A stretch of 64,000 nucleotides of DNA from Rhodobacterales bacterium HKCCE2091 (GTDB lineage: Bacteria > Pseudomonadota > Alphaproteobacteria > Rhodobacterales > Rhodobacteraceae). The translations under genes and the position numbers were made by a program. Positions 1-64,000 of the stretch are shown here, in pieces (positions within the stretch are counted from its first letter, which is position 1; each line of letters opens with the position of its first letter). A model generated the notes under the pieces. The model saw only the letters and a list, made by a program, of their open reading frames with translations, did not search any database and had not been told where the DNA came from. Location: assembly GCA_015689685.1 (NCBI GenBank), contig WVSL01000020.1, forward strand, positions 1 to 64,000, written 5' to 3'.

Positions 1-84
1 ATCGGAATCTCCCCAATCGCCTGGCAAAACGACGACCTCCCGGACATCACCGCGGAGGGTTCCGACTATTATAAGGGCCTCTGA
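1..84 (+). pseudogene. iolE: truncated start of inosose dehydratase (IolE-like)
   Basis: The first frame reads IGISPIAWQNDDLPDITAEG and then a short unrelated tail ending in TGA at 82-84. This matches the N-terminus of myo-inosose-2 dehydratase IolE, a TIM-barrel sugar isomerase-like enzyme of inositol catabolism, where the family has G(I/V)(S/A)PI-W-NDDLP within the first 20 residues. The true start lies only a few codons left of the window. Homology stops after about 20 residues, so the gene is broken. The next recognisable sequence is a decayed recombinase on the other strand, which suggests the break is the edge of an inserted element. Identification rests on a short but distinctive motif. 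Confidence 0.6.
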
Positions 85-99
85 GCGAGGCACCGGTCG

Positions 100-490
100 G
101 GCGTTCGAAACCTGCCACTGCCCACGCTGTCGGATCGCGGTAACACGGCGGTTATGCTCGTCTGCCATTGCCCGAAGTGTAGGGTAACCCTCCATGCAGA
201 TCACATTGACGACTGGAGCCATTGCCCCCGGCGAAGTCCTGCGCATTCCGCGAGCCAGTTGCTCTCAACGCCGCCCCGCACGTCCCTGCCCCTCCAAGCG
301 CCTCTGCGCCGTTCGGGTTGCAGAGCTTGACCCCGCGCACCTTCGCCGCTGTCGGTCCTTGTAACACGAGCCGCGAGTTCGCCGCCCGCTCCTGCTGAGC
401 TACCCTGGCGATAGTGCCGACCATCACGTCATTGGAACCAAGGCATGTAGCGGACAAGGAAGCCGACACCGCCGTGGCGGAAATGAATCT
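100..490 (-). pseudogene. decayed serine recombinase (resolvase/invertase family), C-terminal part
   Basis: Reading the minus strand, pieces in two or three frames join into the C-terminal half of a resolvase/invertase-type serine recombinase. Visible pieces are VMVGTIARVAQQERAANSR (helix E region), AAKVRGVKLCNPNGAEAL (the family has AAKARGVKLGNP), NAQDFA, and, after a frameshift, VICMEGYPTLRAMADEHNRR and RGQWQVSNARPV, which match the DNA-binding helix-turn-helix (TLRAIA-x-LN-RG and GG-W----V). The catalytic N-terminal half with the nucleophilic Ser is not visible and at least two frameshifts interrupt the frame. It is therefore a dead gene, probably the recombination module of an old mobile element between the iolE fragment and tRNA-Arg. 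Confidence 0.7.
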
Positions 491-629
491 GTTTGGACCT
501 GTGCGTTTCGCACTGCCGGCCCGGAACTCGTAGCAGAAAGAGCAGCCGGGGTGCCTTGGTCCCAATTGCGATGGAACGATTGGCCATCGCCTGGTGTTCG
601 ATATTCGGAACCGCAGGAAGGGACAGGCC

Positions 630-704
630 ATGAACCGTATCATCTACATCGTCGGCCTCGTGGTCATCGTTCTCTTCATCCTGGGCTTTCTTGGACTCCG
701 GTGA
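630..704 (+). CDS. 24-residue single-pass membrane protein
   Basis: ATG at 630 opens a 24-codon frame ending at TGA 702-704. The product begins MNRIIYIVG, continues as an unbroken hydrophobic stretch rich in Val, Ile, Leu and Phe, and ends GFLGLR: one transmembrane helix with a basic residue at each end. A good ribosome binding site (AGGAAGGGA) lies about 7 bases upstream. Proteins of this size and pattern occur in Rhodobacteraceae as uncharacterised small membrane proteins. Unlike its neighbours on both sides it is undamaged, which argues that it is a live gene. Function unknown. The roughly 300 bases after it, up to 1003, show no gene. Confidence 0.65.
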   Translation: MNRIIYIVGLVVIVLFILGFLGLR

Positions 705-1003
705 TCCAAGCGAAGGTTCGACACCGCAGTAGGTTGAGGGGATTCGGGCGACAGTTCCGATCGTGTCCAAGACGTGTCGAAACCTCGAGATCATGGCCGG
801 CTGGTGACACTGCGTAGTCAGTTTGGCCAGAAACCTAACCAAAGGACAGCTATGGTTAACGGGCCGAATCCCCTACATTCAAAGGTGTAGAGAGTTCTGG
901 GGTTTCCAGTAACGAGTAGCAGAGTAAGTGTTCGTCACTTTCCAGGTCCGGTCCCGCAAGTTGCGAGGCCGGGCCTTGTGGTTCTCGGGACCGGCCTCGA
1001 ACC

Positions 1004-1320
1004 TCAATCCTGCTCGGTGTTCGCCGTGCAAGCCGCATGCTCCCCCTCAAAGCCGCGGCCGTCGCCGTCGAGGATTGCTTGCACTCGGGTGAATGCCTGT
1101 CACCGGGTCACGGCGACATCGACATAGGCAGGGGTCAAGTTCCAGCGCGAGGCAGACACGGCCACAGGTCTCTACGGCGACGATCGGCGTCCCCGATCCC
1201 GAGAACGGCTCGTAGACGGCCAGCCCAGATTTGGTGTTGTTGAGCATCGGCCGCCGCATGCTCTCGACCGGCTTCTGCGCGCAGTGGACCGTGGCAGCGT
1301 CCTGTTCGCGGTTCGGGATC
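1004..1320 (-). pseudogene. decayed phage-type DNA methyltransferase, C-terminal part
   Basis: The minus strand encodes IPNREQDAATVHCAQKPVE, SMRRPMLNNT, VYEPFSGSGTPIVAVETCGR and CLALELDP. This is the C-terminal catalytic region of the site-specific DNA methyltransferases common in phages and islands of this group (family form: NREQDAATVHGTQKPVECMRRPMLNN, then YEPFSGSGTTIIA, the SAM-binding loop). After ELDP the frame shifts by one and continues AYVDVAVTR, then has TGA at 1102-1100 where the family has Trp, then QAFTRVQAILDG to a stop at 1006-1004. One frameshift and one nonsense change make it inactive, and the N-terminal half is absent. It lies about 100 bases past the 3' end of tRNA-Arg, a typical integration position. 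Confidence 0.8.
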
Positions 1321-1416
1321 GATCAGAGCATCGATAGTTCTGGGGGAATAACTGGGGGTATATGGCCCTGTGATCTCATACAAGCCCTTGAAATCCTTGG
1401 CCTTAATGTGAATGAA

Positions 1417-1493
<77 letters not shown>

Positions 1494-1534
1494 AGCGCCA
1501 CGCCGCTATACAGCCGGTGCGGGGGGGCCGCAAC

Positions 1535-2974
1535 CTATTCCGCCGCGCTCGCGTCGCGGCGCCTGCGGGCGTAGGTGGCGACCAGCAGATCGCCCCGCGC
1601 GACCAGTCTCGGCTGCGGCACGAGCCGGCCGGAAACGCTCGGCCGGATCCAGGCGGTGGTGCCGGGGCCGACGACGCGGTCCTCGAACATCTCGCGGGCG
1701 ACGGCCTCGAACCGGGCGCGGGCCTCGGGGTCGTCGATGGAGCGGGCAACCTCGTCGACGAGCTGCGCGAGGTTGCCGAGCCGGGCGCTGGCATCGGCCA
1801 CGATGACCTCGGATACCGGGCCGATCGCCTCGGCCAGCGCGTTTGCCAGGCGGCGCAGCTTGGCCTCGGGCGACAGCGTCTCGACCTGCATCCGGTCGAG
1901 GAACCGGCGCGAGGTCTGGCCGTGCTCCACGGGCGTCAGGAACCGCTCCTCGCTGGCGCTGGCGCGGCCGGCGAGGATCACGAGGTTGCGCGCGGCCTCG
2001 GCGCCGGAAAAGCGCACCACCTCGCCGGGGCCGAACCGGTGCAGCCGCACGCTGTCGCCGACGACGTCGCCGGGCAGGTGCGGGCTCGGGTCGGCGGCGG
2101 CGGGGTCGGTCCAGGTGTCGCGCGGGTAGAGATAGCTCTGCGCCACCCCGATCCCGGCCCGGTCCAGCACGTACCACGCCCGCCGCAGCACCTCGCCCTG
2201 CAACTCGCCGATCTGCATGTAGAACCGGGCCCAGGCGCGGATGCGGTAGACGATGCCGCCCTCGGACGGGCGTATCGCCATCGGCGCCACCATGACCGGG
2301 CAGGTCGCGTCGAGCTGGTCGACATCGAAGAACGCGCCCGACAGGAGCTCCGTCACCACCTGCGGCGGCACGTCGGCCGGCAGCACGATCTCGGTGTCGA
2401 ACTGCGTCGGCCGGTCCTCGGGCATGATCCGGATCGCCGTCGCCGCGAGGAGCGCGTTCGGAATCACCATCACCGTGTTGTCCCGCCGCCGGGCGACGAC
2501 GTGGCGCCAGCGCAGCTCCTCCACCTCCATCAGTTCGCCCTCGAAGTCGATGGCGCAGCCGACGCGCAGGGTCTGGTCGGCCGACATCGCCAGCCCCGAG
2601 ACTAGACTGCCGAGTGTCGGCTGCATGGCGAGGCCGACGATCGCGCCCAGGATCGCCGAGGTGGTCAGCATCGCGCCGACATCGACGCCCACCCGGCTCA
2701 GCACCACCATCGAGGCGAGGAAAGTCAGCGCCGACAGCACGATGGCGCGGAACAGGCCCGTCGCCTCGGTGTGCAGCAGCCCGGTCATCGCGAAATCCAG
2801 CACGAGGAAGCCGAGCGCCGCCACCGTCGCCGCCGCGGTGAACACCATCGCCGCCAGCCGCGCGCCGTCGCGCAGGACCCGGCTTTCGGCGAAGAGATCG
2901 AGGTTCTGGATCGCGATGACGCCGGCCCAGGCCAGCAGCGCCGCGACCGCGAAGACCAGCGCCGCGCGGATCAC
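1535..2974 (-). CDS. small-conductance mechanosensitive channel (MscS family) with C-terminal cNMP-binding-like region
   Basis: 479 residues, GTG start. Four or so N-terminal membrane segments lead into the MscS pore and beta domain (about 95-235): [19 protein letters not shown] (TM3, pore-lining) followed by [20 protein letters not shown] and the VIPNALL motif, diagnostic of the family. It releases solutes on hypo-osmotic shock. After the MscS core, residues around 305-335 (FGPGEVVRF, then LVILAGRAS) resemble the start of a cyclic-nucleotide-binding fold, but the phosphate-binding cassette is not clearly visible, so ligand binding is uncertain. The start overlaps the stop of the upstream haem-motif sensor gene by 4 bases (GTGA), so the two are translationally coupled. 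Confidence 0.88.
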
Positions 2975-3864
2975 AGCCCGCCCCTGCCGCCGCCGCGCTC
3001 CAGCGACTTAGCGAGCGAGGTCCGCAGCCGGTCGATGGCCGAGGACAACTGCTGGATCTCGCCGGCCCCGGTCCGCGGCAGCGGCGCGCCGTCGTTCCTG
3101 AGGCTCGACCGGTCGGCGATGCCAGCAAGCTCCCGCAGGGGCTGGATCACCAGCTTCTGCAAGGGCAGCGTCACCACCAGCGACACGACGAGGAACAGCA
3201 CGATCAGCAGCCCGAAGAAGATCGCGACCAGCTCGTAGATGGAACTGAACTCGTCTGCGACCGGGATGGTCAGGAACTGGATCGCCACCGTATCGCCGAG
3301 CTGCCAGCCGAACCCGCCATCGGCGCCGTAAAGCGCGATCATCGGGTCCGGAGCGGCGGCCGGGGTGGAATGGCACAGGAGACAGGCCTCGTTCCGCATC
3401 ACGATCGGCCGGGCGAGGTAGAAATGCGGCGTGTCGTCGATCCAGCGGATGCCCGACAGCTCGTCCACCCCGTCCGCGCGCAGCCGGTTGATGAGATCGG
3501 CCTCGAACGCGGTGGCGAGGTCGTCGGGGTTGGTCGGGTTCAGCGCCGCCTCGCGGTAGGCGTAATCCGGGTAGACCTCCGCGAATTCCCGGAACACCGA
3601 CTGCGCGGCGTAGGACGGCACGGTCTGCGGCAGGAACCGGTCGGGGTTGGCGGCGACGAGTTCCGGGGTGATCTGCTCGGCGGTGTAGGTGCGGATCGCG
3701 AGCGCGGTTTCCATCATCGCGCGGGCCTCGTCCTCGACATGGCCGAGCGCGGCGGAGCGGAAGAAGACGAAGAACGCGGCCGATCCCAGGACGATGGCGC
3801 AGGTGAAGGTCAGGGCCGTCGCCCGCCGCACGATGCTCGCGATGCCGACCGCGCGGTCCGCCAT
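2971..3864 (-). CDS. DUF3365 (Tll0287-like) haem-motif sensor with HAMP domain
   Basis: 297 residues. An N-terminal membrane helix (about 13-35) is followed by a periplasmic DUF3365 domain with RTYTAEQI near residue 58 and a c-type haem motif CLLCH near 160-164. A second membrane helix (about 210-235) leads to a HAMP-like segment (IQPLRELAG) and a short helix, with no kinase or cyclase domain. The family is thought to sense redox state or small ligands through haem. The start has a GGGGGG ribosome binding site upstream. Its stop overlaps the MscS start by 4 bases (GTGA), suggesting a shared job in the envelope. The absence of an output domain is notable. Confidence 0.82.
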   Translation of the reverse strand: MADRAVGIASIVRRATALTFTCAIVLGSAAFFVFFRSAALGHVEDEARAMMETALAIRTYTAEQITPELVAANPDRFLPQTVPSYAAQSVFREFAEVYPDYAYREAALNPTNPDDLATAFEADLINRLRADGVDELSGIRWIDDTPHFYLARPIVMRNEACLLCHSTPAAAPDPMIALYGADGGFGWQLGDTVAIQFLTIPVADEFSSIYELVAIFFGLLIVLFLVVSLVVTLPLQKLVIQPLRELAGIADRSSLRNDGAPLPRTGAGEIQQLSSAIDRLRTSLAKSLERGGGRGGL

Positions 3865-3994
3865 GCCAATGCCCCCCGGAACTGGTCAACCAATGCTCCG
3901 CAGGACGTTGGCAGATGCGCAGGCTCGTTGCAATCTTTGCAACGCCGGGCGCGGGGCGGTGCAGGAATGCGACCACCCTGCCCCGCCCGCGCGC

Positions 3995-4462
3995 TCAGGA
4001 CAGCGGCAACGGCGGCCCGGTGACGGTCATCCCGTGCGCCGCCGACAGCGCGGCGAAATCCGCCGGCGACAGCGGCGCGGCGGCCGCGCCCTCGCGGAAG
4101 AACGCCTCCATGCTGCCCGCGGGCGTGAACGCGATCAGGAGCCGCGCGGTCGGCGTCAGGCTGGCGAAGGCGTGTTCCAGCCCGCGCGGGCCGAGCACGG
4201 AATCGTCCGGGCCGAGCTCGTGGTCGACCCCGCCGATGCGGATGCGGAACCGGCCCGACAGGACGCAGAACCACTCGTCCACGTCGTGATGGACATGGAG
4301 CGGCGGGCCGCCGGGCTCGGTCCGCCAGGTGTCGATGACGAAGAGCCCGCCGCCGGTGTCGTCGGGCGAGACCTTGGTGTCGAACTGTCCGTTGACGAAA
4401 CGGAACGGGGCGCCGCGGCGGTCTTCACCTGACCGGACGACGGGAACGGCTGATGCTGTCAT
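3995..4462 (-). CDS. cupin-domain protein
   Basis: 155 residues from the ATG at 4462; an upstream in-frame CTG-region extension to 4498 lacks a better start. The single cupin barrel shows motif 1 around residues 60-80 (GGPPLHVHHDVDEWFCVLSG, with the HxH...E metal ligands) and motif 2 as LGPRGLEHAF (His ligand). It probably binds one metal ion, but substrate and reaction cannot be read from the sequence. It follows sufS by about 70 bases on the same strand, so it may be co-transcribed, but nothing ties it to Fe-S assembly. Confidence 0.75.
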   Translation of the reverse strand: MTASAVPVVRSGEDRRGAPFRFVNGQFDTKVSPDDTGGGLFVIDTWRTEPGGPPLHVHHDVDEWFCVLSGRFRIRIGGVDHELGPDDSVLGPRGLEHAFASLTPTARLLIAFTPAGSMEAFFREGAAAAPLSPADFAALSAAHGMTVTGPPLPLS

Positions 4463-4529
4463 GGGACGACTCGGGCATTGAGACGATGCCGAAAGCATCG
4501 CGCCCGATTTCGCCCGTTTTCAACGGAAA

Positions 4530-5747
4530 TCAGCCGAACAGGTCGTGGGCCAGCTCCAGCGCGTCGATCAGCGCGTCGACCTCCGCCCGCGTGTTGTAGA
4601 GCCCGAACGACGCCCGCGCCGTGGCCGAGACGCCGAAATGTTCCATCAGCGGCTGCGCGCAGTGATGCCCGGCCCGGATCGCCACGCCCCGCTTGTCGAG
4701 GATCGTGCTGAGATCGTGGGCATGGGCGCCCTCCATCGTGAACGAGAAGATCGCGCCCTTGCCCGCGGATTGCCCCTGCACCTGCAACCAGTTCAGCCCG
4801 TCGAGCCGCGCCCGCGCGTAGTCGCGCAGGTCGTGCTCGTGGGCGGCAATGTCCGTCATGCCGAGAGCCATCATGTAGTCCAGCGCCGCGCCCAGCCCGA
4901 TCTGGTTCACGATCCCCGGCGTCCCGGCCTCGAACTTCATCGGCGGGTCGTTGTAGCCGACGCCGTCGCGGGTGACCTCGCGGATCATGTCGCCGCCGCC
5001 CATGAACGGCCGCATCTCCCGCATCCGCTCGGCCCGGATGTGAATCGCGCCGGACCCGGACGGGCCATAGAGCTTGTGGCCGGTGATGGCGTAGAAATCC
5101 GCGCCGATCGCATCCACGTCGACGGGCATGTGAACCGCCGCCTGGCTGCCGTCGACCAGCACCGCGACGCCCCGCTCGCGCGCCGCGCGGGCGATGGCGG
5201 CGACGTCGACCACGGTGCCGGTGACGTTCGACATCTGGGTGATCGCGACCAGCTTCGTCCGCGGCCCGATCGCGTCGATCACCGCCTGCGGGTCGATGTC
5301 GCCGGTGGCGTCCGGCGCGATCCATTTCAGGACGGCGCCCTGGCGTTCGCGCAGGAAGTGCCAGGGCACGATGTTCGCGTGATGCTCCGCGACCGACAGC
5401 ACGATCTCGTCCCCCGGCTCGAACCGCGGCGCGGCCCAGGCATAGGACACGAGGTTGATGCCCTCGGTGGTGCCGGTCGTGAACACGATCTCGCGCTCGT
5501 CGGCGACGTGCAGGAACCGGGCGATCTTGCCGCGCACGGCCTCGTAGTTCTCCGTCGCGATGGTCGACAGCGTGTGCAGGCCGCGATGGACGTTGGAATA
5601 TTCCATCGAATAGGCACGGGTGATGGCTTCGATCACCGCGCGGGGCTTCTGCGCGCTCGCGCCGTTGTCGAGATAGACCAGCGGCCGCCCGTTCACCTCT
5701 CGGGACAGGATCGGGAAGTCGGCGCGGACCTTGTCGATATCGTACAT
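4530..5747 (-). CDS. sufS: cysteine desulfurase SufS
   Basis: 405 residues, normal length for group II cysteine desulfurases. This cytoplasmic PLP enzyme removes sulfur from L-cysteine as a protein persulfide and passes it to the SufBCD scaffold. The PLP lysine is K225 in ITGHKLYGPSG, the PLP-stacking EHHAN lies at 121-125, and the catalytic Cys is C363 in RAGHHCAQPL. It is the last suf gene of the minus-strand operon, 12 bases after a YIP1-like membrane gene. A second, IscS-type desulfurase heads the same operon, so the locus carries two sulfur donors. No sufE or sufU is present in the window. Confidence 0.95.
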   Translation of the reverse strand: MYDIDKVRADFPILSREVNGRPLVYLDNGASAQKPRAVIEAITRAYSMEYSNVHRGLHTLSTIATENYEAVRGKIARFLHVADEREIVFTTGTTEGINLVSYAWAAPRFEPGDEIVLSVAEHHANIVPWHFLRERQGAVLKWIAPDATGDIDPQAVIDAIGPRTKLVAITQMSNVTGTVVDVAAIARAARERGVAVLVDGSQAAVHMPVDVDAIGADFYAITGHKLYGPSGSGAIHIRAERMREMRPFMGGGDMIREVTRDGVGYNDPPMKFEAGTPGIVNQIGLGAALDYMMALGMTDIAAHEHDLRDYARARLDGLNWLQVQGQSAGKGAIFSFTMEGAHAHDLSTILDKRGVAIRAGHHCAQPLMEHFGVSATARASFGLYNTRAEVDALIDALELAHDLFG

Positions 5748-5759
5748 GTCGGGCCCCCG

Positions 5760-6347
5760 TCAGGCGATGAAGAAGTGGATGCCGAGCGCCCGGGCGAGAA
5801 GGCTCAGCACCAGCGCAAGGACGATGAAGGTTGCGATGACGCCGAGGAACACCCGGCCGAGCGACGCGAAGCCGTGCAGTTCGGCGATGAACGAGACCAG
5901 CAGCCAGAAGAACAGCGCGGTCGACAGGAACAGGACGACGTCCGACAGCGGCGGCGCCACCAGGAGCAGGACGACCTGCACGATCTGCACGAGGATGAAG
6001 ATGAACTGGAGCCAGGTGACCAGCGCCAGCGCGCCCGCGAAGGTCCCGGCGCCGCCGAAGGCGCGGCCGACGCGGTGAACGGCGACCGCCAGGAGCAGGA
6101 GGAACCCGGCCTGGACCGCGCCGAAGCCGAGCACCGAGACCTGCGGCACCTCGCCCTCCGGGGCGCTGGCGATCATGAACACGATCTCGCCGAGGAACAC
6201 GGTGATGACGACGACCAGCGCGAAGAAGTACCACAGCGCCTCGCGCGGGGGCATCGCCGCCAGCACGTCCGCCGCGCCCGCCCGCGGGTTGCCGATGGTC
6301 AGGCGGACATGCGCCAGGAGCTCGCGGATGGTCGGCAGCCGGGTCAC
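5760..6347 (-). CDS. YIP1-family membrane protein
   Basis: 195 residues from a GTG at 6347 that overlaps the stop of the preceding gene (GTGA). Five hydrophobic segments follow a short cytosolic start (TRLPTIRELLAH), the layout of bacterial YIP1-domain proteins. It pairs with the next gene upstream, another protein of this kind; both sit between sufD and sufS. YIP1-like genes are regularly found in rhodobacteral suf operons, but their role is unknown. Possible roles, such as membrane attachment of the machinery, are guesses. Confidence 0.72.
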   Translation of the reverse strand: MTRLPTIRELLAHVRLTIGNPRAGAADVLAAMPPREALWYFFALVVVITVFLGEIVFMIASAPEGEVPQVSVLGFGAVQAGFLLLLAVAVHRVGRAFGGAGTFAGALALVTWLQFIFILVQIVQVVLLLVAPPLSDVVLFLSTALFFWLLVSFIAELHGFASLGRVFLGVIATFIVLALVLSLLARALGIHFFIA

Positions 6348-6841
6348 GTAGCGGCCTCCGGCGCGCGTTCGGCCTCCCAGAGCGCGAGGCCCCAGATGCC
6401 GAGAACCGAGAACAGCACCAGCGCGCCCGCCAGTATCTCGGCCGGTCCGGGGCCGATGAACCCGGCGACGAGCCCGTGGAACAGCCAGGCCGGTGTCGAG
6501 GCCAGGAGCGACCAGAAGAAGGCGAGCCGCGCCGAGTACCACGTCCCCCGCCCGCCGAAGACCCGCGCGACGAGGTGCGTGAGCGCCGCGATCGCGTAGG
6601 CGATCAGCGGCATCCACAACAGCCACGCCAGCAGCGCGCCGCCGATCCGCGCGTCGAACGGGATCGACGGGTCCTCGAACGCCGCCCGCCGCAGGGGCGG
6701 CCACTGCGCGACGAAGATCAGCCCGCAGGCCGCCATCAGGAACATCAGCGCCCGGTCCTCGCGCCGGCCCATCGACAGCAGGCGCCGGACCACGGCCCGC
6801 GGCCGCCGCCAGGTCGCCACTATGTCGGACGAGACCGGCAT
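6344..6841 (-). CDS. second YIP1-like membrane protein
   Basis: 165 residues from the ATG at 6841, which shares its A with the sufD stop (TGATG). The start (MPVSSDIVATW, then RPRAVVRRLLS) is cytosolic and is followed by four or five membrane helices, including LMFLMAACGLIFVAQWPPL and WMPLIAYAIAALTHLVARVF. It resembles the partner gene in length, topology and the motif LVARVFGGRGTW versus VGRAFGGAGTF. The pair therefore probably arose by duplication. Function unknown; co-translation with sufD and sufS points to a link with Fe-S cluster assembly. Confidence 0.7.
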   Translation of the reverse strand: MPVSSDIVATWRRPRAVVRRLLSMGRREDRALMFLMAACGLIFVAQWPPLRRAAFEDPSIPFDARIGGALLAWLLWMPLIAYAIAALTHLVARVFGGRGTWYSARLAFFWSLLASTPAWLFHGLVAGFIGPGPAEILAGALVLFSVLGIWGLALWEAERAPEAAT

Positions 6842-8141
6842 CAGCCCCGCCGCCGCCGCTCCAGCCAGGCGGTCAGGCGCGACATGACCTCCTCGCGCAG
6901 GGTCTCGTCCGCGATCTCGTCGATGGCCTCGGCCACGAAGGCCAGCACCAGGAGGTCGGTTGCCTCCGCCGTCGGCACCCCGCGCGAGCGCAGGTAGAAC
7001 AGCGCCGTCTCGTCGATCGCGCCGGTGGTCGAGCCGTGGCTGCACTGCACGTCGTCGGCGTAGATCTCCAGCTCCGGCTTGGCCTGGAAGCTCGAATCCT
7101 CGTCCAGCAGCAGCGCCTGGCTCAGCTGGTAGCCGTCGGTCTTCTGCGCGCCGGGCTTCACCAGGATCTTGCCCTGGAACACGCCCTCCGCCCCGTTCCG
7201 GAGCACCTTCTTGAACACCTGCCGGCTTTCGCAGGCGACGGCGTCGTGGGTGATGAACACGGTGTCGTCGTGGTGGAACGGGCCGGAATGGCCGTCGCCC
7301 AGCGCCGCGCCCGCGACATGCGCCGAGGCCTCGTCGCCCGCGATCTCCACGACATGCTCGTTCCGGGTCAGCGCGCCGTTCGCCGTCAGCGTGAACGACT
7401 TGTAGAGCGCGCCGCGGCCGACCCGCGCGAAGGCGTGGGTGATCGCGCGGCGTTCGTGGTCGCGGCCCTGCGCGCGGACATGGTGGAACGCGCCGCCGGC
7501 GGCCACGTCGACCTCCATCGCCTTGTTGAACCGCGCCGCCGCCGGGCCGCTCTCCAGGAGCGTCAGCTCGGCCCCCTCCTCGACCCGCACGAGGTGGTGG
7601 AGGATCGCGTCGGAACTGTCTGATTCATGGAGGTAAATCAGGCTCACGGGCTTCTCCGCGCGGCCGGTGGCCCGGATCGCCACGCCGTCGGTCGCGAAGG
7701 CGGTGTTGAGCGCCGCGTGCGGGCGCTTCACCGGGTCCTGGCCGCGCGCCTCCAGCACGCCGTAGAGATCCCGCGCCCAGGTGATGTCGCGGGCCAGCGC
7801 GTCGCCCAGCCGCTCGATCTCCAGCCCCGCCATCTCCAGCGTGTCGCTCGCCTCGGCGTCGAACACGCCGTCCACGAACACGACCTTCAGCCGGTCGACG
7901 GCATCGAAGATCGGCTCCTCGTCGCCGGTATCCAGCACCGCGGCCCGCGCCGGTTCCGGCGCGTTCAGCACGTCGGGCGCGGTGAAGCGCCAGTACTCGT
8001 CGCGGCGGCCGGGCAGGCCCATCGCCTCCAGCCGCGCCAGCGCGTCGGCCCGCGCGGCGGCGGCCCAGCCGGCGCCCGCCGGCACCGAGAGCCCCTCGAT
8101 CCGCGCCGCCAGCGGCGCCGGTTTCGCCTGCGCCAGCGCCA

Positions 8142-8142
<1 letters not shown>
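6841..8142 (-). CDS. sufD: Fe-S assembly scaffold protein SufD
   Basis: 433 residues, the usual length. SufD forms the SufBC2D scaffold complex in the cytoplasm, where it supports iron entry and complex stability. The N-terminal part carries RRDEYWRFTAPDVL and the beta-helix core continues to the conserved C-terminal block YADDVQCSHGSTTGAIDE (His and Cys of the SufB/SufD interface) and LFYLRSRGV. The ATG shares a base with the sufC stop (TGATG), so sufC and sufD are translationally coupled, fitting fixed stoichiometry. Confidence 0.95.
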
Positions 8143-8897
<755 letters not shown>

Positions 8898-8908
8898 CTT
8901 TTCGCCTT

Positions 8909-9220
8909 TCATCCCAGGGTGACGGCGGTGCCGGATGCACTCACCATCAGCATGTTGTTGATGACCTCGTAATCGAGATCGACCCCGACCACGGCGTTAC
9001 CGCCGAGCGACCGGGCATGGTCCTCCATCTCGCGCAGGGCCGTGGTGCGGGCCTGACCGAGCGATTTCTCGTAGGCGCCGGAGCGGCCGCCGATGATGTC
9101 CGTGATCCCGGCGAAGATGTCGCGGAACACGTTCGCGCCGAGGATCGCCTCGCCGCAGACGACGCCATGATAGGCGGTGATCCTCTGGCCTTCGACGGTC
9201 GGTGTGGTCGTGACGATCAT
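8909..9220 (-). CDS. UPF0145 (YbjQ-like) protein
   Basis: 103 residues matching the small UPF0145/YbjQ family: [12 protein letters not shown] at the start, [20 protein letters not shown] in the middle and [13 protein letters not shown] near the end. The family forms ring oligomers and has been annotated as putative heavy-metal binding, without a proven function. It is coupled on both sides: its ATG overlaps the FkbM gene's stop (ATGA) and its stop overlaps an optional sufC start (ATGA). It is therefore an integral part of the operon. Confidence 0.88.
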
Positions 9221-10110
9221 CGCAGTTCTCCTGTCAGTTCGGGGGCGGCGCGCTGGTGGCTGCGGAACCGGGCGATGTAGCGGCCCGGAAGGTCGGCGTC
9301 CGCCCTGCCCCGCGCCACCAGCCGGTCGACGCAGTGCAGCGCCAGGTCGGGGCTGTCGAACATCGCGTCGGCGGCAAGCGCGAGATAGGCGAGCCCGTCA
9401 TCGTCCAACGCGCCGAGGTCGCCGTCGCGGATGTAGACCGCGTCGCCGTCCAGAAGCTGGCTCGTCAGCCGCGGGCGCACGACCTCCGCCTCGTGGTCGT
9501 GGGGCATCATCACCGACTTCGTGAACAGGAGCTTGTGCAGCTTGAACCCCTGCCCGCGCAGTTCCGCGTCCAGCTCGCCCCACAGCGCCTCGCCCTCGTA
9601 CATGCGGTGGAACCGGACCTCGGTCACGACCGCGACCGCACGGGCCAGCCGGTCCCGCCCGCCGCGCAGCACGTCGATCTCGCCGCCCTGCAGGTCCATC
9701 TTCAGCACGTCGACCGGCGGCAGGCCGTCCACCGCGTCCAGCGGCACGGTGTCGAGCGGCATTTCCTCGACGCCCCGCGCGGCCCACTTCTCCTTGCCAA
9801 TCTGCCAAAGCGCCGCCGCATCGAGCGGGCGGAGCGACGTGAACCCCGCGACCGGGTGGACCCGCAGCGTCGCCGGGCCGCCCGCACCTATGGCGACGGG
9901 AAAGTAGGTCTCGCGCGGGCCGGGGGCCAGCTTCGCGAACTCCGCCGGGTTGGGCTCGAACCCGTAGACCTCGGCGGCGCCGTCGGCCAGCAGCCCGGCA
10001 TAGGGCGGCACCGACAGCGGGCTCGCGCCCACGTCGCAGATCCGCATCGCCCGCGACGGGCGAAGCCCGGCGGTCAGGACGGCGCGGCGGCGGTCGGCGA
10101 AGTCACCCAT
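9217..10110 (-). CDS. FkbM-family SAM methyltransferase
   Basis: 297 residues. SAM-binding motif I appears as CDVGASPLS near residue 25, EVYGFEPNP is motif II, and [19 protein letters not shown] (about 130-150) is the FkbM-family signature DxK-D-(Q/E)G-E. FkbM enzymes O-methylate sugars or natural products; the acceptor here is unknown. The ATG lies 8 bases inside the preceding small membrane gene. Its place in the middle of a suf operon has no obvious biochemical reason. Confidence 0.85.
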
Positions 10111-10291
10111 TGTCCGGCCCGTTCCAGTTGCGGATCACGCTGGCGACGAAGGACCCGAGGAACCCCGAGATGAAGCTCAGCGCGATCACCTGCCCGCGCG
10201 CCAGCATGTTCGTCACCCAGTCGATCCCGACCGAGAAGAAGGCGCAGAACGTGCCGGCGATGGCGGCGGAGATGAGCATCTTCCGCAGCAT
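10103..10291 (-). CDS. 62-residue membrane protein of unknown function
   Basis: The product has two hydrophobic segments, LISAAIAGTFCAFFSVGI and VIALSFISGFLGSFVASVI, with a short loop between, so it is probably a two-pass inner-membrane protein. It starts 4 bases after the DUF486 gene and ends 8 bases inside the FkbM gene, so it is translated as part of the chain. No family is recognised. Confidence 0.65.
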   Translation of the reverse strand: MLRKMLISAAIAGTFCAFFSVGIDWVTNMLARGQVIALSFISGFLGSFVASVIRNWNGPDNG

Positions 10292-10295
10292 CAGG

Positions 10296-10649
10296 TCAGC
10301 CCCTGAAGACGAAGGCCGCGCCCGCCGCGATCAGCGCGAAGCCGACCAGCGTGTTGAGGCTCAGGCTCTCCTTCAGCCAGACCGCGGAGAAACCCGCGAA
10401 GATCACCAGCGTCACCACCTCCTGGATGGTCTTGAGCTGCGCCGCCGAATAGACCCCGTGCCCGATCCGGTTGGCCGGCACGGCGAGGCAGTATTCGAAG
10501 AACGCGATCCCCCAGGACGCCAGCACGACGACCCACAGCGCCGCCGACTTGTGGTTCAGGTGCCCGTACCACGCGAAGGTCATGAAGACGTTCGACAGGA
10601 CGAGCATCCCGATCGGCACCACCGCCGCGAAGGATATGCCGGTGTTCAA
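10296..10649 (-). CDS. DMT-type membrane protein (DUF486)
   Basis: 117 residues with four membrane helices and the DUF486 pattern: SNVFMTFAWYGHL near 20-32, WGIAFFEYCLAVPANRIG at 46-63, and LKTIQEVVTLVIFAGFS. These are half-size relatives of the drug/metabolite transporter fold that presumably dimerise. Substrate unknown. It lies 32 bases after sufB, with the next gene 4 bases on. Confidence 0.85.
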   Translation of the reverse strand: MNTGISFAAVVPIGMLVLSNVFMTFAWYGHLNHKSAALWVVVLASWGIAFFEYCLAVPANRIGHGVYSAAQLKTIQEVVTLVIFAGFSAVWLKESLSLNTLVGFALIAAGAAFVFRG

Positions 10650-10681
10650 TCACGTCGACTCCAGAGGCGCGGAACCGCGCC

Positions 10682-12217
<1,536 letters not shown>

Positions 12218-12231
12218 GCGCGCTCCCCTGC

Positions 12232-13392
12232 TCAGGCCGGACCCGCGCGGCGCGCCCGGTGCTTGTCGTGGGCGCGGGCCCAGGCCTCCGCGAAGGCCTC
12301 GATCCCGTCCCTGTCGGTGCCGGGGCCCAGCGACACGCGGATCGCGCTCGCCGCATCGGCCTCGGAATGTCTCATGGCGGTCAGCACCGCCGATGCCCGC
12401 ACCTTTCCAGAGGAACAGGCAGACCCGGCCGAGATCGCGAAGCCGGCAAGGTCCATCTGCATCACCTGGGTCTCTCCCTTCCAGCCCGGCGTCAGCAGGC
12501 AGGAGGTGTTGGGAAGGCGGGGCGATTCCTTCCCGACAAAAATAGTCATCTCGGCCCGGTCTTCCAGCGTTTTTTCTAGAACGTTTCTAAGTTCGGCCAC
12601 GCGGTCCCAGGTTCCGTCGGCCAGGTCGCGCGCCGCGGCCGCCGCGGCGGCGCCGAAACCGGCGATCCCGATCACGTTCTCGGTGCCGGACCGGCGGCCC
12701 ATTTCCTGCCCGCCGCCGCGGATCATCGCGGGGATGTCGAAGCCGCGCCGGACCACCAGCGCGCCGATACCCTTGGGCCCGCCGATCTTGTGCGCGGACA
12801 CCAGCGCCATGTCGGCCCGGCTCCGCTCGAAGCTCCACGGCACCTTACCCACGGCCTGCACCGCGTCGGTCACGAGAACCGGGCGCGGCACCCGGCCGTC
12901 GAGCGCGCCGGCGAAGGCGGCCACGTCCTGCAGCACGCCGGTCTCGCTGTTGGCGGCCTGCACCGCGACGGCCACGGCGGCGTCGGCGGGAAACGTCATG
13001 GAGCGCAGCGCGTCCCGGTCGAGCCGCCCGTCGCGCCCCGGCGTCAGCAGGTGGCGCCCCCCGGCCCAGGCACGGATGCAGTCGTGCTCGATCTCCGAGG
13101 CGACGATAGCCCGCGCCGCGCCCGTCCCGCCCGCACCCTCCGGCCCGGCATAGGGCGCGAGCGCCAGCGCCGCCGCCTCGGTCGCGCCGGAGGTGAAGAT
13201 CACGTCGGCATCGCCCGCGTCGACCAGCACGGCGATCTCCGCCCGCGCCCGTTCCACCAGCGCCTTCGCCGCACGCCCCTCGGCATGAACGCTCGACGGG
13301 TTGCCGACGACGTCCATCGCCGACACCATCGCCGCGCGCGCCTCCGGCCGCAGCGGCGCGGTCGCGTTGTGATCGAGGTAGACCCGTTTCAT
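12232..13392 (-). CDS. cysteine desulfurase, group I (IscS/NifS-like)
   Basis: 386 residues. Starts [15 protein letters not shown], has the PLP lysine in [14 protein letters not shown] and the catalytic Cys loop in [12 protein letters not shown]. The long mobile loop with SACSSG marks group I, unlike SufS at the operon end. It supplies persulfide sulfur for cluster assembly. It is the first gene of the suf run after the 1.27-kb spacer downstream of iscR. Codons for residues around [10 protein letters not shown] and MTIFV (12530-12595) are AT-rich and rare (AGA, CTA, CTT, GTT, ATT, TTT) although the rest of the gene uses G/C third positions; see the palindrome at 12574-12590. Confidence 0.93.
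12574..12590. promoter_or_regulatory. candidate ICE-like (Irr box) palindrome inside a coding region
   Basis: Within the cysteine desulfurase gene the plus strand reads TTCTAGAACGTTTCTAA: arms TAGAA and TTCTA around a 3-base centre (12577-12589), overlapping a perfect 8-base palindrome TTCTAGAA. The iron control element bound by Irr in alphaproteobacteria has TTAGAA and TTCTAA half-sites of this kind. The site lies about 360 bases upstream of sufB. Function is inferred only from the pattern and the unusual codons it forces. Confidence 0.35.
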
Positions 13393-13972
13393 GTCCCCGG
13401 CCTCCGAACCGGCGCGCGGCGGGCGACCCTGCCCCGCGCGACACCGCTAAACCTTCCCGGCGGCATCATCCGCCCGCCCTGCATCCGCTCACCCTGCACG
13501 CGCGGACCGGTCCGGCCGCACTACCCGCGCCGCTCACCGCCCGCGCCCGTCTCGCGCCAGCCCCTGTCACGCCGCGGCGGAAGATGCAAACCCGTGCGAC
13601 CCGCGCAGCCCCGCAGCACCCTGTCCCGGCCCCGCCCCGCCGGGGCTTAAGCGGCCTCCGGGCGACAAAGCTTGCGAAACCCTTCGTCAAGTCCGCCCCG
13701 CCTCCCCGCCTTTCGGAGATCCCCAGTGAATTCCTCGAAACTCGTCCCGGCCCCGGACCCGCCACGCATGCTTCGTCCTCGGCCCCGGGACGGCCGACAC
13801 CATGCACCCGTAATCACGACGGCCCCGAAAACGCCCCGGAACAGGTCGAACGCACCTTTCAGCAGGGGACAACATCCGACCGCCGCTCCTGCCCCATCAG
13901 CCGAGCCGTTCCGGCACGATCCGGCCGGAACCTGACAGACACCTCCGCCACCCGCGCCCACCACGCCTTGCC

Positions 13973-14250
13973 GTCTCCGGCCCGCGACGCCCGGCCTTCC
14001 ACCACCACCCACCGACAGGTGCACACCGATCCGGCGTACGGTGACCTCGATCCGGCACCACACCGCACCGCCACCGATCCCATCCCTCCGTGTCTCCGGA
14101 TCCTGCGACGCCCGGCCTTCCACCACCGCACACCGACAGGTGCACACCGATCCGGCGCACCGTGTCCGCGATCCAGTACCACCCCGCACCGCCACCGTTC
14201 CCGTGCCTCCATGTCTCCGGATCCTGCGACGCCCGGCCTACCCTCCCGTC
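13973..14250. repeat. tandem repeat, about 120-bp unit, 2.3 copies
   Basis: Units begin with GTCTCCGG at 13973, 14092 and 14213 (periods 119 and 121). Each contains GCGACGCCCGGCCT, then CACCGACAGGTGCACACCGA, TCCGGCG and a CCGCACCGCCACCG block. Copies 1 and 2 are complete with perhaps 15-20 percent differences; copy 3 stops after about 30 bases. Not a CRISPR: units are adjacent, too few, and have no spacers. It could fold into extended RNA structure on either strand. Confidence 0.85.
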
Positions 14251-14534
14251 CCGTCAACGGACTCCAGCCGCTCCTGGCGCGGGCAGTTCAACACCCCGCC
14301 CCGGCCCCAGGCGAAGCGAGACCGCGCGACCAAGACGCGCCGCCCCGGCTTCTTCATCCCGAAAATATCCGGACGCGACCCCTCCGCACCGCGCCATCTC
14401 CGGTGCGGAAAAACCGCATCCCAGACAGCCTTGGCAGGAAAAGCCTCCCCTCCGGCACGACCCCCGACCCTGCACGAACGCACGGATTAACCATGCTGGC
14501 GCGGCCAGACCTGCGAAGGCGCGAAGACCGCGGG

Positions 14535-14589
14535 TCTACCCGGATTCTACCCCGGTTCTACCTGCATTCTACCCGCGTTCTACCCGCCC
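14535..14589. repeat. 11-bp tandem repeat, five copies
   Basis: TCTACC recurs at 14535, 14546, 14557, 14568 and 14579, exactly 11 bases apart, within a unit of the form TCTACCCGGAT with small variation in the last five bases. The array ends about 70 bases beyond the iscR stop codon. An 11-bp period is close to one DNA helical turn, so a protein reading TCTACC would see all copies on the same face. Function unknown. Confidence 0.85.
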
Positions 14590-14661
14590 GCCCGGACGCC
14601 GCACGAGGCCGCCCGGTTCGAAATCTGAAATGTGGTTAACCGCGTGTCGGCGGGGTCGCCC

Positions 14662-15123
14662 TCAGGCGTCGTCCACGACTTCGAACAGGTTGGGGACCGC
14701 CGGGCACGGGGTCAGTTCGTTCGTCACCACGTCCGAAAGCCGGGTCTGGTGCAGGAACACGTAGACATGGGCGGACAGCCCTTCCCACAGCCGGTTGGTC
14801 ATCGACTGCGCCCGGCTGCCCGACTGCCCGCCGGTGACGCCCGCGCCCTTGTGGAGCGCCGAGACGGTCTCGTCCACGGCGGCGAAGATGTCGACAACCC
14901 GGATCTCGGAGGCCGGGCGGGCGAGCCTGTAGCCCCCGCCGGGGCCGCGCACGCTTTCCACGAGGTCGGCGCGGCGGAGCTTCACGAAGAGCTGTTCGAG
15001 ATAGGGCAGCGAGATGTCCTGGCGGCGCGAGATTTCCGACAGGGTGGTCAGGCCGCCCGCCGACAGGATGGCGAGGTCGGCCATGGCGACCATCGCGTAG
15101 CGCCCCTTGGTGCTGAGTTTCAC
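14662..15123 (-). CDS. iscR: Rrf2-family regulator IscR lacking the classical cluster cysteines
   Basis: 153 residues from a GTG at 15123 with GGAGGGG six bases upstream. The Rrf2 winged helix is clear: MKLSTKGRYAMVAMADLA, SEISRRQDISLPYLEQLF, ESVRGPGGGYRLAR. E. coli IscR binds a [2Fe-2S] cluster through three Cys in the segment after about residue 90; here that segment (LHKGAGVTGGQSGSRAQSM) has none, and the whole protein has one Cys, C140. Rhodobacter IscR is known to have an unusual cluster coordination, so this fits the rhodobacteral type. It presumably represses suf in response to Fe-S status. The divergent gene is an alpha/beta hydrolase. Confidence 0.92.
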   Translation of the reverse strand: MKLSTKGRYAMVAMADLAILSAGGLTTLSEISRRQDISLPYLEQLFVKLRRADLVESVRGPGGGYRLARPASEIRVVDIFAAVDETVSALHKGAGVTGGQSGSRAQSMTNRLWEGLSAHVYVFLHQTRLSDVVTNELTPCPAVPNLFEVVDDA

Positions 15124-15312
15124 GGCGGCCCCTCCGATACCGGCGCGGCGCGCGGTTTTCCGGCGGGCGCGCGCGATTGACCTTTTCCGACGGGGCGCTT
15201 AACTCACGCAGACCCCGGCCGCGCGTCCCCCGTGCGGTCTTCGGGGTTGGTCTAGGTTCGGGCCGCCCCCCCGTCAAGCCGGGCGGCGCGCGGCCGGCGG
15301 AGAGGAGAGAGG

Positions 15313-15966
15313 ATGCCCGAGGTCATTTTTCCCGGCCCCGAGGGCCGGCTCGAGGGCCGGTACCATCCCCAGAAAGCCAAGGACGCGCCGATCGCGATCG
15401 TGCTGCATCCGCACCCGCAGTTCGGCGGGACGATGAACAACCGGGTCGTCTACAACCTGCACTACGCCTTTCACGAGATGGGCTTCACCGTGCTGCGGTT
15501 CAATTTCCGCGGCGTGGGGCGGAGCCAGGGCGAATACGACCAGGGCGTGGGCGAGCTGTCGGACGCGGCCTCGGCGCTCGACTACCTGCAGTCGCTGAAC
15601 CCGAACTCGAAGCATTGCTGGGTCGCGGGGTTCTCGTTCGGCGCCTGGATCGGGATGCAGCTGCTGATGCGGCGGCCCGAGATCACCGGCTTCATCTCGG
15701 TGAGCCCGCCGGCGAACATGTACGATTTCTCCTTCCTCGCGCCCTGCCCGTCCTCGGGCCTGATCATCAACGGCGCCGCCGACCGCGTCGCCAAACCCCA
15801 GGACACGCGGATACTGGTGGACAAGCTGCAGGAGCAGAAGGGCATCACCATCACCCACGTGGAGATGGAGGGCGCCGGGCACTTCTTCGAGGACCCGGCG
15901 ATGGACCCGATGATCGAGACGGTGCAGGACTACGTCCGCCGCCGGCTCACCGAAACCACGCGCTGA
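15313..15966 (+). CDS. alpha/beta hydrolase (dienelactone hydrolase-like)
   Basis: 217 residues with ribosome binding site GGAGAGAGG directly upstream. It shows LHPHPQFGGTMNNRVV near 32-47 (oxyanion region), FNFRGVGRSQG at 63-73, the nucleophile elbow GFSFGAW (Ser near 109) and a C-terminal GAGHFF with the catalytic His. Small cytoplasmic esterase or hydrolase; substrate unknown. It diverges from iscR across a 190-base gap and is followed 10 bases later by a small acidic protein gene. Confidence 0.85.
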   Translation: MPEVIFPGPEGRLEGRYHPQKAKDAPIAIVLHPHPQFGGTMNNRVVYNLHYAFHEMGFTVLRFNFRGVGRSQGEYDQGVGELSDAASALDYLQSLNPNSKHCWVAGFSFGAWIGMQLLMRRPEITGFISVSPPANMYDFSFLAPCPSSGLIINGAADRVAKPQDTRILVDKLQEQKGITITHVEMEGAGHFFEDPAMDPMIETVQDYVRRRLTETTR

Positions 15967-15976
15967 GACCCGCCCC

Positions 15977-16255
15977 ATGTCGACCATCATCGAGACCATC
16001 GCGGACCAGCTCGCGAAGGACGTGATCGAGGCGCAGGACACGCTCGACGACGACACGCTCGTCGACCAGATCGCCCAGGTGATCGGGGCGTCTTCGCCGT
16101 CGACGGAGGAGGCGTTCCGGACGTCGGCACGGGTGCGTCTCGCCGAGCGCCGGGCGCGGAAGTTCCTCGAGGACAAGCTCGCGCACCGGGATGTCGCGGC
16201 ACCGATCGATCCGTCGAAGGACGCGCCGGGAACGGATATCGGCGGCGACCACTAG
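15977..16255 (+). CDS. 92-residue acidic hypothetical protein
   Basis: The product MSTIIETIADQLAKDVIEAQ... is mostly helical by composition, acidic in the first half (ending IGASS) and basic in the middle (ARVRLAERRARKFLED), with an acidic tail. No membrane segment or known domain is visible. It starts 10 bases after the hydrolase stop and is probably co-transcribed with it. Function unknown. Confidence 0.65.
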   Translation: MSTIIETIADQLAKDVIEAQDTLDDDTLVDQIAQVIGASSPSTEEAFRTSARVRLAERRARKFLEDKLAHRDVAAPIDPSKDAPGTDIGGDH

Positions 16256-16348
16256 GCAAGTTCGACGCAAGGCTGCCAGGTCGGGTCGCTCAACGCGTTA
16301 GTGCGACCCGAGGAAGCCCGATTCCTGGCGGTCCCACCCCGTCCGAGG

Positions 16349-17923
16349 TCAGAACCCCGAGGCAGAGCCGGGCGCAGACACGGTGGACGATCCTCCACTG
16401 AACCGGAAGCGGGCCATCGAGTTGCGCAGGCCGTCCGCGGCCTCGGCGACCCGGAGGCCCATCGCGGACATCTCTTCGGTCTGGGCGGCGTAGCTCTGGA
16501 GGCCCTCGTCGATCGAGCTGACGATGCGGGTCATCTCCTCGAGCGCGCGGGACTGCGACCCGGTCTGCTCCGACAGGCCGGAGATCAGGTCGCTGGCCTG
16601 CTTCACGTCGCCCACGATCTCGCCCAGGACCCGGCCGGCCTCGCCCACCGAGGTCACGCCGCCGGCGACGAGCCCGGCGGAACCGGTGATGAGTTCCTTC
16701 ACCTCCCGCGCGGCGTCGGAGGTGCGGTGGGACAGCGCGCGGACCTCCGAGGCAACGACCGCGAAGCCGCGCCCGTGTTCGCCCGCCCGCGCGGCTTCCA
16801 CGCCCGCGTTGAGGGCGAGAAGGTTGGTCTGGAACGAGATGTCCTCGATCACCGAGATGATCTTGCCGATCTCGTCCGAGGACGCCTTGATCCCGTCCAT
16901 CGCCTCGACCGCGCGCGCGACGACCGCACCGCCCTGCCCGGCCTTCTCGGCGGCGCTGGCGAAGCTGCGGTCGACCTCGGCCACGTCGGCGGCGGTGCGG
17001 CCGACGGAGCCGGTCAGTTCGCGGAGCGAGGTCGCGGTTTCATTGATCTCGGCGGCCTGGCGTTCGACATGCTCTGCCATGTTGCCGGTCGATCCGGCGA
17101 CCGACCGCGCCTCCCGACCGAAGCTTTCGGCGGCGTCGAGGTTGTCGGCGAGGATGCCTTCTAGCATCGCCAGCGCATCGTTGAAATCGCGGCGGAGGCG
17201 GTCGTAGGAGCCCGGCAGCGCCTCGCCGATCCGGGCCGATAGGTCGCCGTCGGCCAGTTGCCGCAGCCGTTCGCCGAGCACGGATACCGCGGCCTCGGCG
17301 GCGGCGCGCTGCCCCTCGGCCTCCTGCTGCGCGTCCGCGGCGGCCTCGGCGGTGGAGCGAAGGCTTTCGCGGGCTTCGGCACGCGCCGCTTCGTCCCGGG
17401 CGCGGAGGACCAGCATCCGCAGCAGCACCCCGGTCTCGATTACCACGATCACGCCGTGGATCGCGGTGCGTTCGATGTTCAGGATCAGGTCGACCGAGGG
17501 ATAGACGAGCGAGGGCATCAGCACGCTGAGCGTGAGGTGGTGCACCGCGACAACACCCGCCGAGACTACCAGCGCGCGGGCCGAGCCGAAGGCCGCGATG
17601 ATCGCGAGGATCGCGAAGAACAGCATGTGGCTGTCGATCTGCCAGGCATGGCCGGAAAGCGACGCCGTCAGCACCATCGCCTGTCCGCAGAGCGCCAGCG
17701 CGAGGAGGAGCGACTCGGTCGCGCCCGCGCCGCCCTTGCGGCGGCCGACCAGCGCCGCGAGCGCAAGCACCGCCGACAGCCCGACGAACGGCAGCACCGG
17801 GTTGCCCGCGATCATCGCGGCGCCCGCGTTCACGAACACAAGGGCGCCGGACAGCGCGCGGGCGAGCGACATCGCGTCCCGCGACGGGTCGGACACGTCG
17901 AGTTTGGGCAGGTCGGACTTCAT
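16349..17923 (-). CDS. methyl-accepting chemotaxis protein with membrane-embedded N-terminus
   Basis: 524 residues. About five or six membrane helices fill residues 20-165, with no large periplasmic domain, so sensing is probably within the membrane or by cellular energy state. A HAMP-like region follows ([19 protein letters not shown] near 220), then the coiled-coil signalling domain with the conserved hairpin tip [20 protein letters not shown] and [15 protein letters not shown]. It would signal to CheW/CheA at the pole. Its ATG overlaps the stop of a small exported protein (ATGA). No other chemotaxis gene is nearby. Confidence 0.92.
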
Positions 17924-18252
17924 GACGGTACATCCTCGGACAGGGAACGCGGGCCGCAGAGCGCGGCGAGGGCAGCGGCATCGAGCACGGCCCAGGCCCC
18001 TGCGGCGCGGGCGAGGGCCGGGTCGTCGAGCATCGCGACCGCGGCGAACGGGGCACGCGCCGGGCCGATTTCCCGGCCGCCGGAACGGTCGATCACCGCC
18101 GCCGGACCGCCGGACCAGGGCGGCGCGACCACCAGCACGGGCGCGCCCGCGCGCGGCGCGGCGGATGCCGTCAGGCCGAACACCGGCGCCGCCACCAGGA
18201 CGGCGGCGACGAGGGCGAAACGGAACGCGGTGACGGCACGGTGACTCGACAT
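17920..18252 (-). CDS. small exported protein coupled to the chemoreceptor gene
   Basis: 110 residues from the ATG at 18252. An N-terminal signal peptide or anchor ([20 protein letters not shown], cleavage plausible after ASA) is followed by a short Ala-rich domain with [20 protein letters not shown] and [17 protein letters not shown]. No family recognised. Its stop overlaps the chemoreceptor start by 4 bases, so it may be a periplasmic partner of that receptor; this is inference from position only. Confidence 0.6.
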
Positions 18253-18321
18253 GGCGCCACGCTCTATCGCGCCCCGCATTTCCAGCCCGTTAACGCGCCC
18301 GGCCCGCGACAGACCGCCGCC

Positions 18322-18339
18322 GGTATACAATGGCATACC
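18322..18339. promoter_or_regulatory. candidate operator upstream of icd
   Basis: GGTATACAATGGCATACC is an 18-base imperfect palindrome (14 of 18 positions symmetric; outer arms GGTAT and ATACC exact). It is centred about 82 bases before the icd start. The shape is like GntR-type operators, but the binding protein is not identified. Confidence 0.35.
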
Positions 18340-18412
18340 TACTTCCACGGCGGGGCGGTTTCCCGTATAGCCGGGACAACGCACACCAGAACCCCTGCGG
18401 AGAGGACAACGG

Positions 18413-19627
18413 ATGTCGAAAATCAAGGTGGAAAACCCGATCGTCGAGATGGACGGCGACGAGATGACCCGGATCATCTGGGATTTCATCAAGCAGAAGC
18501 TGATCCTGCCCTACCTCGACATCGACCTGCTCTACTACGATCTCGGGATCGAGGAACGCGACCGCACCAACGACCAGATCACCATCGACTCGGCCGAGAA
18601 GACGCTGGAAGTGGGCGTCGCGGTGAAATGCGCCACGATCACCCCCGACGAGGGCCGGGTCGAGGAATTCGGCCTGAAGCAGATGTGGCGCAGTCCGAAC
18701 GGCACCATCCGCAACATCCTCGGCGGCGTGGTGTTCCGCAAGCCGATCATCTGCCGCAACGTGCCGCGTCTCGTGCCCGGCTGGACCAAGCCGATCGTCA
18801 TCGGCCGCCACGCCTTCGGCGACCAGTACCGCGCCACCGACATGAAGTTCCCGGGCAAGGGCAAGCTGTCGATCAAGTTCGTGGGCGAGGACGGCACCGT
18901 GGACGAGCGCGAGGTCTTCGAGGCCCCGGCATCGGGTGTGTTCATGGGCATGTACAACCTCGACCAGTCGATCATCGACTTCGCCCGCGCGTCGATGAAC
19001 TACGCGCTCGACATGAAGTGGCCGCTGTACCTCTCGACCAAGAATACCATTCTGAAACAGTATGATGGCCAGTTCATGATCCTGTTCCAGAAGGTCTTCG
19101 ACGAGGAGTTCAAGGACAAGTTCGCCGAGGCCGGGATCACCTACGAACACCGCCTGATCGACGACATGGTCGCGGCCGCGCTGAAGTGGTCCGGCGGCTT
19201 CGTCTGGGCGTGCAAGAACTACGACGGCGACGTGCAGTCCGACACCGTGGCACAGGGCTTCGGCTCGCTCGGCCTGATGACCTCCGTGCTGATGACCCCG
19301 GACGGCAAGACCGTGGAGGCGGAGGCCGCGCACGGCACCGTCACCCGCCACTACCGCCAGCACCAGAAGGGCGAGCAGACCTCGACGAACTCGATTGCGT
19401 CGATCTTCGCCTGGACCGGCGGCCTGAAGCACCGCGCCAAGCTCGACGACAACGCGCCGCTGATGAACTTCGCGGAGACGCTGGAGCGGGTGATCGTGGA
19501 GACCGTGGAATCCGGCTACATGACCAAGGACCTCGCGCTGCTCGTGGGGCCGGACCAGAAGTGGCTGACCACGATGGGCTTCCTCGAGAAGATCGACGAG
19601 AACCTGAACAAGGCGCTGGCGGGCTGA
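18413..19627 (+). CDS. icd: NADP-dependent isocitrate dehydrogenase
   Basis: 404 residues of the eukaryote-like homodimeric type: [20 protein letters not shown] at the start, [19 protein letters not shown] (substrate loop), [21 protein letters not shown] and the NADP site [13 protein letters not shown]. It oxidises isocitrate to 2-oxoglutarate in the TCA cycle, giving NADPH. The start has GGAGAGGAC upstream. A GC-rich hairpin with a GCGA tetraloop follows 24 bases after the stop and may end the transcript. It is divergent from the small exported protein/chemoreceptor pair. Confidence 0.97.
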
Positions 19628-19914
19628 GCCGCGCCGATGACGATAACGGGGCCCCGGAGCGATCCGGGGCGCCGTCGCGCAAGGGGCGGCTGGCATGGCG
19701 GCTGGCGGCGATCCCGCCCGCGCTCCTCGCCCTGCCCTTCGGCTACGCCTGGATCAGCCTCCGCCCGGAAATCGCGCGCTGCTCCGACCCCGACACGCGG
19801 CTCGACTGGGCCGATTGCGGCGACGCCGAAGCGCTGGCCCTGATCGCGGGCGGTATGGCGGCTGTCTGCGTGCTGCTGACGCTGCTGTTCTTCTGGCTTG
19901 GCCGGGCGCGGTAG
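19624..19914 (+). CDS. two-pass membrane protein with unresolved start
   Basis: The frame ending at TAG 19912-19914 encodes two clear membrane helices, [20 protein letters not shown] and [20 protein letters not shown], with a short Cys-containing loop ([17 protein letters not shown]) and a final LGRAR. Yet there is no ATG, GTG or TTG in frame between the icd stop and the first helix. Candidates are a CTG at 19624 overlapping the icd stop (CTGA), a CTG at 19690 after AAGGGG, or a GTG at 19561 inside icd. The coordinates use the first. Composition says it is coding; a frameshift or decay is the alternative. Confidence 0.45.
19651..19670 (+). terminator. hairpin downstream of icd
   Basis: GCCCCGGA-GCGA-TCCGGGGC is a perfect 8-bp stem with a GNRA-type GCGA loop, starting 24 bases after the icd stop. 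No T-run follows. It may act as a terminator or 3' stabiliser for icd; it also lies within the possible frame of the small membrane protein. Confidence 0.5.
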
Positions 19915-20088
19915 GACGAGCGGAGCCGGGAAACCGGGAGTGAGCTCGCCACGGAAACGAAGGCCAACGCGATCCGGCGCCACCGGGGACTGGCGTGCCG
20001 TTTTCACCGACCTCGCGGGATCGACCGCCGCTGCCGGTCGTCAGGATCGCCGAACCGCAGCTTGTCGATACGCGCCCCGTCTCTCCGC

Positions 20089-20868
20089 TCAGACCTTCGC
20101 TGCCGGCAGCGCCTCCGCCTCGTCGCCGAGGTCCGCAACCCGCCACTGCGAGGTGTGGATCGTGAACAGCACCGCCCGCGTCTCCGGCAGGCGCACGAAG
20201 CACTGGCGCTCGGAGCGGAAGAACTTCCGCCCCGCGATCCGCCCCTCCGGTCCGTGGCGGATGCTCTCCGATTCCGGCTGGTGCAGCGCGGGATCCTCGC
20301 GGAACAGCCCGTTGACCCGCACCAGCGGCCGCCCCGGCTGCACCCCGTCGAAGAGCCGCGCGACACGTTTCGCCACGCCCTCGTCGTAGCTGTCGACAGG
20401 CGCATGGATGCCGGTCAGCGGGCGGCCAATCTTCTCGGACAGCATCCAGTTGGCGGGAAAGCAGAGGACGGCGGCGGTCAGCGCGTATTCCTCGCCCCGC
20501 TTCTCCATCAGGCACAGGTCCTCCTGCACCAGCCTGAGCAGGGTCGGCAGGGGCGCACCGGGGACCACCTCGCGACCGTCCGGACAGCGAATGGCGGTCT
20601 CCGACACGGAGAAGTCGTCACGCGCGGCGAGGATCTCCAGCACCGCGCGGTACATCTCCGCGACGCCGTCCTCCGACCCGGGCAACCCGGCGATCACCTC
20701 GCCGGGGCGATCCGCCAGCAAACGCTCCCGCTCCGCCATTTGGGCGGCGTAGGTGTCGCTGACCCTGAGCCAGTCGTCGGGATCGGCCGGAAAGGTGCCG
20801 GGCAGGCCGCGGAACTTCGGGTGCCGCCAGGGCGGGTCCGGGACGGGGGCGTTGACGATGGGCTCCAT
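20089..20868 (-). CDS. DUF3445 protein (haem-dependent oxidative N-demethylase-like)
   Basis: 259 residues matching DUF3445: PADPDDWLRVSDTYAAQMAER near 27-47, LVQEDLCLMEK, CFPANWMLSEKIGRPLTGIH around 137-156 and LFRSERQ-type C-terminal blocks (FFRSERQCFVRLPETRAVLF). Members related to dimethylamine monooxygenase large subunits bind haem and remove N-methyl groups. The specific substrate cannot be read here and no partner subunits are adjacent. Single gene on the minus strand, about 40 bases after a DUF6356 gene. Confidence 0.8.
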   Translation of the reverse strand: MEPIVNAPVPDPPWRHPKFRGLPGTFPADPDDWLRVSDTYAAQMAERERLLADRPGEVIAGLPGSEDGVAEMYRAVLEILAARDDFSVSETAIRCPDGREVVPGAPLPTLLRLVQEDLCLMEKRGEEYALTAAVLCFPANWMLSEKIGRPLTGIHAPVDSYDEGVAKRVARLFDGVQPGRPLVRVNGLFREDPALHQPESESIRHGPEGRIAGRKFFRSERQCFVRLPETRAVLFTIHTSQWRVADLGDEAEALPAAKV

Positions 20869-20909
20869 GCGCCGACGCTAGGTCCGCGAAACGGGGCCCG
20901 CAAGCGCGG

Positions 20910-21116
20910 TCAGCGGCCGCGATTGTGGGTGCGGTGATAGAGATCGGCGGTGATGCGGCTTGCCGTCTTTTCGAACAGGCAGGGGATCACCGCGTGGACC
21001 GCGGCCGCCATCGCGGCGAGGAACAGCCGGCCCGAGAACCGGGCGGCGAAGGCGGCGTGTTCGAGGTAGCTCTCGTCGACCTTGCGGGGATGGTCGAGGA
21101 AGACGCGGGTCATCAT
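20910..21116 (-). CDS. DUF6356-family small protein
   Basis: 68 residues: MTRVFLDHPRKVDESYLEHA, then FAARFSGRLFLAAMAAAVHA and IPCLFEKTASRIT. The FLDHPR--ESY-EH start and a central amphipathic or membrane helix followed by (L/P)-P-LF--TAS are the pattern of this family. Function unknown. It diverges from an Lrp/AsnC gene. Confidence 0.75.
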   Translation of the reverse strand: MMTRVFLDHPRKVDESYLEHAAFAARFSGRLFLAAMAAAVHAVIPCLFEKTASRITADLYHRTHNRGR

Positions 21117-21231
21117 GGCGGCGATCCTTTCGGCTTTCGGTCATCCTGCACCGGGTGGCGGAGGAATGGCTCCCAATTTTTCGGTGCTATCCGCGTGACT
21201 GGTAGAAACTTTCCCACTATATTGCCGATCA

Positions 21232-21690
21232 ATGGAACAGATAGATGACACCGACCGTCGCATCCTGCGCGAATTGCAACGCGACGCGGGCCTGGGCCTC
21301 GAGGATCTCGGCACCCGCGTCGGGCTCAGTCGGAACGCCTGCTGGCGGCGGATCAAGGCGCTGGAGGCAGCGGGCGTGATCCGCGGGCGTGTCACGCTGC
21401 TCGACCCCGAGGCGCTCGGCCTGTCGCTGATGGTGGTGATCCAGATCCGCGTCGCCCGCCACGATCCGGGCTGGCTCGACGCCTTCGCCCGCGTGATGTC
21501 GGACATGCCCGAGATCCTCGGCGCCTGGCGGATGACAGGCGACCTCGACTACCTGATCCGCGCCCGCGTCGCCGACATGCGGGATTACGACCGGCTGTAC
21601 CAGCGGCTGATCCGGCGGCTGGACCTGTCCGATGTCTCCGCCAGCTTCGTGATGGAGGAGATCAAGGAGACCACCGCCCTGCCGCTCTGA
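21232..21690 (+). CDS. Lrp/AsnC-family transcriptional regulator
   Basis: 152 residues: N-terminal helix-turn-helix (IDDTDRRILRELQRDAG, LGTRVGLSRNACWRRIKALE) followed by the RAM ligand domain (LMVVIQIRVARHDPGWLDAF, LGAWRMTGDLDYLIRARVAD). Such proteins respond to amino acids. The upstream region is AT-rich with CTATATTG as a possible -10. The adjacent YitT gene starts 38 bases after it and may be a target; that is inference. Confidence 0.92.
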   Translation: MEQIDDTDRRILRELQRDAGLGLEDLGTRVGLSRNACWRRIKALEAAGVIRGRVTLLDPEALGLSLMVVIQIRVARHDPGWLDAFARVMSDMPEILGAWRMTGDLDYLIRARVADMRDYDRLYQRLIRRLDLSDVSASFVMEEIKETTALPL

Positions 21691-21728
21691 CCACTTGTGC
21701 TGCGCCGCAGCATGTGGAGACTGGGGGC

Positions 21729-22340
21729 ATGGCCGAGCCGCACAAACCGACCGACCACGCGCTCTGGGAAGACGCCTTCGCGTTCCTGCTCGGCACCGGG
21801 CTGGTGGCGCTCGGCATCCAGTTCCTGGCCCACCTCGGGCTCATTACCGGGCAGACGGCGGGGCTGGCCGTTCTGCTCAGCTACCTCACCGGCTGGTCCT
21901 TCGGCGCGCTGTTCTTCGTGGTCAACCTGCCGTTCTACATCCTCGCCTGGACCCGGCTCGGCCCGCGCTTCACGGTCAAGACGGTGATCGCGGTGGCGAT
22001 GCTGTCGATCCTGTCAGAGCTTTACCCGCACCTGATCCGGTTCGACCATCTCGACCCGGTCCTGGGGGCGCTCCTGGCCGGCGGCAGCATGGGGCTCGGG
22101 CTCATCGCCATCTTCCGCCACGGCGCGTCGCTCGGCGGGATCGGCGTCCTGGCCCTGTGGTTGCAGGAACGCGCCGGGATACAGGCGGGATGGGTGCAGC
22201 TCGGCTTCGACGCGGTGCTGTTCCTCGCGGCCTTCGCCGCGCTGCCGTGGAAGGTGGTGCTGCTGTCGCTGCTCGGCGCGGCGATCGTCAACCTGATCGT
22301 CGCCGTGAACCACCGCCGGGACAGGTATATCGGGCGCTAG
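21729..22340 (+). CDS. YitT-family membrane protein
   Basis: 203 residues from the ATG at 21729, preceded by GGAGACTGGGGGC; a GTG 15 bases upstream is a weaker alternative. Five membrane segments with GLITGQTAGLAVLLSYLTG near 40-58 (the YitT signature G--TGG--G-A), FVVNLPFYILAW and FRHGASLGGIGVLALWLQ. Function is poorly known (putative transporter). It is in line with the Lrp gene. Confidence 0.85.
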   Translation: MAEPHKPTDHALWEDAFAFLLGTGLVALGIQFLAHLGLITGQTAGLAVLLSYLTGWSFGALFFVVNLPFYILAWTRLGPRFTVKTVIAVAMLSILSELYPHLIRFDHLDPVLGALLAGGSMGLGLIAIFRHGASLGGIGVLALWLQERAGIQAGWVQLGFDAVLFLAAFAALPWKVVLLSLLGAAIVNLIVAVNHRRDRYIGR

Positions 22341-22385
22341 GGCAGACGGCCCCGCCCGCCCCGTCGCGCCGCCCGCCGAGGGCGC

Positions 22386-22676
22386 CTACTCCATCGCCTC
22401 GATCAGGACGAGGTCGCGTTCCGCCGCGCCACGGGCGTGGCTCAGCGCCTCCTGGTAGGTCTCCGACTCGTAGCAGGCATCCGCGGCCTCGAGGCTCGGG
22501 AACACCGCGACGACGTTGCGGAAATGGGCGCGGCCCTCCTTCTGGATCGCGCGGCCGCCGCGGGCGAGGAAGGACCCGCCATGTTCCGCGATCGCCTTCC
22601 CGGCGAGTTCCGCGTAGCGCGAATAGGCCGCGTCGTCGGTGACGGTCACGTGAGCGACCCAGTAGGCTTTCGGCAT
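22386..22676 (-). CDS. DUF1330-family protein
   Basis: 96 residues of the dimeric ferredoxin-like DUF1330 fold: MPKAYWVAHVTVTDDAAYSR, FLARGGRAIQKEGRAHFRN, VVAVFPSLEAADACYESETY. Cytoplasmic, function unknown. It is the gene after alaS: the alaS stop and this ATG are separated by only 3 bases. Confidence 0.9.
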   Translation of the reverse strand: MPKAYWVAHVTVTDDAAYSRYAELAGKAIAEHGGSFLARGGRAIQKEGRAHFRNVVAVFPSLEAADACYESETYQEALSHARGAAERDLVLIEAME

Positions 22677-22679
22677 GGC

Positions 22680-25340
22680 TCAGGCTCCTTCGAGAACGGC
22701 ACGGGCGGCCGCTATGGCATCAGGCGCGTTCGCGGCGTCCTTGCCGCCGCCCTGGGCGAGGTCGGGCCGCCCGCCGCCGCCCTTGCCGCCGAGCTTCTCC
22801 ACCGCCGCGCGGACGAGGTCCACGGCGCTGACCTTCGCGGTCAGGTCGTCGGTGACGCCCGCCGCGACGGCGGCCTTGCCGTCGGCATCCGCGATCAGCA
22901 GCACCACGCCCGACCCGATCCGGTCCTTGTGGGCGTCGATCAGCCCGGGAAGATCCTTGCCGGTGACGCCGGACAGCGACTGTCCAACAAAGGAAATTCC
23001 ATTGATTTCCTCGGCTTCCGCGGCGTTCTTCGCGTTGCCTCCGCCCGCCATCGCAAGCTGCTGGCGAAGCTGCGCGACCTCGTTCTGAAGCGACTTCCGC
23101 TCCTCGACCAGCGCCTTCACCCGGCCCGCGGCGTCGTCGCGGGTCTTCAGCGTCTCCTCGATCTCGGACAACGCCACGTCACGCGCGCGAAGGGCGGACA
23201 GCGCGGCCTCGCCGGTCAGCGCCTCGATCCGCCGCACGCCGGCGGAGGACGCGGCCTCCTGCGTCAGCACGAACAGCCCGATGTCGCCGGTGTTGCGCAC
23301 ATGCGTCCCGCCGCACAGTTCCAGCGAATAGGTCCGCCCGTCGAGCCCCTTGCCCGATCCGTCGAGCGTGCCCATCGACACGACCCGCACCTCGTCGCCG
23401 TACTTCTCGCCGAACAGCGCCTGCGCGCCGAGGCCGCGGGCGGCATCCGGCGTCATGATCCGCGTCTCGACCGGCGCGTTCTGGCGGATGAAGGCGTTCA
23501 CCTCGCGCTCGACGGTGCCGTATTCCTGCGGCGTCAGCGGCTTGGCGTGGCTGAAATCGAAGCGCAGGCGGTCGGGCGCGTTGAGGCTGCCCCGCTGCGC
23601 GACGTGGTCGCCGAGGGTGCGCCGCAGTGCCTCGTGCAACAGGTGCGTGGCCGAATGGTTCGCCCGGATCGCGGTGCGGCGATCGTGTTCGACGGCCAGC
23701 TGCGCCGCCTGCCCGGTCTCGATCACGCCCTCGGTCACCTCCGCGATGTGCAGGAAGGCGCCGGCCACCTTCTTCGTGTCGGTCACGCGGGCGGCACCGG
23801 TATCCGTGCGGATCGTGCCGGTATCACCGACCTGCCCGCCGGCCTCTGCGTAGAACGGGGTCTGGTTCACGAGGATCGTGACCGCGTCGCCCTTGCCCGC
23901 CTTGTCGACGGCCGTGCCCTCGACCACGAGACCCTGCACCTGCGCCTCCGCCACCTCGGTGTCGTAACCCAGGAACTCGGTGGAGCCGTTGCGTTCCACG
24001 AAGTCGTACCAGATCGTCGCGTCCGCGGTCTCGCCCGAGCCGGACCATGCCGCACGGGCCTTCGCCTTCTGCTCCGCCATCGCCGCGTCGAAGCCGGCGA
24101 CGTCCACGCCCCGGCCCTTCTCGCGGAGGGCGTCCTGCGTCAGGTCGAGCGGGAAGCCGTAGGTGTCATACAGCTTGAACGCCGTCCCGCCGGGCAGGTC
24201 CGCGCCCTCGGGCAGACCGCCGAGCTCCTCGTCGAGAAGCCGCAGCCCCCGGTCCAGCGTGGTACGGAAGCGTTCCTCTTCCAGCTTGAGCGTCTCGGTG
24301 ATGAGCGGCTGCGCGCGGCCGAGTTCCGGGTAGGCCTGCCCCATCTGCCCGACCAGCGCGGGCACCAGCCGGTACATCAGCGGGTCCTTCGCGCCCAGGA
24401 GCGCGGCGTGGCGCATGGCTCGCCGCATGATCCGCCGCAGCACGTATCCCCGGCCCTCGTTCGACGGCATCACCCCGTCCGCGATCAGGAAGCTCGTGGA
24501 CCGCAGGTGATCCGCGATCACCCGGTGATGCACGTTGCCCGGCCCGTCGGGGTCGGTGGAGGAAGCGTGGGCCGATGCCTCGATCAGCGAGCGCATCAGG
24601 TCGGTGTCGTAATTGTCGTGCTTGCCCTGCAAGAGCGCGCCGATCCGCTCCAGCCCCATGCCGGTGTCGATCGACTGCATGTCGAGTTCCCGCATCGAGC
24701 CGTCCTCGAACTGCTCGTTCTGCATAAAGACGACGTTCCAGATCTCGATGAAGCGGTCGCCGTCCTCGTCCGGGCTGCCCGGGGGGCCGCCGGGGATGTG
24801 GTCGCCGTGGTCGTAGAAGATCTCGGTGCAGGGGCCGCAGGGGCCGGTCGGGCCCATCTGCCAGAAGTTGTCCGAGGTCGCGATGCGGATGATCCGGTCC
24901 TCGGGCACACCGACCTTCTTCCACAGTTCGAACGCCTCGTCGTCGGTGTGGTAGACCGTGGTCAGGAGCCGCGACTTGTCGATGCCGAAATCGCCGGTGA
25001 TGAGTTCCCAGGCGAATGGGATGGCCTCGAACTTGAAGTAGTCGCCGAAGCTGAAATTCCCGAGCATCTCGAAGAAGGTGTGATGCCGCGCAGTGTAGCC
25101 CACGTTGTCGAGGTCGTTGTGCTTGCCCCCCGCCCGCACGCATTTCTGCGCGGTCGTGGCGCGGGTGTAATCGCGGTGCTCGACCCCGGTGAACAGGTTC
25201 TTGAACTGCACCATGCCCGAGTTGACGAACATCAGCGTCGGGTCGTTCCGCGGCACCAGCGGAGAGGACGGCACCACCTCGTGCCCGTTGCGGGCGAAGT
25301 AGTCGAGGAAGGTGGAGCGGATATCGTTGAGGCTGACCAT
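22680..25340 (-). CDS. alaS: alanyl-tRNA synthetase
   Basis: 886 residues, full length. It charges tRNA-Ala in the cytoplasm. Catalytic motifs at the start: [55 protein letters not shown]. The editing domain has [12 protein letters not shown] and [15 protein letters not shown] (metal ligands His, His, Cys, His), and the C-Ala domain has [13 protein letters not shown]. Codons for [10 protein letters not shown] near 22985-23015 are AT-rich and atypical for the gene. DUF1330 follows after 3 bases; recA-side neighbours are independent. Confidence 0.98.
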
Positions 25341-25417
25341 CGGCGGCGGACCCGTGAAGCGGCGTTGTCCGCGCGGTGTAGCGCCGCGCCGGGGGCCTTG
25401 TCCATGCCGCGCGGGGC

Positions 25418-26794
25418 TTACGGCTCCGCCCAGAGCTCCGCCGTGGCGCCGAGGTAGCCCGACCAGGCGAACCAGTAGGCGATGTGGCCCGCGACACGCG
25501 GCGCGCGCGCGCCGTCGGGCGCGACCAGCGCCTCCTCGGTCAGGGTCCATCGCTGCCCGCCCGCGTTCAGCTCCGCGTCGAATTCCAGCTCGCCCCGGTC
25601 GTAGGCGCGGACGGTGCGGGTTTCGGCGTCTCCGACGAGGACGAGGTTGGTGAAGCCGACGCTGTCGTTGATGACTCGCCCGCCCGCGAAGGCCTCCAGC
25701 GGCCACGCCTTCGCCCCGCCGGCCAGCCGCACGCCGAAGACGTAATCCTTCACCTCGTGTTCCTCCCCGCCGGCGAGCGCGGGGAACATCAGCTCGTCCG
25801 AGGCGAAGTAGTCGCGGTAGACCACGCCAGAGCCATAGTCGCGGTCGTGGCCGGTTTCGAGCGCGAGGACGGTGGTGCCGGGGTTCTGGTCGCGCCAGCG
25901 GGACCATTCGGTGATGACCACCGGGCGCTGTTGCAGGACGATGCCGGAATGGGCCAGTTCGCCGGAGACCGGCTCCCCGGTGAACTGGTTCCAGAGCGAG
26001 TTGGTCTGCCGGTCGAACATCAGCTTGTTGGACCGATAGAGAAACCCCGAGGAGCCAAAGACGAAGGGCTCCGCCGCGGCCTCGCGCGCGGTCTCGAACA
26101 GGATGCCCGCGCCGCAGAGCGTGCAGTAGGCGAGCGCCACGGGCACGCCGCCGATCGTGTCGTTGAACATCTCGTGCCAGCCCATGATCCGCAGCGGGTA
26201 GGCCCTGACATCGCCCTCGATCTCGACGCCGAAGACGAGGTCGTCGTCGAGCAGGTAGTCCGCCTCCGCCGCGTCGATCATGACGGGGGTGTCGAGGGAC
26301 GGGATGCCGTCCTTCGCGACCCCGCCCCAGGTGACTTCCTCGAACCGGATCCGCATCGCGCCGGGGGCGATGTGCGCGGGGTCGAGGAACACGTCGAAAT
26401 TCGGGTCGATCGACAGAAAGACCCGCCGCTTGAAGTCAAAATAGGCCGGGTGCGAGACGACCTCGGGGTTGGCTTCCTGCCACAGCATCCAGTCGAACCA
26501 TCCCTCGCGCGGCTCGCCCGTCAGGGCCGTGAGCGCCGCGTCGAAGGCGCTGCCCGGCGCGCGGGAATACCGGCGGGCGAAGATCAGCGATGACACGAGG
26601 TCGGTACCGCCCCGGTCCGCGATCGCGTCCAGCGCGGCGCGGGTGATCGCCGGGTCGCGGCGGATCAGGTCCCCGATCAGGGTCTCCGCCGCCGGGCCAT
26701 CGGCTTCCTGGGCGCGCAGGGCGCGCGGGATGGTCAGCGCTGCGGGGGCGAAGGCCGCGGGGGCGGCGAGCAGTCGGCGGCGGGTGATGGTCAT
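25418..26794 (-). CDS. DUF3179 secreted protein with Tat-like signal
   Basis: 458 residues from the ATG at 26794, preceded by GGAGGATCGCC, better than the in-frame codon at 26836. The start [20 protein letters not shown] is a twin-arginine-like signal. The body carries the DUF3179 features: [35 protein letters not shown] with a conserved C--C pair, [32 protein letters not shown] and INDSVG. Probably periplasmic and possibly cofactor-binding; function unknown. It stands alone between alaS and recA. Confidence 0.85.
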
Positions 26795-26880
26795 GGCGAT
26801 CCTCCGGGTCTGGCGCGGAGGATCGCAGGTTTTCACGTCACGTCGGCATCACGAGACGGTCAGGTGACGCAGGCGTGATC

Positions 26881-27951
26881 TCAGTCCTCCTCGACCATGT
26901 CGGAGTCTTCCTCCGACATGCCGAAATCGAGCCCGTGGGAGGCGCGGATCTTGTCCTCGATCTCGTAGGCGATGTCAGGATTGTCGCGCAGGAACTGCTT
27001 GGCGTTCTCGCGCCCCTGCCCGATCCGCTCGTCGCCGTAGGAGAACCACGACCCAGATTTCTCCACCACGCCGGCCTTCACGCCCATGTCGACGAGCTCG
27101 CCCATCTTGGAGATGCCCTCGCCATACATGATGTCGAACTCGACCTGCTTGAACGGCGGCGCGACCTTGTTCTTGACCACCTTCACGCGGGTCTGGTTGC
27201 CGACGACCTCGTCGCGATCCTTGATCGAGCCGATGCGGCGGATGTCGAGCCGGACGGAGGAGTAGAACTTCAGCGCGTTGCCGCCGGTCGTGGTCTCGGG
27301 CGAGCCGAACATGACGCCGATCTTCATCCGGATCTGGTTGATGAAGATGACCATGCAGTTGGACCGCGAGATCGAGCCCGTCAGCTTGCGCATCGCCTGG
27401 CTCATCAGCCGGGCATGGACGCCGACGGAGCTGTCGCCCATGTCGCCTTCCAGTTCCGACTTCGGGGTCAGGGCGGCGACGGAGTCTACGACGACGAGGT
27501 TCACGGCGCCCGAGCGGACGAGCGTGTCGGTAATCTCCAGCGCCTGTTCGCCGGTATCGGGCTGCGAGATCAGCAATTCGTCGAGATCGACGCCGAGCTT
27601 CTTGGCATAGAGCGGGTCGAGCGCGTGTTCGGCGTCGACGAAGGCGCAAACCCCACCCTTCTTCTGCTCCTCCGCCACGACGTGGAGCGTGAGCGTGGTC
27701 TTGCCGGAGCTTTCCGGGCCGTAGATCTCGATGATCCGGCCCTTCGGCAGGCCGCCGATCCCGAGCGCGATATCGAGCCCGAGCGAGCCCGTGGACGTCG
27801 CCTCGATGTCCTTGATCGGGTTGTCGCCACCGAGCTTCATGATGGAGCCCTTGCCGAACTGGCGTTCGATCTGTGCGAGCGCGCTGTCGAGCGCCTTCTG
27901 CTTGTCCGAGGACATCTTGTCGGTCATGTCGAGGAGGTTCGCCGTTGCCAT
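26881..27951 (-). CDS. recA: recombinase RecA
   Basis: 356 residues, normal length. Walker [12 protein letters not shown], the monomer-interface segment, [19 protein letters not shown] (DNA-binding L2) and an acidic tail ending [11 protein letters not shown]. It forms filaments on single-stranded DNA, drives strand exchange and triggers LexA self-cleavage. Two candidate LexA sites of the alphaproteobacterial type lie in the upstream region (28002-28016 and 28031-28045), so it should be SOS-induced. Confidence 0.99.
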
Positions 27952-28001
27952 GCTTCCTGGTCCTTATCTCATGCCGCCGCGGGGGCGGCAACGTTGCCTG
28001 T

Positions 28002-28016
28002 GTTCGCCTCTTGTTC
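28002..28016 (+). promoter_or_regulatory. candidate LexA box of recA
   Basis: GTTCGCCTCTTGTTC is an exact GTTC-N7-GTTC direct repeat, the LexA target of Alphaproteobacteria, about 50-65 bases upstream of the recA start and on the strand opposite to recA. Confidence 0.65.
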
Positions 28017-28030
28017 CCCTGCCCGTTAGC

Positions 28031-28045
28031 AAACAAAGCGCGAAC
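28031..28045 (-). promoter_or_regulatory. second, imperfect LexA-like site in the recA promoter
   Basis: On the recA strand the sequence is GTTC-GCGCTTT-GTTT, one base from the GTTC-N7-GTTC consensus. It overlaps a possible promoter (TTGATA, 17 bases, CTAACG), so binding here would block transcription directly. The promoter hexamers are weak and the assignment is inference. Confidence 0.5.
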
Positions 28046-28134
28046 ATATCAAGTAAATTCTTGTATCTCCTGCCTAATCCGGGGAGGGTTAACGCGCCGT
28101 TTACGTCCGGTCCGGCGCCTTGGGAAATCTGTGC

Positions 28135-28740
28135 ATGCTGGTGTTCTGGAAGGAAAAACTGGTCCTGCTGGCGGTTCCCAAGACGGGAACCACGGCGCTG
28201 GAACGGGCACTGCTGCCGCGGGCGTCGATGGCGATTCTGGATCCGCCGGGCCTGAAGCACCTGTCGGCCCGCCGTTACCGCGCCGAGATCGAGCCGATGG
28301 TGACCGCGAAGGGCGCCGACCCGCACGAGACCGTCGCCGTGATCCGCGAGCCGATCGACTGGCTCGGGTCGTGGTACAGGTACCGCCGGCGGCCGCAGCT
28401 TCGCGGCCAGGAGGCCTCGACCGAGGGGATCGACTTCGACGGATTCGTGCGCGCCTGGATGACGCCGGAGCCGCCGCCCTTCGCCCGGGTCGGCAGCCAG
28501 GCGCGGTTCCTGACCGGCGGGCGCGGCCGGCTGATCGTGCGCCACCTCTTCGCCTACGAGGATTACGGCGCGCTGATCCGGTTCCTCGAGGACCGCTTCG
28601 GCACGCCGCTGGCGCCGGAGCCGGTCAACGTCTCGCCGCGGATGCCGCTGGTCCTGTCGGACGAGGTGGAGGCGGACCTGCGCCGCCACGCGGCGCACGA
28701 TTTCCGGCTCTGGGACCGGGCCCGCGCGGCGCGGGGCTGA
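28135..28740 (+). CDS. sulfotransferase-like P-loop protein
   Basis: 201 residues from the ATG at 28135; a TTG at 28120 is possible but less likely. The N-terminal VLLAVPKTGTTALERALLP matches the PAPS 5'-phosphate-binding loop of sulfotransferases (PK-GTT-L), and AVIREPIDWLGSWYRYRRR matches the 3'-phosphate-binding helix (R-P----S-Y). Related rhodobacteral proteins have sometimes been named gamma-glutamyl kinase, which the motifs do not support. Acceptor unknown. Single gene diverging from recA. Confidence 0.7.
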   Translation: MLVFWKEKLVLLAVPKTGTTALERALLPRASMAILDPPGLKHLSARRYRAEIEPMVTAKGADPHETVAVIREPIDWLGSWYRYRRRPQLRGQEASTEGIDFDGFVRAWMTPEPPPFARVGSQARFLTGGRGRLIVRHLFAYEDYGALIRFLEDRFGTPLAPEPVNVSPRMPLVLSDEVEADLRRHAAHDFRLWDRARAARG

Positions 28741-28756
28741 CCCGCGCGGCCGGCGC

Positions 28757-31063
28757 TCAGGGCACCTGGCGGCGCACGGTGTCGGACAGGTCGGCGAGCG
28801 AGAAGGGCTTGGCCAGGAACACCGCCTGCGGGATGTCGGGGAACTTGCCGTAGGCGTCCTCCGCGTAGCCCGACATGAACACGATGCCGACGTCGGGGCG
28901 GGACCTCAGCGCCTCCCGCACCCAGGTCGGGCCGTCGCGGCCGGGCATGATCATGTCGGTGACGAACACGTCGACTTCCAGCCCCTCGTCGTCGAGGATT
29001 TCCAGCGCGTGGTCGCCGCTTTCGGCCTCGACCACCGAGAATCCCTTGAGCTTCAGCGCCCGCGACGCGAAGGCGCGGACCGGGGCCTCGTCCTCGACCA
29101 GCAACACGACGCCGGTGCTCTCGCGCGGCATGGCAGCGGCCCCTGCCCGCGACGGCGCCTTCGGCGCGGGGGTCTCGGAGGGCCAGTCATGGGCCGGGAA
29201 GTAGAGCCGGAAGGTGGAGCCCGCGCCGACCACGCTGTCGGCGAAGATGTAGCCGCCGGACTGCTTGACGATGCCGTAGGCCATCGACAGGCCGAGCCCG
29301 GTGCCCTCGCCCACGGTCTTGGTGGTGTAGAACGGCTCGAATATCCGGACGATCCGGTCCTCGGGGATGCCGACGCCCTCGTCCGACACCTCGATCACAG
29401 CGTAGGTCCCCGTCGGCACCACCGCGTCGCCGCGCTGCATCGGCGCGTCGAGCCGTTCCATCCGGGTCACGATCCGGATCGGCCCGCCCTCGGGCATGGC
29501 GTCGCGGGCGTTCACCACGAGGTTCATCAGCACCTGGTCCAAGAGCCGCCGGTCGGCGCGGATCGGCTGCAGCGCCGGGTCCTGGCTGAGATGCAGGGTC
29601 ACCCGCTCGCCCACGAGCCGGTTCAGCAGGTGCGTGAGGTCGGCCATCGTGTCCCGCAGGTCGATCAGTTCCGGCTTCATCGTCTGCTTGCGCGAGAACG
29701 CGAGAAGCTGGCCGACGAGGCTCGCCGCGCGGTTGGCGTTCTGGTGGATCTGCACGAGGTCGGCGTAGTCGAGGTCGCCTTGGTCGTGGCGCAGGAGCAG
29801 GAGATCGCAATGCCCGGTGATCGCGGTCAGGAGGTTGTTGAAGTCGTGCGCAACGCCGCCCGCAAGCTCGCCGATCGCCTGCATCTTCTGGCTTTGCGCG
29901 AACTGCTGTTGCAGCGATTGCAGGTCGGTCGCGTCCTGCAGCACGGCCAGGACCCGTGCCTCGCCGTCGTCCTGCACCCGGCCGAGCGTGATCTTGACCG
30001 AACATTCGTCGGCCCGGAGCAGCGCGCGCACCACCTCGGGTCGGTTCGGCAGGCGATCCTCCAGGATGTCCTGCATCCAGTCCCGCACCAGCCGCCCCGG
30101 CCCCTCGACCACCTTGTCGAGCGTCAGTTCGGTCTGGCCCTCGGGCACGCCCAAGAGCGCGCGCGCGGCGGCGTTGCAGGACAGGATGCGCCCGTCCGCC
30201 CGCGCCAGAAGGGTCGGCACCGGCAGCACGTCCAGCATCCCGGCCGGAAGTGACAGGGACGGCCCGATATCGGGGCCCGGGATCGCGTAGATCTCGCGCC
30301 GTCCGTCACCGGTCGCGGCCTCGATCACCGTCGCCTCCACCGGACCGTCCGCGCCGGCGAGTTCCATCCGCGCGCCGGACATGACCTGCCGGTCGCCGAA
30401 GATCGCCGCCAGCGACCGCGCGCGCTGGCCAAGCAGGTTGCGCATCGCGTCGTTCATCGACAGCACCGTGCCGTTCTGGCTGGCGAGCAGCATGGGCAGC
30501 GCGATGCCGTCGCCCTGCCGGGTCGCGACCGCCACGCCCTCGTCGATCCGCCAGAGCGCGCCGTCCCCGACCCGGTGCGTGGTCAGCCGGACATGGCCGT
30601 TGCGGGTGAACACCGTTTCCCGCGCCGACCCGGTTTCGGCCATGCCGGTTTCCTGCCGGAAGACGACCGCGGGCGCGTTCACGAGAAGACCGGACAGCGC
30701 CTTGACCACCGGCTGGCCCACGCGGTCGCCGAACCGGGCACGGGCGGCGGCGTTCTGCGCCACCACCACGCCGTCGGCGGCGGTGGCGAGGCACGGGGAC
30801 GGGTCGTCGCCGATCATCCGCGACAGGTCCTGCGCGGCGAGCCCCTCCGCCGGGCGCGCACGCTGGTCGGCGGCGACGGCGTAGACGGCGAGAAGGAGGA
30901 TGGCACCGGCCGCGGCCAGGAGCGTGACAGAGACCAGCCCCGGAACCGGCATCAGCCCGACGAGGACGAGCGGCACGGCCAGAAGCCCGAGCACGATCGC
31001 CTGCCGCGGCAGCGCGGGCACGGTCAGGGCCGTCTTGCGGTCGATCGCCGCCTGGTCGGTCAC
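28757..31063 (-). CDS. cckA: hybrid histidine kinase CckA
   Basis: 768 residues. Two N-terminal membrane helices (about 22-66), PAS-like regions (about 85-380), the histidine kinase core with H406 in GGVAHDFNNLLTAITGH, the ATPase motifs (NARDAMPEGG, GTGLGLSMAYGIVKQSGG), and a C-terminal receiver with phospho-acceptor D703 in VFVTDMIMPG and Lys in FLAKPFSLADL. HDFNNLL in the dimerisation helix and this architecture are those of CckA, the kinase/phosphatase feeding ChpT and CtrA in cell cycle and, in Rhodobacterales, motility and gene-transfer-agent control. It is monocistronic here. Confidence 0.92.
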   Translation of the reverse strand: MTDQAAIDRKTALTVPALPRQAIVLGLLAVPLVLVGLMPVPGLVSVTLLAAAGAILLLAVYAVAADQRARPAEGLAAQDLSRMIGDDPSPCLATAADGVVVAQNAAARARFGDRVGQPVVKALSGLLVNAPAVVFRQETGMAETGSARETVFTRNGHVRLTTHRVGDGALWRIDEGVAVATRQGDGIALPMLLASQNGTVLSMNDAMRNLLGQRARSLAAIFGDRQVMSGARMELAGADGPVEATVIEAATGDGRREIYAIPGPDIGPSLSLPAGMLDVLPVPTLLARADGRILSCNAAARALLGVPEGQTELTLDKVVEGPGRLVRDWMQDILEDRLPNRPEVVRALLRADECSVKITLGRVQDDGEARVLAVLQDATDLQSLQQQFAQSQKMQAIGELAGGVAHDFNNLLTAITGHCDLLLLRHDQGDLDYADLVQIHQNANRAASLVGQLLAFSRKQTMKPELIDLRDTMADLTHLLNRLVGERVTLHLSQDPALQPIRADRRLLDQVLMNLVVNARDAMPEGGPIRIVTRMERLDAPMQRGDAVVPTGTYAVIEVSDEGVGIPEDRIVRIFEPFYTTKTVGEGTGLGLSMAYGIVKQSGGYIFADSVVGAGSTFRLYFPAHDWPSETPAPKAPSRAGAAAMPRESTGVVLLVEDEAPVRAFASRALKLKGFSVVEAESGDHALEILDDEGLEVDVFVTDMIMPGRDGPTWVREALRSRPDVGIVFMSGYAEDAYGKFPDIPQAVFLAKPFSLADLSDTVRRQVP

Positions 31064-31161
31064 CGCATCCTCCGGTCAAGATTCGGCGCGGAGTGTCGCC
31101 GAATATTCGTTAATCGGCTGTTAATGCTGCGCGCGACGGGCGGTTCTGTCCAGTCTTTCGC

Positions 31162-32316
31162 TCAGTCCCGGCCGATGACGGCCATGAAGAACCCGTCCGA
31201 CGCGGTCACCGGGGTCCAGACGTGCCGGGCGAGGTGCCGCCACCCGGGCGTGCGGGCAAGGAAGCCGTTGATCCGCTCGCCGTTCTCCTCGGCGAGAAGG
31301 GAGCAGGTCATGTAGACGAGCCGCCCGCCGGGCGCGACGAGGCCGCCCGCGGCGTCGAGGATCCCGTCCTGCACGCGGGTCAGCCGCTGCAATTCGTCCT
31401 CCCTCAGCCGCCACTTGGCCTCCGGATCGCGCCGCCATGTGCCGCTGCCGGAACAGGGCACGTCGGTCAGCACGACCTCGTAGGGGCCGGAAGGGTCGTC
31501 GACCGGGTGCAGGTCGGCCCCGGCGCGCAGCGCGCGGGCGGGCAGGTCCACCATGCGGGCGGGATTGGCGTCGTGAACATCGACCGGCCCGCCCGTGGCC
31601 GCGGCGATGGCGAGCGCCTTGCCGCCACCGCCGGCGCAGTAGTCGAGGATCCCGCCCCCGGGCGGCCAGTCCACCGCCGCGCAGGCCAGTTGCACCGACA
31701 AGTCCTGCGGCTCCACCATGCCCTGGGCATAGGCGGTCGACCGGTCGAGCGCCCTGCCCCCCTCGGTCACCCGCAGCGCGGTGGCGCAGCCGGGTTCGGC
31801 GACCGCGGTGATGCCGTCCTCCGCCAGCCGGGCGATGGCGTCGTCGCGCCCGAACCAGGCCACGTTGACCCGCAGGTAGAGCGGCGCGCGTTCGGCCATC
31901 GCGGCAAGGATGTCCGGCGTGGCGGCCCCATGCGCCGCCTCGATCCGGTCGCGCAGCCAGCCGGGCGTGTCGAGCACCCGCGCCGCCGACCGCCGCTGCA
32001 TGATCGCCTCGCGCTCCTCCAGCGTCAGTTCAGCGGGTGCGTGGCCCATGCCGGTGAAGATCTCGCCGAGCGGCCAGGCCTTCGACCGCGCGAGCCCGAT
32101 CACCAGCGCCCGCCCGGTCTCCCCGCCGCCGAGCTCGACGCAGACGCCCTTGGTCCGCAGCACGTCGTAGACGTGATCCCGCACGATCCGCCGGTCGGTC
32201 GATCCCGCATAGCGCGCCCCGCGGGCCCAGGTCGTCAGCGCCTTTTCCGCCGGAACGCCCCGGCGCCAGTCGTCGAGCACCTCGGCGGCGGCCTGGATGC
32301 GGGCGGCGGGGGTCAT
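31162..32316 (-). CDS. rsmB: 16S rRNA m5C methyltransferase (RsmB-like)
   Basis: 384 residues. An N-terminal NusB-like helical region (about 1-90) precedes a Rossmann SAM-methyltransferase with motif I ILDYCAGGGGK at 223-233, catalytic-site Cys C288 in TDVPCSGSGTWRRDPE and second Cys C338 in YMTCSLLAEENG, both required in RNA m5C enzymes. It probably methylates 16S rRNA; the exact base is inferred from family. It shows shorter N-terminal homology than E. coli RsmB, as usual in alphaproteobacteria. Confidence 0.85.
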   Translation of the reverse strand: MTPAARIQAAAEVLDDWRRGVPAEKALTTWARGARYAGSTDRRIVRDHVYDVLRTKGVCVELGGGETGRALVIGLARSKAWPLGEIFTGMGHAPAELTLEEREAIMQRRSAARVLDTPGWLRDRIEAAHGAATPDILAAMAERAPLYLRVNVAWFGRDDAIARLAEDGITAVAEPGCATALRVTEGGRALDRSTAYAQGMVEPQDLSVQLACAAVDWPPGGGILDYCAGGGGKALAIAAATGGPVDVHDANPARMVDLPARALRAGADLHPVDDPSGPYEVVLTDVPCSGSGTWRRDPEAKWRLREDELQRLTRVQDGILDAAGGLVAPGGRLVYMTCSLLAEENGERINGFLARTPGWRHLARHVWTPVTASDGFFMAVIGRD

Positions 32317-32389
32317 GCGGGGGCAGGAACATGCGTCATACCCCGCCTCATAGCGAAGCGGGGCACGGGAAGTCGACAGCGTTCGCGGG

Positions 32390-32842
32390 TCAGGCCGGCG
32401 CGGGCTCGGTCACGCCCCAGGCGGCCATCGCCTTGTCGACGTCCATCCACATCGGCTCGAACACGTGGCCGTCGGGGTCGGAGAAGCTGCGGCCGTACAT
32501 GAAGTCGCCCATCTCCATCTTCCGGTCGTTGTCGGTGCCGCCCGCGCCCACGGCGGCGGCGACGATCGCGTCCACCTCCTCGCGGCCGGCGCGGCTGAGA
32601 GAGATCAGGTGCTGCGCCGATTGCGCCGGGTCGGAGACAGGCCTGGGCGAGAACCCGGCGAATTTCTCGTGCTCCATGATCATCAGGTAGATCGTGTCGG
32701 AGATCTTCACGCAGGCCGAGGTCTCGTCGCAGAAGCGGTCGTCGAAGCCGAAGCCGAGCGCCGCGTAGAACGCGCGGGACCAGGCGATATCGGTGATCGG
32801 CAGGTTCAGGAAGATCATCTGGGGGGCGGTCTGGTCGGTCAT
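32390..32842 (-). CDS. VOC-family protein (glyoxalase/bleomycin-resistance fold)
   Basis: 150 residues from the ATG at 32842. Paired beta-alpha-beta modules: MIFLNLPITDIAWSRAFYAA at the start and a C-terminal DFMYGRSFSDPDGHVFEPMW, where the DPDG(H)---E segment carries the usual metal-ligand Glu. Likely a small dimeric metalloenzyme or binding protein of unknown substrate. It diverges from an HxlR regulator across a 107-base AT-rich gap, so it is probably that regulator's target. Confidence 0.87.
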   Translation of the reverse strand: MTDQTAPQMIFLNLPITDIAWSRAFYAALGFGFDDRFCDETSACVKISDTIYLMIMEHEKFAGFSPRPVSDPAQSAQHLISLSRAGREEVDAIVAAAVGAGGTDNDRKMEMGDFMYGRSFSDPDGHVFEPMWMDVDKAMAAWGVTEPAPA

Positions 32843-32889
32843 GTCGGGCTCCGGGGATTCGGGTTGCGATGGAACGACCATCGGGCTTG

Positions 32890-32929
32890 TGATTGCTTTT
32901 AGCAAGTGTTAAGTTGTTTTTTGCAATCA
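32890..32929. promoter_or_regulatory. candidate HxlR operator/promoter region
   Basis: Between the divergent VOC and HxlR genes, TGATTGC (32890-32896) and GCAATCA (32923-32929) form exact 7-base inverted arms around a strikingly AT-rich core in otherwise GC-rich DNA. The position over both promoters is what is expected for an autoregulated divergent pair. The binding protein is inferred. Confidence 0.5.
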
Positions 32930-32949
32930 TCTAGGCGGGAATACGCGGA

Positions 32950-33624
32950 ATGGCAGGCAAGCGACGCTACGAGGACGGATGCGCCTTCGCGCAGGGGCTC
33001 GACGTGGTCGGCGAACGATGGGCGCTGCTTGTGGTGCGCGAGCTGATGTTCGGCCCGAAGCGGTTCTCGGATCTCAAATCCGACCTCACCGGCATCGCGA
33101 CCAACGTCCTGACACAGCGGCTGACCGACCTCGAGGCCGCGGGCGTGATTTCCCGCCGCGACCTGCCGCCGCCGACCCGGGGCAGGGTCTACGCCCTGAC
33201 CGACTGGGGCCGGGAACTTGCGCCGGTGATCGAGGTGATGGGCCGCTGGTCCGCCCGCAACCCGCGCCTGCAATTCGGTTGGCCGCTCTCCGTCTCGGCG
33301 GCGATGATGTCGCTCGGCTCCATGTTCGACCCGTCGCGCGCCGAGGGGGTCGAGGCCGCGTTGCAGTTCGATTTCGGCGGCGAGCTCTTCGCCGTGACCG
33401 TCGCCGACCGGCGGCTTCGGGTCGATCCCGGCCGCCATCCCGCGCCGCAGGTGACGGTGACCGGCGACCAGAACGAGCTCCTGCCCGTGCTCTACGCCGG
33501 GATGCCGGTCGCGGAGGCGGAGGCGAACGGGCTGGCTGTCGAGGGCGACCGCGAGGTCCTCCGCCGTTTCGCGACGCTGTTCCCGATGCCCGACCCCGCC
33601 CCCCTGCCCGTCACCGCGACCTGA
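32950..33624 (+). CDS. HxlR-family transcriptional regulator with SCP2-like C-terminal domain
   Basis: 224 residues. The N-terminal HxlR winged helix is clear: YEDGCAFAQGLDVVGERWAL, VRELMFGPKRFSDLKSDL, NVLTQRLTDLEAAGVISRR. The family is usually about 110-150 residues; the extra 100 residues (about 118-215) resemble a sterol-carrier-like fold (ALQFDFGGELFAVTVADRRL, then PAPLPV) that may bind a hydrophobic effector. It probably controls the divergent VOC gene. A glutathione transferase remnant follows 15 bases downstream. Confidence 0.88.
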   Translation: MAGKRRYEDGCAFAQGLDVVGERWALLVVRELMFGPKRFSDLKSDLTGIATNVLTQRLTDLEAAGVISRRDLPPPTRGRVYALTDWGRELAPVIEVMGRWSARNPRLQFGWPLSVSAAMMSLGSMFDPSRAEGVEAALQFDFGGELFAVTVADRRLRVDPGRHPAPQVTVTGDQNELLPVLYAGMPVAEAEANGLAVEGDREVLRRFATLFPMPDPAPLPVTAT

Positions 33625-33639
33625 CCCGGAGACACGGAA

Positions 33640-35349
<1,710 letters not shown>

Positions 35350-35386
35350 CTATCTCACGGGCAGGACGGAATGGGAAGGGGTTCAT

Positions 35387-35522
35387 TCCGGTCCGGCGAA
35401 GCCGGCGGAATGTCCGGTGGACGTTTCAAGGAATGAACGGGCGGAGCCCAGGGGTCCGGTCCGGCGAAGCCGGCGGAATGTCCAGTGGACATTCCGAGGA
35501 ATGAACGGGCGGAGCCCCGGGG
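35387..35522. repeat. palindromic (REP-like) tandem repeat, two 68-bp copies
   Basis: Two adjacent units starting at 35387 and 35455 read TCCGGTCCGGCGAAGCCGG, then a GGAATGTCC...GGACATTCC palindrome (perfect in copy 2; slightly degenerate in copy 1), then AGGAATGAACGGGCGGAGCC. CCGGC-GAA-GCCGG is a second small hairpin in each. Located in the 450-base gap between guaB and rlmE. The rest of that gap holds a hairpin-tail motif (35598-35653) and no gene. Confidence 0.85.
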
Positions 35523-35597
35523 GCCGGCCCGGCGCATCGACCGGTCCGGGCGAGCGCGCCGGCTCGGGCCCCCTTAGGGAGCCGTCGCAGGCGCGCG

Positions 35598-35653
35598 GGC
35601 GGTCTGACGACCGCCTGACGCCTTCGGCGAAGGTATTTGTGAAGGCAAAGAGG
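35598..35653 (+). repeat. hairpin plus conserved tail motif, copy 1
   Basis: GGCGGTC-TGAC-GACCGCC is a perfect 7-bp hairpin, followed by a CCTTC-GGC-GAAGG hairpin that runs into AAGGTATTTGTGAAGGCAAA and GAGG. The tail GGTATTT--GAAGGCAAAGAGG recurs at 56240-56270 and, inverted and more divergent, at 59935-59966. It lies between the 3' end of rlmE and the 5' end of guaB. Confidence 0.6.
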
Positions 35654-35761
35654 TGCATGGTCCGGTCACCGGGACCGGGGGTCGGGCCGACCGCAGCAGC
35701 GCGGGCCGACGACGGCTTCCGAAGGGGGCCCGAGGAGGCCCACCCCCGAGGGGGCGGCGCG

Positions 35762-36463
35762 TCAGCCGCGGAAGCCGGTGGCCACCACGAACTTCTCCGA
35801 GGAATCCGCCCTGCTCGCGCCCGGCTTCACGTTCGCCACCTTGTCGAAGCGCTGTTTCAGCAGCGCCTGGAGCGTGCCTTCGGCACCGCCCGCCAGCACC
35901 TTGGCGACGAAGGTCCCGCCCTCCTCCAGCACGTCGAAGGCGAACTCCGCCGCTGCCTCGCAGAGCGCCACGATCCGCAGGTGGTCGGTCTGCTTGTGGC
36001 CCGAGGACGCGGCGGCCATGTCGCTCATCACGACGTCCGCGCGGCCGCCGAGCCAGTCCTTCACCTTGAAGTCCGCGCCGTCCTCGAGGAAATCGAGGAC
36101 GTGGAGTTCCGCGCCCGCGATCGGTTCCACCTCCTGCAGGTCGACGCCGATGATCCGCCCGACCGCCTTGCCCGACTTCTCGCCGAGCGCGTTGATCCGC
36201 GGAACCGCGACCTGGCACCAGCCGCCGGGCGCGCAGCCGAGATCGACCACCCGCGCGCCGGGCACGAGGAAGCGGTACTTGTCATCGAGTTCCATGATCT
36301 TGAACGCCGCGCGGCCGCGGAAGCCCTCGCGCCGGGCCCGCGCGACGTAGGGATCGTTGAGCTGGCGTTCGAGCCAGCGCGTCGAGGACAGCTTGCGCCC
36401 CCGCGCGGTCTTCACCTTGACCCTCAGATCGCGCTCGCCGCGCCCGCTCGTCTTCTTCGCCAT
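35762..36463 (-). CDS. rlmE: 23S rRNA 2'-O-methyltransferase RlmE (RrmJ/FtsJ)
   Basis: 233 residues from the ATG at 36463; an upstream extension has no homology. It methylates U2552 of 23S rRNA using SAM. The K-D-K-E core is visible: [16 protein letters not shown] (Lys), [15 protein letters not shown] (motif I), [17 protein letters not shown] (Asp) and [12 protein letters not shown] (Lys). In related genomes rlmE commonly directly follows ppx; here an RTX gene in the opposite direction separates the two. Confidence 0.95.
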
Positions 36464-36798
36464 GACTGGCAGGTAGCGGCTCGGCCGTGCCGGTGCAAGC
36501 CGCGTGGCCGCGCGACCGTCGCGGCTGGTGGACGAGAGCGGCGCCACCCATTCACGATGACTGTCAGATCCTCCCGTTTCGATTGTACCGGTTTCGATTT
36601 TTGTGCCGAGACTCAAGCGCATGGCACGACAGGTCCGGTTCGGACCCAACTGTCACAGAGCCAAACCGACCGAATGGTAGGTCGACTCAAGCCCTTGTAA
36701 TGGTTGAACAAAACCGTTGCGAGACCCGCGGAATCCGGCTACCGTCCGCGCATTGCAGCCCTGTCGCCCCGGCAGGGAACATTTTGGGGGAAAGTACC

Positions 36799-37872
36799 TT
36801 GGCCACAATCAACTTGGGCAGCGGCGATGACGTGCAGGGCGGCGTCGCCGGGGAAGAGAACTCGATCGCGGGCAACGCCGGCGACGACCTGATCATCGGA
36901 CGCGGCAAGAGCGACCTGCTTCTCGGCGGACAGGACAACGACACGCTCAAGGGCGCCAACGGGGCCGACGAGCTCTACGGCGGCAGCGGCGACGACGAGA
37001 TCTACGGCGGCAACGGTGCCGACACCCTGTCCGGCGACAAGGGCGAGAACATCCTCGTCGGCGGCAACGGCAGCGACACCTTTGTCATCAACGCCGCCAT
37101 CGCGGGCCAGGGCCATGACACGATCATGGACTTCGACCTCGACCGGCAGAACCGCCGGATGACCTACAGCGACAGCCTCGAGATCAAGAACGTGGCCGGC
37201 GCGACCATCGTCTTCCAGGAAACCGCCGGCGGCGACGTGGTGGTGGAGATCGACGGGTTCGTGGTCGCGACGATCAAGGGCTCCGAGGGGCCGATCGAGG
37301 TCGAGAAGCTGCTCGCGGCGACTGAGTTCACCGGCGGCTCTCCCGCGTCCGTCTCGCTGCTCGACGCGCTCGGCGACCCGGTGCCCTACACCGTCTCGGG
37401 CACCGCGGGCGACGACCTGCTCGGCGCGGTTCCGGGGCTCGGCACCACCATCGCGGGCGGCCCCGGCGACGACACGCTGAACGGCCGCGGCAAGGACGAC
37501 GTGCTGCTCGGCGGCCCGGGCGAGGACGAGCTCAACGGTGCCAACGGCAGCGACACGCTCTACGGCGGCGGCGACAACGACGTGCTCGTCGGCGGCAATG
37601 GCGGCGACCTGCTGAACGGCGACCGCGGCTCCGATGTCCTGACCGGCGGCAACGGCGGCGACACGTTCCAGTTCACCGCCGCCCATGCCGGAACCGGCGT
37701 CGATACGATCACCGACTACGACGCCTCGGAAGGCGACGTGATCCAGATCCGGAACGGCGATCCGCTGCTGCTGACCTACACCGATACCGGCGACGACACC
37801 GAGGTCTACTACGACGGCGAACTGATCTTCGTCGTGGAGATGACCGACCCGGGCGACATCGTCGTCGGCTGA
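36799..37872 (+). CDS. RTX calcium-binding repeat protein
   Basis: 357 residues from a TTG at 36799 with GGGGGAAAG upstream; an in-frame ATG at 36700 is the alternative. Two similar halves each hold GGxGxDxLxG nonapeptide repeats (about 25-90 and 215-290: LLLGGQDNDTLKGANGADEL, LYGGGDNDVLVGGNGGDLL) followed by an end domain (DTFVINAAIAGQGHDTIMDF versus DTFQFTAAHAGTGVDTITDY), so the gene is an internal duplication. Ca2+ would fold the repeats into beta-rolls outside the cell. No signal peptide; type I secretion is expected, but no transporter is in the window. It sits between ppx and rlmE on the opposite strand. Confidence 0.88.
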   Translation: MATINLGSGDDVQGGVAGEENSIAGNAGDDLIIGRGKSDLLLGGQDNDTLKGANGADELYGGSGDDEIYGGNGADTLSGDKGENILVGGNGSDTFVINAAIAGQGHDTIMDFDLDRQNRRMTYSDSLEIKNVAGATIVFQETAGGDVVVEIDGFVVATIKGSEGPIEVEKLLAATEFTGGSPASVSLLDALGDPVPYTVSGTAGDDLLGAVPGLGTTIAGGPGDDTLNGRGKDDVLLGGPGEDELNGANGSDTLYGGGDNDVLVGGNGGDLLNGDRGSDVLTGGNGGDTFQFTAAHAGTGVDTITDYDASEGDVIQIRNGDPLLLTYTDTGDDTEVYYDGELIFVVEMTDPGDIVVG

Positions 37873-37880
37873 ACGCTGGT

Positions 37881-37911
37881 CCCGGGGGCGGCGGATCGCG
37901 CCGTCCCCGGG
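37881..37911. terminator. bidirectional hairpin between convergent RTX and ppx genes
   Basis: CCCGGGGGCGGCG pairs with CGCCGTCCCCGGG over 13 bp (one G-T pair) around a 5-base loop. It lies between the RTX stop (37872) and the ppx stop (37918), the expected place for a shared terminator, although no T-run is present. Confidence 0.65.
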
Positions 37912-37917
37912 CCGCAC

Positions 37918-39072
37918 TCAGAACGGCCCGTCCTCCAGCACCCCGTCCGACGACATCTGCGCGTAGAGCAGCCCCTCGCGCAGACCCCGGTCCGCGACCG
38001 AAAGCCGGTCCGTGGGCCAGGCCCGCAGAAGCGCCTGCAGGATCGCGGCCCCCGACATGATGAGCGTCTGGCGGTCGCGGCCGATGCGCGGGTCGCGGCG
38101 GCGGCCCTCGGGGCCGAGCGCGAGGTAGCCCGAGATCACCGTGTCGATCTGGTCCGAGGTCATCCTGAGCCCGTCGACCTTGTTCCGGTCGTAGCGCTTC
38201 AGTCCCAGGTGGGATGCCGCGACGGTCGTGACCGTGCCGCTCGTGCCGATGATCTGGAACCCTTCAAGCGACTGGTCGGCGGCATCGACATAGGGCGAGA
38301 ATTCCGCCAGCTGCTCCTCGAAATACCAGCTCATGAGCGCGAACCGGGCGCTGTCGTCGCGCACGTCGTCGTACATGTCCTTCAGCGTCGCGACGCCGAG
38401 CGGGATCGAGATCCAGTCGACCACCTTGGCGCGCGGAAACACCGTGTCCTCGTGGTCGAAGCCGTGATGCAGGCGCATGATCGCGCGGGGGCGTTCGAGG
38501 GGCGGCACGCGGGACAGGTCGATCCAGACCAGTTCCGTCGAGCCGCCGCCGATATCCACCACCAGCAGCTGCTCGGTCCGCGTGGACACCAGGGGCGCGC
38601 AGGACACCACCGCGAGGCGGGCTTCCTCCTCGGGCTGGATGATTTCCAGCGCGAGGCCGGTTTCCCGCTTGACCACCGAAATGAACTCGCCGGCGTTGGT
38701 CGCGCGGCGGCAGGCCTCGGTCGCCACCAGCCGCATTCGCTTCACGTCGTGCTGGCCGAGCTTCTTCTGGCAGATCTTCAGCGCCCCGACCGCGCGCGCC
38801 ATCGAGGACCGGCTGAGCCGCCCGGAGGCTTCCAGCCCGTGACCGAGCTGGACCGATTTTGAAAAGCTGTCGACGACATGAAGCTGGTTGCCCTTCGGCT
38901 GCGCGATGAGCATCCGGCAGGAGTTCGTGCCCAGGTCCAGCGCGGCATAGAGGTCCGCGGGATCCGGTTTCGAATTCGGTGCCAACCGTTTCTCGCCCGC
39001 CACCGGCGCCGATGGCGTCAGCGTGACGGGCCTGGGGAACGGGCCGGCACCTCTGGGTCGCTTCCGCGACAT
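37918..39072 (-). CDS. ppx: Ppx/GppA family phosphatase
   Basis: 384 residues. After a basic, Pro-rich N-terminal stretch of about 40 residues comes the ASKHA phosphatase domain: YAALDLGTNSCRMLIAQP (phosphate 1), VATEACRRATN, LLVVDIGGGSTELVWID (phosphate 2) and IIGTSGTVTTVAA. It hydrolyses polyphosphate and/or pppGpp; sequence alone does not decide which. At about 340 residues of core it lacks the extra C-terminal HD domain of E. coli Ppx, as is common in alphaproteobacteria. Confidence 0.9.
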   Translation of the reverse strand: MSRKRPRGAGPFPRPVTLTPSAPVAGEKRLAPNSKPDPADLYAALDLGTNSCRMLIAQPKGNQLHVVDSFSKSVQLGHGLEASGRLSRSSMARAVGALKICQKKLGQHDVKRMRLVATEACRRATNAGEFISVVKRETGLALEIIQPEEEARLAVVSCAPLVSTRTEQLLVVDIGGGSTELVWIDLSRVPPLERPRAIMRLHHGFDHEDTVFPRAKVVDWISIPLGVATLKDMYDDVRDDSARFALMSWYFEEQLAEFSPYVDAADQSLEGFQIIGTSGTVTTVAASHLGLKRYDRNKVDGLRMTSDQIDTVISGYLALGPEGRRRDPRIGRDRQTLIMSGAAILQALLRAWPTDRLSVADRGLREGLLYAQMSSDGVLEDGPF

Positions 39073-39236
39073 GGGGACCGCCCTCCGAATTGCGTTGCTG
39101 TCAGACTAACCATCGCCGGGCCGTCCGACAATGGCGGAACCGGGAAACCTGCCGCGACCCGGTGCGGGCGAATGCCGGACCGGCGCGAAATCGGGCAGCG
39201 GCGGCGCCGCCGCGACGGTTTCGCGGCAGCGCCGGT

Positions 39237-39908
39237 TCAAGCCCGGCGCCGTCGCCACGCGGCGGAGAGGCCGAGCGCCGCGAGCCCCGTCGCGGCGAGC
39301 GCGAGCCCGCCCGGAACCGGCACCGCGGCGGGTCCGGTTTCCAGCGTCAGGACGTAGCTGTCGAGCCGCTTGGGCGACCGCGCCTCCAGGTCGCCGATCC
39401 CGATGACCCACGTCCCGAGCGGCCCCTCCCCGACCAGCGCGGACAGCGGCGTGGCGGGCCGGAAGCTGCCGCTCGCGATCTCGTCGCCGCCGACCGGGTC
39501 GGCGGCCGCGTCGTCGAACAGGACCACGGCGGAGGACGCCTCGACCTGGTCGCCATAGGTCGCGCCCTCCGGACCCGTCGCGTCGAACACGAGATCGACC
39601 CGCGTGCCGGCGGGACTGACCAGCCACAGCGAGAGATCCCGGTTGGCAGTGTGGGAAATCGGCCGGGCGCAGGGGCCGAGCGGCGTTTCGAAAAACCCGC
39701 CGCAGACCGAGATCCCGAGGCTCAGCGTGAGACCGGACAGCATCCCGCCGGCGATATCCGCCGCCGTGACCTCCACCGGCACGGTGGCCGTGCCCGCGTC
39801 GACGAGCACGCCGGGCATGCCGGAAAACCCGGCGGTGGCGGAGAACAGCGGTTGCGACAGGGCGAGGGTCGCGGCGGCGGCCGCGGCGGCCAGGGTCATG
39901 CGTGACAT
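39237..39908 (-). CDS. exported P-domain-like protein with PEP-CTERM-type sorting tail
   Basis: 223 residues: a signal peptide (LAAAAAAATLALSQPLFSAT), a beta-rich domain resembling the proprotein-convertase P domain (SHTANRDLSLWLVSPAGTRV, GPLGTWVIGIGDLEA, RLDSYVLTLE), and a C-terminal VPVPGGLALAATGLAALGLS helix ending in AAWRRRRA. The V-P-(V/L)-P motif, membrane helix and Arg cluster are the tripartite sorting signal of the VPLPA/PEP-CTERM type cut by exosortase. No exosortase or polysaccharide genes lie nearby. Surface or matrix function is inferred. Confidence 0.78.
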   Translation of the reverse strand: MSRMTLAAAAAAATLALSQPLFSATAGFSGMPGVLVDAGTATVPVEVTAADIAGGMLSGLTLSLGISVCGGFFETPLGPCARPISHTANRDLSLWLVSPAGTRVDLVFDATGPEGATYGDQVEASSAVVLFDDAAADPVGGDEIASGSFRPATPLSALVGEGPLGTWVIGIGDLEARSPKRLDSYVLTLETGPAAVPVPGGLALAATGLAALGLSAAWRRRRA

Positions 39909-40095
39909 TCGAACGTCCCCGAAAAGACGCCCCCACGGGGCCCGAGGATAGGAACGAACGCCGCCCCCGGCAATCGCCGTGTCGCCCCCGCGCGCGCCGA
40001 AAGGCCGGGATCGGCGGGAACACGCAACCCGGACCCCATCGACCCGGTTACATCCCGGCGGCGGGCGGGCTAGACTCCGTCACGTCGCCGGTTTG

Positions 40096-40108
40096 CGACA
40101 TAGTGTCG
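40096..40108. promoter_or_regulatory. candidate operator upstream of the one-carbon/corrinoid cluster
   Basis: CGACA-TAG-TGTCG is an exact inverted repeat about 65-75 bases before the first gene of the cluster; flanking TTTG and AAAA extend the symmetry to roughly 21 bases with one mismatch pair. The regulator is not encoded in the window. Confidence 0.45.
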
Positions 40109-40171
40109 AAAATCGCACGCGACGCCGCCGCGCGCGCCCTATGTTGCGCCGGACCCGAGGAGGATTCGCAG

Positions 40172-40480
40172 ATGCCCGCCGTCACCATCGTCTACTGGCG
40201 CGATATTCCCGCGCAGGTGATCGTCGGCAAGGGCCGGGCCGGGGCCAAGCGCCCGCTGCCGGAACGTTTCGAACAGGCGATCGACCGCTGCGCCATGAAG
40301 GTCGGCGCGCGCGAGACCGACGCCTACCTCGCCGAGTGGCGCAAGGCCCCCGCCTACGACGCCGACGGCGAGCCGACCGAGATCGCCGCGGCGGAGGCCG
40401 AACGGCTCGACGCCAGCTACGACACCGCCCGCCTGAACGCGCTGATCGCCGCCGACGGGTGGGAACGACCCGCCGCCTGA
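40172..40480 (+). CDS. 'virulence factor' family small protein
   Basis: 102 residues from the ATG at 40172 with GAGGAGGATT upstream. The protein reads MPAVTIVYWRDIPAQVIVGK, RAGAKRPLPERFEQAIDRCA, METD-type AYLAEWRK: the conserved W(R)DIPAQV start defines the Pfam 'virulence factor' family. The name is historical; in alphaproteobacteria it is found with methyltetrahydrofolate/corrinoid genes, as here, and its role is unknown. It is 29 bases before the MetF-like gene. Confidence 0.85.
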   Translation: MPAVTIVYWRDIPAQVIVGKGRAGAKRPLPERFEQAIDRCAMKVGARETDAYLAEWRKAPAYDADGEPTEIAAAEAERLDASYDTARLNALIAADGWERPAA

Positions 40481-40509
40481 CCCGCCTTATGCGCCCCTGG
40501 GAGAGACTG

Positions 40510-41445
40510 ATGGCCCTTCTGAATTTCCGCCGCCCCGCCGCGTCCGAGCCTTCGCGTCCCGCCAACGGCGCGCTCGAGGCGTTCCTGCAGGACTACTCCA
40601 TCGAGGTGATGCCGCGCACCGCCGAGAAGGTGGAGGATTTCCGCGCGCTCCTGCCCGAGGGCACCCGGGTCTACATCGCCCATATCGACGGCACCGAGAT
40701 CGGGGACATGGTCGCCACCGCCAAGCGGCTCTCCGAGGCCGGGATGCAGGTGATGCCGCACTTCCCCGCCCGCTCGATCCCCGACCGCGCCACGCTCGCG
40801 GACTGGATCGCGCGCTACCGGGGCGAGGCCGGGGTCGACCAGGGCCTGATCCTCGCAGGCGGCATCGCCGAGCCGCGGGGCGAGTTCGAAAGCTCCATCC
40901 AGCTCCTGGAATCGGGCATGTTCGACGGCTTCCGGCGGCTTCACGTCGCGGGCCATCCCGAGGGCAACAAGGACATCGACCCGAACGGCGGCGACGCGGC
41001 GGTGATGGAGGCCCTGCGCTGGAAGCAGGCGTTCTCGAAGAACACCGACGCCGAGATGGCCATCGCGACCCAGTTCTGCTTCGACGCCGGGCCGATCATC
41101 GCATGGGCCGACCGCCTGCGCGCCGAGGGCATCACCCTGCCCGTCCATATCGGCATCGCCGGTCCCGCGAAGCTCCAGACGCTGATCAAGTTCGCCATCG
41201 CCTGCGGTGTCGGCCCCTCGCTCAAGGTCCTGCAGAAGCGCGCGATGGACGTGACCAAGCTGATGCTGCCCTACGAGCCGACGGACGTGCTGACCGCGCT
41301 GGCCGCGCACAAGGCCGCGAACCCGGAGTTCAACATCGAGCGGGTCCACTTCTTCCCCCTCGGCGGCATCAAGACCAACGCCAACTGGGCGATCGAGAAC
41401 GGTGGCGAGTCCACCCGGCCGGCGGAGCCCGCGGCGGAGGCATGA
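40510..41445 (+). CDS. MetF-like methylenetetrahydrofolate reductase
   Basis: 311 residues from the ATG at 40510 (GGGAGAGACTG upstream); an ATG seven codons earlier is possible. A TIM-barrel of the MTHFR superfamily: SIEVMPRTAEKVEDFRALLP, VMPHFPARSIPDRATL, LILAGGIAEPRGEFESSIQL, VAGHPEGNKDIDPNGGD and TQFCFDAGPIIAWADRLR. The usual enzyme interconverts methylene- and methyl-THF with FAD and NAD(P)H. Within this cluster it probably oxidises methyl-THF produced from methylated compounds. Its stop overlaps the HAD start (ATGA). Confidence 0.85.
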   Translation: MALLNFRRPAASEPSRPANGALEAFLQDYSIEVMPRTAEKVEDFRALLPEGTRVYIAHIDGTEIGDMVATAKRLSEAGMQVMPHFPARSIPDRATLADWIARYRGEAGVDQGLILAGGIAEPRGEFESSIQLLESGMFDGFRRLHVAGHPEGNKDIDPNGGDAAVMEALRWKQAFSKNTDAEMAIATQFCFDAGPIIAWADRLRAEGITLPVHIGIAGPAKLQTLIKFAIACGVGPSLKVLQKRAMDVTKLMLPYEPTDVLTALAAHKAANPEFNIERVHFFPLGGIKTNANWAIENGGESTRPAEPAAEA

Positions 41446-42107
41446 CCGGACCGGCGCTCCTGTTCGATCTCGACGGCACCATGCTCGACAGCGACCCGGT
41501 ACACCGCGAGATCTTCGCGGAACTCCTGGCCCCGCGCGGGATCGAGGTGGACGCGGCCTATTACGCCGAGGTGATCCACGGCCGGCTCAACGCCGACGTG
41601 TTCGCCGAGCTGATGCCCGACCACCCCGACCCGGTGGCGATGGGCGAGGAGAAGGAGGCCGAGTTCCGCCGCCGCCTGCCCCGCCCCTACCCGTCCATGC
41701 CCGGTGCCGGCGACCTCGTCGCCCGCGCCGACGCCGAGGGCTGGCCCAAGGCCGTCGTGACCAACGCCATGCGCGCCAACGCCGAGGCGATGCTGGAGGC
41801 GATCGGGCTGCGCGACCGGTTCGAGGTGATCGTCTCGGGCGAGGAATGCCCGCGCGCCAAGCCCGCGCCGGATCCCTACCTGGAGGCGATGCGCCTTCTC
41901 GGCGTGGACCCCGCCCGCGCCATCGCCTTCGAGGACAGCCCCGCCGGCCTCGCCGCCGCCAGGGCCGCCGGCGCCCATGTCGTCGGCATCGCCTCGTCGC
42001 TCTCGCCCGACACGCTCCGCGGCCACGGCGCCGCCGACGTGCTCAAGGATTTCACCGATCCGGCGCTCGCCGCGATCCTCGCCCGCTTCACAGGAGTCCC
42101 CGCATGA
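41442..42107 (+). CDS. HAD-superfamily phosphatase
   Basis: 221 residues. The four HAD motifs are visible: LLFDLDGTMLDSD (nucleophile Asp near 9), VVTNAM (Thr), KPAPDPYLEAM (Lys) and IAFEDSPAGLAAARAAG (acidic pair). The helical cap between motifs I and II places it with the beta-phosphoglucomutase/phosphoglycolate phosphatase group. Substrate unknown. It is translationally coupled at both ends (ATGA with the MetF-like gene and with the methyltransferase), so it works with them, possibly in metabolite repair. Confidence 0.87.
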   Translation: MTGPALLFDLDGTMLDSDPVHREIFAELLAPRGIEVDAAYYAEVIHGRLNADVFAELMPDHPDPVAMGEEKEAEFRRRLPRPYPSMPGAGDLVARADAEGWPKAVVTNAMRANAEAMLEAIGLRDRFEVIVSGEECPRAKPAPDPYLEAMRLLGVDPARAIAFEDSPAGLAAARAAGAHVVGIASSLSPDTLRGHGAADVLKDFTDPALAAILARFTGVPA

Positions 42108-43093
42108 CCACCCGCACCGTGCTCGAATCCAAGTCCAAGACCGTGGTCATCGGTTTCGACGAACCGTTCTGCGTCATCGGCGAACGGATCAACCCGACCG
42201 GCCGCAAGAAACTCGCCGCCGAACTGGAGGCCGGCGACTTCACCACCGTCGAGAAGGACGCGCTGGAACAGGTCGCCTGCGGCGCGATGGTGCTCGACGT
42301 GAACTCGGGCGCGGTCTTCACCAACAAGATGGCCGAGGATCCGCGCTACGCCGACAACAACTTCGTCGAGCCGACGCTGATGAAGGAACTGGTGGAACGG
42401 GTGCAGGCGCTGGTGGACGTGCCGCTCTGCATCGACTCCTCGGTCCCCGGCGCGCTGGAAAACGGCCTCGCCGCCGCCGAAGGCCGCCCGCTCCTGAACT
42501 CCGTCACCGGCGAGGAGGAGCGGCTCGAACTCGTCCTGCCGCTGGTGAAGAAATACAACGTCCCGGTCGTCGCCATCTCCAACGACGACACCGGCATCTC
42601 CGAGGACCCCGAGGTCCGCTTCGCGGTGGCGAAGAAGATCGTGGAACGCGCCGCCGATTTCGGCATCCCGGCCCACGACATCGTGGTCGATCCGCTGGTC
42701 ATGCCGATCGGCGCGATGGCGACGGCGGGCCAGCAGGTCTTCACCCTCGTCCGCCGGCTCCGCGACGAGCTTGGCGTGAACACGACCTGCGGCGCGTCGA
42801 ACATCTCCTTCGGGCTTCCGAACCGCCACGGGATCAACGCGGCCTTCCTGCCGATGGCGATCGGCGCGGGCATGACCTCGGCGATCATGAACCCGGTCCG
42901 CTCGGTCGAGATGGAGGCGATCAACGCCGCCAACTTCCTGATGAACCACGACCCGAACGGCGGCACCTGGATCCGCTTCGCCAAGGTCCTGGAGGCGGTG
43001 AAGGAAGGCGCGACCTTCCCCGAGGCCGCGCAGGCGGCGCAGGCATCGGGCCGCGCCGGCGGACGCCGCGGCGGACGCCGCCGGGCGGGCTGA
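42104..43093 (+). CDS. methyltetrahydrofolate:corrinoid methyltransferase (pterin-binding family)
   Basis: 329 residues, CAGGAG upstream of the ATG. A TIM barrel of the dihydropteroate-synthase-like fold: VIGERINPTGRKKLAAEL (pterin loop), GAMVLDVNSG, CIDSSVPGALENGL, LLNSVTGEEERL, DIVVDPLVMPIGA, NTTCGASNISFGLPNRHGIN (the typical corrinoid methyltransferase signature) and MAIGAGMTSAIMNPVR. It moves a methyl group between THF and a corrinoid protein. The tail (residues about 315-329) is Gly/Arg-rich (GGRRGGRRRAG), as is that of the activator encoded downstream. Confidence 0.9.
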   Translation: MTTRTVLESKSKTVVIGFDEPFCVIGERINPTGRKKLAAELEAGDFTTVEKDALEQVACGAMVLDVNSGAVFTNKMAEDPRYADNNFVEPTLMKELVERVQALVDVPLCIDSSVPGALENGLAAAEGRPLLNSVTGEEERLELVLPLVKKYNVPVVAISNDDTGISEDPEVRFAVAKKIVERAADFGIPAHDIVVDPLVMPIGAMATAGQQVFTLVRRLRDELGVNTTCGASNISFGLPNRHGINAAFLPMAIGAGMTSAIMNPVRSVEMEAINAANFLMNHDPNGGTWIRFAKVLEAVKEGATFPEAAQAAQASGRAGGRRGGRRRAG

Positions 43094-43136
43094 ACACCCG
43101 ATTGACCGCGCCGGGCGAAGGGATCATTTTCGGGGC

Positions 43137-43868
43137 TTGGACCCGGACCAGGATCACCTCGCCCGTCGCTCCCCGACCGATGGCGGCGATCCGGCGGTGC
43201 CGGTCCCGCCGCCGCTGTCCCATTCGCTGCTCCGGATCGCCCTGCGGCTCGCGGTGGTCGTGGCCATCGCGGTCGCCGCGAACGCGCTGATCCACGAACT
43301 CATGGCCCTGACCGACCGGCTGCCGGAGGCGCGGCGCGGCCCTGCCCAGGCGGCGATCCTGGTCGCGGCGCTGGCGATCTACGCCGTCCTCATCGCCCTG
43401 CCCTTCGTGCCGGGGATCGAGATCGGCATGACGCTCCTGCTGATGAACGGCCAGTCGGTCGCGCCCTTCGTCTACGCCGCCACCGTCGCCGGGCTCTCGC
43501 TCGCCTATGCCACCGGCCGGCTGGTGCCCGAACGGTCCCTGCGCCGGCTGGCGCTCGACCTGCGGCTGGTGTCGCTCGGCCACCTCTTCGACCGCATCGC
43601 CCCCCTCGGCCCGGCCGAACGGCTCGACCACCTCCGCGACAGCCTGCCCGGCCGGTTCGGGCCGGTACTCGTCCGCTGGCGCTACGTCCTGCTCGCGGTG
43701 CTCATCAACACCCCCGGCAACGGCCTTCTCGGCGGCGGCGGCGGCCTGTCGCTTCTCGCCGGTCTCAGCCGCGCCTTCCTGCCGCTGCCGACGCTCGTGA
43801 CCTTCGCGCTCGCCGTCGCCCCGGTGCCGCTCCTGGTGTGGTTTCTCGGCCCCGACATCGTCCGCTAG
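43137..43868 (+). CDS. integral membrane protein, possibly TVP38/VTT-like
   Basis: 243 residues from a TTG at 43137; no ATG gives a comparable product. Membrane segments include VVVAIAVAANALIHELMAL, AILVAALAIYAVLIALPFVP, and LLAVLINTPGNGLLGGGGG. The PFVPGIEIGMTLLLMNG and AYATGRLVP blocks recall the VTT/DedA-related fold (FIPG-E), but this is not a firm match. It lies 43 bases after the methyltransferase and before the activator gene; its link to them is unclear. Confidence 0.65.
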   Translation: MDPDQDHLARRSPTDGGDPAVPVPPPLSHSLLRIALRLAVVVAIAVAANALIHELMALTDRLPEARRGPAQAAILVAALAIYAVLIALPFVPGIEIGMTLLLMNGQSVAPFVYAATVAGLSLAYATGRLVPERSLRRLALDLRLVSLGHLFDRIAPLGPAERLDHLRDSLPGRFGPVLVRWRYVLLAVLINTPGNGLLGGGGGLSLLAGLSRAFLPLPTLVTFALAVAPVPLLVWFLGPDIVR

Positions 43869-43943
43869 GGCGCTGACGCCGCCAGCCCGCCACGCGACGC
43901 TTTCGGCCTGTTGCCGCGGCGCGCTTTCGCTATATCGGGGGGC

Positions 43944-45986
43944 ATGACCCAGGACCCTCTCGTCATCTTCACCCCGTCCGGCAAGCGCGGCCGCGTCGCG
44001 CGGGGCACGCCCGTCCTGACCGCCGCGCGGCAGCTCGGCGTCGATCTCGACAGCGTCTGCGGCGGGCGCGGCATCTGCTCCAAGTGCCAGGTCGCGCCTT
44101 CCTTCGGCGACTTCCCCAAGCACGGTGTCCACGCCGCGGAGGACGCGCTGTCACCCCGCAACGCGGTGGAGGACCGTTACGACCGCGTGCGCGGCCTGAA
44201 ACCCGGTCGCCGCCTCGGCTGCCAGGCGCAGATCCTGGGCGACATGGTCATCGACGTGCCGCCCGAAAGCCAGGTCCACCGCCAGGTCGTGCGCAAGGCG
44301 GCATCGGCCAGGCCGATCACGATGGACCCGGCTACGCGCCTCGTCCTTGTCGAGGTGGCGGAGCCCGACATGCACGAGCCCTCGGGCGACTTCGAGCGGG
44401 TCAAGGCGGCGCTGAAGGACCAATGGGGGATCGAGGGCGTCACCGCCGGGCTTCCGGTTCTGGCCAAGCTCCAGCCCGCGCTCCGCAAGGGCAACTGGCA
44501 GGTGAGCCTCGCCCTGCACCAGCCTGCGAACGCGGAAGAATTCGAGATGCTCGACGTCTGGCCCGGCCTTCACGAAGGCGGGCTCTACGGCCTCGCCGTC
44601 GATCTCGGATCGACCACCATCGCCGCCCATCTCTGCGACCTCGCGGATGGCCGCGTGCTGGCGTCGTCCGGGCTGATGAACCCGCAGATCCGCTTCGGCG
44701 AGGATCTCATGTCGCGAGTGTCCTACGCGATGATGAACCCCGGCGGCGACGCGGAGATGACCCGCGCGGTGCGCGAGGCGCTCGACCGGCTGGCGACCGA
44801 GATCGCGGCGGAAGGCGGCATCGACCCGAAGCTGATCGTGGAAACCGTCTTCGTGATGAACCCGGTCATGCATCACCTCCTGCTCGGCATCGACCCGGTG
44901 GAGCTTGGCCAGGCACCCTTCGCGCTGGCGACCTCCGGCGCGATGACCCTGGCCGCCCGCGACCTCGACCTGGCCGCGATCAACCCGCAGGCCCGCACCT
45001 ACATCCTGCCCTGCATCGCGGGCCATGTCGGCGCGGACGCGGCGGGCGTGGCGCTGGCGGAGGAACCCGACCGCTCCGACGACCTCGTGCTGGTGGTCGA
45101 TGTCGGAACCAACGCCGAGATCCTGCTCGGCGACCGAAACGGCGTGCTCGCCTGCTCCTCCCCCACGGGCCCCGCCTTCGAGGGCGCGCAGATCTCGTCA
45201 GGCCAGCGCGCGGCCCCCGGCGCCATCGAACGGCTGGAAATCGACCCCGCGACCAAGGAACCCCGCTTCCGCGTCATCGGCTGCGATCTCTGGTCCGACG
45301 ATCCGGGCTTCGCGGAGGCCACGAAAGGCACCGGCATCACCGGCATCTGCGGCTCCGGCATCATCGAGGCCGTGGCCGAGATGCGGATGGCGGGCCTTCT
45401 CGACCCTTCCGGCCTGATCGGATCGGCCGAGAGAACCGGCACCGCGCGCTGCGAGCCCACGGGCCGCACCCACGCCTACCTCGTCCACGACGCGACCGAG
45501 ACCGGCGGCACCCGGATCACAGTCACGCAGGGCGACATCCGTGCGATCCAGCTCGCCAAGTCAGCGCTCTACGCCGGCGCGCGGCTCCTGATGGATCAAC
45601 GCGGCGTCGACCGGGTCGACCGAATCGTGCTGGCGGGCGCCTTCGGGGCTCATATCTCGCCCAGGCACGCGATGGTGCTCGGCATGATCCCCGACGCCCC
45701 GCTCGACAAGGTGACGAGCGCGGGCAACGCCGCGGGCCACGGCGCGCGCATCGCGCTCTGCAACCGTGCGGCGCGGACCCGGATCGAGGAAACCGTGCGC
45801 CACATCCACAAGGTCGAGACCGCGATCGAGCCCCGGTTCCAGGAACATTTCGTCGCCGCCAACGCGATCCCGCATGCAAGCGACCCGTTTCCGGAACTGT
45901 CGTCCGTGGTCACGCTGCCCGATGTCCATTTCGGCGCATCCTCGGGCGGTGAGGACGGCGGCCGCAGGCGGCGCAGGCGCGGCTGA
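43944..45986 (+). CDS. corrinoid protein reductive activator (ASKHA/DUF4445, RACo-like)
   Basis: 680 residues. An N-terminal [2Fe-2S] ferredoxin domain has C39, C45, C48 (VCGGRGICSKCQ) and C93 (LGCQAQ). A linker follows, then a large ASKHA ATPase (about 215-640) with YGLAVDLGSTTIAAHLCDL, VVDVGTNAEILLGDRNG and ITGICGSGIIEAVAEM. Such proteins use ATP to reduce inactive Co(II)-corrinoid back to Co(I), so the cluster handles corrinoid-dependent methyl transfer. The tail ends GGEDGGRRRRRRG, basic like that of the methyltransferase. The corrinoid protein itself is not in this window. Confidence 0.9.
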   Translation: MTQDPLVIFTPSGKRGRVARGTPVLTAARQLGVDLDSVCGGRGICSKCQVAPSFGDFPKHGVHAAEDALSPRNAVEDRYDRVRGLKPGRRLGCQAQILGDMVIDVPPESQVHRQVVRKAASARPITMDPATRLVLVEVAEPDMHEPSGDFERVKAALKDQWGIEGVTAGLPVLAKLQPALRKGNWQVSLALHQPANAEEFEMLDVWPGLHEGGLYGLAVDLGSTTIAAHLCDLADGRVLASSGLMNPQIRFGEDLMSRVSYAMMNPGGDAEMTRAVREALDRLATEIAAEGGIDPKLIVETVFVMNPVMHHLLLGIDPVELGQAPFALATSGAMTLAARDLDLAAINPQARTYILPCIAGHVGADAAGVALAEEPDRSDDLVLVVDVGTNAEILLGDRNGVLACSSPTGPAFEGAQISSGQRAAPGAIERLEIDPATKEPRFRVIGCDLWSDDPGFAEATKGTGITGICGSGIIEAVAEMRMAGLLDPSGLIGSAERTGTARCEPTGRTHAYLVHDATETGGTRITVTQGDIRAIQLAKSALYAGARLLMDQRGVDRVDRIVLAGAFGAHISPRHAMVLGMIPDAPLDKVTSAGNAAGHGARIALCNRAARTRIEETVRHIHKVETAIEPRFQEHFVAANAIPHASDPFPELSSVVTLPDVHFGASSGGEDGGRRRRRRG

Positions 45987-46009
45987 TCCGCCGCGCCCGC
46001 GGGCACCCG

Positions 46010-47206
46010 TCAGTTGCTCGTCGGCAGGCCGAGCGCGGCCATCTCGGCCACCACGTCCTCGGTGTACATCGCGACGTTCAGGTTGTAGGGGCCGCGCTCT
46101 CCGGGGCGGCTGTGCGACTCCACGCCCACGACCCGGAAGCCTGAGCCGGTATCGACGAAGAGCGGCGAGCCGGAATCGCCCTGCAGCGTGTCGCACTCGT
46201 GATACAACTCGTTCGGCTCGCCGATGCCGACGAAGGGGCAGCCGATATGGCCGGTCAGAACCCCCTGCTGGTCGTAACTGTAGCCAGCCTGCAGGATCTG
46301 CGGCCCGCCGCCGGCCTCCAGCTCCGCGACATCGCCCGGCGCGAACGGGCCGACCGACATCCATCCCAGGTCCTCCCCGATCGGGTCGGCGAGGAACAGG
46401 AAGGCGAAGTCGGTGCCCGGCTCCTCGCCGTTCAGCCAGCCCGCCGGAACGTGGTAGCCGGTGATCTCCGACGACGCGACGTAGCCGCCACGGTCGAACC
46501 CGGCATAGAACGCCTGCGGCTGGTAGTTCACGAGCCCCTCGTTGGCGATGCAATGCGCCGCCGTCAGCACCGTGGACGGCCCCACCAGCGCACCCGTGCA
46601 GCTTGCCTCGTCGAGGTCGACGAAGCCGATCATGTTCCACGGCGCGGTCTCCGCCTCGACCTCCACCCGGTCGTCCTCGCCGAAGAAGGCGACGGTGAAA
46701 TCGGTGGTCATGAAGGCGCCGACCTCGGTGAAGGCGAGCGTTGCGGGCGGGTATTCGCCGTCCGTGGGGGCGAAGGTGCCGACCCAGATGTCGTACTGGC
46801 CCGACAACGGGGTGTCGAACTCGATCCCCGGGTTCAGCGCCATCATGTCGTCGTTGCAGTGCCAGGCCCCGTCCGGTGTGTTCACCAGCAGCACCGTGTC
46901 CTCCCGCGAATCGACGTAGATCGCCAGCGGATACTGGTCGCCCGCCTCGTAGTGCAGCCGGAAATCGGGCGCGTCGGCGAAGTAGCCGACACAGCGCGCG
47001 CCGGTGCTGTCGTCGGAGTACTCGCCCCGGTTCATGCCGCCCGCCAGGACGCTGATCCAGTTCGGATCGGGCAGGAAGCCGGTGGCGATGGTGACCACGC
47101 CGAAGGTGGGCGGCAGGGTGTAGTCCTGCGCCGTGGCGGGGGCCGCGAAGGGAAGCATCGCCGCGACCAGGACGGCCGCGGAAAGACGTCGAACGGAAAT
47201 GGACAT
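46010..47206 (-). CDS. secreted trypsin-like serine protease
   Basis: 398 residues from the ATG at 47206: signal peptide VLVAAMLPFAAPATA, an N-terminal beta domain (about 70-165; DTVLLVNTPDGAWHCNDD, PLSGQYDIWVGTF, resembling pre-peptidase domains) and a chymotrypsin-fold domain (about 190-398) with a complete triad: H218 in VLTAAHC, D266 in TDFAFLFL and S345 in QGDSGSPLF. Several Cys suggest disulfides. Exported to periplasm or medium; substrate unknown. Single gene, convergent with the activator gene. Confidence 0.9.
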   Translation of the reverse strand: MSISVRRLSAAVLVAAMLPFAAPATAQDYTLPPTFGVVTIATGFLPDPNWISVLAGGMNRGEYSDDSTGARCVGYFADAPDFRLHYEAGDQYPLAIYVDSREDTVLLVNTPDGAWHCNDDMMALNPGIEFDTPLSGQYDIWVGTFAPTDGEYPPATLAFTEVGAFMTTDFTVAFFGEDDRVEVEAETAPWNMIGFVDLDEASCTGALVGPSTVLTAAHCIANEGLVNYQPQAFYAGFDRGGYVASSEITGYHVPAGWLNGEEPGTDFAFLFLADPIGEDLGWMSVGPFAPGDVAELEAGGGPQILQAGYSYDQQGVLTGHIGCPFVGIGEPNELYHECDTLQGDSGSPLFVDTGSGFRVVGVESHSRPGERGPYNLNVAMYTEDVVAEMAALGLPTSN

Positions 47207-47333
47207 GGGATGGCACCGGGCTGAAATGACGCCGCGAGTGTCCCACGCGGCGCGGCGCTTGGAAAGAGCCGCCCGCGCGCGCCCGCGCCCATCTTGACGA
47301 TCCCCCGCGGGTCGGACTATCTGCACGCCACGG

Positions 47334-47407
47334 GCGGGTGTAGCTCAATGGTAGAGCAGGAGCTTCCCAAGCTTAAGACGAGGGTTCGATTCCCTTCACC
47401 CGCTCCA
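47334..47407 (+). tRNA. tRNA-Gly (CCC anticodon)
   Basis: 74 nt with encoded CCA: acceptor GCGGGTG/CACCCGC, D arm GCTCAATGGTAGAGC, anticodon loop TTCCCAA (anticodon CCC, reading GGG), T arm GAGGGTTCGATTCCCTT. One anticodon-stem pair (G27-A43) is a mismatch, otherwise the fold is complete. Confidence 0.97.
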
Positions 47408-47481
47408 ATCGCCACCCCCGGACATCGCGACAGGACAGGCCCGCGCGCGCCACGTCGGGCCGAGCACGGAGCCGCCCCGGC

Positions 47482-47970
47482 ATGACCCAGTTGAGCGCCG
47501 CCGCCCGGTGGGAACACCGCATCTTCATCCTGACGCTGATCGGCAAGGCCGCGCTCGGCACGGCGCAGCTTCTGATCGCGGCAGGGATCTGGGCCGGCAT
47601 CGCCGCCCGGTTGCCCGGCATCGTCGAGCGCATGTTCGCCGCAGAAACCGCGCGCGATCCGACCGACTTCCTCGCCCGGCACCTGATCCGGCTGGCGGAA
47701 CTGATCCGGGCCTCCGACCTGTCCTTCTACCTGCTCTACTTCGCCTACCACGGTGTCCTGCACCTGGCCGTCGCCGCGGCGCTGCTCTACGGCGCGATGT
47801 GGGCCTATCCCGCGGGCATCCTGACGCTGGCCGCGTTCTGCGTGATCCAGACTGTGGAGTGGCTCCACGAGGGCGGGTTCATCCTGCCGCTCCTGACGCT
47901 GATCGACCTCGCCGTGATCTGGATGACCTGGGTGGAATGGCAGCGCAAGCGGCGCGCCCAGGCGGCCTAG
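47482..47970 (+). CDS. DUF2127-family membrane protein
   Basis: 162 residues, four membrane helices, with the family features RWEHRIFILTLIGKAALGTA near the start, YLLYFAYHGVLHLAVAAALL and YPAGILTLAAFCVIQTVE. Function unknown. Its stop overlaps the stop of the convergent dehalogenase gene within CTAG, leaving no room for a terminator between them. Confidence 0.85.
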   Translation: MTQLSAAARWEHRIFILTLIGKAALGTAQLLIAAGIWAGIAARLPGIVERMFAAETARDPTDFLARHLIRLAELIRASDLSFYLLYFAYHGVLHLAVAAALLYGAMWAYPAGILTLAAFCVIQTVEWLHEGGFILPLLTLIDLAVIWMTWVEWQRKRRAQAA

Positions 47971-50900
47971 AGGTCGAGTTCCAGCACCCCGCCCGCCTCC
48001 GCCGCGCGGCTTCGGCAGGTGATGATCGCGTCCTTCCGCTGCGCGTTCGACAGGACGAAGTCGCGATGCTCCACCGCGCCCGAGACCAGCCCGCAGCGGC
48101 AGACCCCGCAGATGCCGTCGGAACACTTGATGTCCACCGGCAGCCCGGCGGCGGCAAGGACTTCAGCGATGGATTTTCCAACCGGCACGGGCAGTTCCCG
48201 GCCGTCCTTCAGCCGGATCGCGAACGGGTGGTCGATGTGGTCGGGCTCCTCCGGGGCGGCGAAATACTCGATGTGCCGGGCCTCGTCAGGGAACCCCGCG
48301 GCCTCCGCCGCCGCGATCACGGCGGCCATGTAGGGCTCCGGTCCGCAGGCATAGACATGCGCGCCGGGCGCGTGGCGGAGCACGCGGGACAGGTCGCAGC
48401 GCGTGCCCTCGTCCGAGACATGCAGATGCACCCGGTCCCGCCACGGCGCGCGGTCGAAATCGGGCAGGAACGCCGCCCCCTCCCGGCGCGAGACGGAGTA
48501 ATGCAGCGCGAAGCCCGCGCCGAGCGCGTGCAGCCTGTGGGCCATCGCGATCATCGGCGTGACCCCGATCCCCCCGCCCATCAGGTAGCTGAACGCGGCG
48601 CCCTCGTGCAGCGGGAAATGGTTGATCGGCTTCGACACGAATAGCTTCCGCCCCGGCGTGAAGATCCGGTGCAACAGCGCCGATCCGCCCCGCCCCCCGG
48701 CGTCGCGCAGCACCCCGATCCGGTAGACCAACCTGTCCGCCGGATCCCCGGCAAGCGAGTACTGCCGCAGGTATTCCGGCGCGACCACGACATCGACATG
48801 GGCGCCCGCCTGCCATTCCGGCAGCGGTTCGCCACCCGGCCGGCGCAGGTCGTAGGCCGCCACGTCGGGCCCGAAGGCGTCGACGGCCGCGACCTCGACC
48901 TGCAGGACCGGGCTGTCGCCGCCGCCGCGGTAGCGGTGCAGCACGCCGTCATCCCCCGCCGCGCGCCGCCGCCGGTATTCGGCGGGCGTCACCAGCGCGG
49001 CATAGGCCGCGATCCCGGCCTCCCGGTCCATCGGGAAGGGATAGGGCCAGGGATGCGGCGCGAGGTCGGCGGGATAGACGGCGAGCGTCTGGTCCTCGTA
49101 GCGCAGGTCGAGATCCCGTTGCAGGCCGCGCGCGTTCACCGGCTTCCGCGCCGGGCGATAGGCGCCGTCCTCCTGCAACTCGATGTCCCACCACCACTTC
49201 TTGACCGGGTTCAGCCCGCCCCGCCCGGCCATGTCGTCGAGCCGCGCCAGCGCCTTCGCCGCGGCGGGAAGCTTCATCGCCGCCCATCGGAACGGCTTTT
49301 CCGCGAACAGCCCCTCCAGGTTCCACGGGCAGGTCTTCATGCAGCGCCCGCACATCGCGCCGCCCTCGGTCGTGACCCGGTAGGTGGCGCATTTCTGGCT
49401 GTCGGACTTCCAGATCTCGTAGCCGTTGAACATCAGCTTCGGCCCGGCGGTGATCGCGCCCGAGGGACATTCCCGCGCGCACTTGTTGCAGGCCTCGCAG
49501 AAGGCCTGGAGCCCGAAGTCGATCGGCCTGTCATGGGCCAGCGGCATGTCCGTCGTGACCACGCCGGACTTGAGCCGCGGCCCCAGGAACGGGTTCAGGA
49601 TCACCTCGCCGATGCGGCTGACCTCGCCGAGCCCGGACAGGAGCAGGAGCGGCGGTTGCAGCACCTCCCCGTCGAGCACCGTGTGCGCCTTCGCCTTGTA
49701 GCCGAGCGCCCGGATTCGCGCCGCGATCACCCCGCCCAGAAGCGAGAACCGCAGGTAGGCCCGCATCGACTGCGCAACCGAGATCCAGTCGTCGCCCGAC
49801 GCGCCCTCCATCGTCTCGAACCCCTGGTCGACGATCATCGAGATCGCGTTCGGATGCTCCGGCAGGATCTCGGCGCCGGTGGCGTCGTGGGAATACCAGG
49901 CCCAGTCCGGGCAGCGGCTGATGCCGACCGCGTCGATGCCGAGGAAGTAGCTCGCCGCCTTCACCGCCTCGGCGTTGGCCTGCGAGTCGCCGGGGCGCGG
50001 GCCGTCTACGGGCGCGCCGTCCTGCAACAGGACGAAGGCCCCGAGTATCCGCCGCTGCGCCATCGATGGCGCGGCCTTGCGCGCGTACCAGCCGCCCGCC
50101 GCCGCCTTCTGGCAGGCGGGCCCCATGTCGCCGAACTGGGCGCGGGCGAACATGTCGGTGCGCTTGGGCACCCGCGGGACGTTCGGCTCGTCGATGTAGG
50201 TGGTTGGCGTGTCCACCCGCTTCAGCGTCTCGAACGGGTGCGGCCCGTCGGCGAAGTCGCGGCGCGCGAAGGGGTCACCGTTCAGGCCCGACCGGCGCGA
50301 CCAGGTGCCGAGCCACCACCCCGGCCCGCCTTCCGCGCCCGGCGGCTGCGTCTCGGCGATGGCGCCGTCATGGGCGATCTCCAGCTCCGTCGTCACCGCG
50401 GCGACGGCGAAGCGGCGGCCGACGAAGGGCGCCTCGGGCGCACCGTCCCGCCACCGCGCGAGGCCCGCGGCGACGGCCGCGCGGTCGAGGCAGATGTCGG
50501 ACGAGGTCGCGGTATGCGCCTTCGCGTCCCACCCGAGCAGGCGGATATAGTTCGCGATCACCACCGCCGTCTCGGCCGCGCGCAGGGCCGCGACGTGCCG
50601 CGCCGCGCCGCGGATCCAGTCCGCCCCCGGCTCGTCTTCACGCGGCTCGCGCGGCATCTCGGACAGGAACACGATCACGTGGCCATGCCCGCCGATCCCC
50701 GAGGGCGGCGCCGACATCGCGTCCCTCAGATCGGCCATGATGAGGTCGATGCCCGAGGCCAGCGTCTTCGTCTGCTTCGTGCGCAGGTCCGCGGCCAGCC
50801 GGTCGATGCCGGGGTTGCGCCACGGCGCGTCCAGGCGCAGCGCCGGCAGCAGCGGCCCCGCCCCGACCATCGCGCTGTCCGAGAAGTAGCCGAAGGATTT

Positions 50901-51155
50901 CAGGTGCTCGGCCCGGGCCAAGGGATCGGCCGGGATCTCCGCCCGCGCCTTGTTCACCAGCCCGTCGCGGATCGCGTCCATCATCGCCTGGTGGTCGGCC
51001 ATCGCCGCGACGAGCCCGCCCGCACCCGCCGCCGTGAAGTCGAGCGGCCGGGACACCGGCACGCGGCAAAGATCCGGCATCGGCCCCCGCGCCAGCCGCT
51101 CCAGCGGGAACGGCCCGAGATGCACGGGCCGGTTCCGGTCCGAAAACAGGCGCAT
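47967..51155 (-). CDS. self-sufficient reductive dehalogenase: RdhA fused to a flavin/[2Fe-2S] reductase
   Basis: 1062 residues, GGGGAGGAC upstream of the ATG. The first 620 residues are a catabolic-type RdhA: a degenerate N-terminal repeat (YIRLLGWDAKAHTATSSD at 203-220), a B12-binding nitroreductase-fold core (IRALGYKAKAHTVLDGEVLQ at 481-500), then two complete 4Fe-4S sites, C553/C556/C559/C563 (CEACNKCARECP) and C589/C602/C605/C609 (CGRCMKTCPW). Y421 and K487 are the expected catalytic pair. Residues about 740-960 form a ferredoxin-reductase module (QYSLAGDP for flavin, GGGIGVTPMIAMAH and YACGPEPYM for NAD(P)H), and 970-1062 a plant-type [2Fe-2S] domain (CSDGICGVCRC). No Tat signal and no membrane anchor gene: a cytoplasmic, NAD(P)H-driven enzyme removing halogen from an aromatic or similar compound. 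Confidence 0.9.
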   Translation of the reverse strand: MRLFSDRNRPVHLGPFPLERLARGPMPDLCRVPVSRPLDFTAAGAGGLVAAMADHQAMMDAIRDGLVNKARAEIPADPLARAEHLKSFGYFSDSAMVGAGPLLPALRLDAPWRNPGIDRLAADLRTKQTKTLASGIDLIMADLRDAMSAPPSGIGGHGHVIVFLSEMPREPREDEPGADWIRGAARHVAALRAAETAVVIANYIRLLGWDAKAHTATSSDICLDRAAVAAGLARWRDGAPEAPFVGRRFAVAAVTTELEIAHDGAIAETQPPGAEGGPGWWLGTWSRRSGLNGDPFARRDFADGPHPFETLKRVDTPTTYIDEPNVPRVPKRTDMFARAQFGDMGPACQKAAAGGWYARKAAPSMAQRRILGAFVLLQDGAPVDGPRPGDSQANAEAVKAASYFLGIDAVGISRCPDWAWYSHDATGAEILPEHPNAISMIVDQGFETMEGASGDDWISVAQSMRAYLRFSLLGGVIAARIRALGYKAKAHTVLDGEVLQPPLLLLSGLGEVSRIGEVILNPFLGPRLKSGVVTTDMPLAHDRPIDFGLQAFCEACNKCARECPSGAITAGPKLMFNGYEIWKSDSQKCATYRVTTEGGAMCGRCMKTCPWNLEGLFAEKPFRWAAMKLPAAAKALARLDDMAGRGGLNPVKKWWWDIELQEDGAYRPARKPVNARGLQRDLDLRYEDQTLAVYPADLAPHPWPYPFPMDREAGIAAYAALVTPAEYRRRRAAGDDGVLHRYRGGGDSPVLQVEVAAVDAFGPDVAAYDLRRPGGEPLPEWQAGAHVDVVVAPEYLRQYSLAGDPADRLVYRIGVLRDAGGRGGSALLHRIFTPGRKLFVSKPINHFPLHEGAAFSYLMGGGIGVTPMIAMAHRLHALGAGFALHYSVSRREGAAFLPDFDRAPWRDRVHLHVSDEGTRCDLSRVLRHAPGAHVYACGPEPYMAAVIAAAEAAGFPDEARHIEYFAAPEEPDHIDHPFAIRLKDGRELPVPVGKSIAEVLAAAGLPVDIKCSDGICGVCRCGLVSGAVEHRDFVLSNAQRKDAIITCRSRAAEAGGVLELDL

Positions 51156-51305
51156 GATGCGTCCTCCCCGCGGGCGAGCCTAGTGACACCGGCGGGCGGC
51201 GCAAGCACCACGGCGGGCGGCGCGCCGGTCCACGCCGCGGCGGGGCGTGACATGCCCCCGATCCCGCTCTAGCCTCCGCCCGACCGTTCCTGCCACGAGG
51301 CTCCC

Positions 51306-52268
51306 ATGACCGACTACATCCCCGTCTCCGGCGCCGTCCTGCCGCGCTATGCCGGCGTGCCGACCTTCATGAGGCTGCCGCATGTGCCCGAGGGCGACCC
51401 GCGGCGGGCGGAGGTGGATATCGGCTTTCTCGGGATGCCGTGGGACGGGGCGACGTCGAACCGTCCGGGCGCGCGCCACGGGCCGCGGGCGCTCAGGGAC
51501 TACTCGACCATGATCCGCGAGATGAACCGCGCCACCGGCCAGCAGCCTTTCCGCGCCGCGAACTGCGCCGACATGGGCGACGTGGCGATGAGCCCGGTGG
51601 ACCAGGACGAGGCGCTCGCCGCCGCCGAGGCCGCCGTGACCGCGATGCTGGCCGACGGCATCCGGCCGTTCATGGCGGGCGGCGATCACCTCTGCACGCT
51701 GACCTGCCTGCGCGCGCTCCGGAAGCACCGGGGCGAGCCGTTCGGTCTGATCCTGCTCGACAGCCATACCGACCTCTACCCGCCCTATTTCGGCGGCAAG
51801 ACCCTGACCCACGGCAACCCGTTCCGGCAGGCGATCGAGGAAGGCTGCATCGACCCCGCCCGGACCTTCATGGGCGGGATGCGGGGCACGTCCTACAACA
51901 ACGAGGATTTCCAGTACGGGTGGGACAAGGGCGTGACGATCATGCCCATCGAGGAGTGCATGGCGCAGGGGTGGGACGCTGTGATGGCCCATGCCCGCGC
52001 GGTCGCCGGCGACGGGCCGACCTATGTCAGCTTCGACATAGACTTCATCGACCCCGCCTTCGCCCCCGGCACCGGCACGCCCGAGGTCGGCGGGCCGACG
52101 AGCTTCGAGGCGATCCGCTGCGTCCGCGCGCTCCACGGGCTCGACGTGATCGGCGCCGACCTCGTGGAGGTCTCGCCGCCGTTCGACCCGACCGGGTCCA
52201 CCGCGTGGCTCGGCGTGTCCGTCATGTTCGAGCTGCTTTGCGTCATGACCGCAACGCAAGGGTCCTGA
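51306..52268 (+). CDS. ureohydrolase (agmatinase/guanidino-acid hydrolase family)
   Basis: 320 residues. The binuclear Mn site is complete: H128 in GGDH, D152/H154/D156 in LDSHTDLY (the common form is DAHxD) and D244/D246 in SFDIDFIDP. EVGGPTSFEAIRCV and LVEVSPPFDP follow as usual. It hydrolyses a guanidino compound to urea plus an amine; agmatine, guanidinobutyrate and guanidinopropionate are all possible. It diverges from the dehalogenase gene across 150 bases; no functional link is evident. Confidence 0.88.
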   Translation: MTDYIPVSGAVLPRYAGVPTFMRLPHVPEGDPRRAEVDIGFLGMPWDGATSNRPGARHGPRALRDYSTMIREMNRATGQQPFRAANCADMGDVAMSPVDQDEALAAAEAAVTAMLADGIRPFMAGGDHLCTLTCLRALRKHRGEPFGLILLDSHTDLYPPYFGGKTLTHGNPFRQAIEEGCIDPARTFMGGMRGTSYNNEDFQYGWDKGVTIMPIEECMAQGWDAVMAHARAVAGDGPTYVSFDIDFIDPAFAPGTGTPEVGGPTSFEAIRCVRALHGLDVIGADLVEVSPPFDPTGSTAWLGVSVMFELLCVMTATQGS

Positions 52269-52334
52269 CATTGCCGCGCCGCCCCGTTCTGCTAGACTCC
52301 GGCCCTGCATGGCGGTATCCGGCGAGCAGGTGGC

Positions 52335-52348
52335 CGTTAACGCTAACG
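52335..52348. promoter_or_regulatory. LacI-type operator upstream of zwf
   Basis: CGTTAACGCTAACG has exact CGTTA/TAACG arms around a central CG, matching the TTANCGNTAA core of LacI-family operators. It lies 70-84 bases before the zwf ATG, where it could cover the promoter of zwf-pgl-pgi. The repressor gene is not in the window. Confidence 0.6.
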
Positions 52349-52418
52349 TGAACGAATTCAACGTGTAGTAAGGCGTCGCGCAATGCAGCACCACCGCAAG
52401 AGCCAGGAGGGCGCAGCC

Positions 52419-53873
52419 ATGGTGTCTCGGGTGATTCCGGTCGAACCGTTCGACCTCGTGATTTTCGGGGGGACCGGCGATCTCGCCCGGCGCAAGATCC
52501 TGCCGGGCCTGTTCCGCCGCTTCACCTCGGGGCAGATGCCCGAGGGTGCCCGGATCATCGGCGCGGCGCGGTCCGACCACGACGACGCGGAATACCGCGC
52601 CACGATCACCGAGGCGATCGAGGAATTCGTGCCGAAGGACCGCCGCGATCCGGCCGAGGTCGCCGCCTTCGTGGAACGGCTGAGCTACATCAAGGTCGAC
52701 GCCACCGGCGAGGACGGGTGGAAGAAGCTCGCCAAGGCGATGCGCGACGACGCGGTGCAGGCGTTCTACTTCTCCGTCGGCCCCTCGCTCTTCGGCGCGC
52801 TGGCCGAACGGCTGCACCTGCACAAGGTCGCCCGCCCCGACGCCCGGATCGTGGTCGAGAAACCCTTCGGCCGCGACCTTGCCTCCGCGAAGGAGCTGAA
52901 CGCGACGCTGGCGGCACATTTCGACGAACACCAGATCTACCGGATCGACCACTACCTCGGGAAGGAAACCGTCCAGAACCTGATGGCGGTCCGCTTCGGT
53001 AACGTCCTGTTCGAGCCGCTGTGGAACGCGCAGTACGTCGACCACGTCCAGATCACCGTGGCCGAGGAGGTCGGCGTCGGCGGGCGCGGCACCTACTACG
53101 ACAAGTCCGGCGCCATGCGGGACATGGTGCAGAACCACCTCATGCAGCTTCTGTGCCTGACCGCGATGGAGCCGCCGACCCGGTTCGAACCCGACGCCGT
53201 GCGCGACGAGAAGCTGAAGGTGATCCGCGCGCTCGACCCGGTGCCGCGGTCGAACATCGTGCGCGGGCAGTACTCCTCCGCGCCGCGGATCAAGTCCTAC
53301 GCCGACGACGTGGAAAACCCCGACAGTCGCACGGAAAGCTTCATCGCGATGCGGGTCGACATCTCCAACTGGCGCTGGAAGGGCACGCCGTTCTATCTCA
53401 GGACGGGCAAGCGGCTGAAGGCACGGATGTCGGAAATCGTCATTCATTTCAAGGAAGTGCCCTACTCAATCTTCGACGAGGATGCCGGCCGCCACGCCAA
53501 CGTGCTGACCATCCGGCTCCAGCCCGACGAGGGCATGGACCTGCGCGTGACGATCAAGGAGCCGGGACCGGGGGGCATGCGCCTCGTCGACGTGCCGCTC
53601 GACATGACCTTCGCCGACGCGCTCGGCGAACAGGCGGCGGACGTGCCCGATGCCTACGAACGGCTCATCATGGACGTGATCCGGGGCAACCAGACGCTGT
53701 TCATGCGCGGCGACGAGGTCGAGGCCGCATGGGCCTGGACCGACCCGATCATCTCCGCCTGGACCGACCGCGGCGACCGGCCGCTCGCCTACGACGCGGG
53801 CAGTTCCGGCCCGGCCGACGCGCTCATGCTGCTGCACCGCGACGGGCGCCGCTGGCGGGAGCTGGCGACGTGA
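52419..53873 (+). CDS. zwf: glucose-6-phosphate dehydrogenase
   Basis: 484 residues from the ATG at 52419, which has a perfect AGGAGG 8 bases upstream; an in-frame ATG 36 bases earlier is less likely. Visible: VIFGGTGDLARRKILPGLF (NAD(P) fold), RIDHYLGKETVQNLMAVRFG (active-site RIDHYLGKE), and PFYLRTGKRL. It oxidises glucose-6-phosphate to 6-phosphogluconolactone, feeding Entner-Doudoroff or pentose phosphate pathways. First gene of zwf-pgl-pgi; its stop overlaps pgl (GTGA). Confidence 0.97.
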   Translation: MVSRVIPVEPFDLVIFGGTGDLARRKILPGLFRRFTSGQMPEGARIIGAARSDHDDAEYRATITEAIEEFVPKDRRDPAEVAAFVERLSYIKVDATGEDGWKKLAKAMRDDAVQAFYFSVGPSLFGALAERLHLHKVARPDARIVVEKPFGRDLASAKELNATLAAHFDEHQIYRIDHYLGKETVQNLMAVRFGNVLFEPLWNAQYVDHVQITVAEEVGVGGRGTYYDKSGAMRDMVQNHLMQLLCLTAMEPPTRFEPDAVRDEKLKVIRALDPVPRSNIVRGQYSSAPRIKSYADDVENPDSRTESFIAMRVDISNWRWKGTPFYLRTGKRLKARMSEIVIHFKEVPYSIFDEDAGRHANVLTIRLQPDEGMDLRVTIKEPGPGGMRLVDVPLDMTFADALGEQAADVPDAYERLIMDVIRGNQTLFMRGDEVEAAWAWTDPIISAWTDRGDRPLAYDAGSSGPADALMLLHRDGRRWRELAT

Positions 53874-54544
53874 GGACCCTGCAGGAATACCCCGACCGCG
53901 AGATCATGATGCTGGACCTCGCCGACCGGCTCGCGTCCGAACTCGGCGACCACCTGCGCCGCCATGACGGGGCCAGCCTCTGCGTGCCCGGCGGCTCCAC
54001 CCCCGGCCCCGCCTTCGACGTGCTGTCGGAGCAGAAGCTCGACTGGGACCGGGTCGCGGTGTTCCTGAACGACGAACGGTGGGTGGACGAGGACGACGAG
54101 CGGTCGAACACGCGGCTCCTGCGCGAAAGGCTTCTCGTTTCAAGGGCCTCCGCCGCGAAGCTGATCCCGCTGAAGGGACCGGGCCGCGCGCCGGAGGACG
54201 ACGCCGCGGCGCTGGCCGAGGGGCTGAAGCCTCACCTGCCGATCTCGGTGCTCGTGCTTGGCATGGGCGGCGACATGCACACTGCGAGCCTCATCCCCGG
54301 CGCCGACACGCTGGACGCCGCGCTGAAACCGGACGCGCCGATCCTGCTGCCGGTGCGGGTCGACAGTTCGGCCGTGCCGCGGATCACGCTCAGCGCGCGG
54401 GTGCTGGACGAGGCGATGTCCAAGCACATCCTCATCACCGGCGACGAGAAGCGCGAGGCGCTGGACCGCGCCGCCCATCTCGACGCGAAGGACGCCCCGA
54501 TCCGCGCCGTCTGGCGCGACGCCACCGTGCACTGGGCGCCCTGA
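53870..54544 (+). CDS. pgl: 6-phosphogluconolactonase
   Basis: 224 residues from a GTG at 53870 overlapping the zwf stop. Pgl/NagB-type fold: [40 protein letters not shown] and [19 protein letters not shown] (phosphate-binding loop; the family usually has GMG-DGHTASLFP). It hydrolyses the lactone made by Zwf. The GTG start and overlap imply coupled, somewhat lower translation. Confidence 0.95.
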
Positions 54545-54584
54545 CGACGCCCGCGAACCGTCACGCGAACCGAACGGAGTATTC

Positions 54585-56189
54585 ATGGACATCTGGCAGG
54601 ATCTCGAAGCCCACCGGTCCGCCAAGGCCGGGCGGACCATCGCCCACCTGTTCGAGACCGACCCGGACCGCGCCGCCACCTTCTCGGCCCGCACCGACGG
54701 TCTCCTGTTCGACTATTCCAAGTGCGATCTCGACGCGGGCGCCCTGTCGCTCCTGTTCGAACTGGCCCGCGCGACGGGGGTGGAGGCCCGCCGCGACGCG
54801 ATGTTCGCGGGCGAGAAGATCAACGAGACCGAGGGCCGGGCGGTCCTGCACACCGCGCTCCGCGCCGACACCGGGCCGATCCTCGTCGATGGCGAGGACG
54901 TGATGCCGGGCGTGCTGGACACCCGCGCGCGGATGGCCGCGTTCGCCCGCGGCGTCCGGTCCGGCGAGATCGCCGGGGCCGGCGGTTCGTACACCGATGT
55001 CGTGAACATCGGCATCGGCGGATCCGACCTCGGCCCCGCGATGGCCACCCTCGCGCTCGCGCCCTACCACGACGGGCCGCGCATCCACTACGTCTCCAAC
55101 GTCGACGGCGCCCATATCCACGACACGCTGAAGGGGCTCGACCCGGCGCGGACCCTCGTGGTCGTGGCGTCGAAGACCTTCACCACGATCGAGACGATGA
55201 CCAACGCCGAGACCGCGCGGGACTGGATGGCGCGGTCGGTCGACACGCCCGGCGACCAGTTCGCCGCCCTGTCGAGCGCGGTCGACAAGACCGCGGCCTT
55301 CGGCATCGACGCGAGCCGTGTGTTCGGGTTCGAGGACTGGGTCGGCGGGCGCTACTCGCTCTGGGGGCCGATCGGGCTCGGCGTGATGCTGGCCGTGGGG
55401 CCGGAGGATTTCGACGCCTTCCTCGCCGGCGGGCGGGCGATGGACACCCATTTCCGCGAGGCCGACCTGCCCGACAACCTGCCGGTCCTGCTGGCGCTCG
55501 TCGGGATCTGGCACAACCAGGTCTGCGGCCGCGCCACCCGCGCCGTGCTGCCCTACGACCAGCGGCTCCTTCGCCTGCCCGCCTATCTGCAGCAGCTCGA
55601 GATGGAATCGAACGGCAAGCGCGTGTCGATGGACGGCGCCGACCTGCAGCGGGACTCCGGCCCAGTGGTCTGGGGCGAGCCCGGCACCAACGGCCAGCAC
55701 GCCTTCTACCAGCTGATCCACCAGGGCACCCGGATCGTGCCCTGCGAGTTCATGGTCGCCGCGAAGGGCCACGAACCCGACCTCGCCCATCACCACGCGC
55801 TTCTCGTCGCCAACTGCCTCGCCCAGGCCGAGGCGCTGATGCGCGGCCGCAGCCTGGAGGAAGCGCGCGCGCTGATGGCGCAGAAGGGGCTCGAGGGCGA
55901 CGAGCTCGACCGCCAGGCCCGCCACCGCGTGTTCCCGGGCAACCGGCCATCGACGATGCTGGTCTACCCGATGCTGACGCCCTTCGTGCTCGGCCAGATC
56001 GTGGCGCTCTACGAGCACCGGGTCTTCGTCGAGGGCGCCATCCTCGGGATCAACTCCTTCGACCAGTGGGGCGTGGAGCTCGGCAAGGAACTGGCGCTGA
56101 AGCTCGCCCCGCTTCTCGACGGCGCCGATGCCTCGGGCAAGGACGGCTCGACGCGGATGCTGGTGGAGGCGGTGCGCGGAATGCGCTGA
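54585..56189 (+). CDS. pgi: glucose-6-phosphate isomerase
   Basis: 534 residues with AACGGAGT upstream. Core motifs: [50 protein letters not shown], the active-site Glu region [20 protein letters not shown] and the C-terminal [15 protein letters not shown] (catalytic Lys). It interconverts glucose-6-P and fructose-6-P, and in a cyclic Entner-Doudoroff pathway returns fructose-6-P to Zwf. 40 bases after pgl; a hairpin follows the stop. Confidence 0.98.
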
Positions 56190-56217
56190 CGCCGCGGTCG
56201 TGGCGGTTGGCCCGCAG

Positions 56218-56270
56218 GCGGGGGCCAGCCCCCGCACCCCCGAGGTATTTGGAAGGCAAAGAGGCCGAGT
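56218..56270 (+). terminator. pgi terminator hairpin plus conserved tail motif, copy 2
   Basis: GCGGGGGC and GCCCCCGC form a perfect stem 29 bases after the pgi stop, followed by ACCCCCGAGGTATTTGGAAG and GCAAAGAGG. The tail matches the copy at 35630-35653 almost base for base. Position fits a terminator of zwf-pgl-pgi. Confidence 0.6.
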
Positions 56271-56429
56271 TAACGCTTTCTCAACCCTGTCCGGTCGAGA
56301 TAAGACCGCGGTACAGGCGGAGGCGCCGATGACCGCAGGCGAAGACGCCCCCGCCGGTCCCGGCCGGTCGGGGGCGCATCGGCCATCCGCGCCGCCGGTG
56401 GACGCGTATCCTCCGGACCGGGACCGCTC

Positions 56430-57138
56430 TCAGACCAGGGTCACGCGCCTGGACCGGTCCACCGGGCTTCCGGTGATCCCCTCGGCGCGCATGGCGTCCA
56501 TCAGACGGCCCGACATGAAGATGACCTTCTGCAGCCGGGCCTCCTTCCAGAGGTCCGGTCCCCCGAGAACGGCATCCGACCGGACGACGAGATCCGGGGT
56601 TCTACTCTGACCTGGTGTGTAGCGCTGCCTTCCATCCTTGGTCTTGCCGTGCGTCATCAGTCCTTTCGACTGCTCCGGGACCAGCCCGTCCTTGCGCGCG
56701 ACCAGATGCAGCATCCCGCCTCGGTCCGGCAGCGGCTTGCTCAGGTCTCGAGACCGGAGGCATAGCGCAACTTGCCCTGGTAATACTGGTGGCGCCCCTC
56801 GTAGAAGGGCAGCTTCATGATCTCGCCTCGCCGAGGTCGAAATCCCGGAGCAGTTCGATCATCCTGCGCGAGACCTAGAGGCTTCCCCCGTGCATCCCGT
56901 CGAAATCGCGCCGGGGTTGCCTATGCTCGGGATGGATTTCCGGCAGGTAGAGGTATTCCGGCTTGAGATGATCCGGCATCCGGTGGGTCATGCTGCGCGA
57001 TTCGGAGCGGACCCTGAGTTCGTCATCCGTCGACAGGTCCGCCCACTTGTCGGAATGCGCCACGGCCGGCACGGCCTGCCGCCCGCGTCCGTAGTACATG
57101 CTCTTCCAGGCCCAGACGTGCTGGATCTTCGCATTCAT
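56430..57138 (-). pseudogene. imm11-family (DUF1629-type) gene, broken
   Basis: Three pieces in order: 57138-56875 encodes MNAKIQHVWAWKSMYYGRGR to FDGMHGGSL and ends in TAG (56877-56875). The same frame resumes VSRRMIELLRDFDLGEA, then shifts to MKLPFYEGRHQYYQGKLRYA, then shifts again to SKPLPDRGGMLHLVARKDGL and GGPDLWKEARLQKVIFMSGR, LMDAMRAEGITGSPV to the stop at 56430. Read together this is one full-length protein of about 230 residues of the immunity-protein-11 family, whose members neutralise polymorphic toxins. One nonsense change and two frameshifts disable it. No toxin gene is present. Confidence 0.75.
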
Positions 57139-57276
57139 CGGGATTTCTCCGTCACCGCGACCGTATCAGGCGGGCGGTCTCCAGCTCGGGGAGCGCGAGG
57201 GATCGACCGTCGTCCGCCATCGGTCCGAGGGCGATGGACGATGCGCCTCGCTCCGCCACCTGCCAAGAGCACCCGC

Positions 57277-57861
57277 TCAGGCCTCCAGCTCGGCATCCCA
57301 GTAGAGGAAATCCAGCCAGGTCTCGTGCAGGTGGTTCGGCGGGAACTTGCGGCCCTGGTTCTTCAGCTCCTCCGCGCCCGGCTGGCGCGGCGGCTTGATC
57401 AGCGACATGCCGGACTGGCGCAGGCTCTTCGAGCCCTTCCTGAGGTTGCAGCGCGCGCAGGCCGCGACCACGTTTTCCCAGGACGTCACGCCGCCGCGCG
57501 CGCGCGGCACCACGTGGTCGAAGGTCAGGTCGCCCTTGGTCCCGCAATACTGGCAGGAGAACTCGTCGCGCAGGAACAGGTTGAACCGGGTGAAGGCCAC
57601 GCGCTTCTGCGGCTTCACGTAATCCTTCAGTACCACGACCGAGGGGATGCGGATTTCCGTCGTCGGCGAGCGCACGACCTCGTCGTATTCCGCGACGATC
57701 TGCACCCGGTCGAGGAACGCGGCCTTCACCGCGTCCTGCCACGGCCAGAGCGACAGCGGGTAGTAGGACAGCGGGCGGTAATCGGCGTTCAGGACAAGGG
57801 CCGGATGGTGCCGGAGACTGCCCGGCTCGCGTACGAAACTCGTCCTGAAATCGCCGTCCAT
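57277..57861 (-). CDS. HNH endonuclease family protein
   Basis: 194 residues. After an N-terminal segment (PALVLNADYRPLSYYPLSLW) comes an HNH zinc-finger nuclease fold: FSCQYCGTKGDLTFDHVVPR (first Cys pair, HNH His), GVTSWENVVAACARCNLRKG (Asn and second Cys pair). This chromosomal, stand-alone family is widespread in alphaproteobacteria; its biological role is unknown and it is not linked to a restriction or phage module here. A good promoter lies upstream (57939-57966). Confidence 0.88.
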   Translation of the reverse strand: MDGDFRTSFVREPGSLRHHPALVLNADYRPLSYYPLSLWPWQDAVKAAFLDRVQIVAEYDEVVRSPTTEIRIPSVVVLKDYVKPQKRVAFTRFNLFLRDEFSCQYCGTKGDLTFDHVVPRARGGVTSWENVVAACARCNLRKGSKSLRQSGMSLIKPPRQPGAEELKNQGRKFPPNHLHETWLDFLYWDAELEA

Positions 57862-57938
57862 CGGTGGTGACTCCGCCCCTGCTCTGCCTGCCGTGGCCCC
57901 CGGCGCCAGAGCGGGAGCCCCGCTCCTGCCGTGATTTG

Positions 57939-57966
57939 ACTATATCTAGGCTTTCCGCCCTGACAA
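57939..57966 (-). promoter_or_regulatory. sigma-70-type promoter of the HNH gene
   Basis: On the minus strand TTGTCA (57966-57961), a 16-base spacer and TATAGT (57944-57939) lie about 80 bases before the HNH start. The hexamers are close to consensus and this local DNA is AT-rich relative to the window. Confidence 0.55.
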
Positions 57967-58640
57967 GCCTCTCTGTCTTGTGCCTGTCGAGGTTCTGGAT
58001 AGACCGCTTAGCTGACAGGAATGTGACGTTATCCACAAAGGTTGCCGCTTCTTCGGGCAGTCGGAAAAACAGCCGCCTGCGCGCCGGGCGGCGCGACTCG
58101 GGGCGGGCCGGATACACCGGATGTTAACCCTGCACGGCTAGATACTCCGCCCGATGCATCGAGGACGCCAAGGTCCCGGCTGAAGACAGCCCCCTCATCG
58201 GGCCAAGGACGGGACGCCAGAGACACGTCTGCCGGGGCCAGCCCCGGTCACGGCCGCCGGGCCCGACACGCCCGGAGCGAACGACGCTCCGCCCCTTACC
58301 GGCGGGGCCGCCACCCTGCCTGCGATACGGCCCACGGACAGACCGGGCATCCACCCGGACACTCCGACCCGGGCCGACCCCTTCCCTGAGAAACGTCCAC
58401 GAAGCCGCAGGCGACTCGCCGGCAGCGCGCTTACTGTTGCGCTCTGTTGCGTTCCCGGGCGCGCGGACCCGCCGATCCGGTCGCCTCCTCCTTCGCCGGC
58501 CCCGCAGACCCTTCAGCGGTCCACGCCGGTCCTTCCCGGGGCCGCCCGGAACCCGGCAATCCGTCCCGCCGCCCCGGCGCGGAAAAGACTTCCGCCCGCA
58601 AGTCCGACGGCCTCGGCAGGCGACCGCCCGCCTCCCTCGG
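57967..58640. other. no gene seen
   Basis: This stretch holds the HNH upstream region and about 500 bases without a convincing frame: predicted peptides are Arg/Pro/Ser-rich with no family motif. One exact DnaA-box nonamer, TTATCCACA, occurs at 58029-58037 without companions. Nothing else stands out. Confidence 0.6.
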
Positions 58641-59312
58641 TCAGTCCTCCGGCTCCTCCAGCCCGAACACCTTCCGCAGGAAGCCGAGCGCGACGCCGAG
58701 CCCGTCCGGCGCGATCCCGTGGCCGGTGCCGCGCGAGACATGGGCGTAGACCTCGAACCCCGCGTCCTGCAGGCCCTGCGCGGCCTCGGGCAGGCTGTCG
58801 GGCGGCACGACCTCGTCCTGGTCGCCGTGGACCAACAGGACGGGCGGGCGCGAAACGACCTCGTCGGCCAGCCGCTCGGGCTCGATCAGCCGGCCCGAGA
58901 ACCCGACCACGCCGGCGAAGGGATCCCTCCGGCGCGGGGCGACGTGCAGGCTCATCATCGTGCCCTGGCTGAAACCGATCAGCGCGGTCGCCTCGGGCCC
59001 CACGCCCTCCTCCGCCATGATCCGGTCGAGAAAGGCGTTCAGGTCGTCGACCGCCCGCCCCATGCCCTCCGCGGCCTGCTCCGGCGAGGATCCGTCGATC
59101 CACGGGATCGGGAACCACTGGAACCCCATCGGGTTCATCGCGGAGCGTTCCGGCGCATCGGGCGCGACGAAGGCGGTGCCGGGCAGGTGCGGCGCCAGCG
59201 GATCGGCCAGCCCGAGCAGGTCGGCCCCGTCCGCGCCGTAGCCGTGCAGGAAGATCACCAGCCGGTTCGGCAGGTCCGGCCCCTTGCGCTTGAAATTCAG
59301 TGTCCGGCTCAT
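58641..59312 (-). CDS. phospholipase/carboxylesterase family hydrolase
   Basis: 223 residues, alpha/beta hydrolase of the carboxylesterase type: LVIFLHGYGADGADLLGLAD (oxyanion HGYG), FVAPDAPE, nucleophile ALIGFSQGTMMSL (Ser near 117), LLVHGDQDEVVP (Asp) and GTGHGIAPDGL (His). Cytoplasmic esterase of unknown substrate. Its ATG overlaps the stop of the DNA glycosylase gene (ATGA). Confidence 0.9.
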   Translation of the reverse strand: MSRTLNFKRKGPDLPNRLVIFLHGYGADGADLLGLADPLAPHLPGTAFVAPDAPERSAMNPMGFQWFPIPWIDGSSPEQAAEGMGRAVDDLNAFLDRIMAEEGVGPEATALIGFSQGTMMSLHVAPRRRDPFAGVVGFSGRLIEPERLADEVVSRPPVLLVHGDQDEVVPPDSLPEAAQGLQDAGFEVYAHVSRGTGHGIAPDGLGVALGFLRKVFGLEEPED

Positions 59313-59926
59313 GTGACGCCCTCTCTGCCCGTGTCCCGGGCGTAGTAGGCCCAGAGCGCCCGCGCGGCAACCGCCCGCCACGGCGACCACGCCGCCGCCA
59401 TCGCCCGCATCTCGCGCTCCGACGGCCGCGCGTCCAGCCCGAAGAGCCGCCGCGCCCCTTCCTGCAACGCGAGGTCGCCCGCGGCGAACACGTCGGCGTG
59501 CCCGAGCGCGAACTTGGCGTAGATCTCCGCCGTCCAGACCCCGATCCCGGGCAACTCCACCAGCCGCGCGACGACCGCCTCCGGCGCCATCCCGCGCAAC
59601 CCCGCGTAGTCCACCCGCGCCGCCGCCAGCGCCCGCGCGTAGCGCTGCTTCGGCCGCGACAGCCCGGCCGCGCGCAGGTCGTCGTCGCTCGCCGCCGCCA
59701 TCCCGTCCTCCGAGGTCAGGCCGAGCGTCTCCATCCGCGCCCAGATCGCAGCCGCCGACGCGACCGAGACCTGCTGGCTCACGATCGCCTGCAGAAGCGT
59801 CCCGAACCCGTCCGGACGCAGCCGCAACGGCAGCGGCTCCGCGCCGATCGCGACGGCAAAGCGCGGCTCCAGCGCCACCAGCGCCGCCGCCCCCTCCGCC
59901 AGGTCCTCCGCCGAGACGATGCGCAC
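59309..59926 (-). CDS. DNA-3-methyladenine glycosylase II (AlkA-type HhH-GPD)
   Basis: 205 residues from a GTG at 59926 (GGAG six bases upstream). HhH-GPD fold: LLQAIVSQQVSVASAAAIW, LSRPKQRYARALA, LVELPGIGVWTAEIYAKFAL (helix-hairpin-helix) followed by GHADVFAAGDLALQEG with the catalytic Asp in AAGD. It removes alkylated purines from DNA. The N-terminal AlkA domain of E. coli is absent, as in short bacterial forms. Translationally coupled to the downstream esterase gene. Confidence 0.9.
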   Translation of the reverse strand: MRIVSAEDLAEGAAALVALEPRFAVAIGAEPLPLRLRPDGFGTLLQAIVSQQVSVASAAAIWARMETLGLTSEDGMAAASDDDLRAAGLSRPKQRYARALAAARVDYAGLRGMAPEAVVARLVELPGIGVWTAEIYAKFALGHADVFAAGDLALQEGARRLFGLDARPSEREMRAMAAAWSPWRAVAARALWAYYARDTGREGVT

Positions 59927-59934
59927 CGCCACCT

Positions 59935-60011
59935 CCGTCTTTGTCCCGGAAATATTCCTCGGGGGGAGACGATGCCGAAACGCATCGGCGTCGGGGGGCA
60001 GACAGCCCCCC
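59935..60011 (-). repeat. hairpin plus conserved tail motif, copy 3
   Basis: Read on the minus strand: GGGGGGC-TGTCT-GCCCCCC hairpin (60011-59993), a GATGC/GCATC stem, then CCCCCCGAGGAATATTTCCG and GGACAAAGACGG (59966-59935). The order hairpin, CCCCCGAGG, ATTT, CAAAGA is the same as at 56218-56270. Here it lies upstream of the AlkA gene, not at a 3' end. Confidence 0.5.
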
Positions 60012-60077
60012 ATCCCCGGCGGGTCACCCTGTCACGGCGTCTGGACCCCGCACAACCATTGCACTACCCCTGCCGTC

Positions 60078-61388
60078 ATGTCCGATACCGCAGCCCCGTC
60101 CCGCGCCCGCAGGAACGTCGCCGTCCTCGTCGCCGCGCAGGCGATCCTCGGCGCGCAGATGCCGATCCTGTTCGTCATCGGCGGGCTCGCGGGGCAGATG
60201 ATCGCCCCCTCGCCGCTGCTCGCGACGATGGCGATCTCGCTGATCGTGTTCGGCTCCATGACGACCGCGCCGTGGCTCTCGGCGCTGATGCAGCGCCACG
60301 GCCGCCGCGCGGGCTTCGTGCTCGGCACCGCCGCCGGCGCGGCGGGTGCCGCGACGGCGGGCTACGGGCTCTGGATCGCGTCCTTCCCGCTGTTCCTCGT
60401 CGGGTCCTACCTGTCGGGCATCTACATGTCGGCGCAGGGCTTCTACCGCTTCGCCGCCGCGGACACCGCCACGGCGGAGTTCCGCGCCCGCGCGATCTCC
60501 TACGTGATGGCCGGCGGCCTGGTCTCGGCCCTGATCGGCCCGCAACTCGTCCGCGCGACGTCCGAGGCGATGGTCGTGCCCTTCGTCGGCTCCTACGTCG
60601 CGGCGGCTGCGCTGAACCTCGTCGGCGTGTTCCTGTTCGCCTTCCTCGACCTGCCGAAGCCGCGCGAACCGGCCGAGGGCGAGGCCCGGGGCCGGACCCG
60701 GCGCGAGCTGCTCCGCGACCCCAGGATCGCCGTCGCGATCATCTGCGCGGCGGTGTCCTACGCGCTGATGAACCTGATGATGACATCGACCCCGCTCGCC
60801 GTCGTCGGCTGCGGTTTCGGGGGCGAGCTTCTGCCGGACCGCGACCTGTCGGGGATGTCCCGCGACAGCCTGCGCGATCTCTTCGTCGGGCACTCGTCCA
60901 ACGTCGTCTCGGCCCACGTCATCGCGATGTTCGCGCCCTCCTTCATCACCGGCACGCTCATCAACCGTTTCGGCGTGACGCGGATCATGGGTCTTGGCCT
61001 CGCGCTGCTCGCGCTCGCCGGGGTGGTGGCGCTGTCGGGGGTGGAGCTGACGCAGTTCTTCATCGCGCTGGTGTTCCTCGGCTTCGGCTGGAACTTCGGC
61101 TTCATCGGCGCGACGACGCTCCTGGCTTCCAGCCACGCGGATTCCGAGCGCGGCCGGGTGCAGGGCATGAACGACTTCATCGTGTTCGGCTGCGTGACCG
61201 TCGCCTCGCTGGCCTCGGGCGCGCTGATGAACTCGGGCGACAGCGTCGTGGCGGGCTGGCACGCGGTCAACCTCGCGATGATCCCGTTCCTGACGCTCGC
61301 GGGCGGCGCGCTGATCTGGCTGATGCTGAAGCCGGAGGCGGAACCGGACGTGACCGCCGACCGCCCCCCGCCCGCGTTCCGCGGGTAG
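60078..61388 (+). CDS. MFS transporter
   Basis: 436 residues with about 12 membrane helices; the start NVAVLVAAQAILGAQMPILF is followed by APWLSALMQRHGRRAGFVLG (the loop 2-3 motif with the R-G-RR element). Probably proton-driven export or import; substrate unknown. Between helices 7 and 8, after STPLAVVGCGFG, a hydrophilic stretch GELLPDRDLSGMSRDSLRDL appears where relatives go almost directly to (N)VVSAHV(I/L)AM. This looks like a 20-25-residue insertion in a loop. Confidence 0.9.
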   Translation: MSDTAAPSRARRNVAVLVAAQAILGAQMPILFVIGGLAGQMIAPSPLLATMAISLIVFGSMTTAPWLSALMQRHGRRAGFVLGTAAGAAGAATAGYGLWIASFPLFLVGSYLSGIYMSAQGFYRFAAADTATAEFRARAISYVMAGGLVSALIGPQLVRATSEAMVVPFVGSYVAAAALNLVGVFLFAFLDLPKPREPAEGEARGRTRRELLRDPRIAVAIICAAVSYALMNLMMTSTPLAVVGCGFGGELLPDRDLSGMSRDSLRDLFVGHSSNVVSAHVIAMFAPSFITGTLINRFGVTRIMGLGLALLALAGVVALSGVELTQFFIALVFLGFGWNFGFIGATTLLASSHADSERGRVQGMNDFIVFGCVTVASLASGALMNSGDSVVAGWHAVNLAMIPFLTLAGGALIWLMLKPEAEPDVTADRPPPAFRG

Positions 61389-61680
61389 GAGCCAGCGCTT
61401 CTCCTGCACGCGGAACCCCGAGCTCCGGGCCATGCATCGACGGGCCGCGGTGCGGCGATCCTCCGGTCAGGTTACAGGGGTTCATCCATCAGGGTCAGGA
61501 ATGGCGGCGGGCAGATTCGGGGCGTCATCGCATCGCCGCGCCGGGAGGCGGCCCGTCAGGCTGAAAGCATGCCTCCGGCATGATGCGCGGCGGCCTGAGG
61601 GCCTTGTCCCGCGCGGGCGAGCAGCCGCGCCGTCCCGACCTTGTCCGGCAGAGACGTTCCAGGGACCACGCGTCCTCCAC

Positions 61681-62451
61681 TCACCACCACCGCCCCGTCG
61701 CGAGCGACCGCAGCGTCAGCGCCCGCTCGTGCAGCGGGTTCAGCCACAACTCCCCGGCCTGCACCCGCCCCGGCTCCCGCGCCGCCAGGTCCAGGAGCGC
61801 CGTAGCCGTGACGCAGGGCCGCAGCGCCGGCCACGACGCCCGCGCGATCTCCCCCCGCCGCGCGCGCGCCGCCATGAGCCGCGTCAGTCCCTCACCGGCC
61901 AGCCTCGACACCGCGTCCGGCCGGCCGTCCACCAGCGGCACCCGGCCCGCCTGCTCCAGCGCCGGGATCGCCCGGAACCACGCCACGAGGCCCGCCGCCC
62001 ACCCGGCGTCACGCGCCGCCGCTTCGCCCTCCGACCCTGCCCCGAGCGCGCGGGCCGAAACCCACATCAGCCCCCCCGCCGTCGCGTCGAGATAGGCGTC
62101 GAACGCCGCGCGGTCCTCGAACGGCTCGCGCCCGATATCCCACCGCCGCGCCGCGATCAGCGCGTCGAGCACGCGCGCGGCCTCCGGGTCGAGGAACCCG
62201 AGGTCCTCGGCAACTTCGTGCGCGCGCGGCGCCTGTCCCGCCGCGATCTCCTCCAGCACGTCGCGCCAGAACTGCAGGCGCATCTCGGCGATCATCGGCT
62301 CCGACGTGACCCAGGGCGCGCGCGCGACCTCCACGTTGAAGGCATAGAGCGGGAACAGGACGCGGCGTGCCTCGACCGGCGCGGCCATCGCGACGCGGAA
62401 CCGGTCGGGATCGGCGCGGGCGACGAGGTCGGCGCAGGCCTGCAGGCTCAT
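61681..62451 (-). CDS. squalene/phytoene synthase family protein
   Basis: 256 residues. The prenyl synthase-like helices show ARADPDRFRVAMAAPVEARR, LFPLYAFNVEVARAPWVTSE, EMRLQFWRDVLEEIAAGQ and WDIGREPFEDRAAFDAYLD. The two DxxxD Mg-binding motifs of true squalene/phytoene synthases are not clearly present, as in the short rhodobacteral NDUFAF6-like paralogues, so an assembly or structural role is more likely than carotenoid synthesis. Its ATG overlaps the stop of a methyltransferase gene (ATGA). Confidence 0.8.
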   Translation of the reverse strand: MSLQACADLVARADPDRFRVAMAAPVEARRVLFPLYAFNVEVARAPWVTSEPMIAEMRLQFWRDVLEEIAAGQAPRAHEVAEDLGFLDPEAARVLDALIAARRWDIGREPFEDRAAFDAYLDATAGGLMWVSARALGAGSEGEAAARDAGWAAGLVAWFRAIPALEQAGRVPLVDGRPDAVSRLAGEGLTRLMAARARRGEIARASWPALRPCVTATALLDLAAREPGRVQAGELWLNPLHERALTLRSLATGRWW

Positions 62452-63182
62452 GCCGCCCGCACCACGGACAGGAGGTAGCCGAACGCGTCGCGGTGCGCGC
62501 GCCAGGTCGCGGCCTCGGTCTCCGCCGCGTCGAGAACCCGCGCGAGATCGGCATCCGCACCGGGCCGCAGCGCGGCGATCCGCGCGTCGAGCGGGGTGTA
62601 GTAGGACTCCCACGCCGCGTCGCCCAGGGCGCGGGTGGCCACGGTCTCGAACCCCGCCGCACGCACGCGGTCGTCGATGCCGGCGGGATCGGTCATCGCG
62701 GGATACTCCGCCCACATCGCGGCGGCGGCGGGGGACGGGTCGTCGGTGAACCAGGCGGGCTCGGTGAAGGCCACCGCGCCGCCCGGCGCCAGCGCCGGGG
62801 CCCAGGCGCGGAGGCACGCGGCGATGCCCTCGAAATACATCGCCCCCGCGCACCAGATCAGGTCGAACGGGCCGAGCGCGACCGGGTCCGGCAACCTGTC
62901 GCCGCCCCCCGCGATCAGCCGCCCGCGCAGCACGCGCGCGCCCGTCCCGCGCGCGGCCGCGGCGGCCACGAACCCTTCGTGCAGGTCGAAGGCGGTCAGC
63001 CGCGCGCCGGGCACCGCATCGGCCAGCGCCGCAAGGTCCGCCCCCGGCCCGCCGGCCGCGTCGCAGACCCGCGACCCCGGCGCGGTCCCCGCCTTCGCCA
63101 CCGCCCAGGCCACGTCCGCGGCCTCCCCCGGTCCTTCGCGCGGCAGGTCGGAATGCAGCGTGAAGAACGCCTCGCGGCTCAC
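62448..63182 (-). CDS. class I SAM-dependent methyltransferase
   Basis: 244 residues from a GTG at 63182 overlapping the cimA stop (GTGA). Motif I is VCDAAGGPGADLAALA near 38-53; ARLTAFDLHEGFV is motif II; FDLIWCAGAMYFEGI is motif IV; APALAPGGAVAFTEPAWF follows. Small-molecule methyltransferase of unknown acceptor. The overlaps link cimA, this gene and the synthase-like gene in one transcript. Confidence 0.87.
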   Translation of the reverse strand: MSREAFFTLHSDLPREGPGEAADVAWAVAKAGTAPGSRVCDAAGGPGADLAALADAVPGARLTAFDLHEGFVAAAAARGTGARVLRGRLIAGGGDRLPDPVALGPFDLIWCAGAMYFEGIAACLRAWAPALAPGGAVAFTEPAWFTDDPSPAAAAMWAEYPAMTDPAGIDDRVRAAGFETVATRALGDAAWESYYTPLDARIAALRPGADADLARVLDAAETEAATWRAHRDAFGYLLSVVRAA

Positions 63183-64000
63183 GATGCCGGGGCCCCGTCG
63201 CGCGCGAGCTTCCAGGTGATGCCTTCGAGCAGCGCCTCGAAACTCGCGTCGATGATGTTCGGGCTGACGCCGACCGTGGCCCACCTGCGGCCCGCGTCGT
63301 CCTCGTAGTCGATGGTGACGCGGGTCATCGCCTCGGTCCCGCCCTCGGTGATCCGCACCTTGAAGTCCACAAGCCGGATGTCGTCGATGTATTTCTGGTA
63401 CGGCCCCAGGTCCTTCGCCAGCGCCTTCGACAGCGCGTTGACGGGACCACGGTCGTTGCCGAACTCGTCGGTGTTCTCGGACACCGACAGCATCTTCTCG
63501 TCCCCGATCCGCACCACGACCACGGCCTCGGACAGGCTGACGACACGGTTCTCGGCGTTCTTCCGGCGCTCCACCGTCACGCGGTAGCGCTCCACCTCGA
63601 AGAAGGTCGGAAGCTGGCCGAGCGCGCGGCGGGCGAGCAGCTCGAAGCTCGCCTGCGCGGTGTCGTAGGAATAGCCCTCGGATTCCCGCGCCTTCACGTC
63701 GTCTAGGATGCCGGGCAGCGCCGGGTGGTCCCGCGGCACGTCGAGCCCCGCCTCCGCCAGCCGCCGGCGCAGGTTCGACTGCCCGGCCTGGTTCGACATC
63801 GGCACGATGCGCGCGTTGCCGACCAGCGCGGGGTCGACGTGCTCGTAGGTCGACGGGTCCTTCAGGATCGCGCTGGCGTGCAGCCCCGCCTTGTGCGCGA
63901 AGGCCGAGCCGCCGACATAGGGCGCCTGCCGGTGCGGCACGCGGTTCAGGATGTCGTCGAGCATCCGGCTGGTGCGGGTCAGGTGGGTCAGCGCGTCGGC
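63179..64000 (-). CDS. cimA: citramalate synthase, C-terminal part (runs off the window)
   Basis: About 273 residues are present; the start lies beyond 64000. GGSAFAHKAGLHASAILKDP is the conserved His/Lys block of the isopropylmalate/citramalate synthase barrel. ESEGYSYDTAQASFELLARR and NEFGNDRGPVNAL-type sequence with a C-terminal regulatory domain (VDFKVRITEGGTEAMTRVTI) fit CimA, not LeuA. It makes citramalate from pyruvate and acetyl-CoA, a threonine-independent route to isoleucine. Confidence 0.9.
   Translation of the reverse strand, partial: ADALTHLTRTSRMLDDILNRVPHRQAPYVGGSAFAHKAGLHASAILKDPSTYEHVDPALVGNARIVPMSNQAGQSNLRRRLAEAGLDVPRDHPALPGILDDVKARESEGYSYDTAQASFELLARRALGQLPTFFEVERYRVTVERRKNAENRVVSLSEAVVVVRIGDEKMLSVSENTDEFGNDRGPVNALSKALAKDLGPYQKYIDDIRLVDFKVRITEGGTEAMTRVTIDYEDDAGRRWATVGVSPNIIDASFEALLEGITWKLARDGAPAS

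What the first reader, a model, noticed from the sequence alone, without database searches (positions are those of the whole stretch)
12525..12600. AT-rich rare-codon patch with an ICE-like palindrome inside the suf-operon cysteine desulfurase
A gene with almost only G/C third positions suddenly uses CTT AGA AAC GTT CTA GAA AAA, then ACT ATT TTT. The patch forms TAGAA-CGT-TTCTA, similar to the Irr iron control element, and would be costly to keep unless the DNA or RNA itself is under selection. It could be an intragenic operator or a second promoter for sufB onward.
Basis: partly seen in the sequence, partly recalled or inferred. Interest (0 to 1): 0.6.

Follow-up and report, generated by a model that had tools for sequence, protein, structure and literature searches.

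The report
Irr-controlled promoter inside iscS gene
A short AT-rich stretch inside a bacterial cysteine desulfurase gene also serves as an iron-regulator binding site and promoter for the iron-sulfur assembly genes behind it; this promoter was already described in Rhodobacter sphaeroides, and here it is found conserved across most sampled genera of the family, fixing codons and even amino acids of the enzyme.

Summary
Inside iscS, between iscR and sufB on the minus strand, lies CTTAGAAACGTTCTAGA (12591..12575), 12 of 14 specified bases of the Irr box (ICE), followed by GACTATTTTTGTCGG (12547..12533). In R. sphaeroides, promoter P3 was mapped at this place, with an Irr box about 50 nt upstream of the start site and an IscR box, both bound in gel shifts (PMC6956336). 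Codon shuffling gives an equal ICE in 1 of 20,000 trials; only three sites this good occur in the 4.44-Mb genome, the others upstream of nfuA-like and katG-like genes. Of 116 genomes of the family (nearly all one per genus), 72 carry the box at the same codons with fixed spacing to the -10 region; AGA and CTA, 1-2% of Arg and Leu codons elsewhere, are used 72/72. The box even changed the protein: mostly LRD-x-LE in other families and box-less relatives, LRN-I-LE where the box exists. All 8 usable genomes without a detected irr lack the box. Irr binding and the start site in this organism are inferred by orthology. Verdict: real, functional, new member of a known kind.

The parts
12232..13392 (-). 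iscS-like cysteine desulfurase gene (386 aa) that carries the element
   Evidence: Pfam Aminotran_5 3.9e-45; best NCBIfam families are cysteine desulfurases, all below their cut-offs; iscR upstream and sufB downstream
12575..12591 (-). Irr box (ICE), CTTAGAAACGTTCTAGA, codons 268-273; centre at 12583
   Evidence: 12/14 match to TTTAGAANNNTTCTAAA; same codons in 72 of 116 family genomes; matches the Irr-bound P3 box TTAGAAATATTCTAGA of R. sphaeroides (PMC6956336)
12562..12567 (-). -35-like element CTGGAA (codons 276-277); its first base is at -34 if the P3 mapping is transferred
   Evidence: 17 nt upstream of the -10; relatives have CTTGAG, ATTGAG, CTGGAA or TTG here; R. sphaeroides P3 has TTG around -34. 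Not found by the strict consensus scan
12539..12544 (-). -10-like element TATTTT; A at 12543 would be position -10
   Evidence: ACTATTTTTGTCGG is one of the most conserved synonymous stretches; R. sphaeroides P3 has an A at -10
12533..12547 (-). IscR-box-like GACTATTTTTGTCGG, overlapping the -10 and predicted start site
   Evidence: 14/15 identical to the motif GACTATTTCTGTCGG assigned to IscR at P3, gel shift positive (PMC6956336); unique in window up to 3 mismatches
12530..12536 (-). predicted transcription start of the P3 orthologue (about 12533), giving a leader of about 316 nt to sufB
   Evidence: inference: transferred from the A at -10, TTG at about -34 and Irr box about 50 nt upstream in R. 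sphaeroides
10682..12217 (-). sufB, first gene served by the internal promoter
   Evidence: Pfam SUFBD_core 1.6e-80
14662..15123 (-). iscR, first gene of the operon and source of the second regulator
   Evidence: Rrf2 116.6 bits over cut-off; best NCBIfam model is IscR, 144 bits, below its strict cut-off of 207.55; orthologues lie next to iscS across the family

Best explanation
The patch is the orthologue of promoter P3 of the Rhodobacter sphaeroides isc-suf operon: an Irr operator (12575-12591) sits just upstream of a sigma-70-like core (CTGGAA, 17 nt, TATTTT) whose -10 and start region overlap an IscR site. RNA polymerase starting near 12533 transcribes sufB onward independently of the promoter before iscR. 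IscR bound over the -10/start region represses it; Irr bound next to the -35 damps its induction when iron is scarce. The A/T codons and the Asn-Ile (here Asn-Val) pair in the protein are kept because the DNA is read by these proteins. Shown here: sequence, conservation, fixed spacing, presence of irr and iscR, co-absence of box and irr. Shown elsewhere, in R. sphaeroides: start site, promoter activity, Irr and IscR binding. Inferred: binding, start site and regulation in this organism.
For: Known P3 with the same parts at the same place. Box at identical codons in 72/116 family genomes and 75/80 named loci, spacing 11 codons in 72/72. AGA at codon 269 accounts for 77 of 146 AGA codons in all aligned genes, CTA at 272 for 73 of 119. 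In the same genus, 17/17 synonymous codons identical in the patch against 127/202 outside, p = 0.0008. Protein change from RD-x-LE to RNILE goes with the box. irr present, over NCBIfam IrrA and Irr cut-offs. The only other ICE sites of this quality lie upstream of nfuA-like and katG-like genes. ICE+irr- 0, ICE-irr- 8, ICE+irr+ 72, ICE-irr+ 35, Fisher p = 0.0002, not corrected for ancestry.
Against: 35 genomes with irr lack the box, so it is dispensable; several of them keep the promoter core. The strict sigma-70 scan finds no promoter here, although R. sphaeroides promoters are poorly matched by consensus. The irr correlation has too few independent pairs to be significant on the tree. No expression or binding data exist for this organism.
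Confidence: 0.93

Rival explanations
1. The Irr box is functional but acts on read-through transcription from the promoter before iscR (a roadblock), and the downstream ACTATTTTTGTCGG is only an IscR site, with no start site here.
For: The box lies inside a transcribed gene; no consensus promoter is found by the scan.
Against: The orthologous stretch has a dRNA-seq start site and is the strongest sense promoter of the operon in reporter fusions. The box-to-core spacing is fixed at 11 codons, and some genomes keep the core without the box.
Confidence: 0.04
2. Rare-codon cluster kept for slow translation or co-translational folding of the enzyme.
For: AGA and CTA are rare Arg and Leu codons in these genes.
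Against: Common codons (GAA, AAT, ATT, GTC, GGG, AAA) are favoured too, the amino acids themselves change to fit a palindrome, box-less relatives use ordinary CGC and CTG, and the same palindrome occurs upstream of nfuA-like and katG-like genes.
Confidence: 0.01
3. AT-rich patch imported by recombination or drift, without function.
For: Local composition differs sharply from the gene.
Against: Same codons and spacing in 72 genomes of the family; the neighbouring codons vary while the patch does not.
Confidence: 0.01
4. RNA-level element (hairpin, terminator, riboswitch) in the iscS-sufB transcript.
For: The palindrome could pair with itself.
Against: The RNA folds no better than shuffles (z = +0.56) and the predicted fold does not use the palindrome; no terminator is found.
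Confidence: 0.01

Closest known systems
Promoter P3 within iscS of the Rhodobacter sphaeroides isc-suf operon (Nie, Remes, Klug 2019, PMC6956336)
   Same: Same gene, same operon order, Irr box about 50 nt upstream of the start, IscR-box-like motif 14/15 identical, A at -10, -35-like triplet at about -34
   Different: Irr box centre AACGTT here, AATATT there (TTAGAAATATTCTAGA); not tested experimentally here; in this genome iscR and iscS are separated by 1.27 kb
Irr box / iron control element (ICE) of Alphaproteobacteria, e.g. R. sphaeroides mbfA and ccpA (PMC3413700)
   Same: Interrupted palindrome TTAGAA-N3-TTCTAA next to a promoter, irr gene present
   Different: Lies inside a coding sequence, so it is double-coded; the mbfA and ccpA boxes lie in upstream regions

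Membership tests
Irr box (ICE) | Interrupted inverted repeat TTTAGAA-N3-TTCTAAA | tested here: met
   12/14 bases; one of three such sites in the genome, reversed control 0
Irr box (ICE) | Genome encodes Irr | tested here: met
   L119:1462-1893, NCBIfam IrrA 196.7 bits (cut-off 150) and Irr 195.3 bits (cut-off 170)
Irr box (ICE) | Bound by Irr and mediates an iron response | not testable with these tools
   Shown for the R. sphaeroides orthologue only
isc-suf P3 promoter | Located within iscS, upstream of sufB | tested here: met
   12533-12591 within 12232-13392; sufB at 10682-12217
isc-suf P3 promoter | Irr box about 50 nt upstream of the start, IscR-like box at the start | tested here: met
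   Centre 12583 to predicted start 12533 is 50 nt; GACTATTTTTGTCGG 14/15
isc-suf P3 promoter | Primary 5' end and promoter activity | not testable with these tools
   No transcript data for this organism
Consensus sigma-70 promoter | TTGACA/TATAAT hexamers by strict scan | tested here: not met
   0 found; R. [quoted passage not shown]

The most novel reading that the evidence does not exclude
A double-coded operator has been kept through most of a bacterial family inside an enzyme gene and has rewritten the enzyme's sequence (Arg-Asp-x-Leu-Glu to Arg-Asn-Ile-Leu-Glu), being lost repeatedly, including in all examined genomes in which irr was not found. The promoter itself is known from one species; its family-wide conservation, its imprint on the protein and its co-absence with irr were not found in the papers searched.
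Probability: 0.75. Interest if true: 0.5.

Novelty: new member of a known kind. Interest (0 to 1): 0.42.

Why it matters
It turns a promoter known from one species into a family-wide feature, and gives a clean natural case in which a regulatory protein's binding site dictates both codons and amino acids of an enzyme. The box-less and irr-less relatives offer ready-made controls for asking what this Irr input to Fe-S cluster assembly is worth. It also warns that codon optimisation or recoding of iscS in these bacteria would destroy a promoter.

Tried and rejected
RNA hairpin (fold z = +0.56) and terminator: rejected. Imported patch: rejected by conservation at fixed codons. Rare codons for translation speed: rejected, since common codons and amino acids are constrained too. 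Presence outside the family: the compound pattern is found in 2 of 385 genomes drawn from the class, both of this family, and 25 iscS homologues from other families score 4-6 of 14 at this place, so the element looks confined to this family. Phylogenetic test of irr/box co-absence: where box and irr both differ the direction is always the same, but there are too few independent pairs for significance. Rodionov 2006 could not be read (not held).

Full report
WHAT IS THERE. The region is an isc-suf operon on the minus strand: iscR (14662-15123), an iscS-like cysteine desulfurase gene (12232-13392), sufB (10682-12217), with sufC and sufD further on. The iscS gene has GC3 of 88.9%, yet codons 267-274 are GAA CTT AGA AAC GTT CTA GAA AAA and 283-285 are ACT ATT TTT. 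Within-gene synonymous shuffling gives as dense an A/T-ending run in 0.015% of trials. The run contains CTTAGAAACGTTCTAGA, 12 of 14 specified bases of the ICE pattern TTTAGAANNNTTCTAAA. Shuffles reach that score in 1 of 20,000, the 64-kb window has no other site with up to 3 mismatches, and the 4.44-Mb genome has only three places with up to 2 mismatches, with none for the reversed control.

WHERE THE OTHER TWO SITES LIE. One is about 58 bp before the start codon of an nfuA-type Fe-S scaffold gene (Nfu_N and NifU domains) and the other about 40 bp before the start codon of a katG-type peroxidase gene, divergent from a LysR-type regulator gene. All three sites thus fall at Fe-S or oxidative-stress genes, as one would expect of Irr targets. 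The genome encodes Irr (L119:1462-1893, over both NCBIfam Irr cut-offs), divergent from a fabA-like gene (naming by inspection), and a separate Fur-type protein (L118).

THE LITERATURE MATCH. In R. sphaeroides, dRNA-seq and reporter fusions place promoter P3 inside iscS; it starts transcripts spanning the suf genes and was the strongest sense promoter (PMC6956336). The authors name an Irr box TTAGAAATATTCTAGA about 50 nt upstream of the start and an IscR-like motif GACTATTTCTGTCGG around it, and show gel shifts for both. The window has TTAGAAACGTTCTAGA and GACTATTTTTGTCGG in the same order. If the A of TATTTT (12543) is taken as -10, as in R. sphaeroides, then +1 is 12533, the Irr-box centre (12583) is 50 nt upstream, and CTG (12567-12565) starts at -34, where R. 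sphaeroides has TTG. These positions are inference by orthology.

Genomes drawn evenly over the genera of the family, with the DNA of 116 usable genes aligned by protein. 72 carry the box (11 or more of 14) at exactly codons 268-273; of 80 further named loci (Ruegeria, Leisingera, Phaeobacter, Roseobacter, Roseovarius and others) 75 do. Box to core spacing is 11 codons in 72 of 72. Among box-bearing genes AGA is used 72/72 and CTA 72/72, although these make up 1.7% of Arg and 1.1% of Leu codons in the rest of the same genes. That count is conditioned on the box; without any conditioning, codon 269 holds 77 of all 146 AGA codons and codon 272 holds 73 of all 119 CTA codons in the 116 genes. Codons 272, 283 and 269 have the highest rare-codon surprisal of all 336 scored columns, and 283, 269, 272, 268, 267 and 271 the six highest A/T-third-base z scores. 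Against the one other genome of the genus, 17 of 17 shared synonymous codons are identical in the patch, 127 of 202 elsewhere (p = 0.0008).

IMPRINT ON THE PROTEIN. Box-bearing genes encode L-R-N-(I/V)-L-E (Asn270 in 64 of 72); box-less genes of the family mostly encode L-R-D-x-L-E (Asp270 in 34 of 44, Asn in 8). 25 homologues from other families of the class have scores of 4-6 of 14 and mostly L-R-D-x-(L/M/I)-E. So the operator appears to be an innovation of this family that changed the enzyme to fit the DNA site. In the class-wide search the compound pattern occurred only in 2 genomes, both of this family.

LOSSES AND irr. The label changes about 24 times on a quick tree built without the patch columns. 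Ten genomes of the sample have no Irr match; the 8 with a usable aligned iscS all lack the box, and none of the 72 box-bearing genomes lacks irr (Fisher p = 0.0002). One of the 8 (L192, 10 of 14) looks like a decayed box: ATTAGAAACATTTTGGA. This is not corrected for ancestry; tree-based pairs are too few to be significant, and some of these genomes are incomplete. Many box-less genomes keep ACTATTTTTGTCGG (16 of 44 match it at 12 or more of 14), which suggests that the promoter core outlives the Irr input. iscR was found in 116 of 120 genomes.

HOW IT MOST LIKELY WORKS. Inferred from R. sphaeroides: IscR bound over the -10/start region represses P3; Irr bound at about -42 to -58 reduces induction in low iron (in the irr mutant P3 activity was 2-fold higher in iron depletion than in repletion, and suf transcript levels were higher). 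An internal promoter allows sufB and the genes after it to be expressed above iscR and iscS.

A LOCAL PECULIARITY. In this genome iscR and iscS are about 1.27 kb apart; the median of 195 loci is 58 bp, the next largest gap 591, and the other genome of the genus has 46 bp. The spacer holds a 121-bp tandem repeat. If it hinders read-through from the promoter before iscR, the internal promoter would matter more here; this was not tested.

VERDICT. It is an orthologue of a described promoter, so a new member of a known kind; the family-wide conservation and the effect on the protein are, as far as the searched open-access papers show, not described.

Noticed in passing
window 13393-14661: A 1.27-kb C-rich spacer separates iscR from iscS; the median gap in 195 relatives is 58 bp and the other genome of the genus has 46 bp. 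It holds a 121-bp tandem repeat (13981-14222 and a partial third copy).
   Followed up: partly
window about 14535-14590: A stretch with repeated TTCTACCCG-like units matches 20 other places in the genome at 82-93% identity over 39-58 bp: a dispersed short repeat family of unknown nature.
   Followed up: no
window 9217-10110: An FkbM-domain methyltransferase gene sits between sufB and sufC; ten of the fetched relatives' loci have a similar protein near their suf genes.
   Followed up: partly
L115:1501-1517 and L117:1501-1517: The other two best ICE sites of this genome lie upstream of an nfuA-like and a katG-like gene, likely further Irr targets.
   Followed up: partly
   Followed up: no
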